The notes beneath the pieces were generated by a model. The model made no database searches. It saw only the letters and a list, made by a program, of their open reading frames with translations, and had not been told where the DNA came from. A DNA stretch of 64,000 nt from Betaproteobacteria bacterium (lineage in GTDB: Bacteria > Pseudomonadota > Gammaproteobacteria > Burkholderiales > Rhodocyclaceae), in the NCBI GenBank assembly GCA_016208415.1, contig JACQYB010000061.1, positions 40,875-104,874 of the forward strand, written 5' to 3'. The number at the start of each line of letters is the position of its first letter. Within the stretch, counting starts at the first letter, position 1. Positions 1-64,000 of this stretch are shown here, piece by piece. A program made the position numbers and the translations under genes.

Positions 1-440
1 AAGCGCGCCAGGCGCCCTTCGTCCTCGCACCCGAGGCCCGGCAGACATGGGCGCTCTACGGTTTTCCGGGAAACGTGCGCGAACTGCGCAACATCGTCAT
101 CCGCCTGGCCACCAAGTACCCCGGGCACAGCGTGGCGGTGGCCGAACTGGAGCCGGAACTGGACCTGCAGGCCCGTCCCGACACCTTGGCCTGGATGCCG
201 CCGGACAGCCTCGCGGAACTGTCCGACCTGGCCCTGCGCCACCTGCAAAGCCGCGGCTCGTTCAGCCTGGACGACACCCTGCGGCTGTGGGAGCAAGGCT
301 ACATCGAGGCGGCGCTGCGCCTGACCCATGGCAATGTCAGCCAGGCGGCCAAGCTGCTGGGGGTGCATCGCACCACCCTCTACAACCGCATGGAAACGCT
401 GGCCCGCCAACCCCACGGCGACGCCCGGCACGAACCCTGA
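1..440 (+). CDS. sigma-54-dependent transcriptional activator, C-terminal part (5' partial)
   Basis: The reading frame is open from the first bases of the window (codons in phase with position 3) and ends at TGA 438-440. The visible protein starts in the last part of the AAA+ sigma-54 activation domain: it has W-x-LYGFPGNVREL-RN, the conserved GNVREL block of NtrC-family activators. A linker follows, then a C-terminal Fis-type helix-turn-helix (EAALRLTHGNVSQAAKLLGV followed by HRTTLYNRME). Such proteins remodel RNA polymerase-sigma-54 at -24/-12 promoters. The N-terminal sensory domain is outside the window, so the signal is unknown. It lies 45 bp upstream of the pilus cluster on the same strand and may regulate it, but that is inference. 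Confidence 0.9.
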   Translation, partial: ARQAPFVLAPEARQTWALYGFPGNVRELRNIVIRLATKYPGHSVAVAELEPELDLQARPDTLAWMPPDSLAELSDLALRHLQSRGSFSLDDTLRLWEQGYIEAALRLTHGNVSQAAKLLGVHRTTLYNRMETLARQPHGDARHEP

Positions 441-485
441 GCATCGCCTGACGATGCCCTTCATCCGACCCGAGAGGCGGCTCCC

Positions 486-1874
486 ATGTACCTGGAACAC
501 TTCGGACTGAAGGAAGCCCCCTTCCGCCTCACGCCCCACACCGGCTTCTTCTTCGCCGGCGCCAACCGCGGGCCCCTGCTCGAGGCGCTGGTCTACGCCG
601 TTCTCCACGACGAAGGCATCGTCAAGGTCAGCGGCGAGGTGGGCAGCGGCAAGACCATGCTGTGCCGCATGCTGCTGGAGCGGCTGCCGGAGGACGTGGT
701 CACCGTGCTGCTGGCCAACCCGTCACGCTCCCGCGACGAGATCCTCCACGACATCGCCGACGAACTGGGGGTGGCCGTCACGGACCCGCTTCCCAACGCG
801 GTGCACCGGGCGCTGCTGCAACGGCTCATCGCCCTGCACGGCGAGGGAAGGCGCGTGGTGCTGCTGGTCGACGAGGCCCACGCCATGCCGGAGGAAACGC
901 TGGAGGAGGTGCGACTGCTCACCAACCTGGAGACCTCCCGCGAGAAGCTGCTGCATATCGTCCTGTTCGGCCAGCCCGAACTGGACGCGCTGCTCGGGCG
1001 CACCCACATGCGCCAGTTGCGCGACCGCATCACCCACCACTTCCTGCTCCAGCCGCTGGCCCGCTCCGACGTCGGCGCCTATGTGGGCTTCCGCATGCGC
1101 GCCGCCGGCTACAAGGGCCCGGACGTCTTCAGCACCGAGGCCATCGCCCGCCTGGCGCGGGTATCCCAGGGGCTGAACCGGCGCATCCATGTGCTGGCCG
1201 ACAAGGCGCTGCTGGCGGTGTTCGCCGAGGGCACCCACGAGGTCCGGGTGCGCCACATCGCCGCCGCCGTCGAGGATGCGGTGCTGCCCCAGGCACGGCG
1301 GCGCCTGACGCCGCTGCAGCTTGCGGCGGTAACCGCCGCAGCGGTGGCGATCGGCGCCGCGTTGTGGTGGCAACTGCGCGACGGCGCGGGCGCCCCGCCG
1401 GGCGCCCCGCCCACCCCCCCAGCGGGGGCCGTATCGCCGAATGCCGGTGGCACCGCCCCGCCCGCCGCGGTGGCGCCAGCGCCGGACGCCACATCTTCCG
1501 CCGCCACGCCGGGTGCCGCCCCGCCCGGCACCCCGTCGCCGTCACCCCTGCAGATGCGGGCAGAAGAAGGCCGGCAATGGCTCGCCGCAGCCGCGCCACA
1601 GGGCTGGACGCTGCACCTCTACACCAGCCCGGCGCAGCCCGAGGAATTCACCAGCGCCTTCGTCGAGCGCGCCGCGGCATCGATGGGAGCCACCAACATC
1701 CATGTGGTCGCCACCGGCGAAGGGGCCGACGCCCGGGTCAACGTGCTCTACGGCGAGTTCGCCGGCGCCGCCGAGGCGCGCGCGGCGCTGGAGCGCCTGC
1801 CGGCGCCGCTGCGCACTTACCGCCCCTATGTGCGCCAGTTGCAGGGCCTGCGCCCGGCCGCCGCGCCCCGCTGA
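486..1874 (+). CDS. mshM: MshM-like AAA+ ATPase of MSHA pilus cluster (ExeA/GspA family)
   Basis: 462 residues. The N-terminus MYLEHFGLKEAPFRLTP is typical of the ExeA/GspA/MshM ATPases. Walker A GEVGSGKT is near residue 51 and a Walker B with DEAH (VVLLVDEAHAMP) near residue 125. A single transmembrane segment (about 278-297) follows the ATPase part, then a Pro/Ala-rich linker, then a C-terminal domain of about 95 residues resembling a SPOR-like peptidoglycan-binding fold (similarity judged by eye). In relatives the ATPase works with a peptidoglycan-binding part to open the wall for secretin assembly. It immediately precedes the secretin gene mshL. The start is ATG at 486 after GAGAGGCGG. 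Confidence 0.85.
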   Translation: MYLEHFGLKEAPFRLTPHTGFFFAGANRGPLLEALVYAVLHDEGIVKVSGEVGSGKTMLCRMLLERLPEDVVTVLLANPSRSRDEILHDIADELGVAVTDPLPNAVHRALLQRLIALHGEGRRVVLLVDEAHAMPEETLEEVRLLTNLETSREKLLHIVLFGQPELDALLGRTHMRQLRDRITHHFLLQPLARSDVGAYVGFRMRAAGYKGPDVFSTEAIARLARVSQGLNRRIHVLADKALLAVFAEGTHEVRVRHIAAAVEDAVLPQARRRLTPLQLAAVTAAAVAIGAALWWQLRDGAGAPPGAPPTPPAGAVSPNAGGTAPPAAVAPAPDATSSAATPGAAPPGTPSPSPLQMRAEEGRQWLAAAAPQGWTLHLYTSPAQPEEFTSAFVERAAASMGATNIHVVATGEGADARVNVLYGEFAGAAEARAALERLPAPLRTYRPYVRQLQGLRPAAAPR

Positions 1875-1997
1875 TCCGCTGTCCGGCAGGTGCGCTGTCG
1901 ATACCGGGGCGTATCGCAACCGCGCCGCCGCCTTGCCCCGCTGATCCACGGCCCGGCGGGTATCCGCCTGCCACTTTTGGTCAATCAAATCAGCGGA

Positions 1998-2025
1998 TTG
2001 TAATTCCTCGTGGATACGTTATAAG
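1998..2025 (+). promoter_or_regulatory. putative sigma-70 promoter upstream of mshL
   Basis: TTGTAA (1998-2003), a 16-bp spacer and TATAAG (2020-2025) lie in an AT-rich island of an otherwise very GC-rich intergenic region (1875-2068), 43 bp before the mshL start codon. Called by eye from hexamers and spacing. Confidence 0.5.
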
Positions 2026-2068
2026 ATTCCCCGGCCAGCAAACCCGCAGCTCCGCTCCCGGGCCCACC

Positions 2069-3964
2069 ATGATTCCTAAAACAAAGCTCGTCGCCACCCT
2101 TGCCGCCTGCCTCCTTGCCGGCTGCGCCACGGGCCCCACCACCACACCTTCCGGCGGCCACCTGGGTGCAGCCAAGGCACCGCCGGTGGCGGACGCGCGC
2201 ATCCCCGAGCCGGTGCGCATCTCGCCCGTGCTGCCGCCGCCGCGCCCCGAGGTGAAGGCGGAGACCTACAGCGTCGTGGTCAACAACGTACTCGTGCATG
2301 ACCTGCTGTTCGCCCTGGCGCGGGATGCGAAGATCAACGTGGACGTGCATCCTGGCATCCGCGGCACCGTCACCCTCAACGCCATCGACCAGACCCTGCC
2401 GCAACTGCTCAACCGCATCGCCAAGCAGGTTGACATGCGCTACGAGCTGGACGGACCCAACCTGGTGGTGATGCCGGACACGCCCTTCCTGCGCACCTAC
2501 AAGGTGGATTACGTCAATCTCTCCCGCGACGTCACCGGAACCGTGGCCATCAACACCCAGATCACCACCACCGGCGCAGCCTCCGCCGGCGGCATGTCCA
2601 GCGCCTCCGGCGCGGGCGCGATGGGCGCCAACAACAGTTCCGTGACCGAGGTCAAGAACACCGCCCGCAACCATTTCTGGGAGTCGCTGGAGAAGAACGT
2701 CAAGGACATCCTGCGGGAGACGGACAAGATCCTCCCCGAAGGCTCCAGCGAAACCGTGGTGGAGAACACCGGCCAGCCGGGTGCACCGGCGGCCAACGCC
2801 AACGCCCGCACCCGGGCCGCCAGCGCTGCCGGCACCGCTGGCGGCGGCGGTGCCCAGGGCGGCGACGGCGTCGGCATCTCGGCTGCTCCCGGCAGCGGCA
2901 CCACGGTCGTGCGCCGCGTCACCTTCCGCGAAGCGGCCTCGGTCATCGCCAACGCGGAAACGGGCGTGGTCACCGTACGCGCCACCGCCCGCCAGCACGA
3001 GAAGATCCAGGAATTCCTCGACCAGGTGATGGCCAGCGCCCGCCGCCAGGTGCTCATCGAAGCCACCATCGCCGAGGTGAGCCTGTCCGACAATTACCAA
3101 CAGGGTATCGACTGGCAGTACCTGCGCAACCGGGGCAGCCAAGTGGCCATCGGCCAGGGCGCCACGACCCGCACCATCAACCCGCTCACCGGCGCGATCG
3201 AGACAATCGTTTCCTCGACACTTCCCACCGTCCTTACCAACAACCTGTTTACCGCCGCCTTCCGCAATGGCGGCTTCACGGCGGCCATCCGGCTGCTGGA
3301 GTCCTTCGGCAACGTCAAGGTGCTCTCCAGCCCCAGGCTGTCGGTGCTCAACAACCAGACGGCGCTGCTGAAGGTGGTCAACAACCACGTCTTCTTCACC
3401 GTGGAGGCTACCCAGACGGCGGTGACCACCGGCGGCACCATTGTGCCGTCCACCATCACCGCCAAGCCAAACACCGTGGCGGTGGGCCTGGTGATGTCGG
3501 TGACGCCGCAGATCTCCGACGCCGACAGTGTCACCCTGAACGTGCGCCCCACCATCACCCGCGTCACCCGCAGTGTGGAAGATCCCACCCCGGCGCTGGC
3601 CACGGCCAACATCAAGAATCTGGTGCCGGAAATCCAGACCCGCGAAATGGAATCGGTACTGCGCGTGACCGACGGCGAGATCGCCGTGCTGGGCGGGCTG
3701 ATGCAGGACGACATCGACTACCGCACCGACGCCGTGCCCTGGCTGTCGCGCATTCCCGGCGTGGGCGAGCTGTTCAAGTACCGCAACGACACCGCGCGCA
3801 AGACCGAACTGGTGATCTTCCTGCGCCCGGTGGTGGTGCGCGACGCCAGCATCGCCGGCAGCTACCGCGACTACCGCGACCAGTTGCCGGACCAAAGCTT
3901 CTTCCGCAAGAACGATCCGGCCCAGCGCGCCCTGCGCCCCGCCCCGGACGGGAACAAGCCATGA
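2069..3964 (+). CDS. mshL: MshL-like outer-membrane secretin (lipoprotein)
   Basis: 631 residues from ATG 2069; the open frame runs further upstream but only inside mshM. A lipoprotein signal peptide is evident, with lipobox LLAGC and lipidated Cys19. It is followed by secretin N-type domains (KINVDVHPGIRGTVTLNAID near residue 90), a Gly/Ala-rich disordered stretch (about 165-275), and the C-terminal secretin beta-barrel domain (VLSSPRLSVLNNQTALLKV; GEIAVLGGLMQDD). The product forms the ring through which the pilus leaves the outer membrane. Its stop overlaps the start of mshN in an ATGA, indicating translational coupling. Confidence 0.93.
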   Translation: MIPKTKLVATLAACLLAGCATGPTTTPSGGHLGAAKAPPVADARIPEPVRISPVLPPPRPEVKAETYSVVVNNVLVHDLLFALARDAKINVDVHPGIRGTVTLNAIDQTLPQLLNRIAKQVDMRYELDGPNLVVMPDTPFLRTYKVDYVNLSRDVTGTVAINTQITTTGAASAGGMSSASGAGAMGANNSSVTEVKNTARNHFWESLEKNVKDILRETDKILPEGSSETVVENTGQPGAPAANANARTRAASAAGTAGGGGAQGGDGVGISAAPGSGTTVVRRVTFREAASVIANAETGVVTVRATARQHEKIQEFLDQVMASARRQVLIEATIAEVSLSDNYQQGIDWQYLRNRGSQVAIGQGATTRTINPLTGAIETIVSSTLPTVLTNNLFTAAFRNGGFTAAIRLLESFGNVKVLSSPRLSVLNNQTALLKVVNNHVFFTVEATQTAVTTGGTIVPSTITAKPNTVAVGLVMSVTPQISDADSVTLNVRPTITRVTRSVEDPTPALATANIKNLVPEIQTREMESVLRVTDGEIAVLGGLMQDDIDYRTDAVPWLSRIPGVGELFKYRNDTARKTELVIFLRPVVVRDASIAGSYRDYRDQLPDQSFFRKNDPAQRALRPAPDGNKP

Positions 3965-5283
3965 GCCTGCTGATGGACGCCCTGCGCAAGGCCGAGCAGG
4001 CCAAGCGCCAGGCCCTCGCCGGCCAGCCCGGTGAGGAGGCGACGGGCGCGCAGACGACGGCCAGCCCGCCGCGGGGCAAGCCACTGCCGGAACTGCCCCA
4101 GGAACTGTCGCTGCTGGATGACGAATTCAGCAACGTCTCCCCGCGCCGTCCCGCGCCCCCGCCCGAGCCGGCCCCGGGCGGCCGGGTGGAGGACAAGGCG
4201 CGCGCCGCCGCCCAGCAGTTGTTCTCCGCCAAGCAGCCCGAGCCCCGCGCGCCGCTGTACCTGCTGCTGGGGCTCGCCACGCTGCTGGCGCTCCTGGCCA
4301 TCGGCGCATGGATGTGGTGGCAGCTCTCCCCCCTGGGCGGGAGCGGCGTCGCACCCGCCACCGGGCTTCGTACCCCGCCGGCCGCCTCGGCACCGCCCAT
4401 GCCGCGGCCTGCGCAGCCCGCTTCCCCTACCCCCGGCGCCGCATCCCTGCCGACCCTGCCCAACGCCACACCCGCCGCGCCCACCGGCCAGGCCGCGGAC
4501 GCAACACCACAGGGCAAGGCGCAGCGCCCGCCCCAGGCCCAGCCCGGCGAGGGCCGTGCGGGACCACAGGCCGGCACCATCGCCGAAGCGCCGCACCGCG
4601 CCGCCGCACCCGCGCGCCGTGAAGCGGGCACCGTGCGCAATGCGGCGCCCGCCGCCGAAGAAGCCGCGGCCGCTCCGTCCCCCACCATCCCCCTGCGCCG
4701 CACCCAGCCCCAGAGCCGCGTCAACAGCACCGTGGCGGCGGCCTGGCGGGCCTACCAGGCGGGCGACCTCAACACCGCCCGCAGCAGCTACGAGCAGGCC
4801 CTGCGCGCCGACCCGCGCAGCGGCGACGCCCTCAACGGGCTGGCCGCCATCGCCGTGCGCGAGGGCCGGGCGGACCTGGCCGAGCGCTACACCCGCCTGG
4901 CCCTGGAAGCCGACCCCAAGGACGCGCTGGCCGCCTCGCGCATGCTGGCGCTGCGCCCCGACGCCGACGCCGCCCACACCGAAAGCCGCCTGCGCAGCCT
5001 GTTGGCCGAACAGCCCGACTCGCCGCACCTGCATTTCAGCCTCGGCAACCTGCTGGCCCGGGAAGGACGCTGGAACGAAGCGCAGCAGGCCTATTTCCGC
5101 GCCTACTCCGCCGATGCCGAAAACCCGGACTATCTCTTCAACCTCGCCGTCAGCCTGGACCACCTGCGCCAGCCCCGGCTCGCGCTGCAGTACTACCAGA
5201 GCGCCCTGTCCACGGCGGCCTCGCGCCCGGCGGCCTTCGACCGCGGCCAGGCCGCCCAGCGCTTGCGCGAACTGCAGCCGTAA
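3961..5283 (+). CDS. mshN: MshN-like TPR protein of MSHA pilus cluster
   Basis: 440 residues. MSLLMDALRKAEQAKRQ is the typical N-terminus of MshN/GspB-like inner-membrane proteins. A single transmembrane segment lies at about 98-122 (LYLLLGLATLLALLAIGAWM). Then comes a long Pro/Ala-rich periplasmic linker, and from about residue 255 tandem TPR-like helices (AWRAYQAGDLNTARSSYEQA; LHFSLGNLLAREGRWNEAQQ). It probably connects the ATPase and secretin parts of the machine. Start overlaps the mshL stop (ATGA). Confidence 0.85.
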   Translation: MSLLMDALRKAEQAKRQALAGQPGEEATGAQTTASPPRGKPLPELPQELSLLDDEFSNVSPRRPAPPPEPAPGGRVEDKARAAAQQLFSAKQPEPRAPLYLLLGLATLLALLAIGAWMWWQLSPLGGSGVAPATGLRTPPAASAPPMPRPAQPASPTPGAASLPTLPNATPAAPTGQAADATPQGKAQRPPQAQPGEGRAGPQAGTIAEAPHRAAAPARREAGTVRNAAPAAEEAAAAPSPTIPLRRTQPQSRVNSTVAAAWRAYQAGDLNTARSSYEQALRADPRSGDALNGLAAIAVREGRADLAERYTRLALEADPKDALAASRMLALRPDADAAHTESRLRSLLAEQPDSPHLHFSLGNLLAREGRWNEAQQAYFRAYSADAENPDYLFNLAVSLDHLRQPRLALQYYQSALSTAASRPAAFDRGQAAQRLRELQP

Positions 5284-5307
5284 CCCGCGGAACCGGGCCC
5301 CGAGTCG

Positions 5308-7017
5308 ATGAACGCACCGACGCCGCACCGTCGCCCCCTGGGGCAGATCCTCATCTCCCAGGGCCTCATCTCCGAGGACCAGTTGCGCATCGCGCTGCTG
5401 GAGCAGATGAAGTCCAACCAGCCGGTGGGCAAGCTGCTGGTGAGCCTGGGCTTCGTCTCCGAAGCCACGCTGCGCGAGGCCCTGGGCGAGAACCTCGGCA
5501 AGCAGAGCGTGGACCTCTCCCACGCCATCGTGGACCCGGCGGCGCTCAAGCTCGTGCCGCGCGAACTGGCCAAGCGCCACAACCTGCTGCCGCTGGACTA
5601 CTCCCACGACCCCCACCGCCTGACGGTGGCCATCGCCGACCCCAACGACATCGTTGCCCTGGACCGGCTGCGCACCCTCTCGCACCAGGAACTGGAGATC
5701 GAGACGCTGCTGGCGGGGGAGTCGGAAATCGCCCGTGGCATCGACCAGTACTACGGCCACGAGCTGTCCATCGACGGCATCCTGCACGAGATCGAAACCG
5801 GCGAGGTGGATTACCGCAGCCTCTCCAACATCGCGGCCGAGTACAGCCAGCCGGTGGTGCGCCTGATCGACGCGCTGCTCACCGACGCCGTCAAGCGCGA
5901 CGCCTCGGACGTGCACTTCGAGCCCGAGGCCACCTTCCTGCGCATCCGCTACCGCATCGACGGCATGCTGCGCCAGATCCGGGCGCTACACCGCTCCTAC
6001 TGGCCGGCCATGGCGGTGCGCATCAAGGTCATCAGCGGCATGAACATCGCCGAGCAGCGCGCCCCGCAGGACGGGCGCATCTCGCTCAACATCAGCGGGC
6101 GGGAGATCGACTTCCGCGTCTCCACCCAGCCCACCATCCACGGCGAGAACATCGTGCTGCGCATTCTCGACCGCCAGAAGGGCCTGGTGCCGCTGGAGCA
6201 GCTCGGCCTGGACGAGCACCAGCTCGACCTGCTCAAGCTGATGATGGTGCGCCCCGAGGGCATCATCATGGTCACCGGCCCCACCGGCAGCGGCAAGACC
6301 ACCACGCTCTACTCCATCCTCAACCACATCAACTCCGAGGGCATCAACATCATGACCCTCGAAGACCCGGTGGAGTACCCGCTGCCCATGATCCGCCAGA
6401 CCTCGGTGGCGGAAACCACCAAGCTGGACTTTGCCGACGGCATCCGCTCGATGATGCGCCAGGACCCGGACGTCATCCTGGTGGGCGAGATCCGCGACGC
6501 CGACACCGCCGACATGGCCTTCCGCGCCGCCATGACCGGCCACCAGGTGTTCTCCACCCTGCACACCAACTCCGCCATCCGCGCGGTGCCGCGGCTGCTG
6601 GACATCGGCATCCTGCCGGACATCATGGCGGGCAACATCATCGGCATCGTCGCCCAGCGCCTGGTGCGCCGGCTGTGCCCCCACTGCAAGCAGGCCCACA
6701 CCGCCGAGCCCCACGAGCTGCGCCTGTTCGGGCTGTCCAGCATGCGCAGCGCGCCCATGCTCTACCGGGCGGTGGGCTGCGAGCGCTGCGACTTCCAGGG
6801 CTACCGCGGCCGCCTGGCGGTGATGGAGCTGCTGCGCCTGGACGCCGACCTGGACGAACTCATCGCCCGCAAGTCGACCCTGCGCGAAATGAAGACCGCC
6901 GCCCGCGAGAAGGGCTTCCGCACCCTGGCCGAAGACGGCCTGCGGCGCGTGCTGGACGGCTCCACCTCCATCGAGGAGGTGGCCCGCGTCGTCGACCTCA
7001 CCGACCGCATGGTGTGA
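5308..7017 (+). CDS. mshE: MshE-like pilus extension ATPase (GspE/PilB family)
   Basis: 569 residues. The N-terminal MshEN domain carries the PLGQILISQGLISEDQL and VGKLLVSLGFVSEATL repeats; in the family these motifs bind cyclic di-GMP. The C-terminal ATPase has Walker A GPTGSGKTTT near residue 325, the Walker B region DPDVILVGEIRDADT near 387, and a His box (GHQVFSTLHTNSA). A zinc-finger pair follows (CPHC near 456, CERC near 490). This is the cytoplasmic motor for pilus polymerisation, and the intact MshEN motifs suggest cyclic di-GMP control. It is followed 5 bp later by mshG. Confidence 0.95.
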   Translation: MNAPTPHRRPLGQILISQGLISEDQLRIALLEQMKSNQPVGKLLVSLGFVSEATLREALGENLGKQSVDLSHAIVDPAALKLVPRELAKRHNLLPLDYSHDPHRLTVAIADPNDIVALDRLRTLSHQELEIETLLAGESEIARGIDQYYGHELSIDGILHEIETGEVDYRSLSNIAAEYSQPVVRLIDALLTDAVKRDASDVHFEPEATFLRIRYRIDGMLRQIRALHRSYWPAMAVRIKVISGMNIAEQRAPQDGRISLNISGREIDFRVSTQPTIHGENIVLRILDRQKGLVPLEQLGLDEHQLDLLKLMMVRPEGIIMVTGPTGSGKTTTLYSILNHINSEGINIMTLEDPVEYPLPMIRQTSVAETTKLDFADGIRSMMRQDPDVILVGEIRDADTADMAFRAAMTGHQVFSTLHTNSAIRAVPRLLDIGILPDIMAGNIIGIVAQRLVRRLCPHCKQAHTAEPHELRLFGLSSMRSAPMLYRAVGCERCDFQGYRGRLAVMELLRLDADLDELIARKSTLREMKTAAREKGFRTLAEDGLRRVLDGSTSIEEVARVVDLTDRMV

Positions 7018-7022
7018 GCGCC

Positions 7023-8225
7023 ATGACCCTCTTCCATTACCGCGCCATGAATCCGCGGGGCCGCACGGTGTGGGGCGAGCTGGACGCCTCCAACCTGGTG
7101 GACCTGGAGATGCGCCTCAAGCGCATGGACATGGATTTCATCAACGGCTCCCCGGTGCGCCATCGCACCTGGATACGCAGTACGCGGGTGCCGCGGCGCG
7201 AACTCATCGAGTTCTGTTTCCACCTCGAACAGATGATCCGCGCCGGCGTGCCCATCATCGAGGCCCTGGCCGACCTGCGCGACAGTACCGAGCATCCGCA
7301 CTTCCGCCAGGTGACCGCCAGCATCATCGAGAGCATCGAGGGCGGGCGCACCCTGTCCCAGGCGCTGCTCGAGCACCCGGGCGTGTTCAGCCACGTCATG
7401 TGCAACCTGGTGCGCGCCGGCGAGGCCTCCGGCCGCCTGCCCGAAGTGCTCGCGAGCCTCGTCGAGTCGCTGAAGTGGGAGGACGAACTGGCCTCCCACA
7501 CCCGCAAGATCGTCATCTACCCGGCGCTGGTGGCCAGCGTGGTGCTGGGCGTGACGATCTTCCTGCTCATCTATCTGGTGCCGCAGATGGCCAGTTTCAT
7601 CCGCAGCATGGGCCACGAACTGCCGCTGCACACGCGGGCGCTGATCGGCGTGTCCGACTTCGTGGTGAATTTCTGGTACCTCCTGCTGGCCGCGGTCGCG
7701 CTGGGCGTGCTGGGCCTGCGCCACCTGGTGCGCACCAATCCGGAGTGGCGGCTACGCGTCGACGAGTGGAAGCTGCGCCTGCCGCTGGTGGGCAACGTGC
7801 TGCGCAAGATCATCCTGGCGCGCTTCGCCGGCGTGTTCGCCATGATGTACGCCTCGGGCATCGCCATCATCGACGCCGTGCGCGCCACCGAGGACGTGGT
7901 GGGCAACGCCGCCATCCGCGACGGCCTGAAGCGCGTCGGCCAGCTCATCTCCGAAGGCCAGAACCTCACCACCTCCTTCCAGCGCGTGGGCCTGTTTCCG
8001 CCGCTGGTGCTGCGCATGCTGCGGGTGGGGGAGAACACCGGCAAGCTGGACACGGCGCTGGCCAACGTCAGCTACTTCTACAATCGCGACGTGCGCGAAT
8101 CCATCCAGAAGGCGCAGACGGTGATGGAGCCCGCGCTCACCGTGGTGCTGGGCATGCTGCTGCTGTGGGTGATGATGGCGGTGCTGGGGCCGGTCTACGA
8201 CATCATCACGAAGCTGAAGATTTGA
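7023..8225 (+). CDS. mshG: MshG-like inner-membrane platform protein (GspF/PilC family)
   Basis: 400 residues from ATG 7023. It contains two T2SSF-type domains (EFCFHLEQMIRAGVPIIEAL; ILARFAGVFAMMYASGIAII) each followed by hydrophobic segments (near 175-200, 215-240 and 370-395). The family forms the inner-membrane platform on which pilin subunits are assembled by the ATPase encoded just upstream. No MshF candidate is found next to it. Confidence 0.93.
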   Translation: MTLFHYRAMNPRGRTVWGELDASNLVDLEMRLKRMDMDFINGSPVRHRTWIRSTRVPRRELIEFCFHLEQMIRAGVPIIEALADLRDSTEHPHFRQVTASIIESIEGGRTLSQALLEHPGVFSHVMCNLVRAGEASGRLPEVLASLVESLKWEDELASHTRKIVIYPALVASVVLGVTIFLLIYLVPQMASFIRSMGHELPLHTRALIGVSDFVVNFWYLLLAAVALGVLGLRHLVRTNPEWRLRVDEWKLRLPLVGNVLRKIILARFAGVFAMMYASGIAIIDAVRATEDVVGNAAIRDGLKRVGQLISEGQNLTTSFQRVGLFPPLVLRMLRVGENTGKLDTALANVSYFYNRDVRESIQKAQTVMEPALTVVLGMLLLWVMMAVLGPVYDIITKLKI

Positions 8226-8230
8226 GCGCC

Positions 8231-9769
8231 ATGGCCCAGGAGCGCATCCTCTACCTCGACGCCGGCCAGCTCACCGCCTATCGCTGGCAGCACGGCATGG
8301 TGCTGGACGAGGCGCGCTTCCGCCCCCAGGACGACGGCCTCCAGGCCTTCGGCATGTACCTGCGCCGCCACCCCGGCACCCTCTACCACCTGTTGTCCGA
8401 CGTGGCCGAGGAAGGATTCCAGTTCGAGTCGGTGCCCCACGTGCGCGGGAGCGACCGCCGCGCCATGGTGGAGCGCAAGCTCGCCCAGTACTTCTACGGC
8501 TCGCCGCTGACGCTGGCCCTGCCCCAGGGGCGGGACAAGAAGGGGCGGCGCGACGAACACATGCTGTTCGCCGCGCTCACCCGGCCGCAGATGTTCGAAC
8601 CGTGGCTGATCCTGCTGCGCGCCGCCCAGGCGCGGGTGGCGGGCATCTACTCCCTGCCGCTGGTGAGCCCGGCGCTGCTGGAGCGCGCCGCCCCGCGGCG
8701 CGAGCGCTGCCTGCTGCTCACCATCGTGCGCGGCGGCATCCGCCAGAGCTTCTTCGAGCGCGGGCAATTGCGCTTCTCCCGCCTCAGCCCGCTGGCCGGC
8801 TCCAGCATCTACGAGCTGGCCTCGGCCTGCGCCACGGAGTCCGTCAAGATCTACCAGTACCTGGTGGGCCAGCGGCTGATTGCCCGCGGCATGGCCCTGC
8901 CCACCCTGGTGATGGTGCACCCGGCCCACCGCGCGGCCTTCGCCGAGCGCTGCCGCGACAGCGAGGAACTGCGCTTCGAACTGCTGGACCTGCATGCCGT
9001 GGGCCGCCACTGCGGACTCAAGAGCCTGCCGCCGGACTCCTTCAGCGACGCGCTCTTCATGCACCTGCTGGTGCGCCGCCCGCCGGCACAGCAGTTCGCC
9101 CCCGCCGCCGAGCGACGCTTCTTCCGGCTGTGGCAGGCCCGCAGCGCCATCCTCGGCGGCGGCGCCGCGGTACTGGCCGCCTGCCTGCTGTGGGCCGGCG
9201 CCCGCTTCTACGAGGCCACGCAACTGCGCGAGGACACGTCCGCATCGCGCGCCCAGGCGCTCACCGACCAGCACCGCTACCAGGCCCTGATGGAGGGCCT
9301 GCCCGCCGCCACCGCCAGCCTGGAGGAACTGCGTGCAGTGGAGGCGCGCTTCCTCCAGATGGAACGGCGCAGCGCTCCCGTGTCGGCGTTGCTCGGACGC
9401 ATCAGCCGCGCCCTGGACGATTCCCCGCGCATCCGCCTGGAGCGCATCGAATGGTCCCTGGGTACCGGTACCGCGGCGGCGGCCGCGGCACCGCCCACCC
9501 CATCCGCCGCAGAGGGCACCGCACCGATGCACGCCGCCGCCCTGCTCTCCGGCACCCTGGACGCGGAGCCGCTCGACCAGCGCGGCATGATCGAATCCGT
9601 CAATGCCTTCGTTACCCACCTGCGCGCCCAGGCGGGGCTGGAAGTCACCGTGACCCGCATGCCGGTGGAGATCGAATCCGGGCGCTCGCTGCGCGGCGGC
9701 GGCGACACCTCCCCCGAGGCGCCGCGCTTCGCCGTGCGCGTGGCCCAGCGCCTGCAGCCCACGCCATGA
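8231..9769 (+). CDS. MshI-like pilus assembly protein (PilM-like plus PilN-like regions)
   Basis: 512 residues from ATG 8231. The first ~290 residues look like a divergent PilM/GspL actin-fold domain (MAQERILYLDAGQLTAYRW). A transmembrane helix follows at about 307-325 (AILGGGAAVLAACLLWAGA), then a periplasmic PilN/GspL-like region that ends in two beta-rich halves separated by an Ala/Pro linker. By position after mshG and before PilO- and MshK-like genes it corresponds to MshI. Function (linking platform to secretin) is inferred from family and context, since primary-sequence similarity is weak by eye. Its stop overlaps the next start (ATGA). Confidence 0.7.
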   Translation: MAQERILYLDAGQLTAYRWQHGMVLDEARFRPQDDGLQAFGMYLRRHPGTLYHLLSDVAEEGFQFESVPHVRGSDRRAMVERKLAQYFYGSPLTLALPQGRDKKGRRDEHMLFAALTRPQMFEPWLILLRAAQARVAGIYSLPLVSPALLERAAPRRERCLLLTIVRGGIRQSFFERGQLRFSRLSPLAGSSIYELASACATESVKIYQYLVGQRLIARGMALPTLVMVHPAHRAAFAERCRDSEELRFELLDLHAVGRHCGLKSLPPDSFSDALFMHLLVRRPPAQQFAPAAERRFFRLWQARSAILGGGAAVLAACLLWAGARFYEATQLREDTSASRAQALTDQHRYQALMEGLPAATASLEELRAVEARFLQMERRSAPVSALLGRISRALDDSPRIRLERIEWSLGTGTAAAAAAPPTPSAAEGTAPMHAAALLSGTLDAEPLDQRGMIESVNAFVTHLRAQAGLEVTVTRMPVEIESGRSLRGGGDTSPEAPRFAVRVAQRLQPTP

Positions 9770-10383
9770 CCCTCGAAGACCTCCAACACCTGCGCTGGAG
9801 CCTGCTCCTGGCCCTGGTCATCATCCTCGCCGGCGTGGCGGCCGTGGCCGCGGGCGACCGGCTCGTGCGCCAGGAGCAGCAGACCCACGCCCAGGCCGTT
9901 TCCCAGCGCACCGAGGCGCGAGAGCGCCTGCGCCGCGCCAGCGAGGAAGAAGCCGAGACCCGTGCCAGCATCCGCCACTACGAAGAACTGACGGCGCGCG
10001 GCATCATCGGCCTGGAACATCGCCTGGACTGGGTGGAGGCGGTGCGCGACATCCGCCGCGCCCGCAAGCTGGCCGACATCAGCTACGAATTCGCCCCGCA
10101 GGCACCCCTCGACGCGCAGGTGGCCCCCGGCGCCAGCGGCAGCCACGTCTTCCACGCCAGCGCCATGCGCCTGCAACTGCCCCTGCTGCACGAGGGCGAC
10201 CTGCTGGACTTCCTCGTCGACCTGCAGCAGCGCGCCCGCGCCTACGTGCGCCCGCGCGCCTGCACCATGGAACGGCTGGCCGGCGAGGCCGAGGCCGAAG
10301 GCACGCTCGCCCCCCGCCTCAAGGCCGATTGCACCATCGACTGGATCACCATCCGCCAACAAACGGAGGGAGACGGGAAATGA
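9766..10383 (+). CDS. MshJ/PilO-like pilus assembly protein
   Basis: 205 residues. An N-terminal transmembrane helix (about 11-31, SLLLALVIILAGVAAVAAGD) is followed by a charged coiled coil (about 32-75, RQEQQTHAQAVSQRTEARER) and a compact C-terminal domain. That is the layout of PilO/GspM/MshJ periplasmic alignment proteins. It overlaps both neighbours by 4 bp. The assignment rests on architecture and position. Confidence 0.65.
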   Translation: MTLEDLQHLRWSLLLALVIILAGVAAVAAGDRLVRQEQQTHAQAVSQRTEARERLRRASEEEAETRASIRHYEELTARGIIGLEHRLDWVEAVRDIRRARKLADISYEFAPQAPLDAQVAPGASGSHVFHASAMRLQLPLLHEGDLLDFLVDLQQRARAYVRPRACTMERLAGEAEAEGTLAPRLKADCTIDWITIRQQTEGDGK

Positions 10384-10934
10384 GCCCACCCCGAAAACCT
10401 CGCTTCGCTCGGTTTTCCCCCCAAGGGGCAAGAAAACTCGGGGCTGCCCTTCGTCTTCTCAAGAGCTCGGCGCCACGTCGCCCTGCCGCAAGCCTGGCAC
10501 TGCTGCTGGCCCTGGCCACCTGGGGCGCCACCGCGCCCGCCGCCCAGGCCGCGGAAGGCGAGCCCCTGGGGAGGCTGTTCCTCACCCCCGAGCAACGCGC
10601 CGCGCTGTCCCGCGGTCGCACCCTGGGCCTGCCACAGGGGCCGACGACGCGGGAACACGCCTACACCCTCAACGGCGTGGTGCGCCGCTCCGGCGGGCGC
10701 AGCACCGCCTGGATCAACGGCGTGCCGCTGCACGACCGGGAAACCGCCGGTGCGGTGCGCGTGCTGCCACGCCAGGGCGAAAGCGGGCGTGCCGTGGTGG
10801 CCGTGGGAGAAGACAAGCCGGTGAGCCTGAAGGTGGGCGAGTCCATCGACCCGGCCAGCGGCAGCCGGGACGATCCGCTGGAGGGGGGGAGCGTGCGGGT
10901 GCATCGGGCGGTTTCCTCGCCCACCGGTCGCTGA
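10380..10934 (+). CDS. MshK/PilP-like periplasmic protein with unusual N-terminal extension
   Basis: 184 residues. ATG 10380 has a good ribosome site (GGAGG) and overlaps the previous stop. A conventional signal peptide appears only from about residue 30 (ASLALLLALATWGATAPAAQ before AEGE). The preceding basic stretch is encoded by a hairpin-rich DNA segment (10391-10419), as though a palindromic element inserted at the 5' end. The mature part has RLFLTPEQRAAL and YTLNGVVRRSGGRSTAWING, matching the small beta domain of MshK/PilP proteins that contact the secretin. Function is inferred from position. Confidence 0.6.
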   Translation: MSPPRKPRFARFSPQGARKLGAALRLLKSSAPRRPAASLALLLALATWGATAPAAQAAEGEPLGRLFLTPEQRAALSRGRTLGLPQGPTTREHAYTLNGVVRRSGGRSTAWINGVPLHDRETAGAVRVLPRQGESGRAVVAVGEDKPVSLKVGESIDPASGSRDDPLEGGSVRVHRAVSSPTGR

Positions 10935-10937
10935 GCC

Positions 10938-12182
10938 ATGGGCTTCCCTGACCGGCCACGGCGCTGCGCCTGTCTCCCCGGACGGCAGCGCGGGATCGCC
11001 ATGTTGCTGTCGCTGGTGCTGATTGCCGTGGTGGCGGCGGCGGTCCTTCTCCTGCGTCCGGGCACGGCAGTGGGGGCCGGGGCGCGGAGCGGTAAGTCGG
11101 CCCGGGCTCTGGCCCTCGCCAAGGAAGCGCTCATCGCCCGCGCCGTGGCGGATGCCAATCGGCCCGGCAGCCTGCCGTGCCCCGATGCCGATGGCGACGG
11201 CAGCGCCGACCTGTTCGCTGGCAACCAGTGTCCGTCCTACGTAGGCCGGCTGCCGTGGCGCACCCTGGGGCTCCCGGCACCGCGCGACGACCTGGGAGAC
11301 GTGCCGTGGTACGCGCTCGCTCCGGGCCTGCGGGACAACATGGCGGCGGAACCCATCAACAGCGACTCGCCGGCACAACTGACTCTCGACGGCGCAGGCA
11401 ACATCGCCGCCGTCGTCTTCTCCGCCGGCCCGCCACTGGCCGGGCAGGGCGGGCGCCCCGGCAACGCCGCGGCCGACTGGCTGGATGGCGCCAATGCCGA
11501 CGGCGATTTCAATTTTCAGGCCTGCCCCCGGCCGCTCGGAAACAGGACGGAATGCGAGACTGCCGCAGGGGTGCGCACGGCCTTCAACGACCGCGCCATC
11601 GCGATTTCGCGCGCCGAACTCATGCGTGCGGTGGAGGCGCGTGTTGCCGGGGAGGTTCGCAACTGCCTGCGCGACTACGCTGCCGCCAACGGCGGACGCC
11701 ACCCCTGGGCCGCGGACATGTCGGTCTCGGCAGAAGGCCTCTATCACGACAACGAAGGCACCCTCGCTGGCCGGCTCCCCGCTACGCTGGGTGCCACGCG
11801 CGCCAGCAGCGCCGAGACCATGAGCGAGACCTGGCCGCCGGGGTGCCCGGCGGCGGCAGACAACGGCTGGCTTGATCGCAATTGGCGCCAGCACATCTTC
11901 GTCGCCGTGGCCCAGGACTTCCGTCCGGCCGATCCGACGCTGGTGGCCAATCCGCCGCTGTGTGGCGCCTGCCTCACCCTGACCCCGCGCCCCGGCACGC
12001 CCACGCAGTCCGCTGTGGTCATGGTCGCCGGCGCGGCACTTGCCGGACAAAGCCGCGTCTCGGTCGGAGACCGCAGCCTGTTCGCCAACTACCTGGAGGG
12101 TGTCAACGCCACCCCCGCTGGCGGCACCTTCCTCGACCAACCGCCCTCGGGCGCCTTCAACGATGTCGTGGTCGCCCGCTAG
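10938..12182 (+). CDS. PilX/MshP-like pilus-associated membrane protein
   Basis: 414 residues, not a recognised named family. The N-terminus RQRGIAMLLSLVLIAVVAAA (from about residue 17) resembles the cleavage region and hydrophobic helix of PilX/MshP-type minor pilins, with G before IAML. The exported part begins with GSLPCPDADGDGSADLF, then C and LPWRTLGLPAPRDDLGDVPW. The same pattern appears in the following prepilin, so the two share a domain. Several Cys residues suggest disulphides. Located 3 bp after the MshK-like gene, it belongs to the same operon. Confidence 0.6.
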   Translation: MGFPDRPRRCACLPGRQRGIAMLLSLVLIAVVAAAVLLLRPGTAVGAGARSGKSARALALAKEALIARAVADANRPGSLPCPDADGDGSADLFAGNQCPSYVGRLPWRTLGLPAPRDDLGDVPWYALAPGLRDNMAAEPINSDSPAQLTLDGAGNIAAVVFSAGPPLAGQGGRPGNAAADWLDGANADGDFNFQACPRPLGNRTECETAAGVRTAFNDRAIAISRAELMRAVEARVAGEVRNCLRDYAAANGGRHPWAADMSVSAEGLYHDNEGTLAGRLPATLGATRASSAETMSETWPPGCPAAADNGWLDRNWRQHIFVAVAQDFRPADPTLVANPPLCGACLTLTPRPGTPTQSAVVMVAGAALAGQSRVSVGDRSLFANYLEGVNATPAGGTFLDQPPSGAFNDVVVAR

Positions 12183-12855
12183 CGCCCCCGTGCCGCTGCC
12201 GCGGCAGTTCCCGACGTCGGCTCGTGGATTCACGCTGGTCGAAATCGCCATTTCCCTGACCATCCTCGGCGTCTTGCTCGCCCTGGCGATGGTGCCCCTG
12301 TCGGAGCAGATGCGCGCCCAACGCAGCCGCGAGACCCAGGCGTCGCTGACAGAGATCCGCGAGGCCCTCATAGGTTTCGCCCTCGTCAATGGGCGGCTGC
12401 CCTGTGCGGACACGGACGGCGATGGCGTGGAAAACTCCCCCTGCACCGGCGCGCCCGGATCGGAGGCTACGCTGCCGTGGCTCTCCCTCGGAGTGGCTTC
12501 GATCGACGGCTGGGGCAACCCCTGGCGCTACCGGGTCGACCGGGCTTTCGCCGGCGCACTTCTGGCCGGCTCGAACGCGGCTTTCACGCTCACCACGCCG
12601 TTTCTGGACAATCTCGTGGTCAGGGGCTTCCTGAACGGCGTTCTCGCGCCGCTGACGGTCACCGGTGCCGGCGGAGAACACCCGGTGGCGATCGTCTATT
12701 CGGCCGGCGCCAACACCGCCCCCGACGGGCTCAACGCCGCGTTCGACGCCGAGTATCAGGGCGGCGACGCGGCCGCGAATTTCGACGACATCATCCTCTG
12801 GATCTCCCGCCCGGTACTCGTCTACCGCATGATTCAGGCCGGCCGGCTGCCCTGA
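12163..12855 (+). CDS. type IV prepilin-like protein (minor pilin candidate)
   Basis: 230 residues from ATG 12163, overlapping the end of the preceding gene by 20 bp. RGFTLVEIAISLTILGVLLA is a textbook prepilin peptidase site, with cleavage before residue 23 (F) and Glu at mature position +5. The mature part carries GRLPCADTDGDG, then C and LPWLSLGVASIDGWGNPWRY, paralogous to the previous protein. DxDxDG suggests calcium binding. No typical major pilin is visible in the window, so this may be a minor or tip pilin. Confidence 0.85.
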   Translation: MSWSPASAPVPLPRQFPTSARGFTLVEIAISLTILGVLLALAMVPLSEQMRAQRSRETQASLTEIREALIGFALVNGRLPCADTDGDGVENSPCTGAPGSEATLPWLSLGVASIDGWGNPWRYRVDRAFAGALLAGSNAAFTLTTPFLDNLVVRGFLNGVLAPLTVTGAGGEHPVAIVYSAGANTAPDGLNAAFDAEYQGGDAAANFDDIILWISRPVLVYRMIQAGRLP

Positions 12856-12902
12856 ACGACCCACCGGCATTGCGCGCCGGAGAAGAAGCGCCGGTAACCC
12901 GC

Positions 12903-13175
12903 TCACGCCGCCTCCGCCCGCAACGGATAAGCCAGGATCAACACCTCGGCCGGCAACCCCAAGCCCTCCGATAGCCGGCGGATCATGGTGATGGTGAGCG
13001 GACGCACACGATTGGGCACGTCGGACACGCGTCCCCTGGGACGGACATGGGGCTCCAGATCCTTGCGGGTCAGGTTCCGGGAATCCATGACATATTGGAG
13101 AAAGGAAAGCGGGTCGGGGGTCCGGGATGGGGTAGGTGCCCCGCCCATGGCCTCCACCAGTAGGGATGGCACCAC
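12903..13175 (-). pseudogene. HigA-like antitoxin fragment, 5' truncated
   Basis: The readable part (LQYVMDSRNLTRKDLEPHV, then RGRVSDVPNRVRPLTITMIR and LSEGLGLPAEVLI) is the Xre-type helix-turn-helix of HigA antitoxins. The only start is GTG 13173-13175, giving 90 residues. The same frame continues upstream to about 13222 with QVIWGAPEGTPEADRL, which also matches the HigA N-terminal region. The true N-terminal ~25 residues and start codon are absent, and the frame runs into the tRNA-Pro 3' end. No higB toxin is nearby. I read it as a remnant; a short expressed orphan regulator is possible. Confidence 0.6.
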
Positions 13176-13246
13176 CAGCCGGTCGGCTTCGGGCGTACCC
13201 TCCGGCGCACCCCAGATTACTTGGGCATGACACGCGTCTGGCGCCG

Positions 13247-13320
13247 GAGAGGTGAGAGGATTCGAACCTCCGACTCCTGCGTCCCGAACGCAGTACTCTA
13301 CCAGGCTGAGCTACACCCCG
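13247..13320 (-). tRNA. tRNA-Pro (anticodon CGG), aberrant acceptor 3' end
   Basis: The minus strand folds as a tRNA: acceptor 5' strand CGGGGTG, D arm GCTC...GAGT, anticodon arm CTGCG-TTCGGGA-CGCAG giving anticodon CGG, variable loop GAGTC, and T arm GGAGG-TTCGAAT-CCTCT. The 3' acceptor strand reads CACCTCT instead of the expected CACCCCG, which leaves a C-U mismatch at pair 1-72. Position 73 is C and no CCA is encoded. C1-G72 and A73 are known proline identity elements, so function is doubtful. Codon CCG could be read by a tRNA-Pro(UGG) elsewhere. Confidence 0.75.
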
Positions 13321-13390
13321 ACACGGCTCTTGCGAGTTCGACCGGGAACCGGCCCAAACCCTTCGACTACCCACGGGATCCCTCGACGGA

Positions 13391-14359
13391 TTAATGATCC
13401 CGTGCTACTGCAAAGTCGGTCAATTCTACCAGAGTCTCCCGGAATTGGGAGGGCGGCGCATCCGCCAGCGCGGTGCGAGCCGTGTCGGCTTCCGCCCGGG
13501 CCATGCGGCGCGTTTCATCCAGCGCCCCCGTGGCATGGATGGCCTCCATGACCTGAGAAAACTCGTCACGCCCGCCCTGCTCGATGGCACGCCGCACTCT
13601 TGCCGACTGCTCCGGCGTGCCGTGGTGCAGCACGTGGATGAGGGGCATGGTGGGTTTTCCTTCCGCCAGGTCGTCGCCGAGTTGCTTGCCGGTGGCATGT
13701 TCGTCGCCGGAGTAGTCGAGCACGTCATCGACAAGCTGGAACGCCGTTCCCAGATGCCGGCCGTAGCAGGCGAAGCCCTCCTCCACCTGCGGCGGCGCCC
13801 CCCCCAGGATCGCCCCCAGGCGCGCCGCGGCCTCGAACAGCTTGGCGGTCTTGTAGCGGATCACCCGCAGGTAGGATTCGACGTCGATGCCGGCGTTGTG
13901 GATGTTGAGCAGCTGCATCACCTCGCCCTCGGCGATGGTGTTGGTGGCGTCCGCCAGCACCTCCATGACGCGCATGTTGCCCACCGACACCATCATCTGG
14001 AAGGCGCGGGAATAGAGGAAGTCCCCCACCAGCACCGCAGCGGCATTGCCGAAGACGGCGTTGGCCGTCTTGCCCCCGCGCCGCAGGTCCGACTCGTCCA
14101 CCACGTCGTCGTGCAGCAGCGTGGCGGTGTGGATGAACTCCACCACCGCCGCGAGTTCATGATGGAGGGTGCCCCGGTACCCCGTCGCGCCGGCGGCCAG
14201 CAACACCAGCCCCGGACGCAGCCGTTTGCCGCCGCCACCGATGATGTACTCGGCCACTTGGCGAACCAGCACCACGTCGGAATGCAGGCGCGCGCGGATG
14301 ACGACGTCCACGGCATGCATGTCCTGCGTGATGACCGAAAATAAGTCCTGCGACGACAA
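13391..14359 (-). CDS. ispB: octaprenyl diphosphate synthase (IspB-type polyprenyl synthetase)
   Basis: About 322 residues. It elongates farnesyl diphosphate with isopentenyl diphosphate to make the ubiquinone side chain. Both Asp-rich motifs are present: LLHDDVVDESD (first, DDxxD) and LVDDVLDY (second), plus GGGGKRLRP. There is no ATG in frame at the expected place; TTG at 14357-14359 (protein LSSQDLFSVITQDMHAVD) fits family length. It diverges from rplU, an arrangement common in proteobacteria. tRNA-Pro follows downstream on the same strand. Confidence 0.93.
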   Translation of the reverse strand: MSSQDLFSVITQDMHAVDVVIRARLHSDVVLVRQVAEYIIGGGGKRLRPGLVLLAAGATGYRGTLHHELAAVVEFIHTATLLHDDVVDESDLRRGGKTANAVFGNAAAVLVGDFLYSRAFQMMVSVGNMRVMEVLADATNTIAEGEVMQLLNIHNAGIDVESYLRVIRYKTAKLFEAAARLGAILGGAPPQVEEGFACYGRHLGTAFQLVDDVLDYSGDEHATGKQLGDDLAEGKPTMPLIHVLHHGTPEQSARVRRAIEQGGRDEFSQVMEAIHATGALDETRRMARAEADTARTALADAPPSQFRETLVELTDFAVARDH

Positions 14360-14433
14360 GGTGTTGCATCCCGTGAAAAACGGCGATGGTATGGGGGGGA
14401 GCCGGATGTCGTCAACCAAGGCACGAGCTTCCT

Positions 14434-14462
14434 TTGACCTGCGGGCGCGGGGTTTGTATAAT
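14434..14462 (+). promoter_or_regulatory. sigma-70 promoter of rplU-rpmA
   Basis: TTGACC (14434-14439), 17-bp spacer, perfect TATAAT (14457-14462), 34 bp before the rplU start codon. This is close to the ideal housekeeping consensus. Confidence 0.9.
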
Positions 14463-14496
14463 TTCGCGTTTCGCTAAGGTACAGGCTGGAGTCCCC

Positions 14497-14808
14497 ATGT
14501 ACGCGGTCATCAAAACCGGCGGCAAGCAGTATCGCGTGAGCGCCGGAGAAAAACTCAAGGTCGAGACCCTCGTTGCCGACGTCGGCAGCGAAGTCACGTT
14601 GGACGAGGTCCTCATGGTCGGTTCCGGAGACGAGGTGAAGATCGGTTCGCCGCGCGTCGAGGGTGCCACCGTCAAGGCCACGGTGCTCAGCCACGGCCGT
14701 CATCCGAAGATCAAGATCTTCAAGATGCGTCGCCGCAAGCACTACCAGCGGCATCAGGGCCACCGGCAGAACTACACCGAGATCCGCATTGACGCAATCG
14801 CGGGCTGA
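14497..14808 (+). CDS. rplU: 50S ribosomal protein L21
   Basis: 103 residues beginning [20 protein letters not shown], the standard L21 N-terminus, and ending in the conserved basic region ([20 protein letters not shown]). It binds 23S rRNA in the large subunit. Start ATG 14497 is preceded by GGCTGGAG. rpmA follows after 14 bp. Confidence 0.98.
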
Positions 14809-14822
14809 ACCAGGAGCAAGAC

Positions 14823-15086
14823 ATGGCACACAAGAAGGCAGGCGGGAGTTCGCGTAACGGCCGCGACTCCCAATCGAAACGCCTGGGCGTGAAGCGCTTC
14901 GGCGGCCAGCGGGTGAGCGCCGGCAGCATCATCGTGCGCCAGCGCGGCACCCAGTTCCATCCCGGCGACAACGTCGGCATCGGCCGCGATCACACGCTGT
15001 TCGCCAAGATCGACGGGCAGGTGCAATTCACCGTGAAGGGTGCGCAGCGCCGTCGCACGGTCAACATCCTCCCGCCCGCCGCCTGA
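14823..15086 (+). CDS. rpmA: 50S ribosomal protein L27
   Basis: 87 residues. [20 protein letters not shown] is the classical L27 N-terminus that reaches the peptidyl transferase centre. There is no N-terminal extension of the Firmicute type, so no processing is expected. Co-transcribed with rplU and followed by a terminator. Confidence 0.98.
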
Positions 15087-15121
15087 GGCGACGCTGCGCC
15101 GTGGCTGGCGTGGCGCAGATG

Positions 15122-15149
15122 AGCCCTATCGCATGGTAGGGCTTTTTTG
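15122..15149 (+). terminator. rho-independent terminator after rplU-rpmA
   Basis: Stem AGCCCTA / TAGGGCT (15122-15128 and 15137-15143) with an 8-nt loop, followed directly by TTTTTG. It separates the ribosomal genes from obgE. Confidence 0.85.
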
Positions 15150-15185
15150 TGCCCGGCCTCGACGCAGAGCCCACCTGTCCCCTGA

Positions 15186-17352
<2,167 letters not shown>

Positions 17353-17380
17353 TCAACCTCCCGGCGCGAGCGCCCAGCAA

Positions 17381-17404
17381 AAAGGGCGCCGTACGGCGCC
17401 CTTT
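17381..17404. terminator. bidirectional hairpin terminator between proB and erpA
   Basis: Perfect inverted repeat AAAGGGCGCC-GTAC-GGCGCCCTTT between two convergent genes, with A-rich sequence on the left side giving U residues for the minus transcript. Confidence 0.8.
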
Positions 17405-17424
17405 CCGGCAATCGGGAGGATGCA

Positions 17425-17775
17425 CTACGCCGAGAACGATGACCCGCAACCGCAGGTGCTGGTCGCATTGGGGTTCTTGATGACGAACTGCGCGCCCTCG
17501 AGCCCCTCCTGATAGTCGATTTCCGCACCGACCAGGTATTGGTAGCTCATGGGGTCGATCAGCAGTGTCACCCCGTTCTTTTCCATCGAGGTGTCGTCTT
17601 CGTTGACCACCTCATCGAAGGTGAAACCGTACTGGAAGCCAGAGCAGCCACCACCGCTGACGAAGACCCGAAGCTTGAGACCCGCATTGCCTTCCTCCTC
17701 GATCAGGTCCTTGACCTTGTTCGCAGCGGCGTCAGTGAAATTCAGGGGTGCGGGCATCTCGGTCACTGCGTTCAT
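17425..17775 (-). CDS. erpA: iron-sulfur cluster insertion protein ErpA
   Basis: 116 residues from [20 protein letters not shown]. This is an A-type Fe-S carrier with the three conserved cysteines: [15 protein letters not shown], then the C-terminal STCGCGSSF. It delivers clusters to apoproteins such as IspG/IspH. The internal ATG at 17775 is chosen over an upstream one because it matches the family start. Convergent with proB; last gene of the argC-DUF6776-bactofilin run. Confidence 0.95.
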
Positions 17776-17816
17776 GAATGGTGTCTCCCTATGAGGTCGA
17801 GCGGCGGATTTTACAA

Positions 17817-18227
17817 TCAACCGCCACTGGATGCCAGTTTCAACTCCACGGTCTTGGCCACCGTGCTCTGGTGAACGAGCCTGCCTTCGACCACAGAACC
17901 GAGATGCATCTCGAGGCTGTTGTATTGCACATCGCCTTTGACGCGGGCGTTGGGCTGAAGTTCGAGGAAATCGCTTGCCGATACGGGCCCTTCGACCGTG
18001 CCGTTGATCACGAGGTGGGTAACATTCACTTCGCCTTCCACGCGACCCTGCTCGCTGACAACCAGTGTCCCGCTCTGGCCGTCCTCAACGCGGATGTTGC
18101 CCCGGATCTCGCCGTCCACCCGCAGTCCGCCCGTGAACGTAACACTACCCTCCAGGCGCGTGCCCGTTCCGATCAGACTGTCGATGCGGCTTTGCGGCTG
18201 GTTGGCACTTGTCTTCTTGCCGAACAT
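17817..18227 (-). CDS. bactofilin (polymerising cytoskeletal protein)
   Basis: 136 residues from [28 protein letters not shown] lies just upstream. The central DUF583 beta-helix region has the repetitive hydrophobic pattern ([57 protein letters not shown]). Bactofilins form filaments at the inner membrane and often recruit cell-wall enzymes. The neighbouring membrane protein with coiled coil (18250-19017) is a recurrent partner in betaproteobacteria. Confidence 0.93.
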
Positions 18228-18249
18228 AGGGGGCCCTCCTGCTTGCGCT

Positions 18250-19017
18250 TCACAAGGTGACGATCTTGGATGCCTTGGTTGCGCCGTCCTGCATGAGGCG
18301 AACCTCCAGACGCTTGACCTGGGCACCCGCGGGGACCTGGATCAGACCCTCGATTCGTCTGTAGCGCCGGAACTTCAGGACATAGTCCATCTTGTTGGCA
18401 TCACGTTCTCCAGGCAGGTGAATGATAGCACTTCTGCCGCCCTGCTGAAGATTGACCAAAAGTTGGTATGACCCCTTGAACTCCCGGTCGAGCTTGCCTC
18501 CCACCAGTGCGACCATCATGCGGTATCGATAGGAACCGTCGTCGCTTCCGCTGGGTTCCACACGCAGGCCCTCAATAGTAACGCCCCCCTCCGCGCCCCT
18601 GGATGCCAGGCTCTGGTACAGGCCGATCTCTTCTTTCAGCCGGGCGTTTTCTTCCTCAAGGGACTTCACCTGCGACATCAACTGCTGCTGGGCGGCGCGC
18701 GCCATCTGCACTTCGCTCTCCGCAGGCGATGCGACACGCGCCTTGTCCAGTTCCCTCTCAAGCTCCACGACCCGCTCGCGGGCCACGTTCAGCTCAGCGG
18801 CATGTTCGGGCGCAGGCTCGAAAAACAGCGTGCCGCCCCCCCGCAGGAACCAGAAACCCCCGGCACCCAGGCCCAAGGCGACGACCAACACCAAGCCGGC
18901 GCGCCAGCTCCATGCAGCATCGTTGCGAATGGACACCCGCTGCGCGGCGATACCGCGCCGCATGCGCAGGCGGGTAAACTTCAAGGAAGGACCGGAAGCT
19001 GCTCGAGACCGGCGCAT
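18250..19017 (-). CDS. DUF6776-like membrane protein with coiled coil
   Basis: 255 residues of no known function. A transmembrane segment lies at about 39-60 ([20 protein letters not shown]). It is followed by a coiled coil rich in Glu/Lys/Ala (about 74-140, including [16 protein letters not shown] and [18 protein letters not shown]) and a beta-rich C-terminal domain with [16 protein letters not shown]. The start is uncertain: ATG 19017 overlaps argC by 37 bp, while ATG 18963 (residue 19) would avoid overlap. I keep the longer form because its N-terminus ([11 protein letters not shown]) looks family-like. Position next to bactofilin suggests an envelope scaffold role. Confidence 0.8.
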
Positions 19018-20015
19018 TCGTCAAGGCCCATCATCACGTTCATGTTTTGCACCGCCTGTCCCGCCGCTCCCTTGACCAGATTGTCTATGACCGACAGAAC
19101 CACGAGGGTATCACCATCTCCGGGTCGATGAATGGCCAGCCGGCAAAGGTTGGCAGCACGCACCGAACGCGTGTCCGGATGGCTGCCACGCGGCAGCACG
19201 TCGACGAAGGGCTCGTTGCGGTACCGGTCCTCGAACACCCGCTGGAAGTCCTCCTCCCTTGTGATGCGCGCGTAGAGCGTTGCATGGATCCCCCGAATCA
19301 TCGGGGTGAGGTGCGGAACAAACGTCAGTCCCACCGGGTTGCCGCACATCTGCGCAAGCCCCTGGCGAATCTCCGGCAGGTGCCGATGGCCGGCCACGCC
19401 ATACGCCTTGAAGTTGTCCGAAGCCTCGGCAAAAAGGATGTGAACCTCTGCCTTGCGGCCAGCGCCGGACACGCCTGACTTGGCATCGGCGATGAGATGA
19501 CCGGTGTCCACCAGGCCGCGCTCAAGCAATGGCAGGAAGCCCAGTTGCACGGCGGTGGGATAACAACCCGGATTGGCCACCAGACGCGCAACGCGAATGC
19601 GATTCCGATTCACTTCGGTAAGACCATAGACCGCCTGCTCCAGCCACTCCGGCGCGGTGTAGCGCATTCCGTACCACTTCTCCCACACCGCCACGTCGCG
19701 GAGACGAAAATCCGCCGCGAGATCGATCACCCGCACTCCGGCTTCAAGGAGTTCAGGAGCTTGGCCCATCGCGACCCCATTGGGCGTGGCGAAGAACACG
19801 ATGTCGCATTCGGACAGCGGCGCCGCCTTCGGATCGCTGAATTCCAGCGCCACGCGGCCGCGCAGGCTGGGAAACATGTCCGCCACCGCGGTGCCCGCTT
19901 CGGCGCGCGAGGTGACGGCCGCCAGTTCCACATGCGGATGCTGCGCCAGCAGGCGCAGCAATTCGACACCGGTATAGCCTGTCCCGCCTACAACTCCGAC
20001 CCGTATTCCTGCCAT
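18981..20015 (-). CDS. argC: N-acetyl-gamma-glutamyl-phosphate reductase
   Basis: 344 residues starting [20 protein letters not shown], the NADP-binding Rossmann motif. The catalytic Cys is in [18 protein letters not shown]. This is the third step of arginine biosynthesis (type 1, long form). It lies downstream of rplM-rpsI on the same strand, a conserved betaproteobacterial order. Confidence 0.97.
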
Positions 20016-20047
20016 GGTCAAATCCAGCCGTGGTACCCCTGAAAGCG

Positions 20048-20072
20048 AAGAAGCCGCCCGAGGCGGCTTCTT
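20048..20072 (-). terminator. hairpin downstream of rpsI, possible terminator
   Basis: Perfect 11-bp inverted repeat AAGAAGCCGCC-CGA-GGCGGCTTCTT just after the rpsI stop. There is only a weak U tract, so it may attenuate rather than fully stop transcription into argC. Confidence 0.55.
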
Positions 20073-20078
20073 GGTGCA

Positions 20079-20471
20079 TCAGCGCTTGGAGAACTGCTTG
20101 CGCCGCCGCGCCTTGTGCAGGCCGACCTTCTTGCGCTCAACCTCACGGGCATCCCGAGTCACCCATCCCGCCTTGCGCAACACCTGCTTGAGCGTCGAAT
20201 CATACTCCACCAGCGCCCGCGTGATGCCGTGACGCACCGCGCCTGCCTGGCCGGACTCTCCACCGCCGCAGACATTCACCAGGATATCGAAGGTGTTCAG
20301 ATGGCTGGTCAGCGCCAGCGGCTGACGCACGATCATCCGCCCCGTCTCGCGGGTGAAGAATTCATCAACGGGCTTGCCGTTGACCACGATGCCGCCGCTA
20401 CCGGGTCTGAGGAAAACCCGCGCCACCGCCGTCTTGCGACGGCCCGTTCCGTAGTTGGATGTCACAGCCAT
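20079..20471 (-). CDS. rpsI: 30S ribosomal protein S9
   Basis: 130 residues: [20 protein letters not shown] at the start and the basic tail [17 protein letters not shown] that reaches the P site. 8 bp downstream of rplM, same operon. Confidence 0.98.
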
Positions 20472-20479
20472 GGTCGATC

Positions 20480-20908
20480 TCAGATTTCCAGCGTTTTGGG
20501 TTGTTGCGCAACGTGCGGGTGCTCGGTGCCAGCATACACCTTCAGCTTCTTCAGCATGGCGTAGCCCAGCGGGCCCTTCGGCAGCATGCCCTTCACCGCA
20601 TTCTCCAGCACACGGCGGGGGAAGCGCTGTTGCAGCTTCTCGAAGGACGTCTCGAAGATACCGCCAGGATAGCCGCTGTGGCGGTAATACTTCTTGTCGG
20701 CGGCTTTGGCACCGGTGACGCGCAGTTTCTCGGCGTTGACGACGACGATGTAATCGCCGGTATCGACGTGAGGCGTGAATTCAGGTTTGTGCTTGCCGCG
20801 CAGGCGGTGCGCAATCTGGCTGGCCAACCGCCCGAGCACCTTGTCCGTCGCATCCACGACGAACCAGTCCCGTTTTACCTCGTGCGGTTTGGCGGAAAAG
20901 GTCTTCAT
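20480..20908 (-). CDS. rplM: 50S ribosomal protein L13
   Basis: 142 residues starting [20 protein letters not shown], with the L13 signature [20 protein letters not shown]. The start is set at ATG 20908, matching the family; an upstream in-frame extension is ignored. First gene of the rplM-rpsI operon with a strong promoter 48 bp upstream. Confidence 0.98.
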
Positions 20909-20955
20909 CTTGATTTTCCTGACTGCTGCTGGGAGCTTTCCCAAAAAAGGCGCGT

Positions 20956-20984
20956 AGTGTATGCGGCGAGCCGGGTGCTGTCAA
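20956..20984 (-). promoter_or_regulatory. sigma-70 promoter of rplM-rpsI
   Basis: On the minus strand TTGACA (20984-20979), 17-bp spacer, TACACT (20961-20956). Confidence 0.88.
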
Positions 20985-21014
20985 ACGCGCAGCGGCGGCG
21001 CACTGGAAAACGCC

Positions 21015-21122
21015 AAAAAAAACGCAACTCCGTTGGAGTTGCGTTGAATCCACACCAAAGGAGGAGGGTGGAGGAGACAAACCCTGGAGCGCCCGGGAAG
21101 AGCCGCACAGGCACTCGCTACG
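21015..21122 (-). ncRNA. candidate small RNA with CU-rich anti-Shine-Dalgarno motifs
   Basis: A self-contained transcription unit with no good ORF. The promoter is at 21157-21129 (TTGCAT, 17 bp, GATAAT). The predicted RNA of about 108 nt ends in a strong intrinsic terminator: stem AACGCAACTCC / GGAGTTGCGTT (21021-21045) followed by eight U (plus-strand A 21015-21022). In the middle (about 21059-21082) the RNA reads CUCCUCCACCCUCCUCC, complementary to ribosome-binding sites. This resembles the CCUCCUCCC loops of alphaproteobacterial CcsR/cuckoo RNAs, but homology is not claimed. The start is estimated from the -10 position. Confidence 0.6.
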
Positions 21123-21128
21123 CTTCGC

Positions 21129-21157
21129 ATTATCGCCAAGGAAGTTGTGCAATGCAA
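21129..21157 (-). promoter_or_regulatory. sigma-70 promoter of candidate small RNA
   Basis: Minus strand TTGCAT (21157-21152), 17-bp spacer, GATAAT (21134-21129). No protein-coding start follows before the terminator at 21045-21015. Confidence 0.65.
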
Positions 21158-21422
21158 GGGTTTTTCGTGCAGTGCAGCAACGCTGCCCTTCCATCACGCT
21201 CCTGCATGCGCGAGAACAATTTAACAAAATGTTTTAACTACCTTTTCTTGCCTCATGCCCGCCGCCGACAACCATCGAGTGGCCCGCATCAAAGTAGAAT
21301 ATTGCGCATACAGACGGCCCTGGAAGCGCCTGGTTCGTGCAGCGCACAATCACCCTGACCCCCTTGTGCTGGACCCGCTGATGTAGCATCGCCTCCTACT
21401 TCCGGGAACAGGAGCGCGGGTG

Positions 21423-21839
21423 ATGGAATGCACGGTCAGATGGGGCGAGGGCATGACCTTCATTGCGGAGACCGGCAGCGGCCACCTAGTGGGCATGGAT
21501 GGCGCGCCCGAAGGCGGCGGGCGCAACCTCGCTCCGCGTCCGATGGAACTGGTGCTTGCCGGCGCAGGCGGCTGCACGGGTTATGACGTGGTCTTGATCC
21601 TCAGGCGTGGGCGCCACGCCGTGAGCGGCTGCGAAGTCAGCGTCCAGGCCGAGCGCGCGGAGACCGATCCCAAGGTCTTCACGCGCATCCATTTCCGCTT
21701 TCGCGTACGCGGCAGGAACCTCAAGCGCGAAACGGTGGAGAGGGCAATAGCGCTGTCCGCGGAGAAGTACTGCTCGGCCTCCATCATGCTCGGCAAGACG
21801 GCGCAGATCACCCACGAACTGGAAATGATCGATGATTGA
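21423..21839 (+). CDS. OsmC-family protein
   Basis: 138 residues (ATG 21423; GTG 21420 just before it is also possible; AGGAG upstream). It has the OsmC/YhfA layout: an N-terminal beta region, PMELVLAGAGGCTGYDVVLI with the first conserved Cys, and the second Cys in SAEKYCSASIML. OsmC enzymes use the two cysteines to reduce organic hydroperoxides; the YhfA branch is uncharacterised. This sequence looks nearer the YhfA type (RRGRHAVSGCEVSVQAERAE). Monocistronic. Confidence 0.85.
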   Translation: MECTVRWGEGMTFIAETGSGHLVGMDGAPEGGGRNLAPRPMELVLAGAGGCTGYDVVLILRRGRHAVSGCEVSVQAERAETDPKVFTRIHFRFRVRGRNLKRETVERAIALSAEKYCSASIMLGKTAQITHELEMIDD

Positions 21840-21963
21840 GGCGCGCCGGGAGCGCCGTTGATACGGACCGCCACCGCGATCCGACGGCCGACGAAGACGG
21901 GGCTGACGCCACCCCCCGCGAGCGAACCGGACAACCGCGGGACCGCGCTCCCTCTGCGCGTTT

Positions 21964-22584
21964 TCAGACCCAGTAGGCGGTACTCGTCATCACCCGCGAG
22001 GCCAGTTTCATCGCCCCGCGAACCGGGGCGGGCAGTTCCCGTGCACCCAGGCGCATGGCGGTATCGGCATGGCCGATCTCGTCGATCTTCATCTGCTCGA
22101 CGATCCGGCGCGATTTCCGGTCGGCCTCGGGAAGGCGCCCGAGGTGGTCCAGGAGATGGGCCTCCACCTGGCGCTCCGTCTCCGCCAGGAAGCCCAGGTT
22201 CCAGGCGTCGCCGAAACGCCCCGCCACCACGCCGATGGCCAGCGCGCCGCCGTACCACAGCGGATTGAGCAGGCTCTTGCGCCCGCCCAGTTCCTCGATG
22301 CGCTGCTCGGTCCACGCCAGGTGCTCGGTCTCCTCACGCGAGGCTCGCGCCAGGGCGCGCGTCACCACCGGATCGTCCGACATCAGTGCCTGGCCCTGGT
22401 AGAGGGCCTGGGCGCAGATCTCGCCGACGTGGTTCACCCGCATCAGCGCTGCCGCGTGGCCCCGCTCGGCGTCGGACAGCGGGACTTCGGGCAGCTCCTC
22501 GCCCGGCACGGGCCGCACCGTTGCCGCCGGGGCAAAGACAGTGCGCAGCGCCCTGTCGAATTCAATGATCAGTCGGTCGAACAT
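21964..22584 (-). CDS. coq7: demethoxyubiquinone hydroxylase Coq7
   Basis: 206 residues from ATG 22584. Carboxylate-bridged diiron hydroxylase of ubiquinone synthesis. Iron ligands are visible as E in [19 protein letters not shown] (ExxH), and the second E...ExxH pair near the C-terminus (EIGHAD). It replaces UbiF, as in many betaproteobacteria. Together with ispB in the same window it belongs to ubiquinone supply. Confidence 0.94.
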
Positions 22585-22681
22585 TTCGGGAATCCTTCGA
22601 TTCCAATCACGATGGCGGCGCAAGAAGCGGGCACGCACCGCCGGGGTTGCCACGGGAGCGTTTCGTGACGCCCCCGGGCGC

Positions 22682-23242
22682 TCATCGCGGTGCTGCGCGC
22701 CGCAAGCTCTCGAGCGCATCCTCGCGCTTCGTCACCACGATGCCATCAGGACAGAAAACCTCCTGCATCAGGGCCGCGTGGTGACGATTGAGATCGCTGT
22801 TGTAGACCCGGGTCCACTTGTCGGAGCGCGCCTTGGCCCAGCTTCCGTCCGTGCGCCCGAAGGCGTAACGCCGCAACTCCCGCGTGGCGCAACGCAGCCC
22901 CTCGTAGCTGACGTTCTTCGCGCCGGCCTCCGTGCGTACCACGAGGGTATAACGCACCACGCCGTCGGAGCCCAGGTCCACGGACGCGGGTTCGATGAAA
23001 AAACGGTTGCGGGTCAGGCTGCCGACGTAGAACTCGGCGAGCTTGTCGTCACCAGGCACCGGCGGCAGGGTCGGCACGACTTCTTCCCACGGCTTGTCGT
23101 CGAAATCCAGATGGCGGCCGATCCTGGGCATGGGGTCGAAGCCCTCGAACTCCGCCGCCCCGACCGTGCCCCATATCCCCAGCCACACCCCGGCTGCCAA
23201 TACCACCAGACAGCGATGGCCGAGGCCACGGCGGGCGCGCAT
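22682..23242 (-). CDS. CNP1-like family exported protein
   Basis: 186 residues. The signal peptide (residues 1-29) ends VGAAEFEG. The body matches the CNP1-like family (PDDKPWxE-type [60 protein letters not shown]), an uncharacterised betaproteobacterial periplasmic family. It abuts the DUF3501 gene, sharing one base, so they may be co-transcribed. Confidence 0.85.
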
Positions 23243-23826
23243 CAGGACAGATCCTCCATCAGCGACGCCCGCAGCGCCGCGGAAACGGGGCTCGTGACGG
23301 CCGTGTATTGGGGATGGTCGATGCCCATGTGCAGTGCCGCCCCTTCCTTCAGGGCGTGCCTCATCCGCGGCGCGATCTCGAAGCGGAGGAAATGCACCGC
23401 CGAAGTCTTGTCGTCGTTTTCCCGGTCCATGTCCTCATCGGCGATGGCGAAGACCCGCTCGAAGCCCTCCACCCGGACCCAGGTGCGGTCCTCGATGCCG
23501 ATCAGGCGCGCGAGTGCGCCACGGCGCTGATCCACGTCGGTGAACTCGATCATCATGGTCGCCTTGAAATTGCACCCGTCCGGCACGAGGGGATTGTATG
23601 CCGCCAGTTCGTCCTGGATGCCCGCCTCCTCGAAGGTCTTCTCGATGCGCAGCATCTCCTGGATCTGGTAGCGGATGGTCAGTTCGTCCTCGAAGATCAG
23701 GGTGACATGCTCGCCAAGCGCCACCGTGCGGTTCTTCTTGTGGGCCAGCACGCGGGCGCGCCAGACGTTGCGCTCGCGCGCGTACTGTTCAAGCGAGAGC
23801 AGACTCTCGCGGGTGATCTGCGGCAT
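23242..23826 (-). CDS. DUF3501 family protein
   Basis: 194 residues from MPQITRESLLSLEQYARERN. Family hallmarks include ALGEHVTLIFEDELTIRYQI and EMLRIEKTF. Function unknown; recurrently found with a rubrerythrin and an Fe-S oxidoreductase, as here, which suggests peroxide or iron handling. The internal ATG is chosen because it restores the common N-terminus. Confidence 0.85.
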   Translation of the reverse strand: MPQITRESLLSLEQYARERNVWRARVLAHKKNRTVALGEHVTLIFEDELTIRYQIQEMLRIEKTFEEAGIQDELAAYNPLVPDGCNFKATMMIEFTDVDQRRGALARLIGIEDRTWVRVEGFERVFAIADEDMDRENDDKTSAVHFLRFEIAPRMRHALKEGAALHMGIDHPQYTAVTSPVSAALRASLMEDLS

Positions 23827-23899
23827 TTCGGCCTCTCCCGTTCCTTGCGCGGCGCGCGCTTGCCCCACGCGCCGTCATCGTCGAATTTGCGGCACACCC

Positions 23900-25240
23900 T
23901 CACAGGCCATAGGCCATCCGCAGCAATGTGAGCGGATGAGCACGTTCGGCGCGGGTCTGCGTCCCCGAATCATCGATGCCCTGCATGATATGCCGGCCCG
24001 CGATCGGGCAGTCGGAACTGACGAAATCCGGCTCGCCGGCCGCCATCTGCCGGAACACCGGGCGACCGATCTTCATCGACTGGGCGAAGAACTCCTCCTT
24101 CACGCCCCAGGTGCCATCGTGGCCGGCGCAGCGTTCCACGGTGGTGACCTGCGTGTCCGGCACAAGCTGCAGCGCCTCGCGGGTCTTCTGCCCGACGTTC
24201 TGCACCCGGGAATGGCAGGGAATATGGTAGGAAACCTTGCCCAGCCCGCGCTTGAAGTCGGTCTTCAACAGGCCGTCGCGATGGCGCTGCACGAAGTACT
24301 CGAAGGGGTCGAACATGGCCTCGCCCACCACCCGCACGTCCTCGTCCCGTGGAAACAGCAGCGGCAGTTCGCTCTTGAACATCAGCGTGCACGACGGTAC
24401 CGGGGTGAGGATGGCGTACCCCTCGCGGGCCAGCGCCACCAGGTGCGGAATGTTGATGTCCTTGAGCCGCTCCACCGCCTCCAGGTCGCCCAGTTCCAGC
24501 TTGGGCATGCCGCAGCACGCCTCCTTGCGCGCCATCACCACGGGGATCTCGTTGTGCTCGAGCAAGCGCAGCAGATCCTGGCCGATGCCGGGCTCGTTGT
24601 AATTGACGTAGCAGGTGGAGAACACCGCCACCTTGCCGGGGGTACGGGCTCCGTCACGCACCGGTAAGTCCGGCCGCGGCCGCGCCCGGGAGCGGAACTT
24701 GCCCGGTGCGTAGGGCGGCAGGCGACGATCCTTGTGTACGCCCAGCAGCGACTGCATCATGCCACGGGCCGTCCTGTTGCCATTGACCGCGTTCACCGCC
24801 TGCGCCACCACCGGGATGGCAGCCAGTCTGCCGATGGCATCGGTGCTGGTGAGCAGGCGGTCGCGCAGCCGAATCTCGCCTTTCTTGTACCTGATGGCCT
24901 TGGCGCGCAGCATCAGATGCGGAAAATCCAGGTTCCACTCGTGCGGCGGCACGTACGGACACTTGGTCATGAAGCACATGTCGCAGAGGTAGCAGCGGTC
25001 CACCACCTCTGCGTACTTCTCCTCGGGCACGCCATCCAGTTCGCCCGTAGGCCCCTCGTCCACCAGGTCGAACAGTCGCGGGAAGGCGGTGCATAGATTC
25101 ACGCAGCGCCGGCAGCCATGGCAGATGTCGAAGACGCGGTGCAGCTCCCGGTTGAGCGCGTCCTCGTCGTAGAACTGCGGATTCCTCCAGTCGATGGGAT
25201 GCCGCCTCGGGGCCTCGAGGCTGCCTTCTCTCACGGTCAT
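23900..25240 (-). CDS. Fe-S oxidoreductase (GlpC/HdrD-like, CCG domains)
   Basis: 446 residues. Two 4Fe-4S motifs are in the N-terminal half: CHGCRRCVNLC near residue 40 and CYLCDMCFMTKCP near 83. Two cysteine-rich CCG domains follow, each with CX...CCG-type ends (STCYVN...EACCGMP and HIPCHSR...ERCAGHDG). The architecture is that of electron-transfer subunits such as GlpC. With rubrerythrin upstream and DUF3501 downstream it probably supplies electrons for peroxide reduction; donor and acceptor are unknown. Confidence 0.88.
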   Translation of the reverse strand: MTVREGSLEAPRRHPIDWRNPQFYDEDALNRELHRVFDICHGCRRCVNLCTAFPRLFDLVDEGPTGELDGVPEEKYAEVVDRCYLCDMCFMTKCPYVPPHEWNLDFPHLMLRAKAIRYKKGEIRLRDRLLTSTDAIGRLAAIPVVAQAVNAVNGNRTARGMMQSLLGVHKDRRLPPYAPGKFRSRARPRPDLPVRDGARTPGKVAVFSTCYVNYNEPGIGQDLLRLLEHNEIPVVMARKEACCGMPKLELGDLEAVERLKDINIPHLVALAREGYAILTPVPSCTLMFKSELPLLFPRDEDVRVVGEAMFDPFEYFVQRHRDGLLKTDFKRGLGKVSYHIPCHSRVQNVGQKTREALQLVPDTQVTTVERCAGHDGTWGVKEEFFAQSMKIGRPVFRQMAAGEPDFVSSDCPIAGRHIMQGIDDSGTQTRAERAHPLTLLRMAYGL

Positions 25241-25268
25241 GTTGGCGATTCTCCGATTCCGGGCGATG

Positions 25269-25300
25269 CAAAAGAACAAGGCGCGGTCGCGCCGCGCCTT
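25269..25300 (-). terminator. intrinsic terminator or attenuator between rubrerythrin and Fe-S oxidoreductase genes
   Basis: 9-bp stem AAGGCGCGG / CCGCGCCTT with a 5-nt loop; the minus transcript continues UGUUCUUUUGC. It may set a higher rubrerythrin level than the downstream genes. Confidence 0.65.
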
Positions 25301-25323
25301 TGTCCGGGTGGCGCAGCCGAACC

Positions 25324-25743
25324 TCAGTCCTGAAGTGCGTCCAGCGCCCTCTGGAAGCGGTTGGCGTGGGAACGCTCCGCCTTGGCCAACGTCTCGAACC
25401 AGTCGGCGATTTCCTCGAAGCCCTCGTCACGGGCCGTCCTGGCCATCCCGGGATACATGTCCGTGTATTCGTGGGTCTCGCCGGCGATGGCGGCACCCAG
25501 GTTGGCGCGCGTAGCCCCGATGGGCAGGCCGGTGGCCGGATCGCCGCAGACCTCGAGGTACTCCAGGTGGCCATGGGCATGGCCGGTTTCACCCTCGGCG
25601 GTGGAACGGAACACGGCCGCCACGTCATTCTGGCCTTCAACATCGGCCTTGGCAGCGAAGTAGAGATAACGGCGGTTGGCCTGGGATTCGCCGGCAAACG
25701 CGGCCTTCAGGCTGTCCTCGGTCTTGGAACCCTTGAGTTGCAT
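25324..25743 (-). CDS. rubrerythrin (erythrin-type, no rubredoxin domain)
   Basis: 139 residues. Ferritin-like four-helix domain with diiron ligands in [40 protein letters not shown] and [10 protein letters not shown]. There is no C-terminal CxxC rubredoxin domain, so electrons must come from a partner, plausibly the Fe-S protein encoded next. The family reduces hydrogen peroxide in the cytoplasm. AAAGGAGTG lies before the ATG. Confidence 0.92.
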
Positions 25744-25782
25744 TGCTCACTCCTTTCCGTTGTAGGTTGGTGCAGCGCCGAT

Positions 25783-25838
25783 TTAGAACAAGTCTAATCC
25801 GTGAAGGCAGTATAGGCAAGGCGGCACCGCGATGTCAA
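25783..25838 (-). promoter_or_regulatory. rubrerythrin promoter with downstream palindromic operator
   Basis: Minus-strand promoter TTGACA (25838-25833), 18-bp spacer, TATACT (25814-25809). The predicted start near 25802 is followed immediately by the perfect palindrome TTAGA-ACAAG-TCTAA (25783-25797), extended imperfectly to GATT/AATC. The position suggests repression. The shape is like Fur/PerR-family boxes, but the regulator is inferred. Confidence 0.65.
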
Positions 25839-25944
25839 ACGAACGGTCCGGCAGGGCATCCCCCTGCCTCCCCCGCTTGTCGGCACGGCGCCACATGCGT
25901 CCAACGTACGCCATCATTGACCGTGGCGGCGCATGGGGCAAGCC

Positions 25945-26469
25945 CTAGGCCCCCTCCCCGTCAATCCCGGGCCACTTGGGAACCCGGTCGCCGTGGCGGT
26001 GGAACAGCACCCTGGCCAGCTCCGTCAATGCCTCGCGATAGACGCCGCGCTTGAACTCGATCACCGCTTCCAGAGGCACCCAGTAGTCGCTCCAGCGCCA
26101 GGCATCGAATTCGGGGTGTTCGGAAGCCCGCAGGCAGACGTCGCAGTCGCGCCCCACCAACCGCAGCAGGAACCAGATCTGCTTCTGGCCGCGGTAGGTG
26201 TTGCGCCACTCCCGGCGTATCCAGCGCTTGGGCACCTCATAGCGCAGCCAGGCGCGAGTGCGGCCCAGTATCTTCACGTGTTCCGGGCGCAGCCCGACTT
26301 CCTCGAACAACTCCCGGTACATGGCCGCTTCCGGCGACTCACCGAACTTGATGCCACCCTGCGGGAACTGCCATGCGTGCTCGCGTATGCGCTTTCCCCA
26401 GAAGACTTCGTTCTGGCCATTGACCAGGATGATGCCGACGTTCGGGCGAAAGCCGTCACGATCGAGCAT
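25945..26469 (-). CDS. rppH: RNA pyrophosphohydrolase (Nudix)
   Basis: 174 residues: [20 protein letters not shown] and the Nudix box [20 protein letters not shown] followed by VGL. Removes pyrophosphate from 5'-triphosphate mRNA to trigger decay. Divergent from proS, the usual betaproteobacterial arrangement. Confidence 0.95.
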
Positions 26470-26645
26470 GGTCGATCCTTAGAATCATTTATCCTGCGAT
26501 CGATTTTTCCACATTTCGGGCGGGCTTGGAAAGGAAACCCCGCACGGGCCAGGCTGCGGAGTCGACGCTTCGACCCGCCCCGGTGCGCCGCCGGTGGCAC
26601 CCCCCGCCTGGGCTACAATCGCCATTTTGCCGGAGCCCCGACACC

Positions 26646-28367
26646 ATGCGCGCCACGCGGTTCTTCGTCGCCACACTGAAAGAAGCGCCTTCCGACGCGG
26701 AGATCGTCAGCCACCGCCTGATGCTGCGCGCCGGCCTCATCCGCCGCCTGGCGGGGGGCATCTACACCTGGATGCCGCTGGGGCTGCGGGTGCTGCGCAA
26801 GGTGGAGGCCATCGTGCGCGAGGAGATGAACCGCGCTGGCGCCGTCGAGCTGCTCATGCCCGCGGTGCAGCCCGGCGAACTGTGGCAGGAATCCGGCCGC
26901 TGGGAGCAGTACGGCCCCGAGTTGCTGCGCTTTCGCGACCGCCACCAGCGCGACTTCGTCATCGGCCCCACCCATGAGGAAGTCATCACCGACATCGCCC
27001 GGCGCGAGCTGAAAAGCTACCGCCAGCTCCCGGTCCATTTCTACCAGATCCAGACCAAGTTCCGCGACGAGATCCGGCCGCGCTTCGGCGTCATGCGCGG
27101 GCGCGAGTTCCTGATGAAGGACGGCTACTCCTTCCACGCCAGCTTCGAAGACCTGCAGCGCGAATACCGCAACATGTACGACACCTACTCGCGCATCTTC
27201 ACCCGGCTGGGCCTGCGGTTTCGCGCCGTGGCCGCCGACACCGGCTCCATCGGCGGCACCGGCTCCCACGAATTCCACGTCCTGGCCGATTCCGGCGAGG
27301 ACGCCATCGCCTTCTGCCCCGGCTCCGACTACGCCGCCAACGTGGAGCTGGCCGAAGCCGTGGCGCCCGCCAGCCCGCGCCCGCCTGCGCACGCGCCGCT
27401 CACCAGGGTGCCCACCCCCGGCAAGATCCGCTGCGAGGACGTGGCCGAGCTGCTGGGCCTGCCCGTCACCCGCACGGTCAAGGCCATCGCCGTGGTGCAC
27501 GACGACGAATTCGTGCTGCTGCTGGTGCGCGGCGACCACCAGCTCAACGAGATCAAGGCGGCCAAGATCCCCTTCCTCAGCCCGTTCCGCTTCGCCACCG
27601 ACGAGGAGGTGGAGCGCCACCTGGGCTGCCGCCCCGGCTACATCGGCCCGGTGGGCGTGGCCGACCACGTGAAGATCGTGGCCGACCGCACCGTGGCCGC
27701 CATGGCCGACTTCGTCTGCGGCGCCAACGAGGCCGGCTACCACCTCAGCGGCGCCAACTGGGGCCGCGACCTGCCCGAGCCCACCCTCGTGGCCGACATC
27801 CGCAACGCGGTCGAAGGCGATCCCAGCCCGGATGGCCACGGCACCCTGTCCCTGTGCCGCGGCATCGAGGTGGGCCACATCTTCCAGTTGCGCACCAAGT
27901 ACGCCGAAGCCCTCAAGGCCACGGTGCTGGACGAGCGCGGCCAGCCGAGAACCCTGGAAATGGGCTGCTACGGCATCGGTGTTTCGCGCATCGTGGGCGC
28001 GGCCATCGAGCAGAATCACGACCAGCGCGGCATCATCTTCCCCGCCGCCATCGCGCCCTTCGAGGTGGCCATCGTGCCCCTGGGCTACCACAAGAGCGAG
28101 ACCGTGAAACAGGCTGCCGAAGACCTCTACGCCCGGCTGCGCGCCGCCGGCATCGACGTGCTGCTGGACGACCGCGACGAGCGCCCCGGCTCGCTGCTGG
28201 CCGACGTGGAACTGGTGGGCATCCCCCTGCGGGTGGTCATCGGCGAGCGCGGCCTCAAGGACGGCGTGGCCGAAGTGCAGGGCCGCCGCGAGGACGCCGC
28301 CCAGCGCCTGCCCCTGGCCGGACTGGCCGAAACCGTAATCGCCCGGGCATGCGCGGCGAGAACCTGA
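26646..28367 (+). CDS. proS: prolyl-tRNA synthetase (bacterial type with editing domain)
   Basis: 573 residues from ATG 26646 ([20 protein letters not shown]). Class II motifs: motif 1 [20 protein letters not shown], motif 2 [20 protein letters not shown], motif 3 [17 protein letters not shown]. The INS editing domain (about 225-405) is present. This enzyme charges tRNA-Pro, of which one oddly ended copy lies at 13.3 kb. Confidence 0.97.
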
Positions 28368-28475
28368 GCGCCGCCGGCGCGCCCCGCGAGATCGCAACGA
28401 CGCGCGCACAGGATGCCGCGCGCGGGTTGTCTGGCGCCATCCCGGCCCGGCGAATTCCAGACTCGGCGACAGGCA

Positions 28476-28531
28476 GTGGGAGCGGGCTTGCCCGCGACTG
28501 CGGCGGGCATCGCGGGCAAGCCCGCTCCCAC
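28476..28531. repeat. REP-type inverted repeat pair (REPIN-like)
   Basis: Two perfect 22-bp arms in inverted orientation (28476-28497 and 28510-28531) around a 12-bp spacer. Each arm has the core GAGCGGGCTTGCCCGCGA, the typical REP sequence of pseudomonads and relatives, with its own small hairpin. It sits 22 bp before the transglycosylase start, and a diverged third arm is at 31179-31200. Confidence 0.9.
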
Positions 28532-28552
28532 AACGCGTTTGCGGGATGCCGG

Positions 28553-29194
28553 ATGGTGCGGGGGCCACGCCGGTTCCGCGCAGTCCTTCTCGCCCTCGCT
28601 CTCGCGCTGGCCGCCCCCTGGAGCCCTGCCCACGCCGGCGCCCAGCAGTACGAACCCCTGGCCGCCAGCGTGCGCGCCGCCCTCTCCCGGGCCATCGCCG
28701 ACCGCCCCCCCAAGGCCTCCTCCTTCACCACCGAGGGCGAAGCCGCGCAGTGGCTGGCGGAAATGTCCCGCCGCATGGAGCGGCGCATGCCCGACCGCGT
28801 CCAGCGCGACGAATTCCTGCGCTCGCTGCACTACGAAGCCACCCGCGCCGGCCTCGATCCCCAGCTCGTGCTGGGGCTGATCCAGGTGGAAAGCGGCTTC
28901 CGCAAGTACGCCGTGTCCAGCGCCGGCGCCCGCGGCTACATGCAGGTCATGCCCTTCTGGCAGCGCCTCATCGGGCGTGCCGACGACAACCTGTTCAGCA
29001 TGCGCACCAACCTGCGCTTCGGCTGCACCATCCTGCGCCACTACCTCGACATCGAGCGCGGCGACCTGTTCCGGGCGCTGGGCCGCTACAACGGCAGCCT
29101 CGGGCTGGCCGAGTACCCCAATCTGGTGCGCGGCGCCTGGCAGCAGCACTGGCACTACACGCCGACGCCGGTCATCCAGACCGCGTCGCGCTGA
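28553..29194 (+). CDS. lytic murein transglycosylase (SLT domain)
   Basis: 213 residues from ATG 28553. A signal peptide (about 1-29, ending SPAHA before GAQQ) is followed by a helical region and a family 1 SLT domain with catalytic Glu in GLIQVESGFRKYAVSSAGA, then RGYMQVMPFW and RYNGSLGLAEYP. It cleaves glycan strands in the periplasm. The same strand placement after proS is common in betaproteobacteria; here a REP pair separates them. Confidence 0.9.
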   Translation: MVRGPRRFRAVLLALALALAAPWSPAHAGAQQYEPLAASVRAALSRAIADRPPKASSFTTEGEAAQWLAEMSRRMERRMPDRVQRDEFLRSLHYEATRAGLDPQLVLGLIQVESGFRKYAVSSAGARGYMQVMPFWQRLIGRADDNLFSMRTNLRFGCTILRHYLDIERGDLFRALGRYNGSLGLAEYPNLVRGAWQQHWHYTPTPVIQTASR

Positions 29195-29325
29195 ACCGCC
29201 GCGCCCGTCGGCGCGAGCCCACGCTGGCGCCAACCGCCCTGCCTCGCCACGTCGCCCCGCAGCGTGGCCATGGGAAGGCGAGCGCGTAAAATGCCGATTC
29301 CCCATGTTCGGGAACGGGGCCGGCC

Positions 29326-30210
29326 ATGCACCAACTCGACATTTTTCTCGACACCCGCGCCACGTCGCTGGCCAACGCGCTGATCGCCGCGCTGCTCGAC
29401 CTGGACGGGGCGCGTGCCGGCGCCGCCCTCGAAGAATTGCACATGGAAGCACCGGACCACGCCAGCCTGCCGGCCCTCGGCATCCTGTGCCGTTTCGTCG
29501 AAGAAACACAGTGCGACGGCCTGCCCATTGCCGATGCCCTGGCGCAGATGGAAGCGCAGATCGTTCCCGCGTCCGCGGCCCTCGGCGAGCGCGCCGAGGA
29601 GTTCCTCCGTCCTTTCTGGCGCAGGCTGGCGCGACAGGCGGCGACGGCGGCCTACGATCCGGCGTGCCCCGAGGCCCATGCGGCGGCGCTGTGGCTGCGC
29701 GCCGGGGATCATGCGCAAGCCGACAGCGTGGCCGACCACGTGGCGGGCGGCGAAAACCTGGCCGATGTGCTGCGCTGGCGCTGTCTTGCCCGGCATCGGT
29801 TCGGCGGTCTTGACGCCGCCCTGCCGCAGGTGATGCGCTTCGCCTGGTTCGCCCCGGCGCGCCTGGCGGCACTGGTGGCCGAACTGCGCGATCCGCTGCT
29901 GGAGCGGGCCTGGCGAGGTTTCCAGGCCGATCTCGGCGACCTGGATGCAAGCTGGTTTCCCGCCTGGTTCCTGCACGAGCATCGCGGCGCCGAACTGCCG
30001 CCGCAAGCTGCGCCAGAACATGTCCCGGCGGCGCAAGCCCATGCCGTCCTGGTCCGCCTGCTGGACCTGGAGAAGCGCGGGTACGGGCCGGCCCTGGTCA
30101 GCCAGCGCGCCCGGCTGAGATCCCTGGGCAAGACCTTCTTCGAGTTCTACCTGGCGCGGCGCAGCGCACCCGTCCGGCCGACGCCACCAGCCGGCGGGAA
30201 GCGCAGATAG
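29326..30210 (+). CDS. hypothetical protein
   Basis: 294 residues, no family recognised. It is mostly alpha-helical by composition (Ala/Leu/Arg-rich, repeated amphipathic segments) and has no signal peptide, membrane segment or cysteine motif pattern. Segments such as LADVLRWRCLARHRFGGLDA recall TPR/Sel1-like solenoids, which is only an impression. Codon use matches the neighbours. Confidence 0.65.
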   Translation: MHQLDIFLDTRATSLANALIAALLDLDGARAGAALEELHMEAPDHASLPALGILCRFVEETQCDGLPIADALAQMEAQIVPASAALGERAEEFLRPFWRRLARQAATAAYDPACPEAHAAALWLRAGDHAQADSVADHVAGGENLADVLRWRCLARHRFGGLDAALPQVMRFAWFAPARLAALVAELRDPLLERAWRGFQADLGDLDASWFPAWFLHEHRGAELPPQAAPEHVPAAQAHAVLVRLLDLEKRGYGPALVSQRARLRSLGKTFFEFYLARRSAPVRPTPPAGGKRR

Positions 30211-30585
30211 GGGGAAGCCGCGAGGCGGCGAGAGGTCTGCAGCCGGGAATCTCTGATTCAGACCTTCAGGGACGCGAAGAGAGATCAAAGGGGGCAGGCT
30301 CGCATTTTTGTGCCTCGTGACCAGAAACTCGAGTGGGCATGCTTCAGTGCTTCCGGCTTGCCAAGCCCGGGGAACGGTTCCCGCTGTTTTTTTGCGGATC
30401 AGCTTGTTGATCCGCTCGACCAAGGGCGCACGGCCTGGCGCGGGACCCCCGATCCGAACAAAGCCGGAAGTCTGTCCGTGGCGCGCCTCAAGGTTCGGGG
30501 ACTTGCGTTCCCGTCGCCCCGAGGGCGACTCCGGGGAACGTGCGAGAATTCCAATCAACCTCGTTCCCAGGCTCGGGAAGCCCGA
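30211..30585. other. intergenic stretch without a recognisable gene, AT-richer, remnant-like
   Basis: No convincing coding sequence. It contains GGCAGGCTCGCATTTTTG (around 30295-30312), a motif I associate with IS200/RAYT-type repeats, and an inverted repeat GCGGATCA-6 nt-TGATCCGC (around 30397-30418). Composition is less GC-biased than the flanks, consistent with mobile-element debris. Confidence 0.4.
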
Positions 30586-30953
30586 CATGCACCCACTGAT
30601 CGCCGAAAAACGCGCGGACATCGCGGCTCTTTGCCGGCATTACCACGTCCGCCATCTGGAAGTCTTTGGCTCGGCCGCGCGGGCGGACGATTTCGCCGAG
30701 ACGCAAGTCATCCACTCCGCCGTGGAGCGGAAGTTCGAGATCATCGGTGAAGCGCTCAACCAGTTGTCCAAGGCCGACCACGCCTTGGCCAGCCGCATTC
30801 CCCGGTTGGCGGAGATTGTCGCCTTTCGCAACCTGCTGATACACGGCTACGCGGCAGTGGAACATCCAAGATGTCTGGCGCATCATCCGCGAGTCGCTGC
30901 CCACGCTGCGCGACACGGTGGCCCAATTGCTCGACGAACTGGGGCCGCCCTGA
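30586..30953 (+). pseudogene. MNT-HEPN toxin-antitoxin remnant (nucleotidyltransferase head fused to HEPN tail, frameshifted)
   Basis: The frame starts like a MNT-type minimal nucleotidyltransferase (MHPLIAEKRADIAALCRHYH, VRHLEVFGSAARADDF) up to the GSxxR loop. It then jumps without the catalytic DxD segment into a HEPN (HepT-like) protein: HSAVERKFEIIGEALNQLSK and FRNLLIHGYAAVE, with RxxxxH intact. Near 30870 one extra base shifts the frame; the alternative frame completes the HEPN end (VWRIIRESLPTLRDTVAQLL) to TGA 30951-30953. An internal deletion and a frameshift make this a pseudogene. Confidence 0.75.
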
Positions 30954-31147
30954 AGAGGCAGGACAGCCGCAACGACACCCTCGCCTCGCTGGCCGGACAC
31001 CTGTTGTGGCACGGCGTGGACCCGGTGGTGGCGCTGGACCTGCTGCTGGCCCGGAACGCCTTCCGCTGCCGTCCGCCCCTGTCCGAGGACGAGGTGGCGC
31101 GCGCGGTGGACAGCATTGCGCCTGCGCGCGCGGCGCGACGGCGACCC
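30954..31147 (+). pseudogene. primase C-terminal (PriCT-like) fragment
   Basis: The plus-strand frame reads RNDTLASLAGHLLWHGVDPV and LDLLLARNAFRCRPPLSEDEVAR, the pattern of the small helical domain at the end of plasmid/phage primases (LASLAGxLxxxG...NxxxCxPPLxxxEV). There is no start, no catalytic primase domain, and it runs into a REP element. Probably debris of an integrated element. Confidence 0.55.
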
Positions 31148-31178
31148 CGAGTGAGCACCAGTGGACGAGAAACGCGCT

Positions 31179-31200
31179 GTGGCAGCGGACTTGCCCGCGA
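31179..31200 (+). repeat. single diverged REP arm
   Basis: 22-bp match with two differences to the arms at 28476-28531, with core GCGGACTTGCCCGCGA. It abuts the stop codon of the PEBP gene (31201) and may serve as its 3' hairpin. Confidence 0.8.
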
Positions 31201-31674
31201 TCAGCGGCGCTGATACGTCCCCACCCGTTCCGCCCGCGCCAGGATGTGGCCCGCCATCGCCTTCTCCAGCGCCGCCTTGGTCGGGCGACCCAGGTCCGGC
31301 AGTACGACGTCCAGGGCATAGAGCTTGTGGAAGTAGCGGTGGCGGCCGATGGGCGGACAGGGGCCGCCGTAGCCGCTGCGCTTCCAGTCGTTGAGCCCCT
31401 CGCGGGTGCCGGCGGGCAGGTCGCGGGCGGCCACGCCCTCCGGCAGACCGGTGGCCGCAGGCGGGATGTTGTAGAGCACCCAATGCACCCAGGTCATCTT
31501 CGGCGCCGCCGGGTCCGGGGCGTCGGGGTCATCGACGATCAGCGCCACGCTGCGCGCGCTCGCGGGCACGCCATCCCACGCCAGCGCCGGCGAGACGTTG
31601 CGCCCGTCGCAGGTGTAGGCTTGGGGAATGTTGCCGTTGTGGCCGAAGGCCGGCGAAGAAAGGGTCATGGTCAT
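31201..31674 (-). CDS. YbhB/YbcL family PEBP-like protein
   Basis: 157 residues from ATG 31674 (AGGAGA upstream). Phosphatidylethanolamine-binding-protein fold: IPQAYTCDGRNVSPALAW, IVDDPDAP, WVHWVLYNIPP and GYGGPCPPIGRHRYFHKLYA are family motifs. The bacterial role is unknown. The N-terminus lacks an export signal. Confidence 0.93.
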   Translation of the reverse strand: MTMTLSSPAFGHNGNIPQAYTCDGRNVSPALAWDGVPASARSVALIVDDPDAPDPAAPKMTWVHWVLYNIPPAATGLPEGVAARDLPAGTREGLNDWKRSGYGGPCPPIGRHRYFHKLYALDVVLPDLGRPTKAALEKAMAGHILARAERVGTYQRR

Positions 31675-31756
31675 GGGTTTCGTCTCCTGGTTTGCGCTCG
31701 TCATCAAGCCAAACATAGCCACTGCGGCCCCGCGGTTCAAGCCCGCGGGGGTTGCC

Positions 31757-32716
31757 GTGCGAGTCTCCCATCGGGGCGCAGAGCGTCTGTCGGCCATCGT
31801 CCGGCGCGCCCTATGCTCCGCCGCCTGGCTGGCCCTGCCGTCCCCGGCCTTCGCCGCCGATCCGCCCGCGCTCGCCAACGTCCTGATCGGCGGGCGCTTC
31901 ACCCACACCGTGGCGCCCGGCGACACCCTGGGTCGGATCGGCGCGCGCCACGCCGTCGCCCCCGCGCAGCTCGCCCGCGACAACGGCTTGAAGGCGGACG
32001 CACGCCTGAAGCCTGGCACCGCCCTCACGGTGGACAACCTGCACATCGTGCCGCGCAGCCTGGCCGAGGGCATCCTCATCAACATCCCGCAGCGCATGTT
32101 GTTCCTGTTTGAGGACGGACGACTCGCGAGCGCCCATCCGGTGGCACTGGGCCGTCCCGACTGGCCCACCCCCGCGGGCGGCTTCGAGGTCATAACCCGG
32201 CAGATGGACAAGCCCTGGATCGTGCCGCCCTCCATCCAGGCCGAGATGCGCCGCGAAGGCAAGCCGGTGTTGACGCGGGTCGAACCCGGGCCGGACAATC
32301 CCCTGGGCCGGCACTGGATCGGCCTGAGCATTCCGGGCTACGGCATCCACGGCACCATCGCCCCGAGCAGCATCTACGGCCTGCGCTCCCACGGCTGCAT
32401 CCGTCTTCACCCTGACGACGCCGCCGCATTGTTCGAGCGCGTGGCCGTCGGCACGCCGGGGGAACTGATCTACACGCCGGCGCTGCTGGCGCGACTGGAA
32501 GACGGGCGCATCTTCGCCGAGGTGCACCGCGACGCCTATCGCGAGGGCGTGGATGCCGCAGCCGAGTTGCACGCACTGGCCGCCGCCGCGGGGCTGGAAG
32601 ACATGATCGACGGGGAACTGCTCGCCGAGGTGGTCCGCCGGCGCGACGGGCTGGCGCGGGAGGTCACCCATCGCAGCAGCCCGCAAGCCGAGCACCAGGG
32701 AGGACCCAAACCATGA
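31757..32716 (+). CDS. L,D-transpeptidase (YkuD) with LysM domain
   Basis: About 319 residues. The start is uncertain; GTG 31757 places a signal peptide (CSAAWLALPSPAFA) at the N-terminus, while ATG codons near 31667-31675 would give a longer leader. LysM-like FTHTVAPGDTLGRIGARHAV is followed by the YkuD domain with HG...SHGCIRL, including catalytic Cys and His. Makes 3-3 cross-links or attaches proteins to peptidoglycan. Stop overlaps the next start (ATGA). Confidence 0.88.
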   Translation: MRVSHRGAERLSAIVRRALCSAAWLALPSPAFAADPPALANVLIGGRFTHTVAPGDTLGRIGARHAVAPAQLARDNGLKADARLKPGTALTVDNLHIVPRSLAEGILINIPQRMLFLFEDGRLASAHPVALGRPDWPTPAGGFEVITRQMDKPWIVPPSIQAEMRREGKPVLTRVEPGPDNPLGRHWIGLSIPGYGIHGTIAPSSIYGLRSHGCIRLHPDDAAALFERVAVGTPGELIYTPALLARLEDGRIFAEVHRDAYREGVDAAAELHALAAAAGLEDMIDGELLAEVVRRRDGLAREVTHRSSPQAEHQGGPKP

Positions 32717-33264
32717 TGGATGACAATGCAGCACGCGCCCGCCGCCGCTTCCTCAAGCTCGGCGCGCTGGCCACCTGCGGCGCCGTAGCCCCAACCCGAC
32801 TCGCCGGCGCGGTGCCCGCTCCGGAGCGCCGCCTGGCCTTCTACCAGACCCACACCGGCGAGTCGCTGGAACTGGTCTACTGGGCAGCGGGCGCCTACGT
32901 ACCCGAGTCGCTGGCCAGCATCGACCGCATCCTGCGCGACCACCGCACCGGCGAAGTGAGCCCCATCCGCCCGCAACTGCTGGACCTGCTGGCACACCTG
33001 CGCGCCGAACTCGACAGCCGCGAGCCCTTCCACGTCATTTCCGGCTTTCGCTCCGCCGCCACCAACCACCTGCTCCACACCCGCAGCCGCGGCGTGGCCT
33101 CCCACAGCCTGCACATGGACGGCCTGGCCATCGACATCCGCCTGCCCGGGCGGGAGCTCGCCCTGCTGCGCGACTGCGCCAGGTCCCTGCGCGCGGGCGG
33201 GGTGGGCTTCTACCCGGGATCGGACTTCGTGCACGTGGATGTGGGGCGGGTGCGTTACTGGTAG
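32713..33264 (+). CDS. DUF882/M15 family peptidoglycan peptidase, Tat-exported
   Basis: 183 residues. A twin-arginine signal RRRFLKLGALATCGAVAP is at the N-terminus. The domain has the zinc ligand and substrate motifs SGFRSAATNHLL, SHSLHMDGLAIDIRLP and DFVHVDVGRVRYW (HxxxxxxD...HxD). Relatives such as MepK cleave 3-3 cross-links, so it is a logical partner of the coupled L,D-transpeptidase gene. Confidence 0.9.
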   Translation: MMDDNAARARRRFLKLGALATCGAVAPTRLAGAVPAPERRLAFYQTHTGESLELVYWAAGAYVPESLASIDRILRDHRTGEVSPIRPQLLDLLAHLRAELDSREPFHVISGFRSAATNHLLHTRSRGVASHSLHMDGLAIDIRLPGRELALLRDCARSLRAGGVGFYPGSDFVHVDVGRVRYW

Positions 33265-34490
33265 GCGCCGCCGGCCAGCACCGTCAGTTCGAACGCCAGC
33301 ATCGCCACCGTCAGCACGACCCCCACGGCTGGCACCCAGGCGGGAACCGCGAATCCCCCGCGCGATGCAACGCCGCGCCACTTCAGCCGCAGCAGCGCCA
33401 CCTGCACCAGGGCGAAAACCACCAGCACGATGAAACTGGTCAGCCGCGCCAGCGTCACCAGTGGCAGCAGCAGGGAGAAGATCAGGATCAGCGCCGTCAC
33501 CAGCGCGGTGGCGAACAGCGGCGTGCGCCGGCGCGGATGCACGTGTCCCAGGCGCGGATGCACCCAGCCCTCGCGGCTCATGCCGTAGAGCACCCGGGCC
33601 GCCTTGATGATCTGCACCAGCGCGCCGTTGGTCACCGCGAACATGCCGATAATGCTGATCAGCACCGGCGCGCGCCCGGCGGTGCGCTCGAACATCAGCG
33701 CCAGCGGCGCCGCGCTGCCGGCCAGATCAGCCACCGGCAGCACCAGCACTGCCGTGGCCGACACCGAAAGGTAGAGCACCGCCGCCACCGCCAGGGCCAG
33801 CAGGATGGCCCGCGGAACATTGCGCGTGGGGTCCTTCACCTCCTCGGCCACGTTGACCATGTCCTCGAAGCCGAGAAAAGCGTAGAAGGCCAGGAAGGCG
33901 CCGGACAGCACGGCGGTCCAACCCGCCCCGTGCGCCGGCGGCAGCAATTCCGGCACGCGCGGCAGCCACTCCGCCGGTGCCGACCAGGCCACCGCCATCA
34001 CCAGCAGCAGGCCGCCGATCTCCACCACCGTGGCGACGGCCGCCCCCACCGCCGACTCGCTGATGCCCCAGGCCGCCAGCGCGCCCAGCGCCGCCACCAG
34101 GCAGGCCACGCCCAGCCAGGGGGGCACGTTTGCCAGGGTGCGCAGGTAGCCGACGAAGCCATTGACCAGCGTGGCCGAGGACACCACCGCCGCCAGCACC
34201 ACCAGCACCCCCAGCACCACCGACAGCGGGCGGATGCGCAGGCCCTCGTCCACGTAGATCACCTCGCCGCCGCTGCGCGGGTAGCGCGCCGCCAGTTCGG
34301 CGAAGGACAGGGCGGTGGGCACGGCCACCACCGCCGCCACCAGGAAGGACCACGGCGCAAGGGCGCCCGCCTCCAGCGCCACGGCCCCCACCAGCACGTA
34401 GATGCCCGCGCCGATGATGGTGCCCAGGCCGTAGAAGGTGAGCAGCGGCAGGCTCAGCGCACGCTTCAGCTCGACCTGGTTCTGGCTCAC
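33255..34490 (-). CDS. APC-family amino acid permease
   Basis: 411 residues with about 11-12 transmembrane segments. The APC signature GLGTIIGAGIYVLVGAVALE in TM1 and the TM6 region FLAFYAFLGFEDMVNVAEEV are clear. Substrate unknown. Its 3' end overlaps the convergent peptidase gene by 10 bp, and it diverges from the histidine kinase. Confidence 0.88.
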   Translation of the reverse strand: MSQNQVELKRALSLPLLTFYGLGTIIGAGIYVLVGAVALEAGALAPWSFLVAAVVAVPTALSFAELAARYPRSGGEVIYVDEGLRIRPLSVVLGVLVVLAAVVSSATLVNGFVGYLRTLANVPPWLGVACLVAALGALAAWGISESAVGAAVATVVEIGGLLLVMAVAWSAPAEWLPRVPELLPPAHGAGWTAVLSGAFLAFYAFLGFEDMVNVAEEVKDPTRNVPRAILLALAVAAVLYLSVSATAVLVLPVADLAGSAAPLALMFERTAGRAPVLISIIGMFAVTNGALVQIIKAARVLYGMSREGWVHPRLGHVHPRRRTPLFATALVTALILIFSLLLPLVTLARLTSFIVLVVFALVQVALLRLKWRGVASRGGFAVPAWVPAVGVVLTVAMLAFELTVLAGGAYQ

Positions 34491-34592
34491 CGTCTGGACT
34501 CCCCCTCAATGCCGGCATTGTCCCGGCCGGCGCGGCGGGCGGGCTTGATCCCGCGCAAGGGACGCAGCCCGGGGGCGCGAATCCACGACTGC

Positions 34593-34606
34593 TTGACCTG
34601 AGTCAA
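34593..34606. promoter_or_regulatory. FNR/CRP-type palindrome upstream of PAS histidine kinase
   Basis: TTGAC-CTGA-GTCAA, a perfect 14-bp inverted repeat matching the FNR/Anr consensus pattern TTGAY-N4-RTCAA. It is 53 bp before the kinase start. Possible -10 sequences are CATACT (34615-34620) or CATTAT (34625-34630); neither is at the ideal class II spacing, so activation or repression is undecided. Confidence 0.6.
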
Positions 34607-34659
34607 CGGGATTGCATACTTCCGCATTATCGTTCGGCCATCCCGGACCCGCCGCGACA

Positions 34660-36125
<1,466 letters not shown>

Positions 36126-36129
<4 letters not shown>

Positions 36130-36746
36130 ACACGCCGACCGTATTCGTGGTGGACGACGACGCCGCCGTGCGCGACGGCCTCACCCTGCTGTGCGAGTCG
36201 GCCGGACTGGACGCGGAGTCCTTCGACAGCGCCGAGTCCTTCCTCGAACGCTACCAACCGCCGCGCTGCGGCTGCCTGGTGCTCGACATGCGCCTGCCCG
36301 GCATGAGCGGGCGCGACCTGCAGGAAGCGCTGGCCGGCCGCGACATCCACCTGCCGATCATCTTCCTCACCGCCCACGGCGACATCCCCACCACGGTGGA
36401 GGCGATGAAGGCCGGCGCGGTAGATTTCCTCACCAAGCCGGTGGATGGCAGCGCGCTGCTGGCGCGCGTCCAGGCGGCTGCGCAGCAGCATTGCCGGGAC
36501 CAGGACGACGAACACCGGCGCCATGCCATGCGCGAGCGAATGACGTCGCTCACCGAGCGCGAGCGCGAAATCCTCACCCGTGCCCTGGCCGGGCAGACCA
36601 ACAAGGACATCGCCCGCAACCTGGGCATCAGCCACCGCACCGTGGAGACCTACCGCTCCCGCCTGCTGCTGAAGACGGGGGCGGCATCGCTGCTGGAGCT
36701 GGCCGCCTTCGCCGGCAGCGGCACGCCGGCCGAAGGTTCGCAATAG
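36126..36746 (+). CDS. FixJ-family response regulator (receiver plus LuxR-type HTH)
   Basis: 206 residues. Receiver with acidic pocket VVDDDAAVRDG, phospho-Asp in LVLDMRLPGMSGRD near residue 55, T in FLTAHGD, K in FLTKPVDG. C-terminal LuxR HTH: LTEREREILTRALAGQTNKD, then ISHRTVETYRSRLLLKTGA. Cognate partner of the overlapping kinase gene. Targets unknown; the neighbouring stress genes are candidates. Confidence 0.95.
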
Positions 36747-36776
36747 GCGCGGGCGCGCGCCTGCCCGCCAGGGGAC

Positions 36777-37226
36777 TTACGGGCGCGCCTCGCCTTCCCG
36801 CGCCTGCTCCCGCGCCACCAGCTTCACCACCTCGTTCATCTCCTCGGCCAGCAGGCCGATGACGTCATCCACGGTGACGATGCCGGCCAGTTCGCCCAGT
36901 TCGTTGACCACGGGGACGCGCCGGATGCCCTTGCGCCGCATGAGGGCGATGGTGTCGAACACACCGTCGGTCAGCCGCACCGTGGTCAGTGCCTGGCCCA
37001 TGATCTCGTCCACCCGAACCGCGGCGGGGTCGAGCTCGTTGACCACCACCTCCACCACCACGTCCCGGTCCGTGACGATGCCCACCGGCCGGCGCGGCCC
37101 GTCCAGGGCATCGACGATCACCAGATCCCCCACGTGGTACTGCCGCATCAGCCGCGCCGCCTCCAGCACCGAACTGTCGCGGGCGGCGATCACCACCTCG
37201 CGGTTGCAGAATTCACCGATGGGCAT
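36777..37226 (-). CDS. CBS-domain-pair protein
   Basis: 149 residues from ATG 37226 (AAAAGGAGC upstream). Two CBS motifs: REVVIAARDSSVLEAARLMR...VGIVTDRD and GQALTTVRLTDGVFDTIALM...GIVTVDD. Such stand-alone pairs bind adenine nucleotides or signal energy state. Divergent from dnaK2 with an FNR-type box between them. Confidence 0.93.
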   Translation of the reverse strand: MPIGEFCNREVVIAARDSSVLEAARLMRQYHVGDLVIVDALDGPRRPVGIVTDRDVVVEVVVNELDPAAVRVDEIMGQALTTVRLTDGVFDTIALMRRKGIRRVPVVNELGELAGIVTVDDVIGLLAEEMNEVVKLVAREQAREGEARP

Positions 37227-37314
37227 GGTTTGCTCCTTTTGCATGATGGCAACATGGCCGCCGCAGCGCCGGCACGTGCCCGCAACCATGATGAGCCGGG
37301 CGGTCGCGGTCCCA

Positions 37315-37356
37315 TTGACATCGGTCAATGGTGGTGGCGATCGGCGCGGCTATAAG
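37315..37356 (+). promoter_or_regulatory. FNR-type class II promoter of dnaK2
   Basis: Palindrome TTGAC-ATCG-GTCAA (37315-37328) and TATAAG (37351-37356). If TATAAG occupies -12 to -7, the start is 37363 and the box is centred at exactly -41.5, the canonical position for FNR/CRP class II activation. No TTGACA-like -35 element is otherwise present. Confidence 0.75.
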
Positions 37357-37488
37357 GAAGGCGAAGGCCGAATGCATGATGCCGGCCGGGGGCGCTGCCC
37401 GGCGTTTGATGCTCGCCCTGCCGTTGCAGGCCCGACACCCGCCGCCACACACGCATCGGAATTCCCCGCGCCCATATGGAGGACCGAC

Positions 37489-39345
37489 ATGGCCATCATC
37501 GGCATCGACCTGGGTACTTCCAACTCCGCTGCGGCGGTGTTGCGCGGCGGCCGTCCGGTGCTCATCCCCAGCGCCGAGGGCGTGAGCCTGGGCGGCAAGG
37601 CGTTCCCCAGCTACGTGGCGCTCAAGGCCGACGGCCAGATGCTGGTGGGCGAACCAGCCCGGCGCCAAGCCGCCGCCAACCCGGAGGGCACCGCCACCGC
37701 CTTCAAGCGCCGCATGGGCCAGCGCGAGAAGGTGCGCCTGCGTGAGCGGGAGTTCTCGCCGGAGCAGCTTTCCGCCTTCCTGCTGCAGAAGATCAAGCGC
37801 GACGCGGAGGCCTTTCTGGGCGAGGCGGTGGACAAGGCCGTGGTCACCGTCCCCGCCTATTTCGACGACAACCAGCGCTCCGCCACCCAGGACGCCTGCC
37901 GCATCGCGGGCCTGGAAGTGGTTCGCCTGGTGAACGAGCCCACCGCCGCGGCCCTGGCCTACGGCCTGGACCGGGCCGGTCAGGAACTGCGCATCGCCGT
38001 GGCGGACCTGGGCGGCGGCACCCTGGACGTGACCATCATGGAATTCGGCCGCGGCGTGTTCGAGGTGAAGAGCACCTCCGGCGACACCCGCCTGGGCGGC
38101 ACGGACATGAACCAGGCCCTGTTCGACGCCCTGGCCGAGCGCTTCCGCATCCAGAGCGGCCTGGACGTGCGGACCGACATCAAGGCCGCCGCCCGGCTCA
38201 TGGAAGCGGCGGAGATCGCCAAGATCGAACTCACCAGCAGCGTCACCACCCACATCAGCCTGCCCTACATCGGCGCCGTGGCCGGCGAGCCCCGCCACCT
38301 GGACCTGGATCTGACCCGCACCGACCTGGAGCGCCTGGTGCGCCCGGTGATCGAGCGCTGCCGCGCGCCGGTGGAACAGGCCCTGCGCGACGCCGGCGTC
38401 CAGGCCAGCCAGGTGGACCGGGTGGTGTTCGTCGGCGGCCCGACGCGCATGCCGGCGGTGCGCGCCTTCTTCGAGGAGCTGTTCCGGCGCAAGGCCGAGT
38501 TGGGCGTGGACCCGATGGAGTGCGTGGCCAGCGGCGCCGCCATCCAGGCCGGCGTGCTCGAAGGCACGGTGGGCGACATCGTGCTGGTGGACGTCACGCC
38601 GCTGACCCTTGGCGTGGAAACACTGGGCGGCGTGGCCACGGCGCTGATCGCCCGCAACACCCCGGTGCCGGTGAAGAAGACGGAGACCTTCACCACCGCC
38701 GCGGACATGCAGACCAGCGTCACCATCCACGTCTTCCAGGGCGAGCGCGCCATGGCGGCGGCCAACACTTCCCTTGGCGAATTCAACCTGGACGGCCTGC
38801 CGCCGGCGCCCCGGGGCGTGCCCAAGATCGAGGTGACCTTCAACATCGACGCCAACGGCATCCTCGACGTCACCGCGAAAGACACCGCCACCGGCCGCTC
38901 CCAGTCGGTGCGCATCAGCGGCTCCACGCGCCTGGCCGACGACGTGAAGAAACGCATGGTCGACGAAGCGCAGCGCTATGCCGAGGACGACCGCCGCCGG
39001 CGCGAGGAGGCGGAGAGCCTCAACGCCGCCGACAACCTGTGCTACCAGGCGGAGAAAACCCTGGCCGAGTTCGGCGAACGGCTCACCGACGAGTTGAAGG
39101 CTCGCATCGAAGCCGCCCGGCGCGACACCCACGACGCCTGCGCCCAGCACGACGCCGCGGCCGCCAAGGCCCGTTCGGAAACCCTGAAGAAGGCGCTGCA
39201 GGAAGCGGGCGCCGTCATCTACGCCCAGACGCCCGGCGCGGCCTACAAGGAGCAGCGCTACGAAGCACCGCCCTCCGCAGCCGAGGCGCCGTCTTCCGCT
39301 GCCGGAGGCACGCGGGTAGTGGACGCGGACTACCGGGAGACCTGA
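37489..39345 (+). CDS. Hsp70 family chaperone, second DnaK
   Basis: 618 residues from ATG 37489 (GGAGG upstream). The ATPase domain is intact: IGIDLGTSNSAAAVLR (DnaK has TTNS), VVTVPAYFDDNQRSATQDAC, VADLGGGTLDVTIMEF and VVFVGGPTRMPAVRAFF. The substrate domain has VTPLTLGVETLGG and GVPKIEVTFNIDANGILDVT. The N-terminus GTSNSAAAVLRGG and the absence of an EEVD-like tail suggest a specialised paralogue. Paired with dnaJ2, without GrpE. Confidence 0.92.
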   Translation: MAIIGIDLGTSNSAAAVLRGGRPVLIPSAEGVSLGGKAFPSYVALKADGQMLVGEPARRQAAANPEGTATAFKRRMGQREKVRLREREFSPEQLSAFLLQKIKRDAEAFLGEAVDKAVVTVPAYFDDNQRSATQDACRIAGLEVVRLVNEPTAAALAYGLDRAGQELRIAVADLGGGTLDVTIMEFGRGVFEVKSTSGDTRLGGTDMNQALFDALAERFRIQSGLDVRTDIKAAARLMEAAEIAKIELTSSVTTHISLPYIGAVAGEPRHLDLDLTRTDLERLVRPVIERCRAPVEQALRDAGVQASQVDRVVFVGGPTRMPAVRAFFEELFRRKAELGVDPMECVASGAAIQAGVLEGTVGDIVLVDVTPLTLGVETLGGVATALIARNTPVPVKKTETFTTAADMQTSVTIHVFQGERAMAAANTSLGEFNLDGLPPAPRGVPKIEVTFNIDANGILDVTAKDTATGRSQSVRISGSTRLADDVKKRMVDEAQRYAEDDRRRREEAESLNAADNLCYQAEKTLAEFGERLTDELKARIEAARRDTHDACAQHDAAAAKARSETLKKALQEAGAVIYAQTPGAAYKEQRYEAPPSAAEAPSSAAGGTRVVDADYRET

Positions 39346-39458
39346 GAGCCTCACTCGCACCGGACAGCCACGATCATCCTTGGCGTGAGCGAAGGCACGG
39401 ACCTCAAATTCCATGCGGCATTCCGAGGGAAAATGAGCGGTCCACTGAGGAATCAAGG

Positions 39459-40595
39459 ATCATCGACACCCACGCAAAAGCGGACTACTACGAGGTGCTG
39501 GGCATCCCCCGCGACGCCGACGCGCGTGCCATCAAGGACGCCTTTCGCCACCTCGCCCTGAAGTACCACCCGGATCGCAACAAGGAGCCCGGGGCGGAGG
39601 AACGTTTCAAAGAGATCGCCGAGGCCTACGCCGTCCTCTCCGATCCGAACAAGCGCGCCGGGTACGACGCCGGCGGCCACGCCGGCATGGGGCATTTCAG
39701 CCCGGAGGACCTGTTCGGCGGCATCGACTTCGAAGACCTGTTCAGTGGCCTGGGCGGTCTCGGCGCCGGCCTGGGCGGCGGACTGTTCGAGCGCTTCTTC
39801 CGCCATCACCGCGCCGGCCCGCCCAGAGGGGAAGATCTCCAGGTCCTGCTGAGCGTGCCCCTGGCCACGGTGGCCCGGGGCGGCGAGGAGACGGTGCGCA
39901 TCGCCCGCCCCACCGCGTGCACCGCCTGCCACGGCACGGGGGCCAGGGCCGGCACCGCTCCGCGCCCCTGCGAGGCCTGCCACGGCAGCGGTCGCCAGGT
40001 GAAGAGCGGGCAGGAGGGCGGCGTCAGGTTTCAGCAGGTGACCACCTGCCCCGCCTGCCAGGGTCGGGGCAGCTTCATCGACCAGCCCTGCCCCGAATGC
40101 CACGGCAGCGGCCGCGTGGAGCGGGAGGAAACCCTCAAGCTGCGCATCCCCGCGGGGATCGAGGATGGCACGGCACTGCGCGTGGCAGGCCACGGCATGC
40201 CCGGGCCGGAAGAGGGAGGCGTCCCCGGCGATCTGCTGGTGGTGGTACACGCCGCGCCCGACCCGCGCTTCCAGCGCGCCGGGGCCGACCTGTGGCGGGT
40301 GGAGGAGCTGCTCCTGACGGACGCGGTGCTGGGCGCGGAGCGCAGCGTCCCCACCCTCGACGGGCCGGTGGCCGTGACCGTCCCCCACGGCACCCAGCCC
40401 GACGCGGTGCTGCGGCTGCGCGGGCGCGGCCTGCCGCGCCCGGGAGACGGCCGCCACGGCGACCTGCTGCTGCGGCTGCGGGTGCGCGTGCCGGAGAAAC
40501 TCACCGCCGAGGAGCGCAGCCTCTACGAGCGCCTGCGGCAACTGGCGGAATCGGGTGAAGGACGGCGCTCGGCCGGCGCCGGCCACGGGCGCTAG
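39459..40595 (+). CDS. type I DnaJ co-chaperone, no canonical start codon
   Basis: About 378 residues. J domain ADYYEVLGIPRDADARAIKD with HPD in YHPDRNKEPGAEERF; short G/F region with DLFGGIDFEDLFSGLGG; four zinc repeats CTACHGTG, CEACHGSG, CPACQGRG, CPECHGSG; then C-terminal substrate domains. In frame there is no ATG, GTG or TTG between the dnaK2 stop and the J domain. ATC 39459 lies 7 nt after GAGGA, where ATG would be expected (I-I-D-T for M-I-D-T). ATG 39433 is in another frame. Confidence 0.88.
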   Translation: MIDTHAKADYYEVLGIPRDADARAIKDAFRHLALKYHPDRNKEPGAEERFKEIAEAYAVLSDPNKRAGYDAGGHAGMGHFSPEDLFGGIDFEDLFSGLGGLGAGLGGGLFERFFRHHRAGPPRGEDLQVLLSVPLATVARGGEETVRIARPTACTACHGTGARAGTAPRPCEACHGSGRQVKSGQEGGVRFQQVTTCPACQGRGSFIDQPCPECHGSGRVEREETLKLRIPAGIEDGTALRVAGHGMPGPEEGGVPGDLLVVVHAAPDPRFQRAGADLWRVEELLLTDAVLGAERSVPTLDGPVAVTVPHGTQPDAVLRLRGRGLPRPGDGRHGDLLLRLRVRVPEKLTAEERSLYERLRQLAESGEGRRSAGAGHGR

Positions 40596-40647
40596 TCGAA
40601 GCGCACCCTTCGCGGGTGCAAAGTCGAAGCGCACCCTTCGCGGGTGC
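40595..40647. repeat. tandem hairpin repeat after dnaJ2
   Basis: Two perfect 25-bp direct copies (40595-40619, 40623-40647) separated by AAA. Each contains the hairpin GCACCC-TTCGC-GGGTGC. The first overlaps the last base of the dnaJ2 stop. May act as a transcript 3' end or stabiliser between dnaJ2 and the ATPase operon. Confidence 0.8.
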
Positions 40648-40698
40648 TCAGGCCGGCCGGAGTGAGCTTTGATGCGGGGAATCCGGGAGGGGGTGCCC

Positions 40699-41091
40699 AT
40701 GTCGAATACCGTCGCGCCGGGGAGCGATCCGGCCATGGAGGCCGCAATCGCCCGCGTGCTCGCCGCCGAGCGTGACGCCCGTGCCGCCATCGAGGACTGC
40801 CAGGCCGAGGCGGCGCAGGTCGTGGCCGCAGCGCGCGTCGCCGCGCTGCGTGTGGCGACGCGCGCCGACGGCCGCACGCGGGCGGAACATGCGGCGTTCC
40901 AGCGCAAGGTGGAAACCGACATTGCCGCGATCGATGCGGAAATCGCGGCACTCGACGCGTCCGCGCCAGAAGCGCAAGCCCTGCCGGACGATGGCGAGGC
41001 GTTCGCGGTCGCGGCGCTCGCCGCCGAACTGACCGCAGGCAAGGTGTCGGCCCCCACGCCTGGCCGCGCCCCGGGACGACATGGCGAGTAA
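40699..41091 (+). CDS. V/A-type ATPase peripheral stalk subunit G/H-like
   Basis: 130 residues from ATG 40699 (GGGAGGGGG upstream). Almost entirely helical with long coiled-coil character (AIARVLAAERDARAAIEDCQ; AFQRKVETDIAAIDAEIAAL). As first gene of the ATPase operon it fits the G/H stalk subunit that pairs with E. Assignment rests on position and helical pattern, since this subunit is poorly conserved. Confidence 0.65.
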   Translation: MSNTVAPGSDPAMEAAIARVLAAERDARAAIEDCQAEAAQVVAAARVAALRVATRADGRTRAEHAAFQRKVETDIAAIDAEIAALDASAPEAQALPDDGEAFAVAALAAELTAGKVSAPTPGRAPGRHGE

Positions 41092-41869
41092 TGCCGGCAG
41101 CCTGGAATACGCCCAGGCGCGACTGCAGGCGCGCTACGGCGCCCGGCCCGACGAGGCGGCGTGGCGCCGGCTGGAAGCGGTGCGGGACGCGCGCGGCGCC
41201 TTCGAAGCGGCGCAGGCTCCGGCATTTCGTCCGTGGGTCGCCGGACTCGATCCAGGCGCGGGCGTGCACGCACTGGAGTCGTCCTTGCGCCAGCGCTGGC
41301 GTGCCCTGATCTCGGAAGTTGCACGCTGGATGCCGGCCGAGTGGCAGCCCGCCATCGACTGGTGCGGCGTGCTGGCCGACCTGCCGGCCATCGATCATCT
41401 CCTGCGCGGGGGCGAAGCCTACCCCTGGATGCGGAAGGACCCGGTGCTGGCGAATGTCGCCCACGGCGACGGCGAACGGCGACGCACCGCACTGGCCGGC
41501 AGCCCGCTGGCGCCGCTGCTGGGCCCCGCGCCGCGCTCGCGCCAGGGTTCGCCTGTACCCCTTCTGCCCGCCTGGCTGGCGGAATTACGCCACCGCATGC
41601 CCCGCCTCGGCGGCGACGACCGGCGTCTGATCGACGCCTGCCTGCACGCCGTCGACCCGCACCGCGACGCCTTCGCGCGGGCCGCCCCCGACGAAGCCCG
41701 GAGCCTGCGCCAGGCCCTGCGCGCCCGGCTGGACGCCCTGTTCCGCCGCGCCGCGCTGAGCCCCGCCGCCGCATTCGTCTTCCTGCTTGGCGCCGCCCTG
41801 GACGTGGAGCGGCTGCGCGGCGAGTTGTCGCTGCGGTGCGCCTTTCCGCCGCCGCGGAGCCCATCATGA
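41081..41869 (+). CDS. V/A-type ATPase subunit C-like (central stalk)
   Basis: 262 residues. Helix-rich with LEYAQARLQARYGARPDEAA near the start. It lies where subunit C (the socket joining the central shaft to the ring) is found in bacterial A/V operons, between the stalk subunit and subunit I. Similarity is weak by eye and an alternative accessory role cannot be excluded. Overlaps both neighbours (11 bp and 4 bp). Confidence 0.6.
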   Translation: MASNAGSLEYAQARLQARYGARPDEAAWRRLEAVRDARGAFEAAQAPAFRPWVAGLDPGAGVHALESSLRQRWRALISEVARWMPAEWQPAIDWCGVLADLPAIDHLLRGGEAYPWMRKDPVLANVAHGDGERRRTALAGSPLAPLLGPAPRSRQGSPVPLLPAWLAELRHRMPRLGGDDRRLIDACLHAVDPHRDAFARAAPDEARSLRQALRARLDALFRRAALSPAAAFVFLLGAALDVERLRGELSLRCAFPPPRSPS

Positions 41870-43704
41870 TGCGGCCGCAGCCGGCGCGCTGGTTCGAGGT
41901 GCTCACGGCGCGCGACGACGTCGCCGCGCTGCTCGCGGCCCTTGGCGACACCGGCGCGGTCGAACTCGAAACCCGCGGCGCCCGCTCGCTGCCGCAATGC
42001 CTTGCCGTAATCGCCCCGAAGCTCGGCCGCTTCCAGGAACTCGCTGCCCGCTACCGGGCCTACTGGCCGCAACGCGATCTGGAACCGTCGCCCGTGCCGG
42101 AATCCCCGGCGCTCGTGCTGGATCGGGCGATCGCCAGGCTGTCCGCATGGGCGGCCGACGCCGAACCGCTCATACTCGACCTGCAACGCGGCGAGGCTGA
42201 AGAGGCGGAACTCCGGTTGTGGCGCGACCTGCTGCCGCAACTCGGCCCCGCCCGGTTCGACCCCGGCCAACTCGCCGAAGCCGGGCCGCTGCTGGACGCC
42301 CGGCTGTTCGTCTTTGCGCCCCGGTTCGTGCCTTCCGGACCGCTTCCCTTCGCCGGCGAAACGCTCGCCCTGCGGGCCATGATCGGAGAGTCCCTGCACC
42401 TGCTGGTGGTGGCGCCGGCGCCGGCGATGGCAACACTGGTCCGCGAGGCGGCCGCGCTCAGGGCGCGGGAACATCGCGTGCCGCCGTGGCTGAAGGGGAC
42501 GGCCGACGAAACCGCCGCCTTCATCGAGCGCCGCCTGGCGGAACTGCGGCAGGAGAGCCTGAAGTCGAACGCCGCGCTGGAATCGCTGCATCGGCAGCAC
42601 GGCCTGCACCAGATGCTGGGCGACGTCGGGCGCATCGAGTGGGTGCTGCACAACGTCCGCGCCCTGGAGACCGACGAGTGGCTGGCGCACGTCACCGGCT
42701 GGACCAGCGACGCGGACGGTGCCCGCCTTTCCCGGGCGCTGGACGCCTCCGGTGCCCGCGCCCTGCTCCACTTCCCGCCGCCGCCCGCGGACCGGGAGCC
42801 GCCGCTCGTCCTGCGCAACCCCGCCTGGGTCAGGCCGTTCGAGATCTTCGCCCGCGCGCTGGGCATGCCGGCGCGGCACGAGGCCGATCCGAGCCGGCTG
42901 CTGGCGGTGAGCGTGCCGCTCATGTTCGGCTACATGTTCGGCGACCTCGGCCAGGGGCTGGTACTGGCGGCGACGGCCTTTGCCCTGCGGCGGCGCTGGC
43001 CGCTGGCGCGGCTGTTCATCGCCGGCGGGCTGTCGGCGGCGCTGTTCGGGCTGCTGTTCGGCGGATTCTTCGCGCGGCATGACCTGCTGCCGGCGCTGTG
43101 GCTGCATCCGCTCGACGAGCCGCTGACGATCCTGATCGTGCCGCTGGCGGCCGGAGCGCTGCTGCTGCTGGCCGGACTCGCCTTCGGCGGGCTGGGCGCG
43201 GCCTGGCGCGGCGAGGCGCGCCACTGGTGGCTGGCGGAAGCCGGCCTTGTCGGCGTCTATGTCGGGCTGCTGGCGGGTTTCCTGCATCCGCTTGGCTGGT
43301 GGCTGGCGGCGGCGGGCGCAGTGGGTGCCGTGGCGGGACCGGCCTGGCTCGAGCGCCGCGCCGGGGCGGCGGCCGCGGCCTTGGGCACGCTCATCGAGCA
43401 CATCCAGCAACTGCTCATCAACACGCTTTCGTTCGCCCGCGTCGGCGCCTTCGCGCTGGCCCACGCCGGGCTGTCGGCCGCCATCGTCGCGCTCTCCCAG
43501 GCCGCCGACGGCGGCACCGCGCAATGGCTGCTGCTGGTGCTGGGCAACGCGCTGGTGATCGTGCTCGAGACGCTGGTGGTGTCGATCCAGACCACGCGCC
43601 TCGTCCTGTTCGAATTCTTCACCCGCTTTCTCACGGCCGGCGGGCGCCCGTTCCGCCCGCTGCCGCCGCCTCCGCATTCACCGTTGCTGCCTCGGGAGAC
43701 CTGA
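41866..43704 (+). CDS. V/A-type ATPase subunit I (a-subunit homologue)
   Basis: 612 residues. A soluble N-terminal half (about 1-340) includes coiled-coil segments. The C-terminal membrane half has about seven helices, with VPLMFGYMFGDLGQGLVLAA (the YxMFGDxGxG motif) near residue 350. HIQQLLINTLSFARVGAFAL and ETLVVSIQTTRLVLFEFF follow near the end, including the conserved Arg facing the rotor. Forms the ion half-channels. Confidence 0.9.
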   Translation: MMRPQPARWFEVLTARDDVAALLAALGDTGAVELETRGARSLPQCLAVIAPKLGRFQELAARYRAYWPQRDLEPSPVPESPALVLDRAIARLSAWAADAEPLILDLQRGEAEEAELRLWRDLLPQLGPARFDPGQLAEAGPLLDARLFVFAPRFVPSGPLPFAGETLALRAMIGESLHLLVVAPAPAMATLVREAAALRAREHRVPPWLKGTADETAAFIERRLAELRQESLKSNAALESLHRQHGLHQMLGDVGRIEWVLHNVRALETDEWLAHVTGWTSDADGARLSRALDASGARALLHFPPPPADREPPLVLRNPAWVRPFEIFARALGMPARHEADPSRLLAVSVPLMFGYMFGDLGQGLVLAATAFALRRRWPLARLFIAGGLSAALFGLLFGGFFARHDLLPALWLHPLDEPLTILIVPLAAGALLLLAGLAFGGLGAAWRGEARHWWLAEAGLVGVYVGLLAGFLHPLGWWLAAAGAVGAVAGPAWLERRAGAAAAALGTLIEHIQQLLINTLSFARVGAFALAHAGLSAAIVALSQAADGGTAQWLLLVLGNALVIVLETLVVSIQTTRLVLFEFFTRFLTAGGRPFRPLPPPPHSPLLPRET

Positions 43705-43706
43705 AC

Positions 43707-44066
43707 ATGCCATCCACAACGACGCAACCGCGTTTCGTCGCCGCCCTGGTCCTGGTTGCAGCGGTACTGGGCGTAGCGGCCACCGTGCTGCTTGCTTTCG
43801 CGCCACCGGTCTCGGCTGCGCCAGTGGCGGGCGCCGCAGTCGATGAAGGCGTGCGGCAATGGGGCCTGCTGAGCGCGGCGCTCGCCACCGCCGCCTCGTC
43901 CGTCGGCGCCGGGATTGCCGTGGCGCGCGTCGGCGCCGCTGCCATCGGCGCGCTGGCCGAAAAGCCGGAACTGTTCGGGCGCCTGCTGATCTTTGTCGGC
44001 CTGGCGGAGGGCATCGCCATCTACGGGCTGATCGTGTCGATCCTGATCCTCGAGCGGCTGGGCTGA
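43707..44066 (+). CDS. V/A-type ATPase subunit K (c-ring proteolipid)
   Basis: 119 residues. An N-terminal hydrophobic leader (about 10-30) is followed by one two-helix hairpin (ATAASSVGAGIAVARVGAAA; FGRLLIFVGLAEGIAIYGLI) with the ion-binding Glu in GLAEG. Sodium-type helpers (Gln in helix 1, Ser/Thr after Glu) are not seen, so protons are the likelier ion; this is inference. It has a single hairpin, not a duplicated proteolipid. Confidence 0.88.
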   Translation: MPSTTTQPRFVAALVLVAAVLGVAATVLLAFAPPVSAAPVAGAAVDEGVRQWGLLSAALATAASSVGAGIAVARVGAAAIGALAEKPELFGRLLIFVGLAEGIAIYGLIVSILILERLG

Positions 44067-44075
44067 GGGCGCGCC

Positions 44076-44366
44076 ATGCGGCCCCCCATCTATCTCGGAG
44101 ACGTAGTGAGCGGCGCGGGTTACCGACTGGCCGGAGCCCGGACACAGGTGCCGCAACCGGGGCGGGAGGCCGATGCCCTGGAGCGGGCGAGGCAGGACGC
44201 GCCGCTGGTACTGGTGAGCGCGGCGGTTGCGGCACGCATCCCGGAGAACGCGCTGAACGACGCCGTGGCGGCGCGCGAATCCCTGGTGCTGGTGCTGGCG
44301 GACCTGATCGGCGGCACAGCGGCACCCGACCTGGCGTCGCGCCTGCGGCAGGAGCTTGGGATATGA
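44076..44366 (+). CDS. V/A-type ATPase subunit F
   Basis: 96 residues: PIYLGDVVSGAGYRLAGART at the N-terminus resembles the Rossmann-like head of subunit F (IGDxxTxxGFRLAG). The end has DLIGGTAAPDLASRLRQELG. Part of the central rotor shaft with subunit D. Confidence 0.75.
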   Translation: MRPPIYLGDVVSGAGYRLAGARTQVPQPGREADALERARQDAPLVLVSAAVAARIPENALNDAVAARESLVLVLADLIGGTAAPDLASRLRQELGI

Positions 44367-44390
44367 ACCGTCCCAAGGCGGCATGAGCGC

Positions 44391-44990
44391 ATGAACCCCG
44401 AACACAAAGCCCAGGCGCTGCTCGATCTGATCGCCGCCGATCGCGCCCGGCAATGCGACGCCATGCTGGACGATGCCCGCCGGCGTGCCGCTGCGCTTCT
44501 CGCCGAAGCCCACGCCGCTGCCCGCAAACGCCTGCGCGAAGTGTTCGCCAGCGAACGCGCCCATGCCGACGAGCGCCTCGCCGCCGCCCGCGCCCGGCTG
44601 CAGACCGCCCGGCGCATGCATGAGCAGAAACGCGCGGCCCTGCTGCTGACGCGGGCGTGGCGCTTGCTGCCGGAGGAACTGCTGCGTCGCTGGGGCGAAG
44701 ACACTGCGCGTGCCGCCTGGGTTCGGCATGTGGTCGCGACCGGCCGGGCCGTGCTGCCGCCGGAAGACTGGCGCATCGAGCACGCATCGCAGTGGCCGAG
44801 CGGCGAGCAGGAGTCGCTGGCGCGCGAACTCGGTTTTCGGCCCGAGTTTGTCCCCGACTCCGCCATCCGCGCCGGCCTGCGCATCCGCGCCCGCGGCAAT
44901 GTGCTGGATGGCACCCTCGACGGCCTCCTCGCCGACCGCGCCGAGATCGGCGCGCAGTTGCTCAACCGTCTCGGCGGAGGCGCGCCATGA
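44391..44990 (+). CDS. V/A-type ATPase subunit E (peripheral stalk)
   Basis: 199 residues. Long N-terminal helix (AQALLDLIAADRARQCDAML; RRRAAALLAEAHAAARKRL) and a globular C-terminal part that ends GNVLDGTLDGLLADRAEIGA, the usual subunit E end. Pairs with the G/H-like protein. Overlaps subunit A start by 4 bp. Confidence 0.8.
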   Translation: MNPEHKAQALLDLIAADRARQCDAMLDDARRRAAALLAEAHAAARKRLREVFASERAHADERLAAARARLQTARRMHEQKRAALLLTRAWRLLPEELLRRWGEDTARAAWVRHVVATGRAVLPPEDWRIEHASQWPSGEQESLARELGFRPEFVPDSAIRAGLRIRARGNVLDGTLDGLLADRAEIGAQLLNRLGGGAP

Positions 44991-46808
44991 GCCACGCGCG
45001 CGTCCGCTGGATCAGCGGCCCGGTGCTGCGCGCCGCGGCGCAGGGGCCGTTCTCCCTGCGCGAGGCGGTGCACGTCGGGCCGCAAGCCCTGCTGGGCGAG
45101 GTGGTGCGGCTAGCGGGCGACGAGATCACGGTGCAGGTGTATGAGGACACGACCGGGCTGGGACCGGGCACCGAAGTGCGGGGCACCGGCCAGCCCCTGG
45201 CGATCCGTCTGGGGCCAGGCCTGCTGGGCAACATCTTCGACGGCCTGCTGCGGCCGCTCACCGCCTCCGGCTCGGTGTACGTCCAGCCCGGCGCGAGGAC
45301 CGCGGCCCGAACCGAATACGGATTCACCCCGCTCGTCGTTCTCGGCCAGACCCTTGAACCGGGAACGGTTTTCGGCGAAGCGACCACAGACTCCGGCCGC
45401 AAGCTGCGCTGCCTGCTGCCGCCCGACGCCGACGGCGAGGTCATCCGCATTTCCGCGCCCGGTCGCTACGCCGACGACGCGCCAGTCCTCGAACTGCGCC
45501 TGCCAGTGGGAGAGCCTCGCCCCATCGCCATGAGTCACGTCTGGCCCGTTCGCGTGCCGCGACCGGTGCGGCGGCGGCTGGCGGCCACCAGGCCGCTGGT
45601 CACCGGCCAGCGCATCCTCGATTCCCTGTTCCCGTTGGCCCAGGGCGGCAAGGCGGCGATTCCCGGCGGCTTCGGCACCGGCAAGACGGTACTGCTGGAA
45701 ACCCTGGCCAAGGGCTGCGACGCCGACGTCATCGTCTATCTCGGCTGCGGCGAGCGCGGCAACGAAATGGCCGGCGTACTCGACGAATTCCCGCGCCTGA
45801 CCGACCCGCGCAGTGCCCGCCCGCTCATGGAACGCACGGTAGTGATCGCCAACACCTCGAACATGCCCGTGGCGGCGCGGGAGGCGAGCATCTACAGCGC
45901 CATCACGGTGGCCGAGTATTTCCGCGACCAGGGACTGCACGTGGCGCTCATGGCGGATTCCACCAGCCGCTGGGCGGAGGCGCTGCGGGAAGTGTCCGGC
46001 CGCTTCGGCGAGTTGCCCGGCGAGGGCGGCTATCCAGCTTACCTGTCGAGCCGGCTGGCGGAGTTCTACGAACGCGCGGCGGTGGTCGAAACGCTGGGCG
46101 GCGAGACCGGCTCGGTGACGGTGATGGGCGCCATCAGCCCGCCTTCCGGCGATTTCTCCGAGCCGGTCACCAGCCACACCAAGCGCTACGTGCGCGCCTT
46201 CTGGGCGCTGGACGTGAAGCGCGCCCAGGCCCGCTTCTATCCGGCCATCCATCCGCTGCAATCCTACGCCGAGGACGCTGGCGCCCTGGCGGCCTGGTGG
46301 CGGCAGCAGGGCAACAGCCGCTGGCCCGAGCTGCGGCGGCAGTTCCTCACCCTGCTCGACGATCAGGCGCGGCTGGAGCGCATGGCGCGCATCATCGGCA
46401 AGGACGCCCTGCCCGTGCGCCAGCAGCTCACGCTGTTCTGCGCCGAGTTGGTGAACGAAGCCTTCCTGCGCCAGTCGGCACTCTCGACCATAGACCACCG
46501 TGCCGGGCCGGAACGCCAGGCGGCGATGATGCGCACCGTCGGCCGCTTCATCGAACTGGCGGAACAGGCGGTGGCGGCCGGCACCCATCCCGAACGGATG
46601 TCCGAACTCCCCTGCCTGCGCGCCGTGCAGCGCATGGGCGAGGACATCGACGAGGAGAACCTGCCCCGTTTTGCCGAACTGAGCGCGCGAATGGAGCACG
46701 AGTTTGGTCAACTGAGCAGCCAGTTGAGCGACCCACCGAGCAGCCAGCCGGATGCCGATCCGGGCGGACAAGCCGGTGCGGCGCCGACGCACCCCACGGA
46801 GACCCCGC

Positions 46809-46831
<23 letters not shown>
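44987..46831 (+). CDS. V/A-type ATPase catalytic subunit A
   Basis: 614 residues. WISGPVLRA start; the non-homologous insert typical of A subunits (FGEATTDSGRKLRCLLPPDA) is present. P-loop GGFGTGKT near residue 228, catalytic E in YLGCGERGNEM near 256, and ADSTSRWAEALREVS. The last ~40 residues form a Ser/Pro/Gln-rich tail with a short repeat (QLSSQLSDPPSSQ), unusual for the family. Overlaps subunit B by 23 bp. Confidence 0.95.
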
Positions 46832-48223
<1,392 letters not shown>

Positions 48224-48227
<4 letters not shown>

Positions 48228-48829
48228 GTGACATCAGCCCCACCCACAGCGCCGTGATCGAACTCCGGGACGAGCGCCGGGCGATGCACGAGGGCTACGT
48301 CTTCCTCGACGAGAAATCGCTGCTGCTGGCCGGTGAGATGGTGCAACAACTGCGCCGTTACGAAGCGCTGCTGGCGGAGTTCGAGCGCGCCCAGCAACAG
48401 GCGCTGGCGGCGCTCAAGGCAGCGGTCGGGCGGCATGGATTGCAGGGCTTGCAGGTCTATCCGGCGGCTTCGCTGGAGGCAGTGGAAGCACGGGAGGAAA
48501 GCCGATCGGTGATGGGCGTGTGGCTGCGGGAGGTGGAGCTGCGGGGCGAAACGACCCCGCAGGCGCCGGCCGTCCATCCCTCGCCGGAAGCCGAAGAATG
48601 CCGTCGCCGCTTCGTCGAACTACAGCGCCTGGCCGCACCGCTGGCGTCGCTCGCCGGCAACCTGGAGCGGCTGATGCGCGAGTACCGCCGCACCTCACGC
48701 CGCGCCCGCGCGCTGCACGACGTGCTGCTGCCGGAACTCGACCAGGACGTACGCGACGTCGAAACGCGGCTGGAGGAGCTGGAGCAGGAGGAGGCGGGGT
48801 GGATTCGAGCGGGGGGAGTGCGGCGGTAG
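48224..48829 (+). CDS. V/A-type ATPase subunit D
   Basis: 201 residues with long antiparallel helices; N-terminal PTHSAVIELRDERRAMHEGY (family usually PTRxxLLxLKxRLxxAxxGh) and LLLAGEMVQQL, and C-terminal EYRRTSRRARALHDVLLPEL. Central shaft driving rotation. Last gene of the operon. Confidence 0.88.
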
Positions 48830-48859
48830 GGGTCACGAATCGAGGCGCGCTCTCATCTC

Positions 48860-48945
48860 TCGATCCTCCAAGACTTTGCTTCCTGAAGCCGGCTGAGGTC
48901 GTCGCGATCTTGCGAAAGCTCGGACCACCGCAATCAGCACGTCGG
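48860..48945 (+). pseudogene. possible hicA toxin N-terminal remnant
   Basis: A short plus-strand stretch reads LCFLKPAEVVAILRKLG, resembling the first helix of HicA toxins (LKPxEVxxxLxKLGF), then loses similarity. No hicB follows. The rest of 48830-49005 holds no gene; the minus strand has an open stretch (TRGQPAQLAAFIERHVAP) that I cannot assign. Confidence 0.3.
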
Positions 48946-49005
48946 CGCAGGGCGCCACATGCCGCTCGATGAATGCGGCCAACTGCGCGGGCTGGCCGCG
49001 CGTGA

Positions 49006-49263
49006 TCAGTGCCTGCGCCGTTGGGAAGTGACCGGCCCGCGGCCTTCGATGTGTCGGAAGGTGATGCGTCCCTTGCTCAGGTCGTAAGGAGAAAGTTCCA
49101 GCGAAACCTTGTCCCCGGCGAGGATGCGGATATGATGTTTGCGCATCTTGCCTGCGCTGTACGCCACGAGATTGTGGCCATTGTCGAGCGTGACGCGGAA
49201 GCGCGAGTCAGGCAGCACCTCGACCACCACGCCATTCATTTCGAGGAGTTCCTCTTTGGCCAT
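49006..49263 (-). CDS. infA: translation initiation factor IF-1
   Basis: 85 residues from [21 protein letters not shown]1/OB fold with [20 protein letters not shown] and [18 protein letters not shown]. Slightly longer C-terminal tail than E. coli (72 residues), as in the betaproteobacterial second IF-1 type. Paired with a cold-shock gene, which fits cold-adaptation of initiation. Confidence 0.93.
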
Positions 49264-49290
49264 GACCATGTCTCCTGGGGAAAAGCGGAA

Positions 49291-49316
49291 AGAAAAAGCC
49301 CGGCGGATGCCGGGCT
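49291..49316 (-). terminator. rho-independent terminator of cold-shock gene
   Basis: 8-bp stem AGCCCGGC / GCCGGGCT with loop GGAT; the minus transcript continues UUUUUCUUU. Lies between the cold-shock gene and infA. Confidence 0.88.
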
Positions 49317-49407
49317 AATCCGGTAGGGACGACACCTGCGCGATGTGCAGGCATACGATCCCGGCAGGATTTGCGGCATGGCTGGGACGCCATGCCCGCC
49401 TGAATGC

Positions 49408-49614
49408 TTAGTCAGCCGCGCGAATGTTGGACGCCTGCTGACCCTTGGGGCCGGCGGTCACGTCGAAAGTGACCCGCTGGCCTTCCTTGAGGGTCTTGAA
49501 ACCCTGGCCCTGGATCGCGGAGAAATGAGCGAAGAGATCCTCGCCGCCATTCTCGGGGGTGATGAAGCCGAAGCCCTTGGAATCGTTGAACCACTTCACA
49601 GTACCTGTTGCCAT
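49408..49614 (-). CDS. cold-shock protein (CspA family)
   Basis: 68 residues starting [20 protein letters not shown], with RNP1 KGFGFI and RNP2 DLFAHF. Nucleic-acid chaperone. Start ATG 49614 gives the canonical length. Preceded by a long untranslated leader. Confidence 0.97.
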
Positions 49615-49792
49615 GTCTTGAACATCCTGAAAATAAACAATAAAGGGGCTAGCCCCCATGGGGAGCGAAGATCAAGACGGCGGGGTGATGAAGGGAGGAA
49701 TACCGCAGGACTGCGGGTACTGAACCAGACAACAACAGCATTACTTGAAAATCGCTGGCGGGCACTATGCACTGAATCGTGCGCGTTTGCAA
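49615..49792 (-). promoter_or_regulatory. cold-shock gene promoter and long 5' leader
   Basis: Minus-strand TTGCAA (49792-49787), 17-bp spacer, CATAGT (49769-49764). This gives a leader of about 145 nt, like cspA leaders that act as RNA thermosensors. A GGGGC-TA-GCCCC hairpin followed by a U-rich run lies about 25-45 nt before the start codon. Confidence 0.5.
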
Positions 49793-49795
49793 GCG

Positions 49796-51190
49796 CTACC
49801 GTGCGCCGCCAACCATCTCGGCCGGCCGCACCCAGCGGTCGAAATCCTCAGCCGTGACATGGCCGAGAGACAGCGCCGCCGCGCGCAGCGTGGTGCGGTC
49901 ATGGTGCGCGCGTTTGGCGATCTCCGCGGCACGGTCGTAGCCGATGTGCGGCGCGAGCGCCGTCACCAGCATCAGCGAGCGCTCCAGCAGTTCGGCGATG
50001 TGTTCCCGGTTGGCTTCGATGCCGCGCACGCAGTGCGCCTCGAAGCTCGTCATGCCGTCGGCGAGCAGGCGCACGCTTTGCAGAAAGTTGTGGGCGATGA
50101 GCGGTTTGTAGACGTTCAGCTCGAAGTTGCCCGAGGCGCCGCCGATGCCGATGGCGACGTCGTTGGCCATGACCTGGGCACAGAGCATGGTCAGCGCCTC
50201 GCACTGGGTCGGGTTGACCTTGCCCGGCATGATGGAACTGCCAGGTTCGTTCCCGGGAATCGAGATTTCGCCGAGCCCGCAGCGCGGCCCGGAGGCCAGC
50301 CAGCGGATGTCGTTGGCGATCTTCGTCAGCGCCACGGCGAGCGTCTTGAGGGTGCCGTGCGCGGCGACGAGGCCGTCGTGGGCGGCCAGCGCCGCGAACT
50401 TGTTGCCGGCGGCGACGAAGGGCAGCCCGCTGGTGCGGGCGATTTCCGCCGCCACGCGGGCGTCGAACTCCGGATGGGTGTTGAGGCCGGTGCCGACCGC
50501 GGTGCCGCCCACGGCCAGCGGGTAGAGCGAAGGCAGCGCGGCGGTGATTACCGTCTCGGCATGGTCGAGCTGGGCGACGTAGCCGGAGAACTCCTGCCCC
50601 AGGGTCAGCGGCGTGGCGTCCTGCAAATGGGTGCGGCCAATCTTGACGATGTCGGAAAAGGCGGCGGACTTCACCGCCAGCACCGTGCGCAGGCGCGCCA
50701 GCGCCGGCAGCAGCGCGCGCACGATGCCGAGGCCCGCGGCCAGGTGCATGGCGGTGGGGAAGATGTCGTTCGACGACTGGCCGAGATTGACGTCGTCGTT
50801 GGGATGCACGCGGCGGTTCTCGCCGCGCTCGCCGCCGAGCAGTTCCGAGGCGCGGTTGGCCAGCACCTCGTTCATGTTCATGTTGCTCTGGGTGCCGGAG
50901 CCGGTCTGCCACACGGACAGGGGGAAGTCCTGGTCGTGGCGGCCGAACAGCACCTCCTCCGCCGCCGTGGCGATTGCCGCCGCCCTGTCCTCGGGCAGCA
51001 GCCCCAGTTCGCCATTGACCCCGGCGCAGGCGCGCTTGACCGCGGCCAGGGCGAGGATGATTTCCTCCGGCATGCGCTCGCTCGAGATGTCGAAGTGCGC
51101 CAGCGAGCGCTGCGTCTGCGCACCCCAGAGCCTGTCGGCGGGTACCTCGATGGGGCCGAAGGAGTCGCGTTCCGTCCGTGTTGCGCTCAT
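49796..51190 (-). CDS. fumC: class II fumarate hydratase
   Basis: 464 residues. Signature [35 protein letters not shown], and the substrate motif [20 protein letters not shown] (fumarase-type TxLQDA). Iron-independent fumarase of the TCA cycle. The oxidation-stable isoenzyme; lies 9 bp after a small lysine-rich gene. Confidence 0.96.
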
Positions 51191-51199
51191 GGCGTGAGT

Positions 51200-51331
51200 T
51201 CAGGAACCCTTGACGATCAAGGGAACGACATCCTTGGCATGCTTCTTCACCTGCTTGGCCGCCTTCTTTTCCTTCGGTGTCTGCAGGGCCTGCTTTTTGG
51301 CTTCCTTGTTGGGTCGCTGGGACTTGGTCAT
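51200..51331 (-). CDS. small lysine-rich protein (43 residues)
   Basis: ATG 51331 to TGA 51200. Starts MTKSQRPNKEAKKQALQTPK, continues EKKAAKQVKKHAKDV and ends PLIVKGS. About 30% lysine/arginine, no cysteine or membrane segment. GATCGGGAGTAG precedes it (GGGAG as ribosome site). It lies 9 bp before fumC and its last codons contain the hairpin CCCTTGA-CGA-TCAAGGG (51207-51223). Nucleic-acid or ribosome contact is plausible from charge only. Confidence 0.65.
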   Translation of the reverse strand: MTKSQRPNKEAKKQALQTPKEKKAAKQVKKHAKDVVPLIVKGS

Positions 51332-51723
51332 GGTTTCTACTCCCGATCGTGTTGAAGGGACGCCCGAAGAGCGATGGGGGGTGGAGCTGAAGGGCGTTTG
51401 CCCGGGCGTGCCGATCAGTCCTGCACGGTTGGACGCCGGGATGCGTCCCGAGTATAGGCGTGTGGCGGCGGAAAAGCCGGATATTCGGCGGCCGCCGGGA
51501 AATGGGGCGCGGCGAGGTCAGTCGGCCCTGTCGTGACCCCGTGTATCATCGGGTGAGATGCCAGGGCGCGTGAGCCGCCCTGATTCCTTCGCCGCTGCCC
51601 CGGGATTGACTCCCGGGCGTCCGGGCCAATCTGCCCCAAGCATTCCGATCATCGTCATCGTCACCGCGGTCTTGTACCGCGGGGCTCAAAGAGGCCGTTC
51701 GCCGAGCGGTTCAGGAGAATAGC
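51332..51723. other. intergenic region between divergent small-protein/fumC and ndvB units
   Basis: No gene seen. A minus-strand TATACT (51456-51451) may be the -10 of the small-protein/fumC transcript, without a good -35. A plus-strand TATCAT near 51542 is a weak candidate for ndvB. GGATTGACTCCCGGGCG contains no clear operator. Confidence 0.35.
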
Positions 51724-54700
51724 GTGGGACCAGCGAACAAGGCTGACGACTCGAACCTCTTCGGGCCATGGCGCCGACTCACGGCGCAACTGACCACGGC
51801 ACGCCGGGGCGGGGGCGGCGCGCCGGACAGACCTTTCAACGACGAGCCGCCGCTGCGGGCGGAGCTGTTCAGCACCGAGCAGATGGAGCAGCACGGCGCG
51901 CGTCTCGCGTCCGCCCACCGGTTGACGCCGGGGCGCGTGCCGGACCAGTTGCTGTCGCGGCTGGCCGCAAACGAAGACGTGCTGATCGAGACCTGCAAGC
52001 GGCTGACGGCGGCGGTGGCGACCAGCCACCGCATCACGCCCGCCGGGGAATGGCTGCTCGACAACTTCTATCTCGTCGAGGAGCAGATTCGCACCGCCAG
52101 GCGGCACCTGCCCAAGGGCTACAGCCGGGAACTGCCGAGCCTGGCCGAAGGCGCTTCGGCCGGGTTGCCGCGGGTGTACGACATCGCCCTGGAGACCATC
52201 TCCCACGGTGATGGCCGGGTGGACCCGGAGAGCCTCAGCCGCTTCGTTGCGGCGTACCAATCGGTCACACCGCTCACGCTGGGAGAATTGTGGGCCATCC
52301 CCATCATGCTGCGCCTGGCGCTGATCGAGAATCTGCGCCGCGTCGCGGTGCGCATCGCGCTGGGCAGGATGGAGCGGGATCTGGCCATCGGCTGGGCGAA
52401 CAGGCTGACGGAGATCGCCAACCAGGATCCGAAGAACCTGATCCTGGTGATCGCGGACATGGCGCGATCGCATCCGCCGATGACCACGCCGTTCGTCTCG
52501 GAACTGGCGCGCCGCCTGCAGGGGCAAGGCCCCGCCCTGGCCTTGCCGCTGACCTGGATCGAGCAGCAACTGGCCGAGTCGGGCCTGAGCATCGAGCAAC
52601 TGGTGCGCTCCGGAAACCAGCAGCAGGCGGCCGACCAGGTTTCCATCAGCAACAGCATCGGCAGTCTGCGCTTTCTCGGCACCATGGACTGGCGCGAGTT
52701 CGTCGAGGCCATGAGCGTGGTCGAACGGGTCCTGCGCACCGACCCGGCCGCGGCCTACGCCGCCATGGATTTCGCCAGCCGTGACCGCTACCGCCACGTC
52801 ATCGAGGAAGTGGCGAAGGCGAGCGTGCTCTCCGAAGACGCGGTGGCCAGCCGCGCCGTCGAGCTTGCGCAGGCTGGCGCGGCACGGCAGGGGAGCGACG
52901 ACAGAACGGCGCATGTGGGCTTCTATCTGGTCGACCAGGGCCGACCCGAACTGGAGCGGGCCGTGCAGGCGCGCCTGCCCCTGGCCGCAGCGCTGCGTCG
53001 CGGCGCAAGCCGCTCTCCCCTGTTGCTGTATCTGGGTTCGATCACCCTGATCACGGTGCTTCTCGCTGCTGGCCTGCTGGCGGAGGCGCGGGCGGACGGC
53101 GCACCCGACTGGGCACTGGCGCCGCTGGGCATTCTCGCCCTGCTGGCCACCGGTCAGCTCGCGGTGGCGCTGGTGAACTGGCTGGCCACCTTGCTGGCGT
53201 CGCCGCATCCCCTGCCGCGCATGGATTTCTCCGCCGGCATCCCGCCGGAGTCGCGCGCCCTGGTGGTGGTGCCGACCCTGCTCACCAGTGCGCGCAGCCT
53301 CGACAGCCTGGTGGAGGCGCTGGAAGTCCGGTTCCTGGCCAATCGCGACCGCAACCTGCGCTTCGGCCTGCTGACCGACTTCCGCGATGCAGCCGAGGAA
53401 ACGCTGGCCGAGGACGCGCCGCTGCTGCACCTGGCCCGGGAGCGGATCGACGCCCTGAACGCGCAATACGCGGACGGCACGAACGACGTCTTCTTCCTGT
53501 TTCATCGCCCGCGCCGCTGGAACCCCCACGACAAGACGTGGATGGGCTACGAGCGCAAGCGCGGCAAGCTGGGCGACCTGAACGCCCTGCTGCGGGAGGG
53601 CAGGAGCGACGGCTTCTCGCTGGTGGTCGGCGCGACCGCGGCGCTCGCCGGCGTGAAGTACGTGATCACCCTGGACACGGACACGCAACTGCCCCGCGAC
53701 GCGGCGCGCCAGTTTGTCGGCACCATGGCGCACCCGCTCAACCGTGCGGTCTACGACGAAGCCCTGCAGCGGGTCCGGGCCGGCTACGGCATCCTGCAGC
53801 CGCGCGTGGGCGTCAGCCTGTCCGGCGCCATTCAGTCGCGCTTTGCGCGTCTGCACGGCGGCGAGCCGGGCATCGACCCGTACACCCGAGCCGTGTCCGA
53901 CGTCTACCAGGACGCATTCCAGGAGGGCTCGTTCATCGGCAAGGGGATCTACGATGTCGATGCCTTCGAACGGGCGCTCAAAGACCGCTTTCCCGAAAAC
54001 CGCATCCTCAGCCACGACCTTCTGGAAGGCTGTTATGCCCGCTCCGGGCTGCTGAGCGACGTGCAGGTGTACGAGGAATACCCGGCCCGCTACGGCGCCG
54101 ACGTCAACCGCCGCCATCGCTGGATCCGTGGCGACTGGCAGCTCGCGGGCTGGCTGCTGCCGTGGGTACCCGGTCCGGACGGGCGGCGCCGAAGCAACCC
54201 GCTCTCCGCCCTGTCGCGCTGGAAGCTGTTCGACAATCTGCGTCGCAGCCTGGTGCCGGGGGCGCTGACGCTGCTCCTGCTGCTGGGCTGGACGACGTTT
54301 TCATCGGCCGGGTTGTGGACCCTGGCGGTGCTCGGCATCCTCCTGATCCCGGCGGTGCTGGCCATCCTGCTGGACGTCGTCCGCAAACCGGACGACATGC
54401 GGCCGGTCCAGCATCTCGCCGCCGCCGCGCGTGCCGCCGGCCAGCGTCTGGTCCAGACCGGCTTTGCCTTCGCAACCCTGCCCCATGAGGCGTACTACAG
54501 CCTCGATGCGATCCTGCGCACCCTCGGGCGCTTGCTGGTGACGCACAAACGGCTGCTGGAATGGAATCCGTCCGGCGACCAGGAGATGTTGAGCCGCTCC
54601 GACCTCGCCGCCTCATTCCGCTCCATGTGGTTCGTCCCGGTGCTCGCCGCCGGCACGGCCATTAACATCGCAGCGGCGAATCCGGACGCGCTGGCCGTGG

Positions 54701-57700
54701 CCGGCCCCATCCTCATCCTGTGGCTGGCATCCCCCGCCCTCGCCTGGTGGATCAGCCTGTCGCCGGCCCGCCGCGAGGTGCGGCTGACCGCCGAGCAGAG
54801 CCGTTTTCTCGCCCGGATCGCGCGCAAGACCTGGGCCTTCTTCGAGACCTTCGTCGGCCCGGAGGACCACTGGCTGCCACCGGACAACTACCAGGAATAC
54901 CGCGCCGCCACGCTCGCCCATCGCACCTCGCCCACCAACATGGGGCTGGCGCTGCTGGCGAACCTGTCCGCCCACGACTTCGGCTACATCCCGGCCGGAC
55001 AGTTGGTCGAGCGCACTGCCCTTACCCTGGAGACGATGTCGGGACTGGCAAGCTACCGCGGCCATTTCTTCAACTGGTACGACACGCAATCACTGCGACC
55101 GCTGCACCCGGAGTACATCTCGACGGTGGACAGCGGCAACCTGGCGGGCCATCTGCTGACCCTGCGCCCGGGCCTGATCGCGCTGCTCGATCGGCCGATC
55201 CTGGAGATGCGCTGCCTGGACGGCCTGCGCGACACCCTGGCGATACTGGAGGAGGCCGAGGGCACCGCCGCCAAGGCCGCGCGCGCCCGATTCCGGAAGG
55301 ATGTCGAATCCGCATGCGACTCGCGACCGGCCACGCTGGCGGCGGCACGGCTCCTGCTGGAGCGGCTGCTGCTGTGCGCCGAGGCGATCGCCGACGAGCT
55401 GGCGCATGAACTCGACAGCCAGGCGGGCTGGTGGGCAAGGGCGCTGGCCCGGCAATCCCGGGCGGTGCGCGATGACCTGGCGTTTCTCGCGCCGTGGACC
55501 GGGCTGCCGGAGGCGCCGGACGGGCTCGGCGACCTCCCTGAAATCCATGCGATTCCGACCCTGCGCACCCTGGCGGGGCTCGACGTGGCGTTGTCCACCC
55601 GCCTCGCGGGCCGCTCCGAGGCTGGCGCGGCGCCCTTGCAGGAGGCGTGGGCGGCCGATCTGCGCCGGCTCGTTGAGGAGGGCAGCAAGCGTGCCAAGGA
55701 GCGCATCGCGGCCATCCAGCAACTGGCCCTGCAGGCCGGCGAACTCGCATGCATGGAGTACGGCTTTCTCTACGACAAGGCATCGCGTCTGCTCTCCATC
55801 GGCTACAACATGGAAGAGCGGCGGCGCGACGCGAGTTACTACGACCTGCTGGCTTCGGAAGCCCGGCTGAGCGTATTCGTCGCCATTGCCCAGGGGCAAC
55901 TGCCCCAGGAGAGCTGGTTCGCCCTCGGACGCCTGCTCACCCGCGCCGGCGGCGAGCCGATCCTGCTGTCCTGGAGCGGCTCGATGTTCGAGTACCTGAT
56001 GCCGCAACTGGTGATGCCGAGCTACGACAACACGCTGCTCGACCAGACCGCCCAGGCGGCGGTGGAGCGGCAGATCGAGTACGGCCAGCAGCATGGCCTG
56101 CCGTGGGGCATGTCGGAATCCGGCTACAACACGGTGGATGTGCATCTCAACTACCAGTACCGAGCGTTCGGCGTGCCCGGCCTGGGGCTGAAACGGGGAC
56201 TCGCCGAGGACCTGGTCGTCGCGCCCTATGCCTCGGTGCTGGCGCTGATGGTGGCGCCGGAGGCGGCCTGCCTGAATCTGCAGCGGCTTGCCGCCGCCGG
56301 GGCGGAAGGGCAGTTCGGCTTTCACGAGGCCATCGACTACACCCCGGCACGACAGCGGCGCGGCGAATCCCATGCCATGGTCCGCTCCTACATGGCCCAT
56401 CACCAGGGCATGAGCCTGCTCGCCCTGGCCTATCTGTTGCTCGACCGCCCGATGCAGAAGCGCTTCGAGTCCGATCCGCTGCTCCAGGGCACCCTGCTGT
56501 TGCTGCAGGAGCGCATCCCCAAGGCCTCGGCGTTCTATGCCCACACCGCCGAACTCACCGGCATCCGGGCCGGCGCGGGCACCCCGGAGATGCCGATCCG
56601 CGTGCTCGACAATCCGAATACGCCGGTGCCGGAAGTGCAGTTGCTGTCAAACGGCCGCTATCACGTCATGGTCACCAACTCCGGCGGCGGCTACAGCCGC
56701 TGGAAGGACCTGGCCGTGACGCGCTGGCGCGAGGACGGCACGCGCGACCCGTGGGGGACGTTCTGTTACCTGCGCGACGTAGCGAGCGCTTCGACCTGGT
56801 CCACCGCGCACCAGCCGACCCTGCGACGGGCGCAACACTACGAGGCGATCTTCTCGGAGGGGCGCGCGGAATTTCGCCGTCGCGACCGGGGCGACGGCTT
56901 CGATTTCGACACCCATACCGAAATCGCCGTGTCGCCGGAAGACGATATCGAACTGCGCCGGGTGCGCATCACCAACCGTTCCGGCACGCGCCGCACGATC
57001 GAGGTCACGAGCTACGCCGAGGTGGTGCTGGCGGCACCCGACGCCGACGCGCTGCATCCGGCGTTCAGCAATCTCTTCGTCCAGACCGAGATCGTGGAAC
57101 CGCGCCGGGCTGTGCTGTGCACGCGCCGGCCCCGCTCCCGCGATGAGCAGGTGCCGTGGATGTTCCACCTGATGGCCGTGCACGAGGCGGAGGTCGGGGA
57201 GGTTTCCTGCGAAACCGACCGTGCGCGCTTCCTCGGCCGCGGTCGCACGGCGGCAGCCCCCCGGGCGATGGACGACGCGGCGGCGCTGTCCGGCAGCCAG
57301 GGCTCGGTGCTCGACCCGGTGGTCGCCATCCGCTGCCGCATCACCCTCGAACCGGAACAATCGGCCAGCGTGGATCTGGTTTACGGCATCGGCGACAGCC
57401 GCGACGCGGCCCTGGGCCTGGTCGAGAAATACCAGGATCGCCGCCTCGCCGACCGCGTCTTCGAACTGGCCTGGACCCACGCCCAGGTGGTGCTGCGGCA
57501 GATCAACGCCAATGATGCGGACGCGCAGCTCTACGGACGCCTGGCCAACGCGGTCATCTACGCCCATGCCGCGCTGCGCGCCGAGAGCAGCGTGCTGATG
57601 AAGAACCGGCGCGGGCAATCCGGCCTGTGGGGCTATGCCATCTCCGGAGACCTGCCCATCGTCCTGCTGCGCATCTCGGACATGGCCAATATCGAACTGG

Positions 57701-60519
57701 TGCGCCAGCTCATCCAGGCCCATGCCTACTGGCGCCTGAAGGGACTGGTGGTGGACCTGGTGATCTGGAACGAAGACCGCGCCGGTTACCGGCAGGCGCT
57801 GCAGGACCAGATCCTGGGCCTGGTCGCGGTAGGTCTCGAAACCCAGGTGATGGATCGGCCGGGCGGCATCTTCGTGCGCTCGGCGGAGCAGATCTCGGAG
57901 GAAGACCGCACCCTGTTCCAGACCGTCGCCCGCGTCATCCTCAGCGACAGCCGGGGGACCCTGGCCGAACAGCTCAACCGCCCCGGCGCGGCGCAAGTAC
58001 GCGTGCCGCGCCTCATCCCCAGCCGGCCCGGACAGGACGAGACACCCGCCGCCGCCGTACCGCCACGGCGCGACCTGATCCTGTCCAACGGCCTCGGCGG
58101 CTTCACGCCGGACGGGCGCGAGTACGTCATCACCACCACGCCCGCACAGCTCACGCCGGCGCCGTGGGTGAACGTGCTGGCCAACCCGCGCTTCGGCAGC
58201 GTCATCTCGGAGAGCGGCCAGGCCTACACCTGGGGCGAGAACGCCCATGAGTTCCGCCTCACCCCCTGGCACAACGACCCGGTATCCGACGCCAGCGGTG
58301 AAGCCTTTTACCTGCGCGACGAGGAAAGCGGCCAGTTCTGGTCGCCGACGCCGCTGCCCAGGCGGGGTGCCACGCCCTACGTCAGCCGGCACGGCTTCGG
58401 CTACAGCGTGTTCGAGCATGCCGAGGGCGGCATCCGCTCGGAGTTGTGGGTCTACGTGGCCGCGGATTCGGCGGTCAAGTTTTCGCGGCTCCTGGTGCGC
58501 AACGAGTCCGGCCGGCCGCGCCGGCTTTCCGCCACCGGCTACGTGGAATGGGTGCTGGGCGACCTGCGGCCGAGATCGGCCATGCACGTCAGCACCGAGG
58601 TCGACCCCTACAGCGGCGCGCTCTACGCGCGCAACCCGTACAACACCGAGTTTCCCGACCGGGTGGCCTTCTTCGACGTGGACGACGCGAACCGGACCAG
58701 CACCTGCGACCGGGCCGAATTCATCGGCCGCAACGGCAGCCTGGCGAATCCGGCGGCGATGGCGCGGTCCCACCTGTCCGGCAAGGTCGGCAATGGCCTG
58801 GATCCCTGCGCCGCGATCCAGGTCGGTTTCAACCTGGCCGCCGGGCAGGAGCGCGAGATCATCTTCAGGCTCGGCCTGGCGGGCACGCCGGACGGAGGTG
58901 ACGCAAACCCGGATGCCAACACCCTGGTGCATCGCTTGCGCGGCGCCGGCGCCGCACGGCGGGCGCTCGAAGCGGTCTGGCACTACTGGAACCACACCCT
59001 GGGCGCCGTCCAGGTGGAAACGCCCGACGAGTCGCTCAACGTGCTGACCAACGGCTGGCTGCTGTACCAGACCCTGGCCTGCCGCATGTGGGCGCGCAGC
59101 GGCCATTACCAGTCGGGCGGCGCCTTCGGCTTCCGCGACCAGTTGCAGGACGCGATGGCGCTGGTGCATGCCGAGCCCCGGCTGCTGCGCGCACACCTGC
59201 TGCTGTGCGCGGGCCGCCAATTCCGCGAAGGGGATGTGCAGCACTGGTGGCATCCGCCGTCCGGCCGGGGCGTGCGTACCCATTGCTCCGACGACTATCT
59301 GTGGCTGGCCCTGGCCACCTGCCGCTACGTGCTGTGCAGCGGCGACACCGGCGTGCTGGATGAACCCGTTCAGTTCCTGGAAGGCCGTGCACTCAGTCCG
59401 GAAGACGATTCCTACTATGACCTGCCCGGCCACTCCGTGGCCGCGGACAGCCTGTACCAGCACTGCGTGCGGGCCATCCGCCGCGCGCTCGAATTCGGTC
59501 CGCACGGGCTGCCGCTGATCGGCTCCGGCGACTGGAACGACGGCATGAACCGGGTGGGCATCCAGGGCAAGGGTGAAAGCGTGTGGCTGGGCTTCTTCCT
59601 GTGCGAAGTGCTGCGCCAGTTCGGCGCGCTGGCGCTCCGGCATAACGATCCCGCCTTCGCCGAACTTTGCGCGGTAGAGGGCACGCGCCTGCGCGAAAAC
59701 ATCGAGCAGCACGCCTGGGACGGCGCCTGGTATCGCCGCGCCTGGTTCGACGACGGCACGCCGCTCGGGTCGGCGGACAACGCCGAATGCCGGATCGATT
59801 CGATCTCGCAGAGCTGGGCGGTACTGTCCGGGGCGGGCGCCGGTGTGGGCAACCCCGAACGCGCGCGCATGGCCATGCAGGCAGTGGACGAGCGGCTGGT
59901 GCGTCGCGAGCACGCGCTCATCCAGTTGCTCGATCCGCCCTTCGACCGGTCGGATGTGGACCCGGGCTACATCAAGGGCTATGTGCCGGGCGTGCGCGAG
60001 AACGGTGGCCAGTACACCCATGGCGCCATCTGGACGGCCATGGCGTTCGCCGCCCTGGGCGACAGCCGCCGCGCCTGGGAGCTGACGACCATGATCAACC
60101 CGGCGAACCACGCGAAATCACAGGAGACCATCGCGACCTACAAGGTGGAGCCCTACGTCATGGCGGCCGACGTCTACGCGGTGGCGCCCCACACCGGCCG
60201 CGGCGGCTGGACCTGGTACACCGGCTCGGCCGGCTGGATGTACCGGCTCATCGTGGAATCGCTGCTGGGACTGCGGCTGGAAGTGGACCGGCTGCATGTG
60301 GCGCCGTGCCTGCCGGCGCATTGGCAGGGGTTCAAGATCCACTATCGTTTCCGGGAGACGGTCTATCACATCGCCGTCGCGCAAACGCGAGCCGCCGATG
60401 ACGAGAAGATCGGCGTGACGGGCGTGGCCGTGGATGGCGTCGAGCAGGACGGCCAGGCGATTCCCCTGGTGGATGACCAGCGGGAACACACGGTGGAGGT
60501 GAGGGTGGCGGCGCGATGA
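51724..60519 (+). CDS. ndvB: cyclic beta-1,2-glucan synthase (NdvB/Cgs type)
   Basis: 2931 residues from GTG 51724 (AGGAGA upstream). The order matches NdvB: N-terminal region; membrane helices near 435-490; glycosyltransferase family 84 domain with DTDTQLPRD near 646 and HRWIRGDWQLAGWLLPW near 798; more helices near 840-880 and 965-1010; the glucoamylase-like region (TVDSGNLAGHLLTLRPG, YNMEERRRDASYYDLLASEA); and C-terminal GH94-like domains. In the latter SGDWNDGMNRVG near 2603 holds the catalytic Asp. It uses UDP-glucose to make periplasmic cyclic glucans for osmotic adaptation and host interaction. Monocistronic. Confidence 0.95.
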   Translation: MGPANKADDSNLFGPWRRLTAQLTTARRGGGGAPDRPFNDEPPLRAELFSTEQMEQHGARLASAHRLTPGRVPDQLLSRLAANEDVLIETCKRLTAAVATSHRITPAGEWLLDNFYLVEEQIRTARRHLPKGYSRELPSLAEGASAGLPRVYDIALETISHGDGRVDPESLSRFVAAYQSVTPLTLGELWAIPIMLRLALIENLRRVAVRIALGRMERDLAIGWANRLTEIANQDPKNLILVIADMARSHPPMTTPFVSELARRLQGQGPALALPLTWIEQQLAESGLSIEQLVRSGNQQQAADQVSISNSIGSLRFLGTMDWREFVEAMSVVERVLRTDPAAAYAAMDFASRDRYRHVIEEVAKASVLSEDAVASRAVELAQAGAARQGSDDRTAHVGFYLVDQGRPELERAVQARLPLAAALRRGASRSPLLLYLGSITLITVLLAAGLLAEARADGAPDWALAPLGILALLATGQLAVALVNWLATLLASPHPLPRMDFSAGIPPESRALVVVPTLLTSARSLDSLVEALEVRFLANRDRNLRFGLLTDFRDAAEETLAEDAPLLHLARERIDALNAQYADGTNDVFFLFHRPRRWNPHDKTWMGYERKRGKLGDLNALLREGRSDGFSLVVGATAALAGVKYVITLDTDTQLPRDAARQFVGTMAHPLNRAVYDEALQRVRAGYGILQPRVGVSLSGAIQSRFARLHGGEPGIDPYTRAVSDVYQDAFQEGSFIGKGIYDVDAFERALKDRFPENRILSHDLLEGCYARSGLLSDVQVYEEYPARYGADVNRRHRWIRGDWQLAGWLLPWVPGPDGRRRSNPLSALSRWKLFDNLRRSLVPGALTLLLLLGWTTFSSAGLWTLAVLGILLIPAVLAILLDVVRKPDDMRPVQHLAAAARAAGQRLVQTGFAFATLPHEAYYSLDAILRTLGRLLVTHKRLLEWNPSGDQEMLSRSDLAASFRSMWFVPVLAAGTAINIAAANPDALAVAGPILILWLASPALAWWISLSPARREVRLTAEQSRFLARIARKTWAFFETFVGPEDHWLPPDNYQEYRAATLAHRTSPTNMGLALLANLSAHDFGYIPAGQLVERTALTLETMSGLASYRGHFFNWYDTQSLRPLHPEYISTVDSGNLAGHLLTLRPGLIALLDRPILEMRCLDGLRDTLAILEEAEGTAAKAARARFRKDVESACDSRPATLAAARLLLERLLLCAEAIADELAHELDSQAGWWARALARQSRAVRDDLAFLAPWTGLPEAPDGLGDLPEIHAIPTLRTLAGLDVALSTRLAGRSEAGAAPLQEAWAADLRRLVEEGSKRAKERIAAIQQLALQAGELACMEYGFLYDKASRLLSIGYNMEERRRDASYYDLLASEARLSVFVAIAQGQLPQESWFALGRLLTRAGGEPILLSWSGSMFEYLMPQLVMPSYDNTLLDQTAQAAVERQIEYGQQHGLPWGMSESGYNTVDVHLNYQYRAFGVPGLGLKRGLAEDLVVAPYASVLALMVAPEAACLNLQRLAAAGAEGQFGFHEAIDYTPARQRRGESHAMVRSYMAHHQGMSLLALAYLLLDRPMQKRFESDPLLQGTLLLLQERIPKASAFYAHTAELTGIRAGAGTPEMPIRVLDNPNTPVPEVQLLSNGRYHVMVTNSGGGYSRWKDLAVTRWREDGTRDPWGTFCYLRDVASASTWSTAHQPTLRRAQHYEAIFSEGRAEFRRRDRGDGFDFDTHTEIAVSPEDDIELRRVRITNRSGTRRTIEVTSYAEVVLAAPDADALHPAFSNLFVQTEIVEPRRAVLCTRRPRSRDEQVPWMFHLMAVHEAEVGEVSCETDRARFLGRGRTAAAPRAMDDAAALSGSQGSVLDPVVAIRCRITLEPEQSASVDLVYGIGDSRDAALGLVEKYQDRRLADRVFELAWTHAQVVLRQINANDADAQLYGRLANAVIYAHAALRAESSVLMKNRRGQSGLWGYAISGDLPIVLLRISDMANIELVRQLIQAHAYWRLKGLVVDLVIWNEDRAGYRQALQDQILGLVAVGLETQVMDRPGGIFVRSAEQISEEDRTLFQTVARVILSDSRGTLAEQLNRPGAAQVRVPRLIPSRPGQDETPAAAVPPRRDLILSNGLGGFTPDGREYVITTTPAQLTPAPWVNVLANPRFGSVISESGQAYTWGENAHEFRLTPWHNDPVSDASGEAFYLRDEESGQFWSPTPLPRRGATPYVSRHGFGYSVFEHAEGGIRSELWVYVAADSAVKFSRLLVRNESGRPRRLSATGYVEWVLGDLRPRSAMHVSTEVDPYSGALYARNPYNTEFPDRVAFFDVDDANRTSTCDRAEFIGRNGSLANPAAMARSHLSGKVGNGLDPCAAIQVGFNLAAGQEREIIFRLGLAGTPDGGDANPDANTLVHRLRGAGAARRALEAVWHYWNHTLGAVQVETPDESLNVLTNGWLLYQTLACRMWARSGHYQSGGAFGFRDQLQDAMALVHAEPRLLRAHLLLCAGRQFREGDVQHWWHPPSGRGVRTHCSDDYLWLALATCRYVLCSGDTGVLDEPVQFLEGRALSPEDDSYYDLPGHSVAADSLYQHCVRAIRRALEFGPHGLPLIGSGDWNDGMNRVGIQGKGESVWLGFFLCEVLRQFGALALRHNDPAFAELCAVEGTRLRENIEQHAWDGAWYRRAWFDDGTPLGSADNAECRIDSISQSWAVLSGAGAGVGNPERARMAMQAVDERLVRREHALIQLLDPPFDRSDVDPGYIKGYVPGVRENGGQYTHGAIWTAMAFAALGDSRRAWELTTMINPANHAKSQETIATYKVEPYVMAADVYAVAPHTGRGGWTWYTGSAGWMYRLIVESLLGLRLEVDRLHVAPCLPAHWQGFKIHYRFRETVYHIAVAQTRAADDEKIGVTGVAVDGVEQDGQAIPLVDDQREHTVEVRVAAR

Positions 60520-60651
60520 ACGCCGTGGTGCTCGGCCAAGGTCTCGGTTGACCGAGTGCGGCGGGCGGAAGGGCTGCGAGCGGCCACGCAATCCGGCGGG
60601 GGCATTTCTGCCGGACTTACAATATCGCTTCAACTCACCGTCACAGCCGGT

Positions 60652-60981
60652 ATGCGCCCTCGCTTCACAGTCCCGCCGGAAGAAGTCGAGATCACCGCGA
60701 TCCGCGCGCAAGGCGCCGGCGGGCAGAACGTCAACAAGGTCGCCAGCGCCGTGCATCTGCGTTTCGACATCGCCGCCTCGTCGCTGCCGGAAGCGATTCG
60801 CGAGCGACTCCTGCAACTCGGCGACCAGCGCATCAGCAAGGACGGAGTGGTCATCATCAAGGCACAGGAATTCCGCAGCCTGGAGAAGAACCGTGCCGAG
60901 GCGATTTGCCGGCTGGAGGACCTGATTGCCCGCGTCGCCGTGCTGCCGAAGAAGGCGCGACGGGGGAAAGTCCGCGAGTAG
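60652..60981 (+). CDS. ArfB/YaeJ-like peptidyl-tRNA hydrolase, short tail
   Basis: 109 residues from ATG 60652. The RF-1-type GGQ domain is intact ([20 protein letters not shown]). E. coli ArfB is ~140 residues with a long basic tail that enters the empty mRNA channel; here the tail ends at [10 protein letters not shown]. It may be a truncated form or a separate subfamily. Function would be release of stalled ribosomes without stop codon. Confidence 0.85.
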
Positions 60982-61082
60982 CCTGCCCTGCAACTTGTGC
61001 GCCGGAGCAGGTGGAGTCGCCATATCTCGACATGGCGCGGCGGAATGCGGTGAACCGAACACGGGAATCAGTGCGATCCAGC

Positions 61083-61280
61083 ATGACCTACGAAGAACAT
61101 CTCGACGAAGTCACCACGCTCATCACCGAGAAATACGACGTGAGCGACGAGGCAGCGATCCGGATGGTGATGCGCGCCCAGGCGGATGATTTCTTCAGCG
61201 GACACGATGACGATCCATCGATCTGCACGCTGGATCGCGCTCACCAGGACGCGAGAATGGTCTTCAAGAAGTACGGATAG
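61083..61280 (+). CDS. small hypothetical protein
   Basis: 65 residues, acidic, starting MTYEEHLDEVTTLITEKYDV and with AIRMVMRAQADDFFSGHDDD. No named family recognised; soluble, helical. An ATG at about 61032 in frame would add 17 residues; the later start is preferred because the conserved-looking part begins there. Confidence 0.65.
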   Translation: MTYEEHLDEVTTLITEKYDVSDEAAIRMVMRAQADDFFSGHDDDPSICTLDRAHQDARMVFKKYG

Positions 61281-61508
61281 GTGTTTCGCCGCGGCAGCCC
61301 GAACGGACCGGGCATGCCATCCGTGTCAGGCGGAAACGGGCCGGATCCTTGATCCCGCCCCTTTGCCTTGTCGGCACCTGTCGCACGCCTGGCCAACGGC
61401 GCCTCTGCCCCGGCGGACTGAATCGCCGGCATGGCCGGATTGCCCATGCCGCGGAGGTCAGCGCCCCGACGTGCCCGCCTGGACGGCTGACGGCGAGGGC
61501 TGCGACAC

Positions 61509-61862
61509 TTAGCGGCGCCGGCGATCGACGCGGCCGTTGTGGTTGAAGTCGTGCTGACGGTCGTGCTTCTGGCGGGCGATCTGGCGGCTTTGCACGTCCT
61601 GGGCGTTGTCGATGCGGGCGCGTTCGCGCCGCGTCACGGTGCCGTCGGCCTTGGCCCGGTTTTCCATGGTGTCAATTCGGTCCTGGCCACGCCCCAGGCG
61701 CACAGCCTCCCGGTTGGTGAGCTGGCCCGACGCCACGCCCTGGTCGATGCGCTGCTGCTGGTTGGCCTGGCGGGCGTCGATGACGGGGGTCTGGGTCTGG
61801 GCAAGGGCGGGGGCCGAGGCGGCCAGGGCGAGGAAAGTCAGGGTCGCGATCTTGAGTTTCAT
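61509..61862 (-). CDS. small exported protein, Gln/Arg-rich
   Basis: 117 residues from MKLKIATLTFLALAASAPAL; the signal peptide is cleaved after ALA (about residue 21). Mature part is charged and Gln-rich (DARQANQQQRIDQGVASGQL; NREAVRLGRGQDRIDTMENR) with GTVTRRERARIDNAQ and DFNHNGRVDRRRR. The DFNHNGRVD loop resembles an EF-hand-like calcium site. Function unknown. 228 bp upstream (61281-61508) hold nothing I recognise. Confidence 0.75.
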   Translation of the reverse strand: MKLKIATLTFLALAASAPALAQTQTPVIDARQANQQQRIDQGVASGQLTNREAVRLGRGQDRIDTMENRAKADGTVTRRERARIDNAQDVQSRQIARQKHDRQHDFNHNGRVDRRRR

Positions 61863-62050
61863 GGTGTTACTCCTGTCTTGGGGGTTGATGACGAACCGCA
61901 GCGCCAATGTACTGCTGGCTTCAGCCGGAAGTTGTTGGGTTGTGTAAGCGCATGTTTCAGGTTTGCCCTATGGAAACGGATCGTTACGTTGACGGCAAGG
62001 CGTGCCGCCGAATGAAGCCTGAAACCGCGGCAGGGCGGCGCCGGGTCGGG

Positions 62051-62827
62051 CTACCCCAGCCTGCAGGCCACGCTCAGGGCATAGCCGTAGGCCGTGATGG
62101 TCTTCACCGGAAGGGCGTGGCCGAAGGCCTGGAGGCTCTTCTTGCGCAGCCGGGCGAGCAGCACGTCGATGCGGTTGTATTCAGCCGCGGTGTTGTCCGG
62201 GTTGCCGAGTTTCGCGGCGATGGTGGCCTTGCTGACCATTTCGCCCCCGGCCTCCGCCAGGGGCAGCAGGAAATGGTATTCCTTGGCGGTCAGCGTCAGG
62301 CGCTTTCCCTCCGGAGAGATCAGTTCCCAGCGGTTGGTATCGAGGCACCAGGATGACCCGGAAGTCCCCGGCGCGGCAGGGACATTGGCCGCAGCGACGG
62401 GCGGAGCACCGGCGGGGGAACTCGCAGCGGCGCTCGCTGCCGCCGGCGCAGCGGAAAGACGCCGCCGCGTGACGGCATGGATGTTGGCGACCAGTTCCCG
62501 CAGGTCTACCGGCTTGGTGAGATAGAGGTCGGCCCCGCTCGCCAGGCCGGTGAGCCGGTCATCCAGGGCGATGCGGGCGCTGACGATGATCAGCGCCAGA
62601 TCGGGCATGCGGCTCAAGTGCCGGGCGATGCTGAAGCCGTCTTCCCCCGGCAGGCCGATATCGAGGATCACCACGTCCACCGGCTTGACGAGCATCTGCC
62701 GGTAGAGCGCCGTGGCGCTGCCGACGCCCCAGACGCTGAAGCCGCTGTCCTCCAGGAAATCCGTCATGTTGTCGCGCAGATCGAGATCGTCCTCGACCAC
62801 GGCGATGCGCAAGGGATTGCCACTCAT
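62051..62827 (-). CDS. OmpR-family response regulator
   Basis: 258 residues. Receiver with VVEDDLDLRDN, phospho-Asp in VVILDIGLPGEDG near residue 57, and LTKPVDLRELVANI. A long Ala/Pro/Ser linker (about 128-160) leads to a winged-helix domain (LTLTAKEYHFLLPLAEAGGE; NRIDVLLARLRKKS; VKTITAYGYAL). Overlaps the kinase gene by 4 bp. Confidence 0.93.
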   Translation of the reverse strand: MSGNPLRIAVVEDDLDLRDNMTDFLEDSGFSVWGVGSATALYRQMLVKPVDVVILDIGLPGEDGFSIARHLSRMPDLALIIVSARIALDDRLTGLASGADLYLTKPVDLRELVANIHAVTRRRLSAAPAAASAAASSPAGAPPVAAANVPAAPGTSGSSWCLDTNRWELISPEGKRLTLTAKEYHFLLPLAEAGGEMVSKATIAAKLGNPDNTAAEYNRIDVLLARLRKKSLQAFGHALPVKTITAYGYALSVACRLG

Positions 62828-64000
62828 GCCGGTTCTCCCCGTGTTCCGGCCGCCGGTTCCGCGCCCCTTCCATCGCCGGGCCGTGGTTGCGGCAGACGGA
62901 CGGTGAACGTGGAACCCTTGCCGGGCATGCTGGCCAGATCGAGCGTGCCGCCGTGCAGATCGACGATGCGCCTGACCAGCGTCAGCCCGAGGCCGGCGCC
63001 GGATATGTGCTCCACGTTGCTGCTGCGGTAATAGCGCGAAAAGATCCTGTCCTGTTCTTGCGGGCGGATGCCGATGCCCTGGTCACTCACGCTGATCGCC
63101 AGGGCGCCGTCGTCCTCGATGGTGCCGCGGAGGACGATTTCGCCGCCTTCGGGGGAGTACTTGACGGCGTTGTCCAGCAGGTTTTGCACCAGGATGGTCA
63201 GCAGGCGCGGATCGCCGTGGCAGCGCCGCGGCAGGTCGTCGGCCTCGACCCGGACCCGATGCAGTGCGCCGGCCAGCGACTGGGTCTGCTCCGCCAGCGC
63301 GGCGAGGAACGGGTGGATGGCGATGGACTCGGGCTGCACCTCCCAGCCACTGCTGTCGAAGCGGTCGTTGGCCAAATAGTTTTCCAGGAAGGTGGTCATG
63401 CGTTTGATGCCGCGGCGAACGCGCTGGATGATGCGCTCCGCCGCGCCGGATTCAGCGCAGCGCGAGGCCAGCACCTGCACCGAGGAATCGATGACGGCCA
63501 GCGGCGAGCGAAACTCGTGGGACACCATGGCGAGGAATTGCCGCTGCTCGGCCAGAGAATGTTCCGCCAGTTCCTTGGCCTCGCGCAGGCGGGCCTGGGC
63601 GCGTTCGCGATCGGTGATGTCGATGCCCAGCGAAATCACGCCGACGATCCTGTCGTTCTTGTCGTGGAAGGGCGCGGTGCTCCAGTCGCAGGTGACGAGT
63701 TGCCCCGCCTTGGTCAGGTTCTGGCTGATGGAATGGGTGGGATGGGGGTCACCCAATGGACCCTTGACGACGTCCCGGGTGTGGGCCTGCGCCGAGGGGG
63801 GCACCACCAGGTCGTAGAGACTCCTGCCGATGGCCTCCGCGCTGGTCCAGCCGAACATGGCCCTCGAACCGTTGTTCCAGTCGATGATCCGGTCGTCGCC
63901 GTCGGTCACGATCAGGGCCACCGGAACGGCGTCGAATACGGTGCGGAAGCGCTTTTCGCTGCTGGTCAGGTGGCGGTTGATGCGCAAGATGTAGACGGCC
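62824..64000 (-). CDS. PAS sensor histidine kinase (5' partial at window end)
   Basis: At least 391 residues; the frame is open through position 64000, so the N-terminus lies outside. PAS domain (FDAVPVALIVTDGDDRIIDW; VVPPSAQAHTRDVV), PAC segment IVGVISLGIDITDRERAQAR, H box FLAMVSHEFRSPLAVIDSSV, N box LVQNLLDNAVKYSPEGGE, G boxes DQGIGI and GAGLGLTLVRRIVDLHGG. Partner of the downstream OmpR-type regulator. Confidence 0.92.
   Translation of the reverse strand, partial: AVYILRINRHLTSSEKRFRTVFDAVPVALIVTDGDDRIIDWNNGSRAMFGWTSAEAIGRSLYDLVVPPSAQAHTRDVVKGPLGDPHPTHSISQNLTKAGQLVTCDWSTAPFHDKNDRIVGVISLGIDITDRERAQARLREAKELAEHSLAEQRQFLAMVSHEFRSPLAVIDSSVQVLASRCAESGAAERIIQRVRRGIKRMTTFLENYLANDRFDSSGWEVQPESIAIHPFLAALAEQTQSLAGALHRVRVEADDLPRRCHGDPRLLTILVQNLLDNAVKYSPEGGEIVLRGTIEDDGALAISVSDQGIGIRPQEQDRIFSRYYRSSNVEHISGAGLGLTLVRRIVDLHGGTLDLASMPGKGSTFTVRLPQPRPGDGRGAEPAAGTRGEPA

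Follow-up and report, generated by a model that had tools for sequence, protein, structure and literature searches.

A conserved RF02278 small RNA at the rplM locus and its probable repression by PhaR

The 64,000-nucleotide stretch of Rhodocyclaceae DNA analysed here (the window) encodes on its minus strand a genuine, conserved small RNA (sRNA), the representative at the rplM locus of a known and already catalogued family, RF02278 (Betaproteobacteria toxic sRNA). The explanation that best accounts for the observations, and which we consider likely as a whole, is that this RNA blocks Shine–Dalgarno (SD) sequences and is repressed by PhaR. Whereas the RNA itself is known, the operator that it shares with phasin genes is new relative to the accessible literature. 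The features on which the argument draws are the following, in window coordinates.

21165–21179, minus strand: PhaR-type operator A, TGC-TGC-ACT-GCA-CGA, 10 nt before the −35 element (sequence match)
21145–21159, minus strand: second site, TGC-ATT-GCA, overlapping the −35 element (sequence match)
21152–21157, minus strand: −35 element TTGCAT, 17 nt before the −10 element (promoter conserved)
21129–21134, minus strand: −10 element GATAAT (promoter conserved)
21015–21122, minus strand: predicted primary transcript of the RF02278 sRNA, about 108 nt (from promoter spacing and terminator; start estimated)
21015–21079, minus strand: 65-nt core, full RF02278 match (61.6 bits, model positions 1–64; z −5.57)
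21070–21077, minus strand: CU site 1, UCUCCUCC, anti-SD, mostly single-stranded in the predicted fold
21049–21072, minus strand: hairpin 1 of the predicted fold, with loop 21065–21057, UCCUCCUUU, as CU site 2
21021–21045, minus strand: terminator hairpin with covarying stem, then U (T run to 21015)
20956–20984, minus strand: promoter of rplM itself, TTGACA-17-TACACT, past the terminator of the sRNA
20480–20908, minus strand: rplM, ribosomal protein L13 (PF00572; start codon predicted)
20079–20471, minus strand: rpsI, ribosomal protein S9 (PF00380)
21420–21839, plus strand: OsmC-family gene, divergent neighbour, conserved in synteny (PF02566)
21964–22719, minus strand: coq7 (PF03232), also a neighbour of S17 in Bordetella pertussis (PMC11722255)

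A cmscan search matched positions 21079–21015 to the whole of RF02278 (model positions 1–64 of 64) at 61.6 bits, against a gathering cut-off of 50 bits. The initial annotation had called the RNA an orphan; that claim falls with this match and with a locus that fits the published S17 and ncS27. It had also given no strand for the sRNA features at 21015–21157, all of which lie on the minus strand. The published members comprise four double-hairpin RNAs of Burkholderia cenocepacia, ncS03, ncS05, ncS27 and ncS62 (PMC4603805, PMC5688073), four of Herbaspirillum seropedicae, Hsnc059, Hsnc063, Hsnc086 and Hsnc107 (PMC7011215), and S17 of B. pertussis (PMC11722255). Like them, the RNA of the window has two hairpins and two CU sites, the second hairpin being a terminator with a U run and the CU stretches being unpaired; in contrast to the four copies each of B. 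cenocepacia and H. seropedicae, only one copy was found in this genome. Three other genomes (G006, G043 and G610) hold eight or nine dispersed copies each. Terminator-like sites are not significant by themselves (2 found, 1.9 expected); the sRNA exceeds chance because its core folds at −24.0 kcal/mol with a z-score of −5.57, the Rfam E value is 4.5e-12 on 501 bases, a 33-nt core recurs exactly in at least 120 contigs, and the terminator stem covaries.

The promoter had been described as a consensus promoter with 17-bp spacing. The 17-nt spacer stands, and a promoter of the form CTTGnnn-N17-nAnAAT lies ahead of nearly all of about 100 orthologues, but TTGCAT-17-GATAAT (21157–21129) agrees with the consensus at only 8 of 12 positions, its −35 element in TTG only, and it was not listed by a consensus promoter scan of the window. 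The transcript length of about 108 nt agrees with that first proposed and takes as its ends a start about 7 nt past the −10 element (21122) and a 3′ end at 21015; mechanical open reading frames span the region but continue through the terminator. The terminator has an 11-pair stem (AACGCAACTCC/GGAGTTGCGTT) and a 3-nt loop. The 11-bp stem and the eight U reported for it hold singly but not jointly, as the two outer A–U pairs consume two of the eight T, which leaves either 11 pairs and six U or nine pairs and eight U. The central CU stretch with repeated anti-SD motifs, TCTCCTCCACCCTCCTCC, is present as first reported and holds both CU sites. Across 36 Burkholderiales copies these sites are nearly invariant, and 9 of 14 pairs, mostly in the terminator stem, change on both sides with pairing kept, so that CU stretch and terminator alike are conserved in relatives.

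The identical 33-nt core is found mainly in Rhodocyclales, and also in Herbaspirillum, Noviherbaspirillum and Limnobacter. The gene order coq7–osmC–sRNA–rplM–rpsI holds in the window and in most core-bearing contigs with enough flanking DNA, which places coq7 on one side and rplM on the other, the position expected of an S17/ncS27 orthologue, in the window and most relatives. S17 adjoins coq7 in B. pertussis (PMC11722255), while ncS27 lies between BCAL3348a and BCAL3349 (PMC4603805) and, like the sRNA described here, adjoins a gene listed as encoding a ribosomal protein, BCAL3348 (PMC5688073). Given these neighbours and the gene order of the window, Bordetella S17 and Burkholderia ncS27/bdhR1 probably occupy the same ancestral locus as this sRNA and are probably its counterparts by position. 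A literature search for an sRNA upstream of rplM found none, and the accessible part of the S17 report does not describe rplM and osmC as neighbours (PMC11722255).

S17 resembles the sRNA further in its sigma-A promoter with −35 TTGCAT and a 17-nt spacer, its CU Sites 1 and 2 and its terminator with a U run; it differs in a long form of 190 nt, compared with the predicted 108 nt or so, and in being Bvg-linked (PMC11722255). RNAs of the family are known to be expressed. S17 is trimmed by RNase E, depends on Hfq and represses BP2158 via Site 1, as compensatory mutations established (PMC11722255), and by analogy with its 67-nt form S17S, the 65-nt core of our sRNA is probably a processed form. 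Overexpression of ncS27 slows growth and its antisense has the reverse effect (PMC5688073); S17 overexpressed in E. coli is not toxic (PMC11722255), so the family label "toxic" may not apply to the present copy. Cells in glucose medium contain more of the double-hairpin RNAs than starved cells do (PMC5688073).

PhaR probably represses the RF02278 sRNA through a TGC-N3-GCA operator, since this motif is common to phasin promoters and fits the operator footprinted for PhaR/PhbF. The footprint of H. seropedicae PhbF (PhaR) covers TG[N]TGC[N]3GCAA, and the protein acts as a repressor of phaP1 (PMC3206438); operator A fits this motif except at its last base, and both operators of the window are imperfect palindromes. 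Reading the upstream regions of relatives revealed a palindrome, TTGTGC-NNN-GCACAA, ahead of the −35 element. Within two mismatches it is found in 71 of 99 distinct rplM-locus copies, whereas shuffles give a rate of 0.45%; in 65 of the 99 its end lies 10 nt before the −35 element. The shorter TGC-N3-GCA is present in 75 of these 99 copies (shuffles 2.6) and in 33 of 43 other Burkholderiales copies (shuffles 1.3), and among motifs of this type the enrichment is specific to the 3-nt spacer; in many copies away from rplM, the motif overlaps the −35 element as TGTTGC-NNN-GCA. The gene phaR is encoded in this genome and in 52 of 61 relatives. Within this genome, TGTGC-N3-GCACA with one mismatch allowed gave 66 matches versus 54 for controls, too small a difference to be informative.

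The same motif marks phasin genes. TGC-N3-GCA lies ahead of 26 of 30 of them across the order, usually twice (shuffles 0.9) and often in the same layout relative to the −35 element as at the sRNA, and the phasin promoter of this genome (locus L236) has the same arrangement as its sRNA promoter. Of 17 loci with the exact TTGTGC-N3-GCACAA in relatives, 7 have it ahead of a phasin, and it precedes the sRNA once; by eye, two further occurrences stand ahead of a PHA synthase-like gene (L265) and an rpoB-like start (L255). It is unlikely, in our view, that, with the same RF02278 sRNA and SD-blocking mechanism, the palindrome serves as the binding site of some regulator different from PhaR or lacks a function at this promoter. 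Such a reading can draw on the 12 of 43 high-scoring copies in PhaR-positive genomes that lack the exact TGC-N3-GCA and on the one motif among the only three copies from PhaR-negative genomes; against it stand the recurrence of the motif, often in the same layout, at phasin genes, its fit to the footprinted PhbF motif and its absence from the PhaR-negative genome G045.

Sinorhizobium meliloti offers a precedent for PhaR control of an sRNA, MmgR (PMC12542648, PMC8401924), whose repression by PhaR (AniA) involves a palindrome (PMC12542648). The regulatory logic is that proposed here, although MmgR comes from another class, is another gene and represses phasins. Open-access texts yielded no report that connects RF02278 with PhaR.

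Six sub-threshold RF02278-like matches lie within phasin 3′ UTRs of six genomes. At L320, L332, L333, L349, L352 and L353, and probably at G284:C1:2688942-2689018, a hairpin-terminator unit sits in the phasin 3′ UTR, some 20–100 nt past the stop codon, most with TCTCCTCCTCC. These units are candidate 3′-UTR-derived sRNAs of the PHB regulon. The phasin 3′ UTR of the present genome holds no RF02278-like unit, and CU motifs are not a general feature of phasin 3′ UTRs, being present at 4 of 30 phasins and resembling a genuine element in no more than two of these.

RF02278 has been described as exclusive to betaproteobacteria (PMC7011215), a range contradicted by homologues linked to rplM in other parts of the GTDB class Gammaproteobacteria. 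Sub-threshold RF02278 matches occur in other orders of this class; in 54 of 81 cases, and in 35 of 41 at 35 bits or above, rplM is the next gene downstream and has the same orientation; we estimate the rate of chance adjacency to rplM at well under 1%. The matches have CTCCTCCATCCTCCTTTGGTGG and a terminator in common, and no other Rfam family matched them well. RNAalifold recovered the terminator from their alignment but not hairpin 1, perhaps owing to misalignment. The PhaR motif is present in 13 of 80, and outside the class a phylum sample of 299 genomes gave four weak matches only. Judged by sequence, these putative homologues extend the family beyond what the accessible literature describes. 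Upstream of the gammaproteobacterial copies (L153–L159, L160–L233) lies a common promoter-like block in which TTGACA is followed by AATATTAGAA, often with CTGATT, unlike the betaproteobacterial promoter. Xanthomonas sX13, considered as a gammaproteobacterial version, adjoins polA rather than rplM (PMC3771888).

This close attachment to rplM, just upstream of which the element lies in nearly all Rhodocyclaceae loci examined as well as in those 54 gammaproteobacterial cases, is what one would expect of a mainly cis-acting leader or attenuator of the rplM–rpsI operon whose conditional terminator governs ribosomal protein synthesis. We nevertheless consider such a role very improbable, because in 88 of 99 relatives TTGACA is the best −35 element of a separate rplM promoter past the sRNA terminator, and because identical cores are also found away from rplM, with up to nine copies per genome; moreover, S17 acts in trans (PMC11722255). 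The earlier view of an independent sRNA beside rplM was right.

A CcsR/cuckoo-type stress RNA, arisen independently or transferred from alphaproteobacteria, is scarcely credible: repeated CU-rich anti-SD motifs outside the stems of the predicted fold, as in Rhodobacter CcsR, make the resemblance drawn in the initial annotation a functional analogy and no more; the RNA is a full RF02278 match, present as a single copy behind a sigma-70 promoter with a TGC-N3-GCA operator, and no CcsR-like family appeared among the cmscan matches to E = 1. CcsR promoters depend on a stress sigma factor and CcsR copies stand in tandem beside a DUF1127 gene (ccaF1), none of which is seen at this locus, where the neighbours encode L13, S9, OsmC and COQ7. 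Membership of NmsRB (RF02877) was rejected as well, its match at 21016–21099 on the minus strand scoring 30.8 bits where the cut-off is 52. Neisseria NmsRA and NmsRB share with the sRNA two anti-SD stretches, one of them in a loop, and repress central metabolism genes; they differ in their dsbB–lrp locus and as tandem siblings. The structural likeness of NmsR and double-hairpin RNAs has been noted (PMC5688073), and the sub-cut-off match hints at a possible distant relationship between NmsR and RF02278 RNAs.

Targets in this genome were sought by sequence pattern. Close before ATG, AGGAGGAG occurs at 32 sites, compared with 7 for reversed-pattern controls. The genes behind these sites include those for periplasmic solute-binding proteins of the ABC (PF13458), TRAP (PF03480) and NMT1-like (PF16868) types and for an AMP-binding (acyl-CoA ligase-like) enzyme; the predicted targets resemble the transporter-rich target list of S17, although any strong SD sequence fits AGGAGGAG, which makes the list weak evidence. 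Hfq is encoded in the genome.

For the RF02278 sRNA under PhaR control, we envision the following course. Transcription from the sigma-70 promoter would yield an RNA of about 108 nt, which processing probably shortens to the 65-nt core with its double hairpin. Together with Hfq, the two CU sites would pair with the purine-rich SD regions of many mRNAs and block ribosome binding, silencing mainly uptake and catabolic genes. PhaR (PhbF) would probably repress the promoter through the operator upstream of the −35 element and the second one overlapping it. When PHB granules sequester PhaR, the sRNA would be made together with phasins, and further carbon uptake would be damped. For the family at large we lean, with rather less assurance, towards RF02278 sRNAs forming the RNA branch of the PhaR regulon: accumulation of PHB would remove PhaR, phasins and sRNAs would be switched on (in some genomes also from a phasin 3′ UTR), and carbon-uptake mRNAs would be switched off through their covered SD sequences. 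The rplM-locus copy would then be older than PhaR control, because it also lies upstream of rplM in other gammaproteobacterial orders, largely without the operator.

What drives the accumulation of double-hairpin RNAs has been stated to be unknown (PMC5688073), and an unidentified repressor of S17 has been postulated (PMC11722255). With a PhaR operator at RF02278 promoters, both questions can be put to a direct test, and it is this operator and the rplM-linked gammaproteobacterial homologues that are worth testing. If true, PhaR control would tie a global brake on translation to the storage of carbon.
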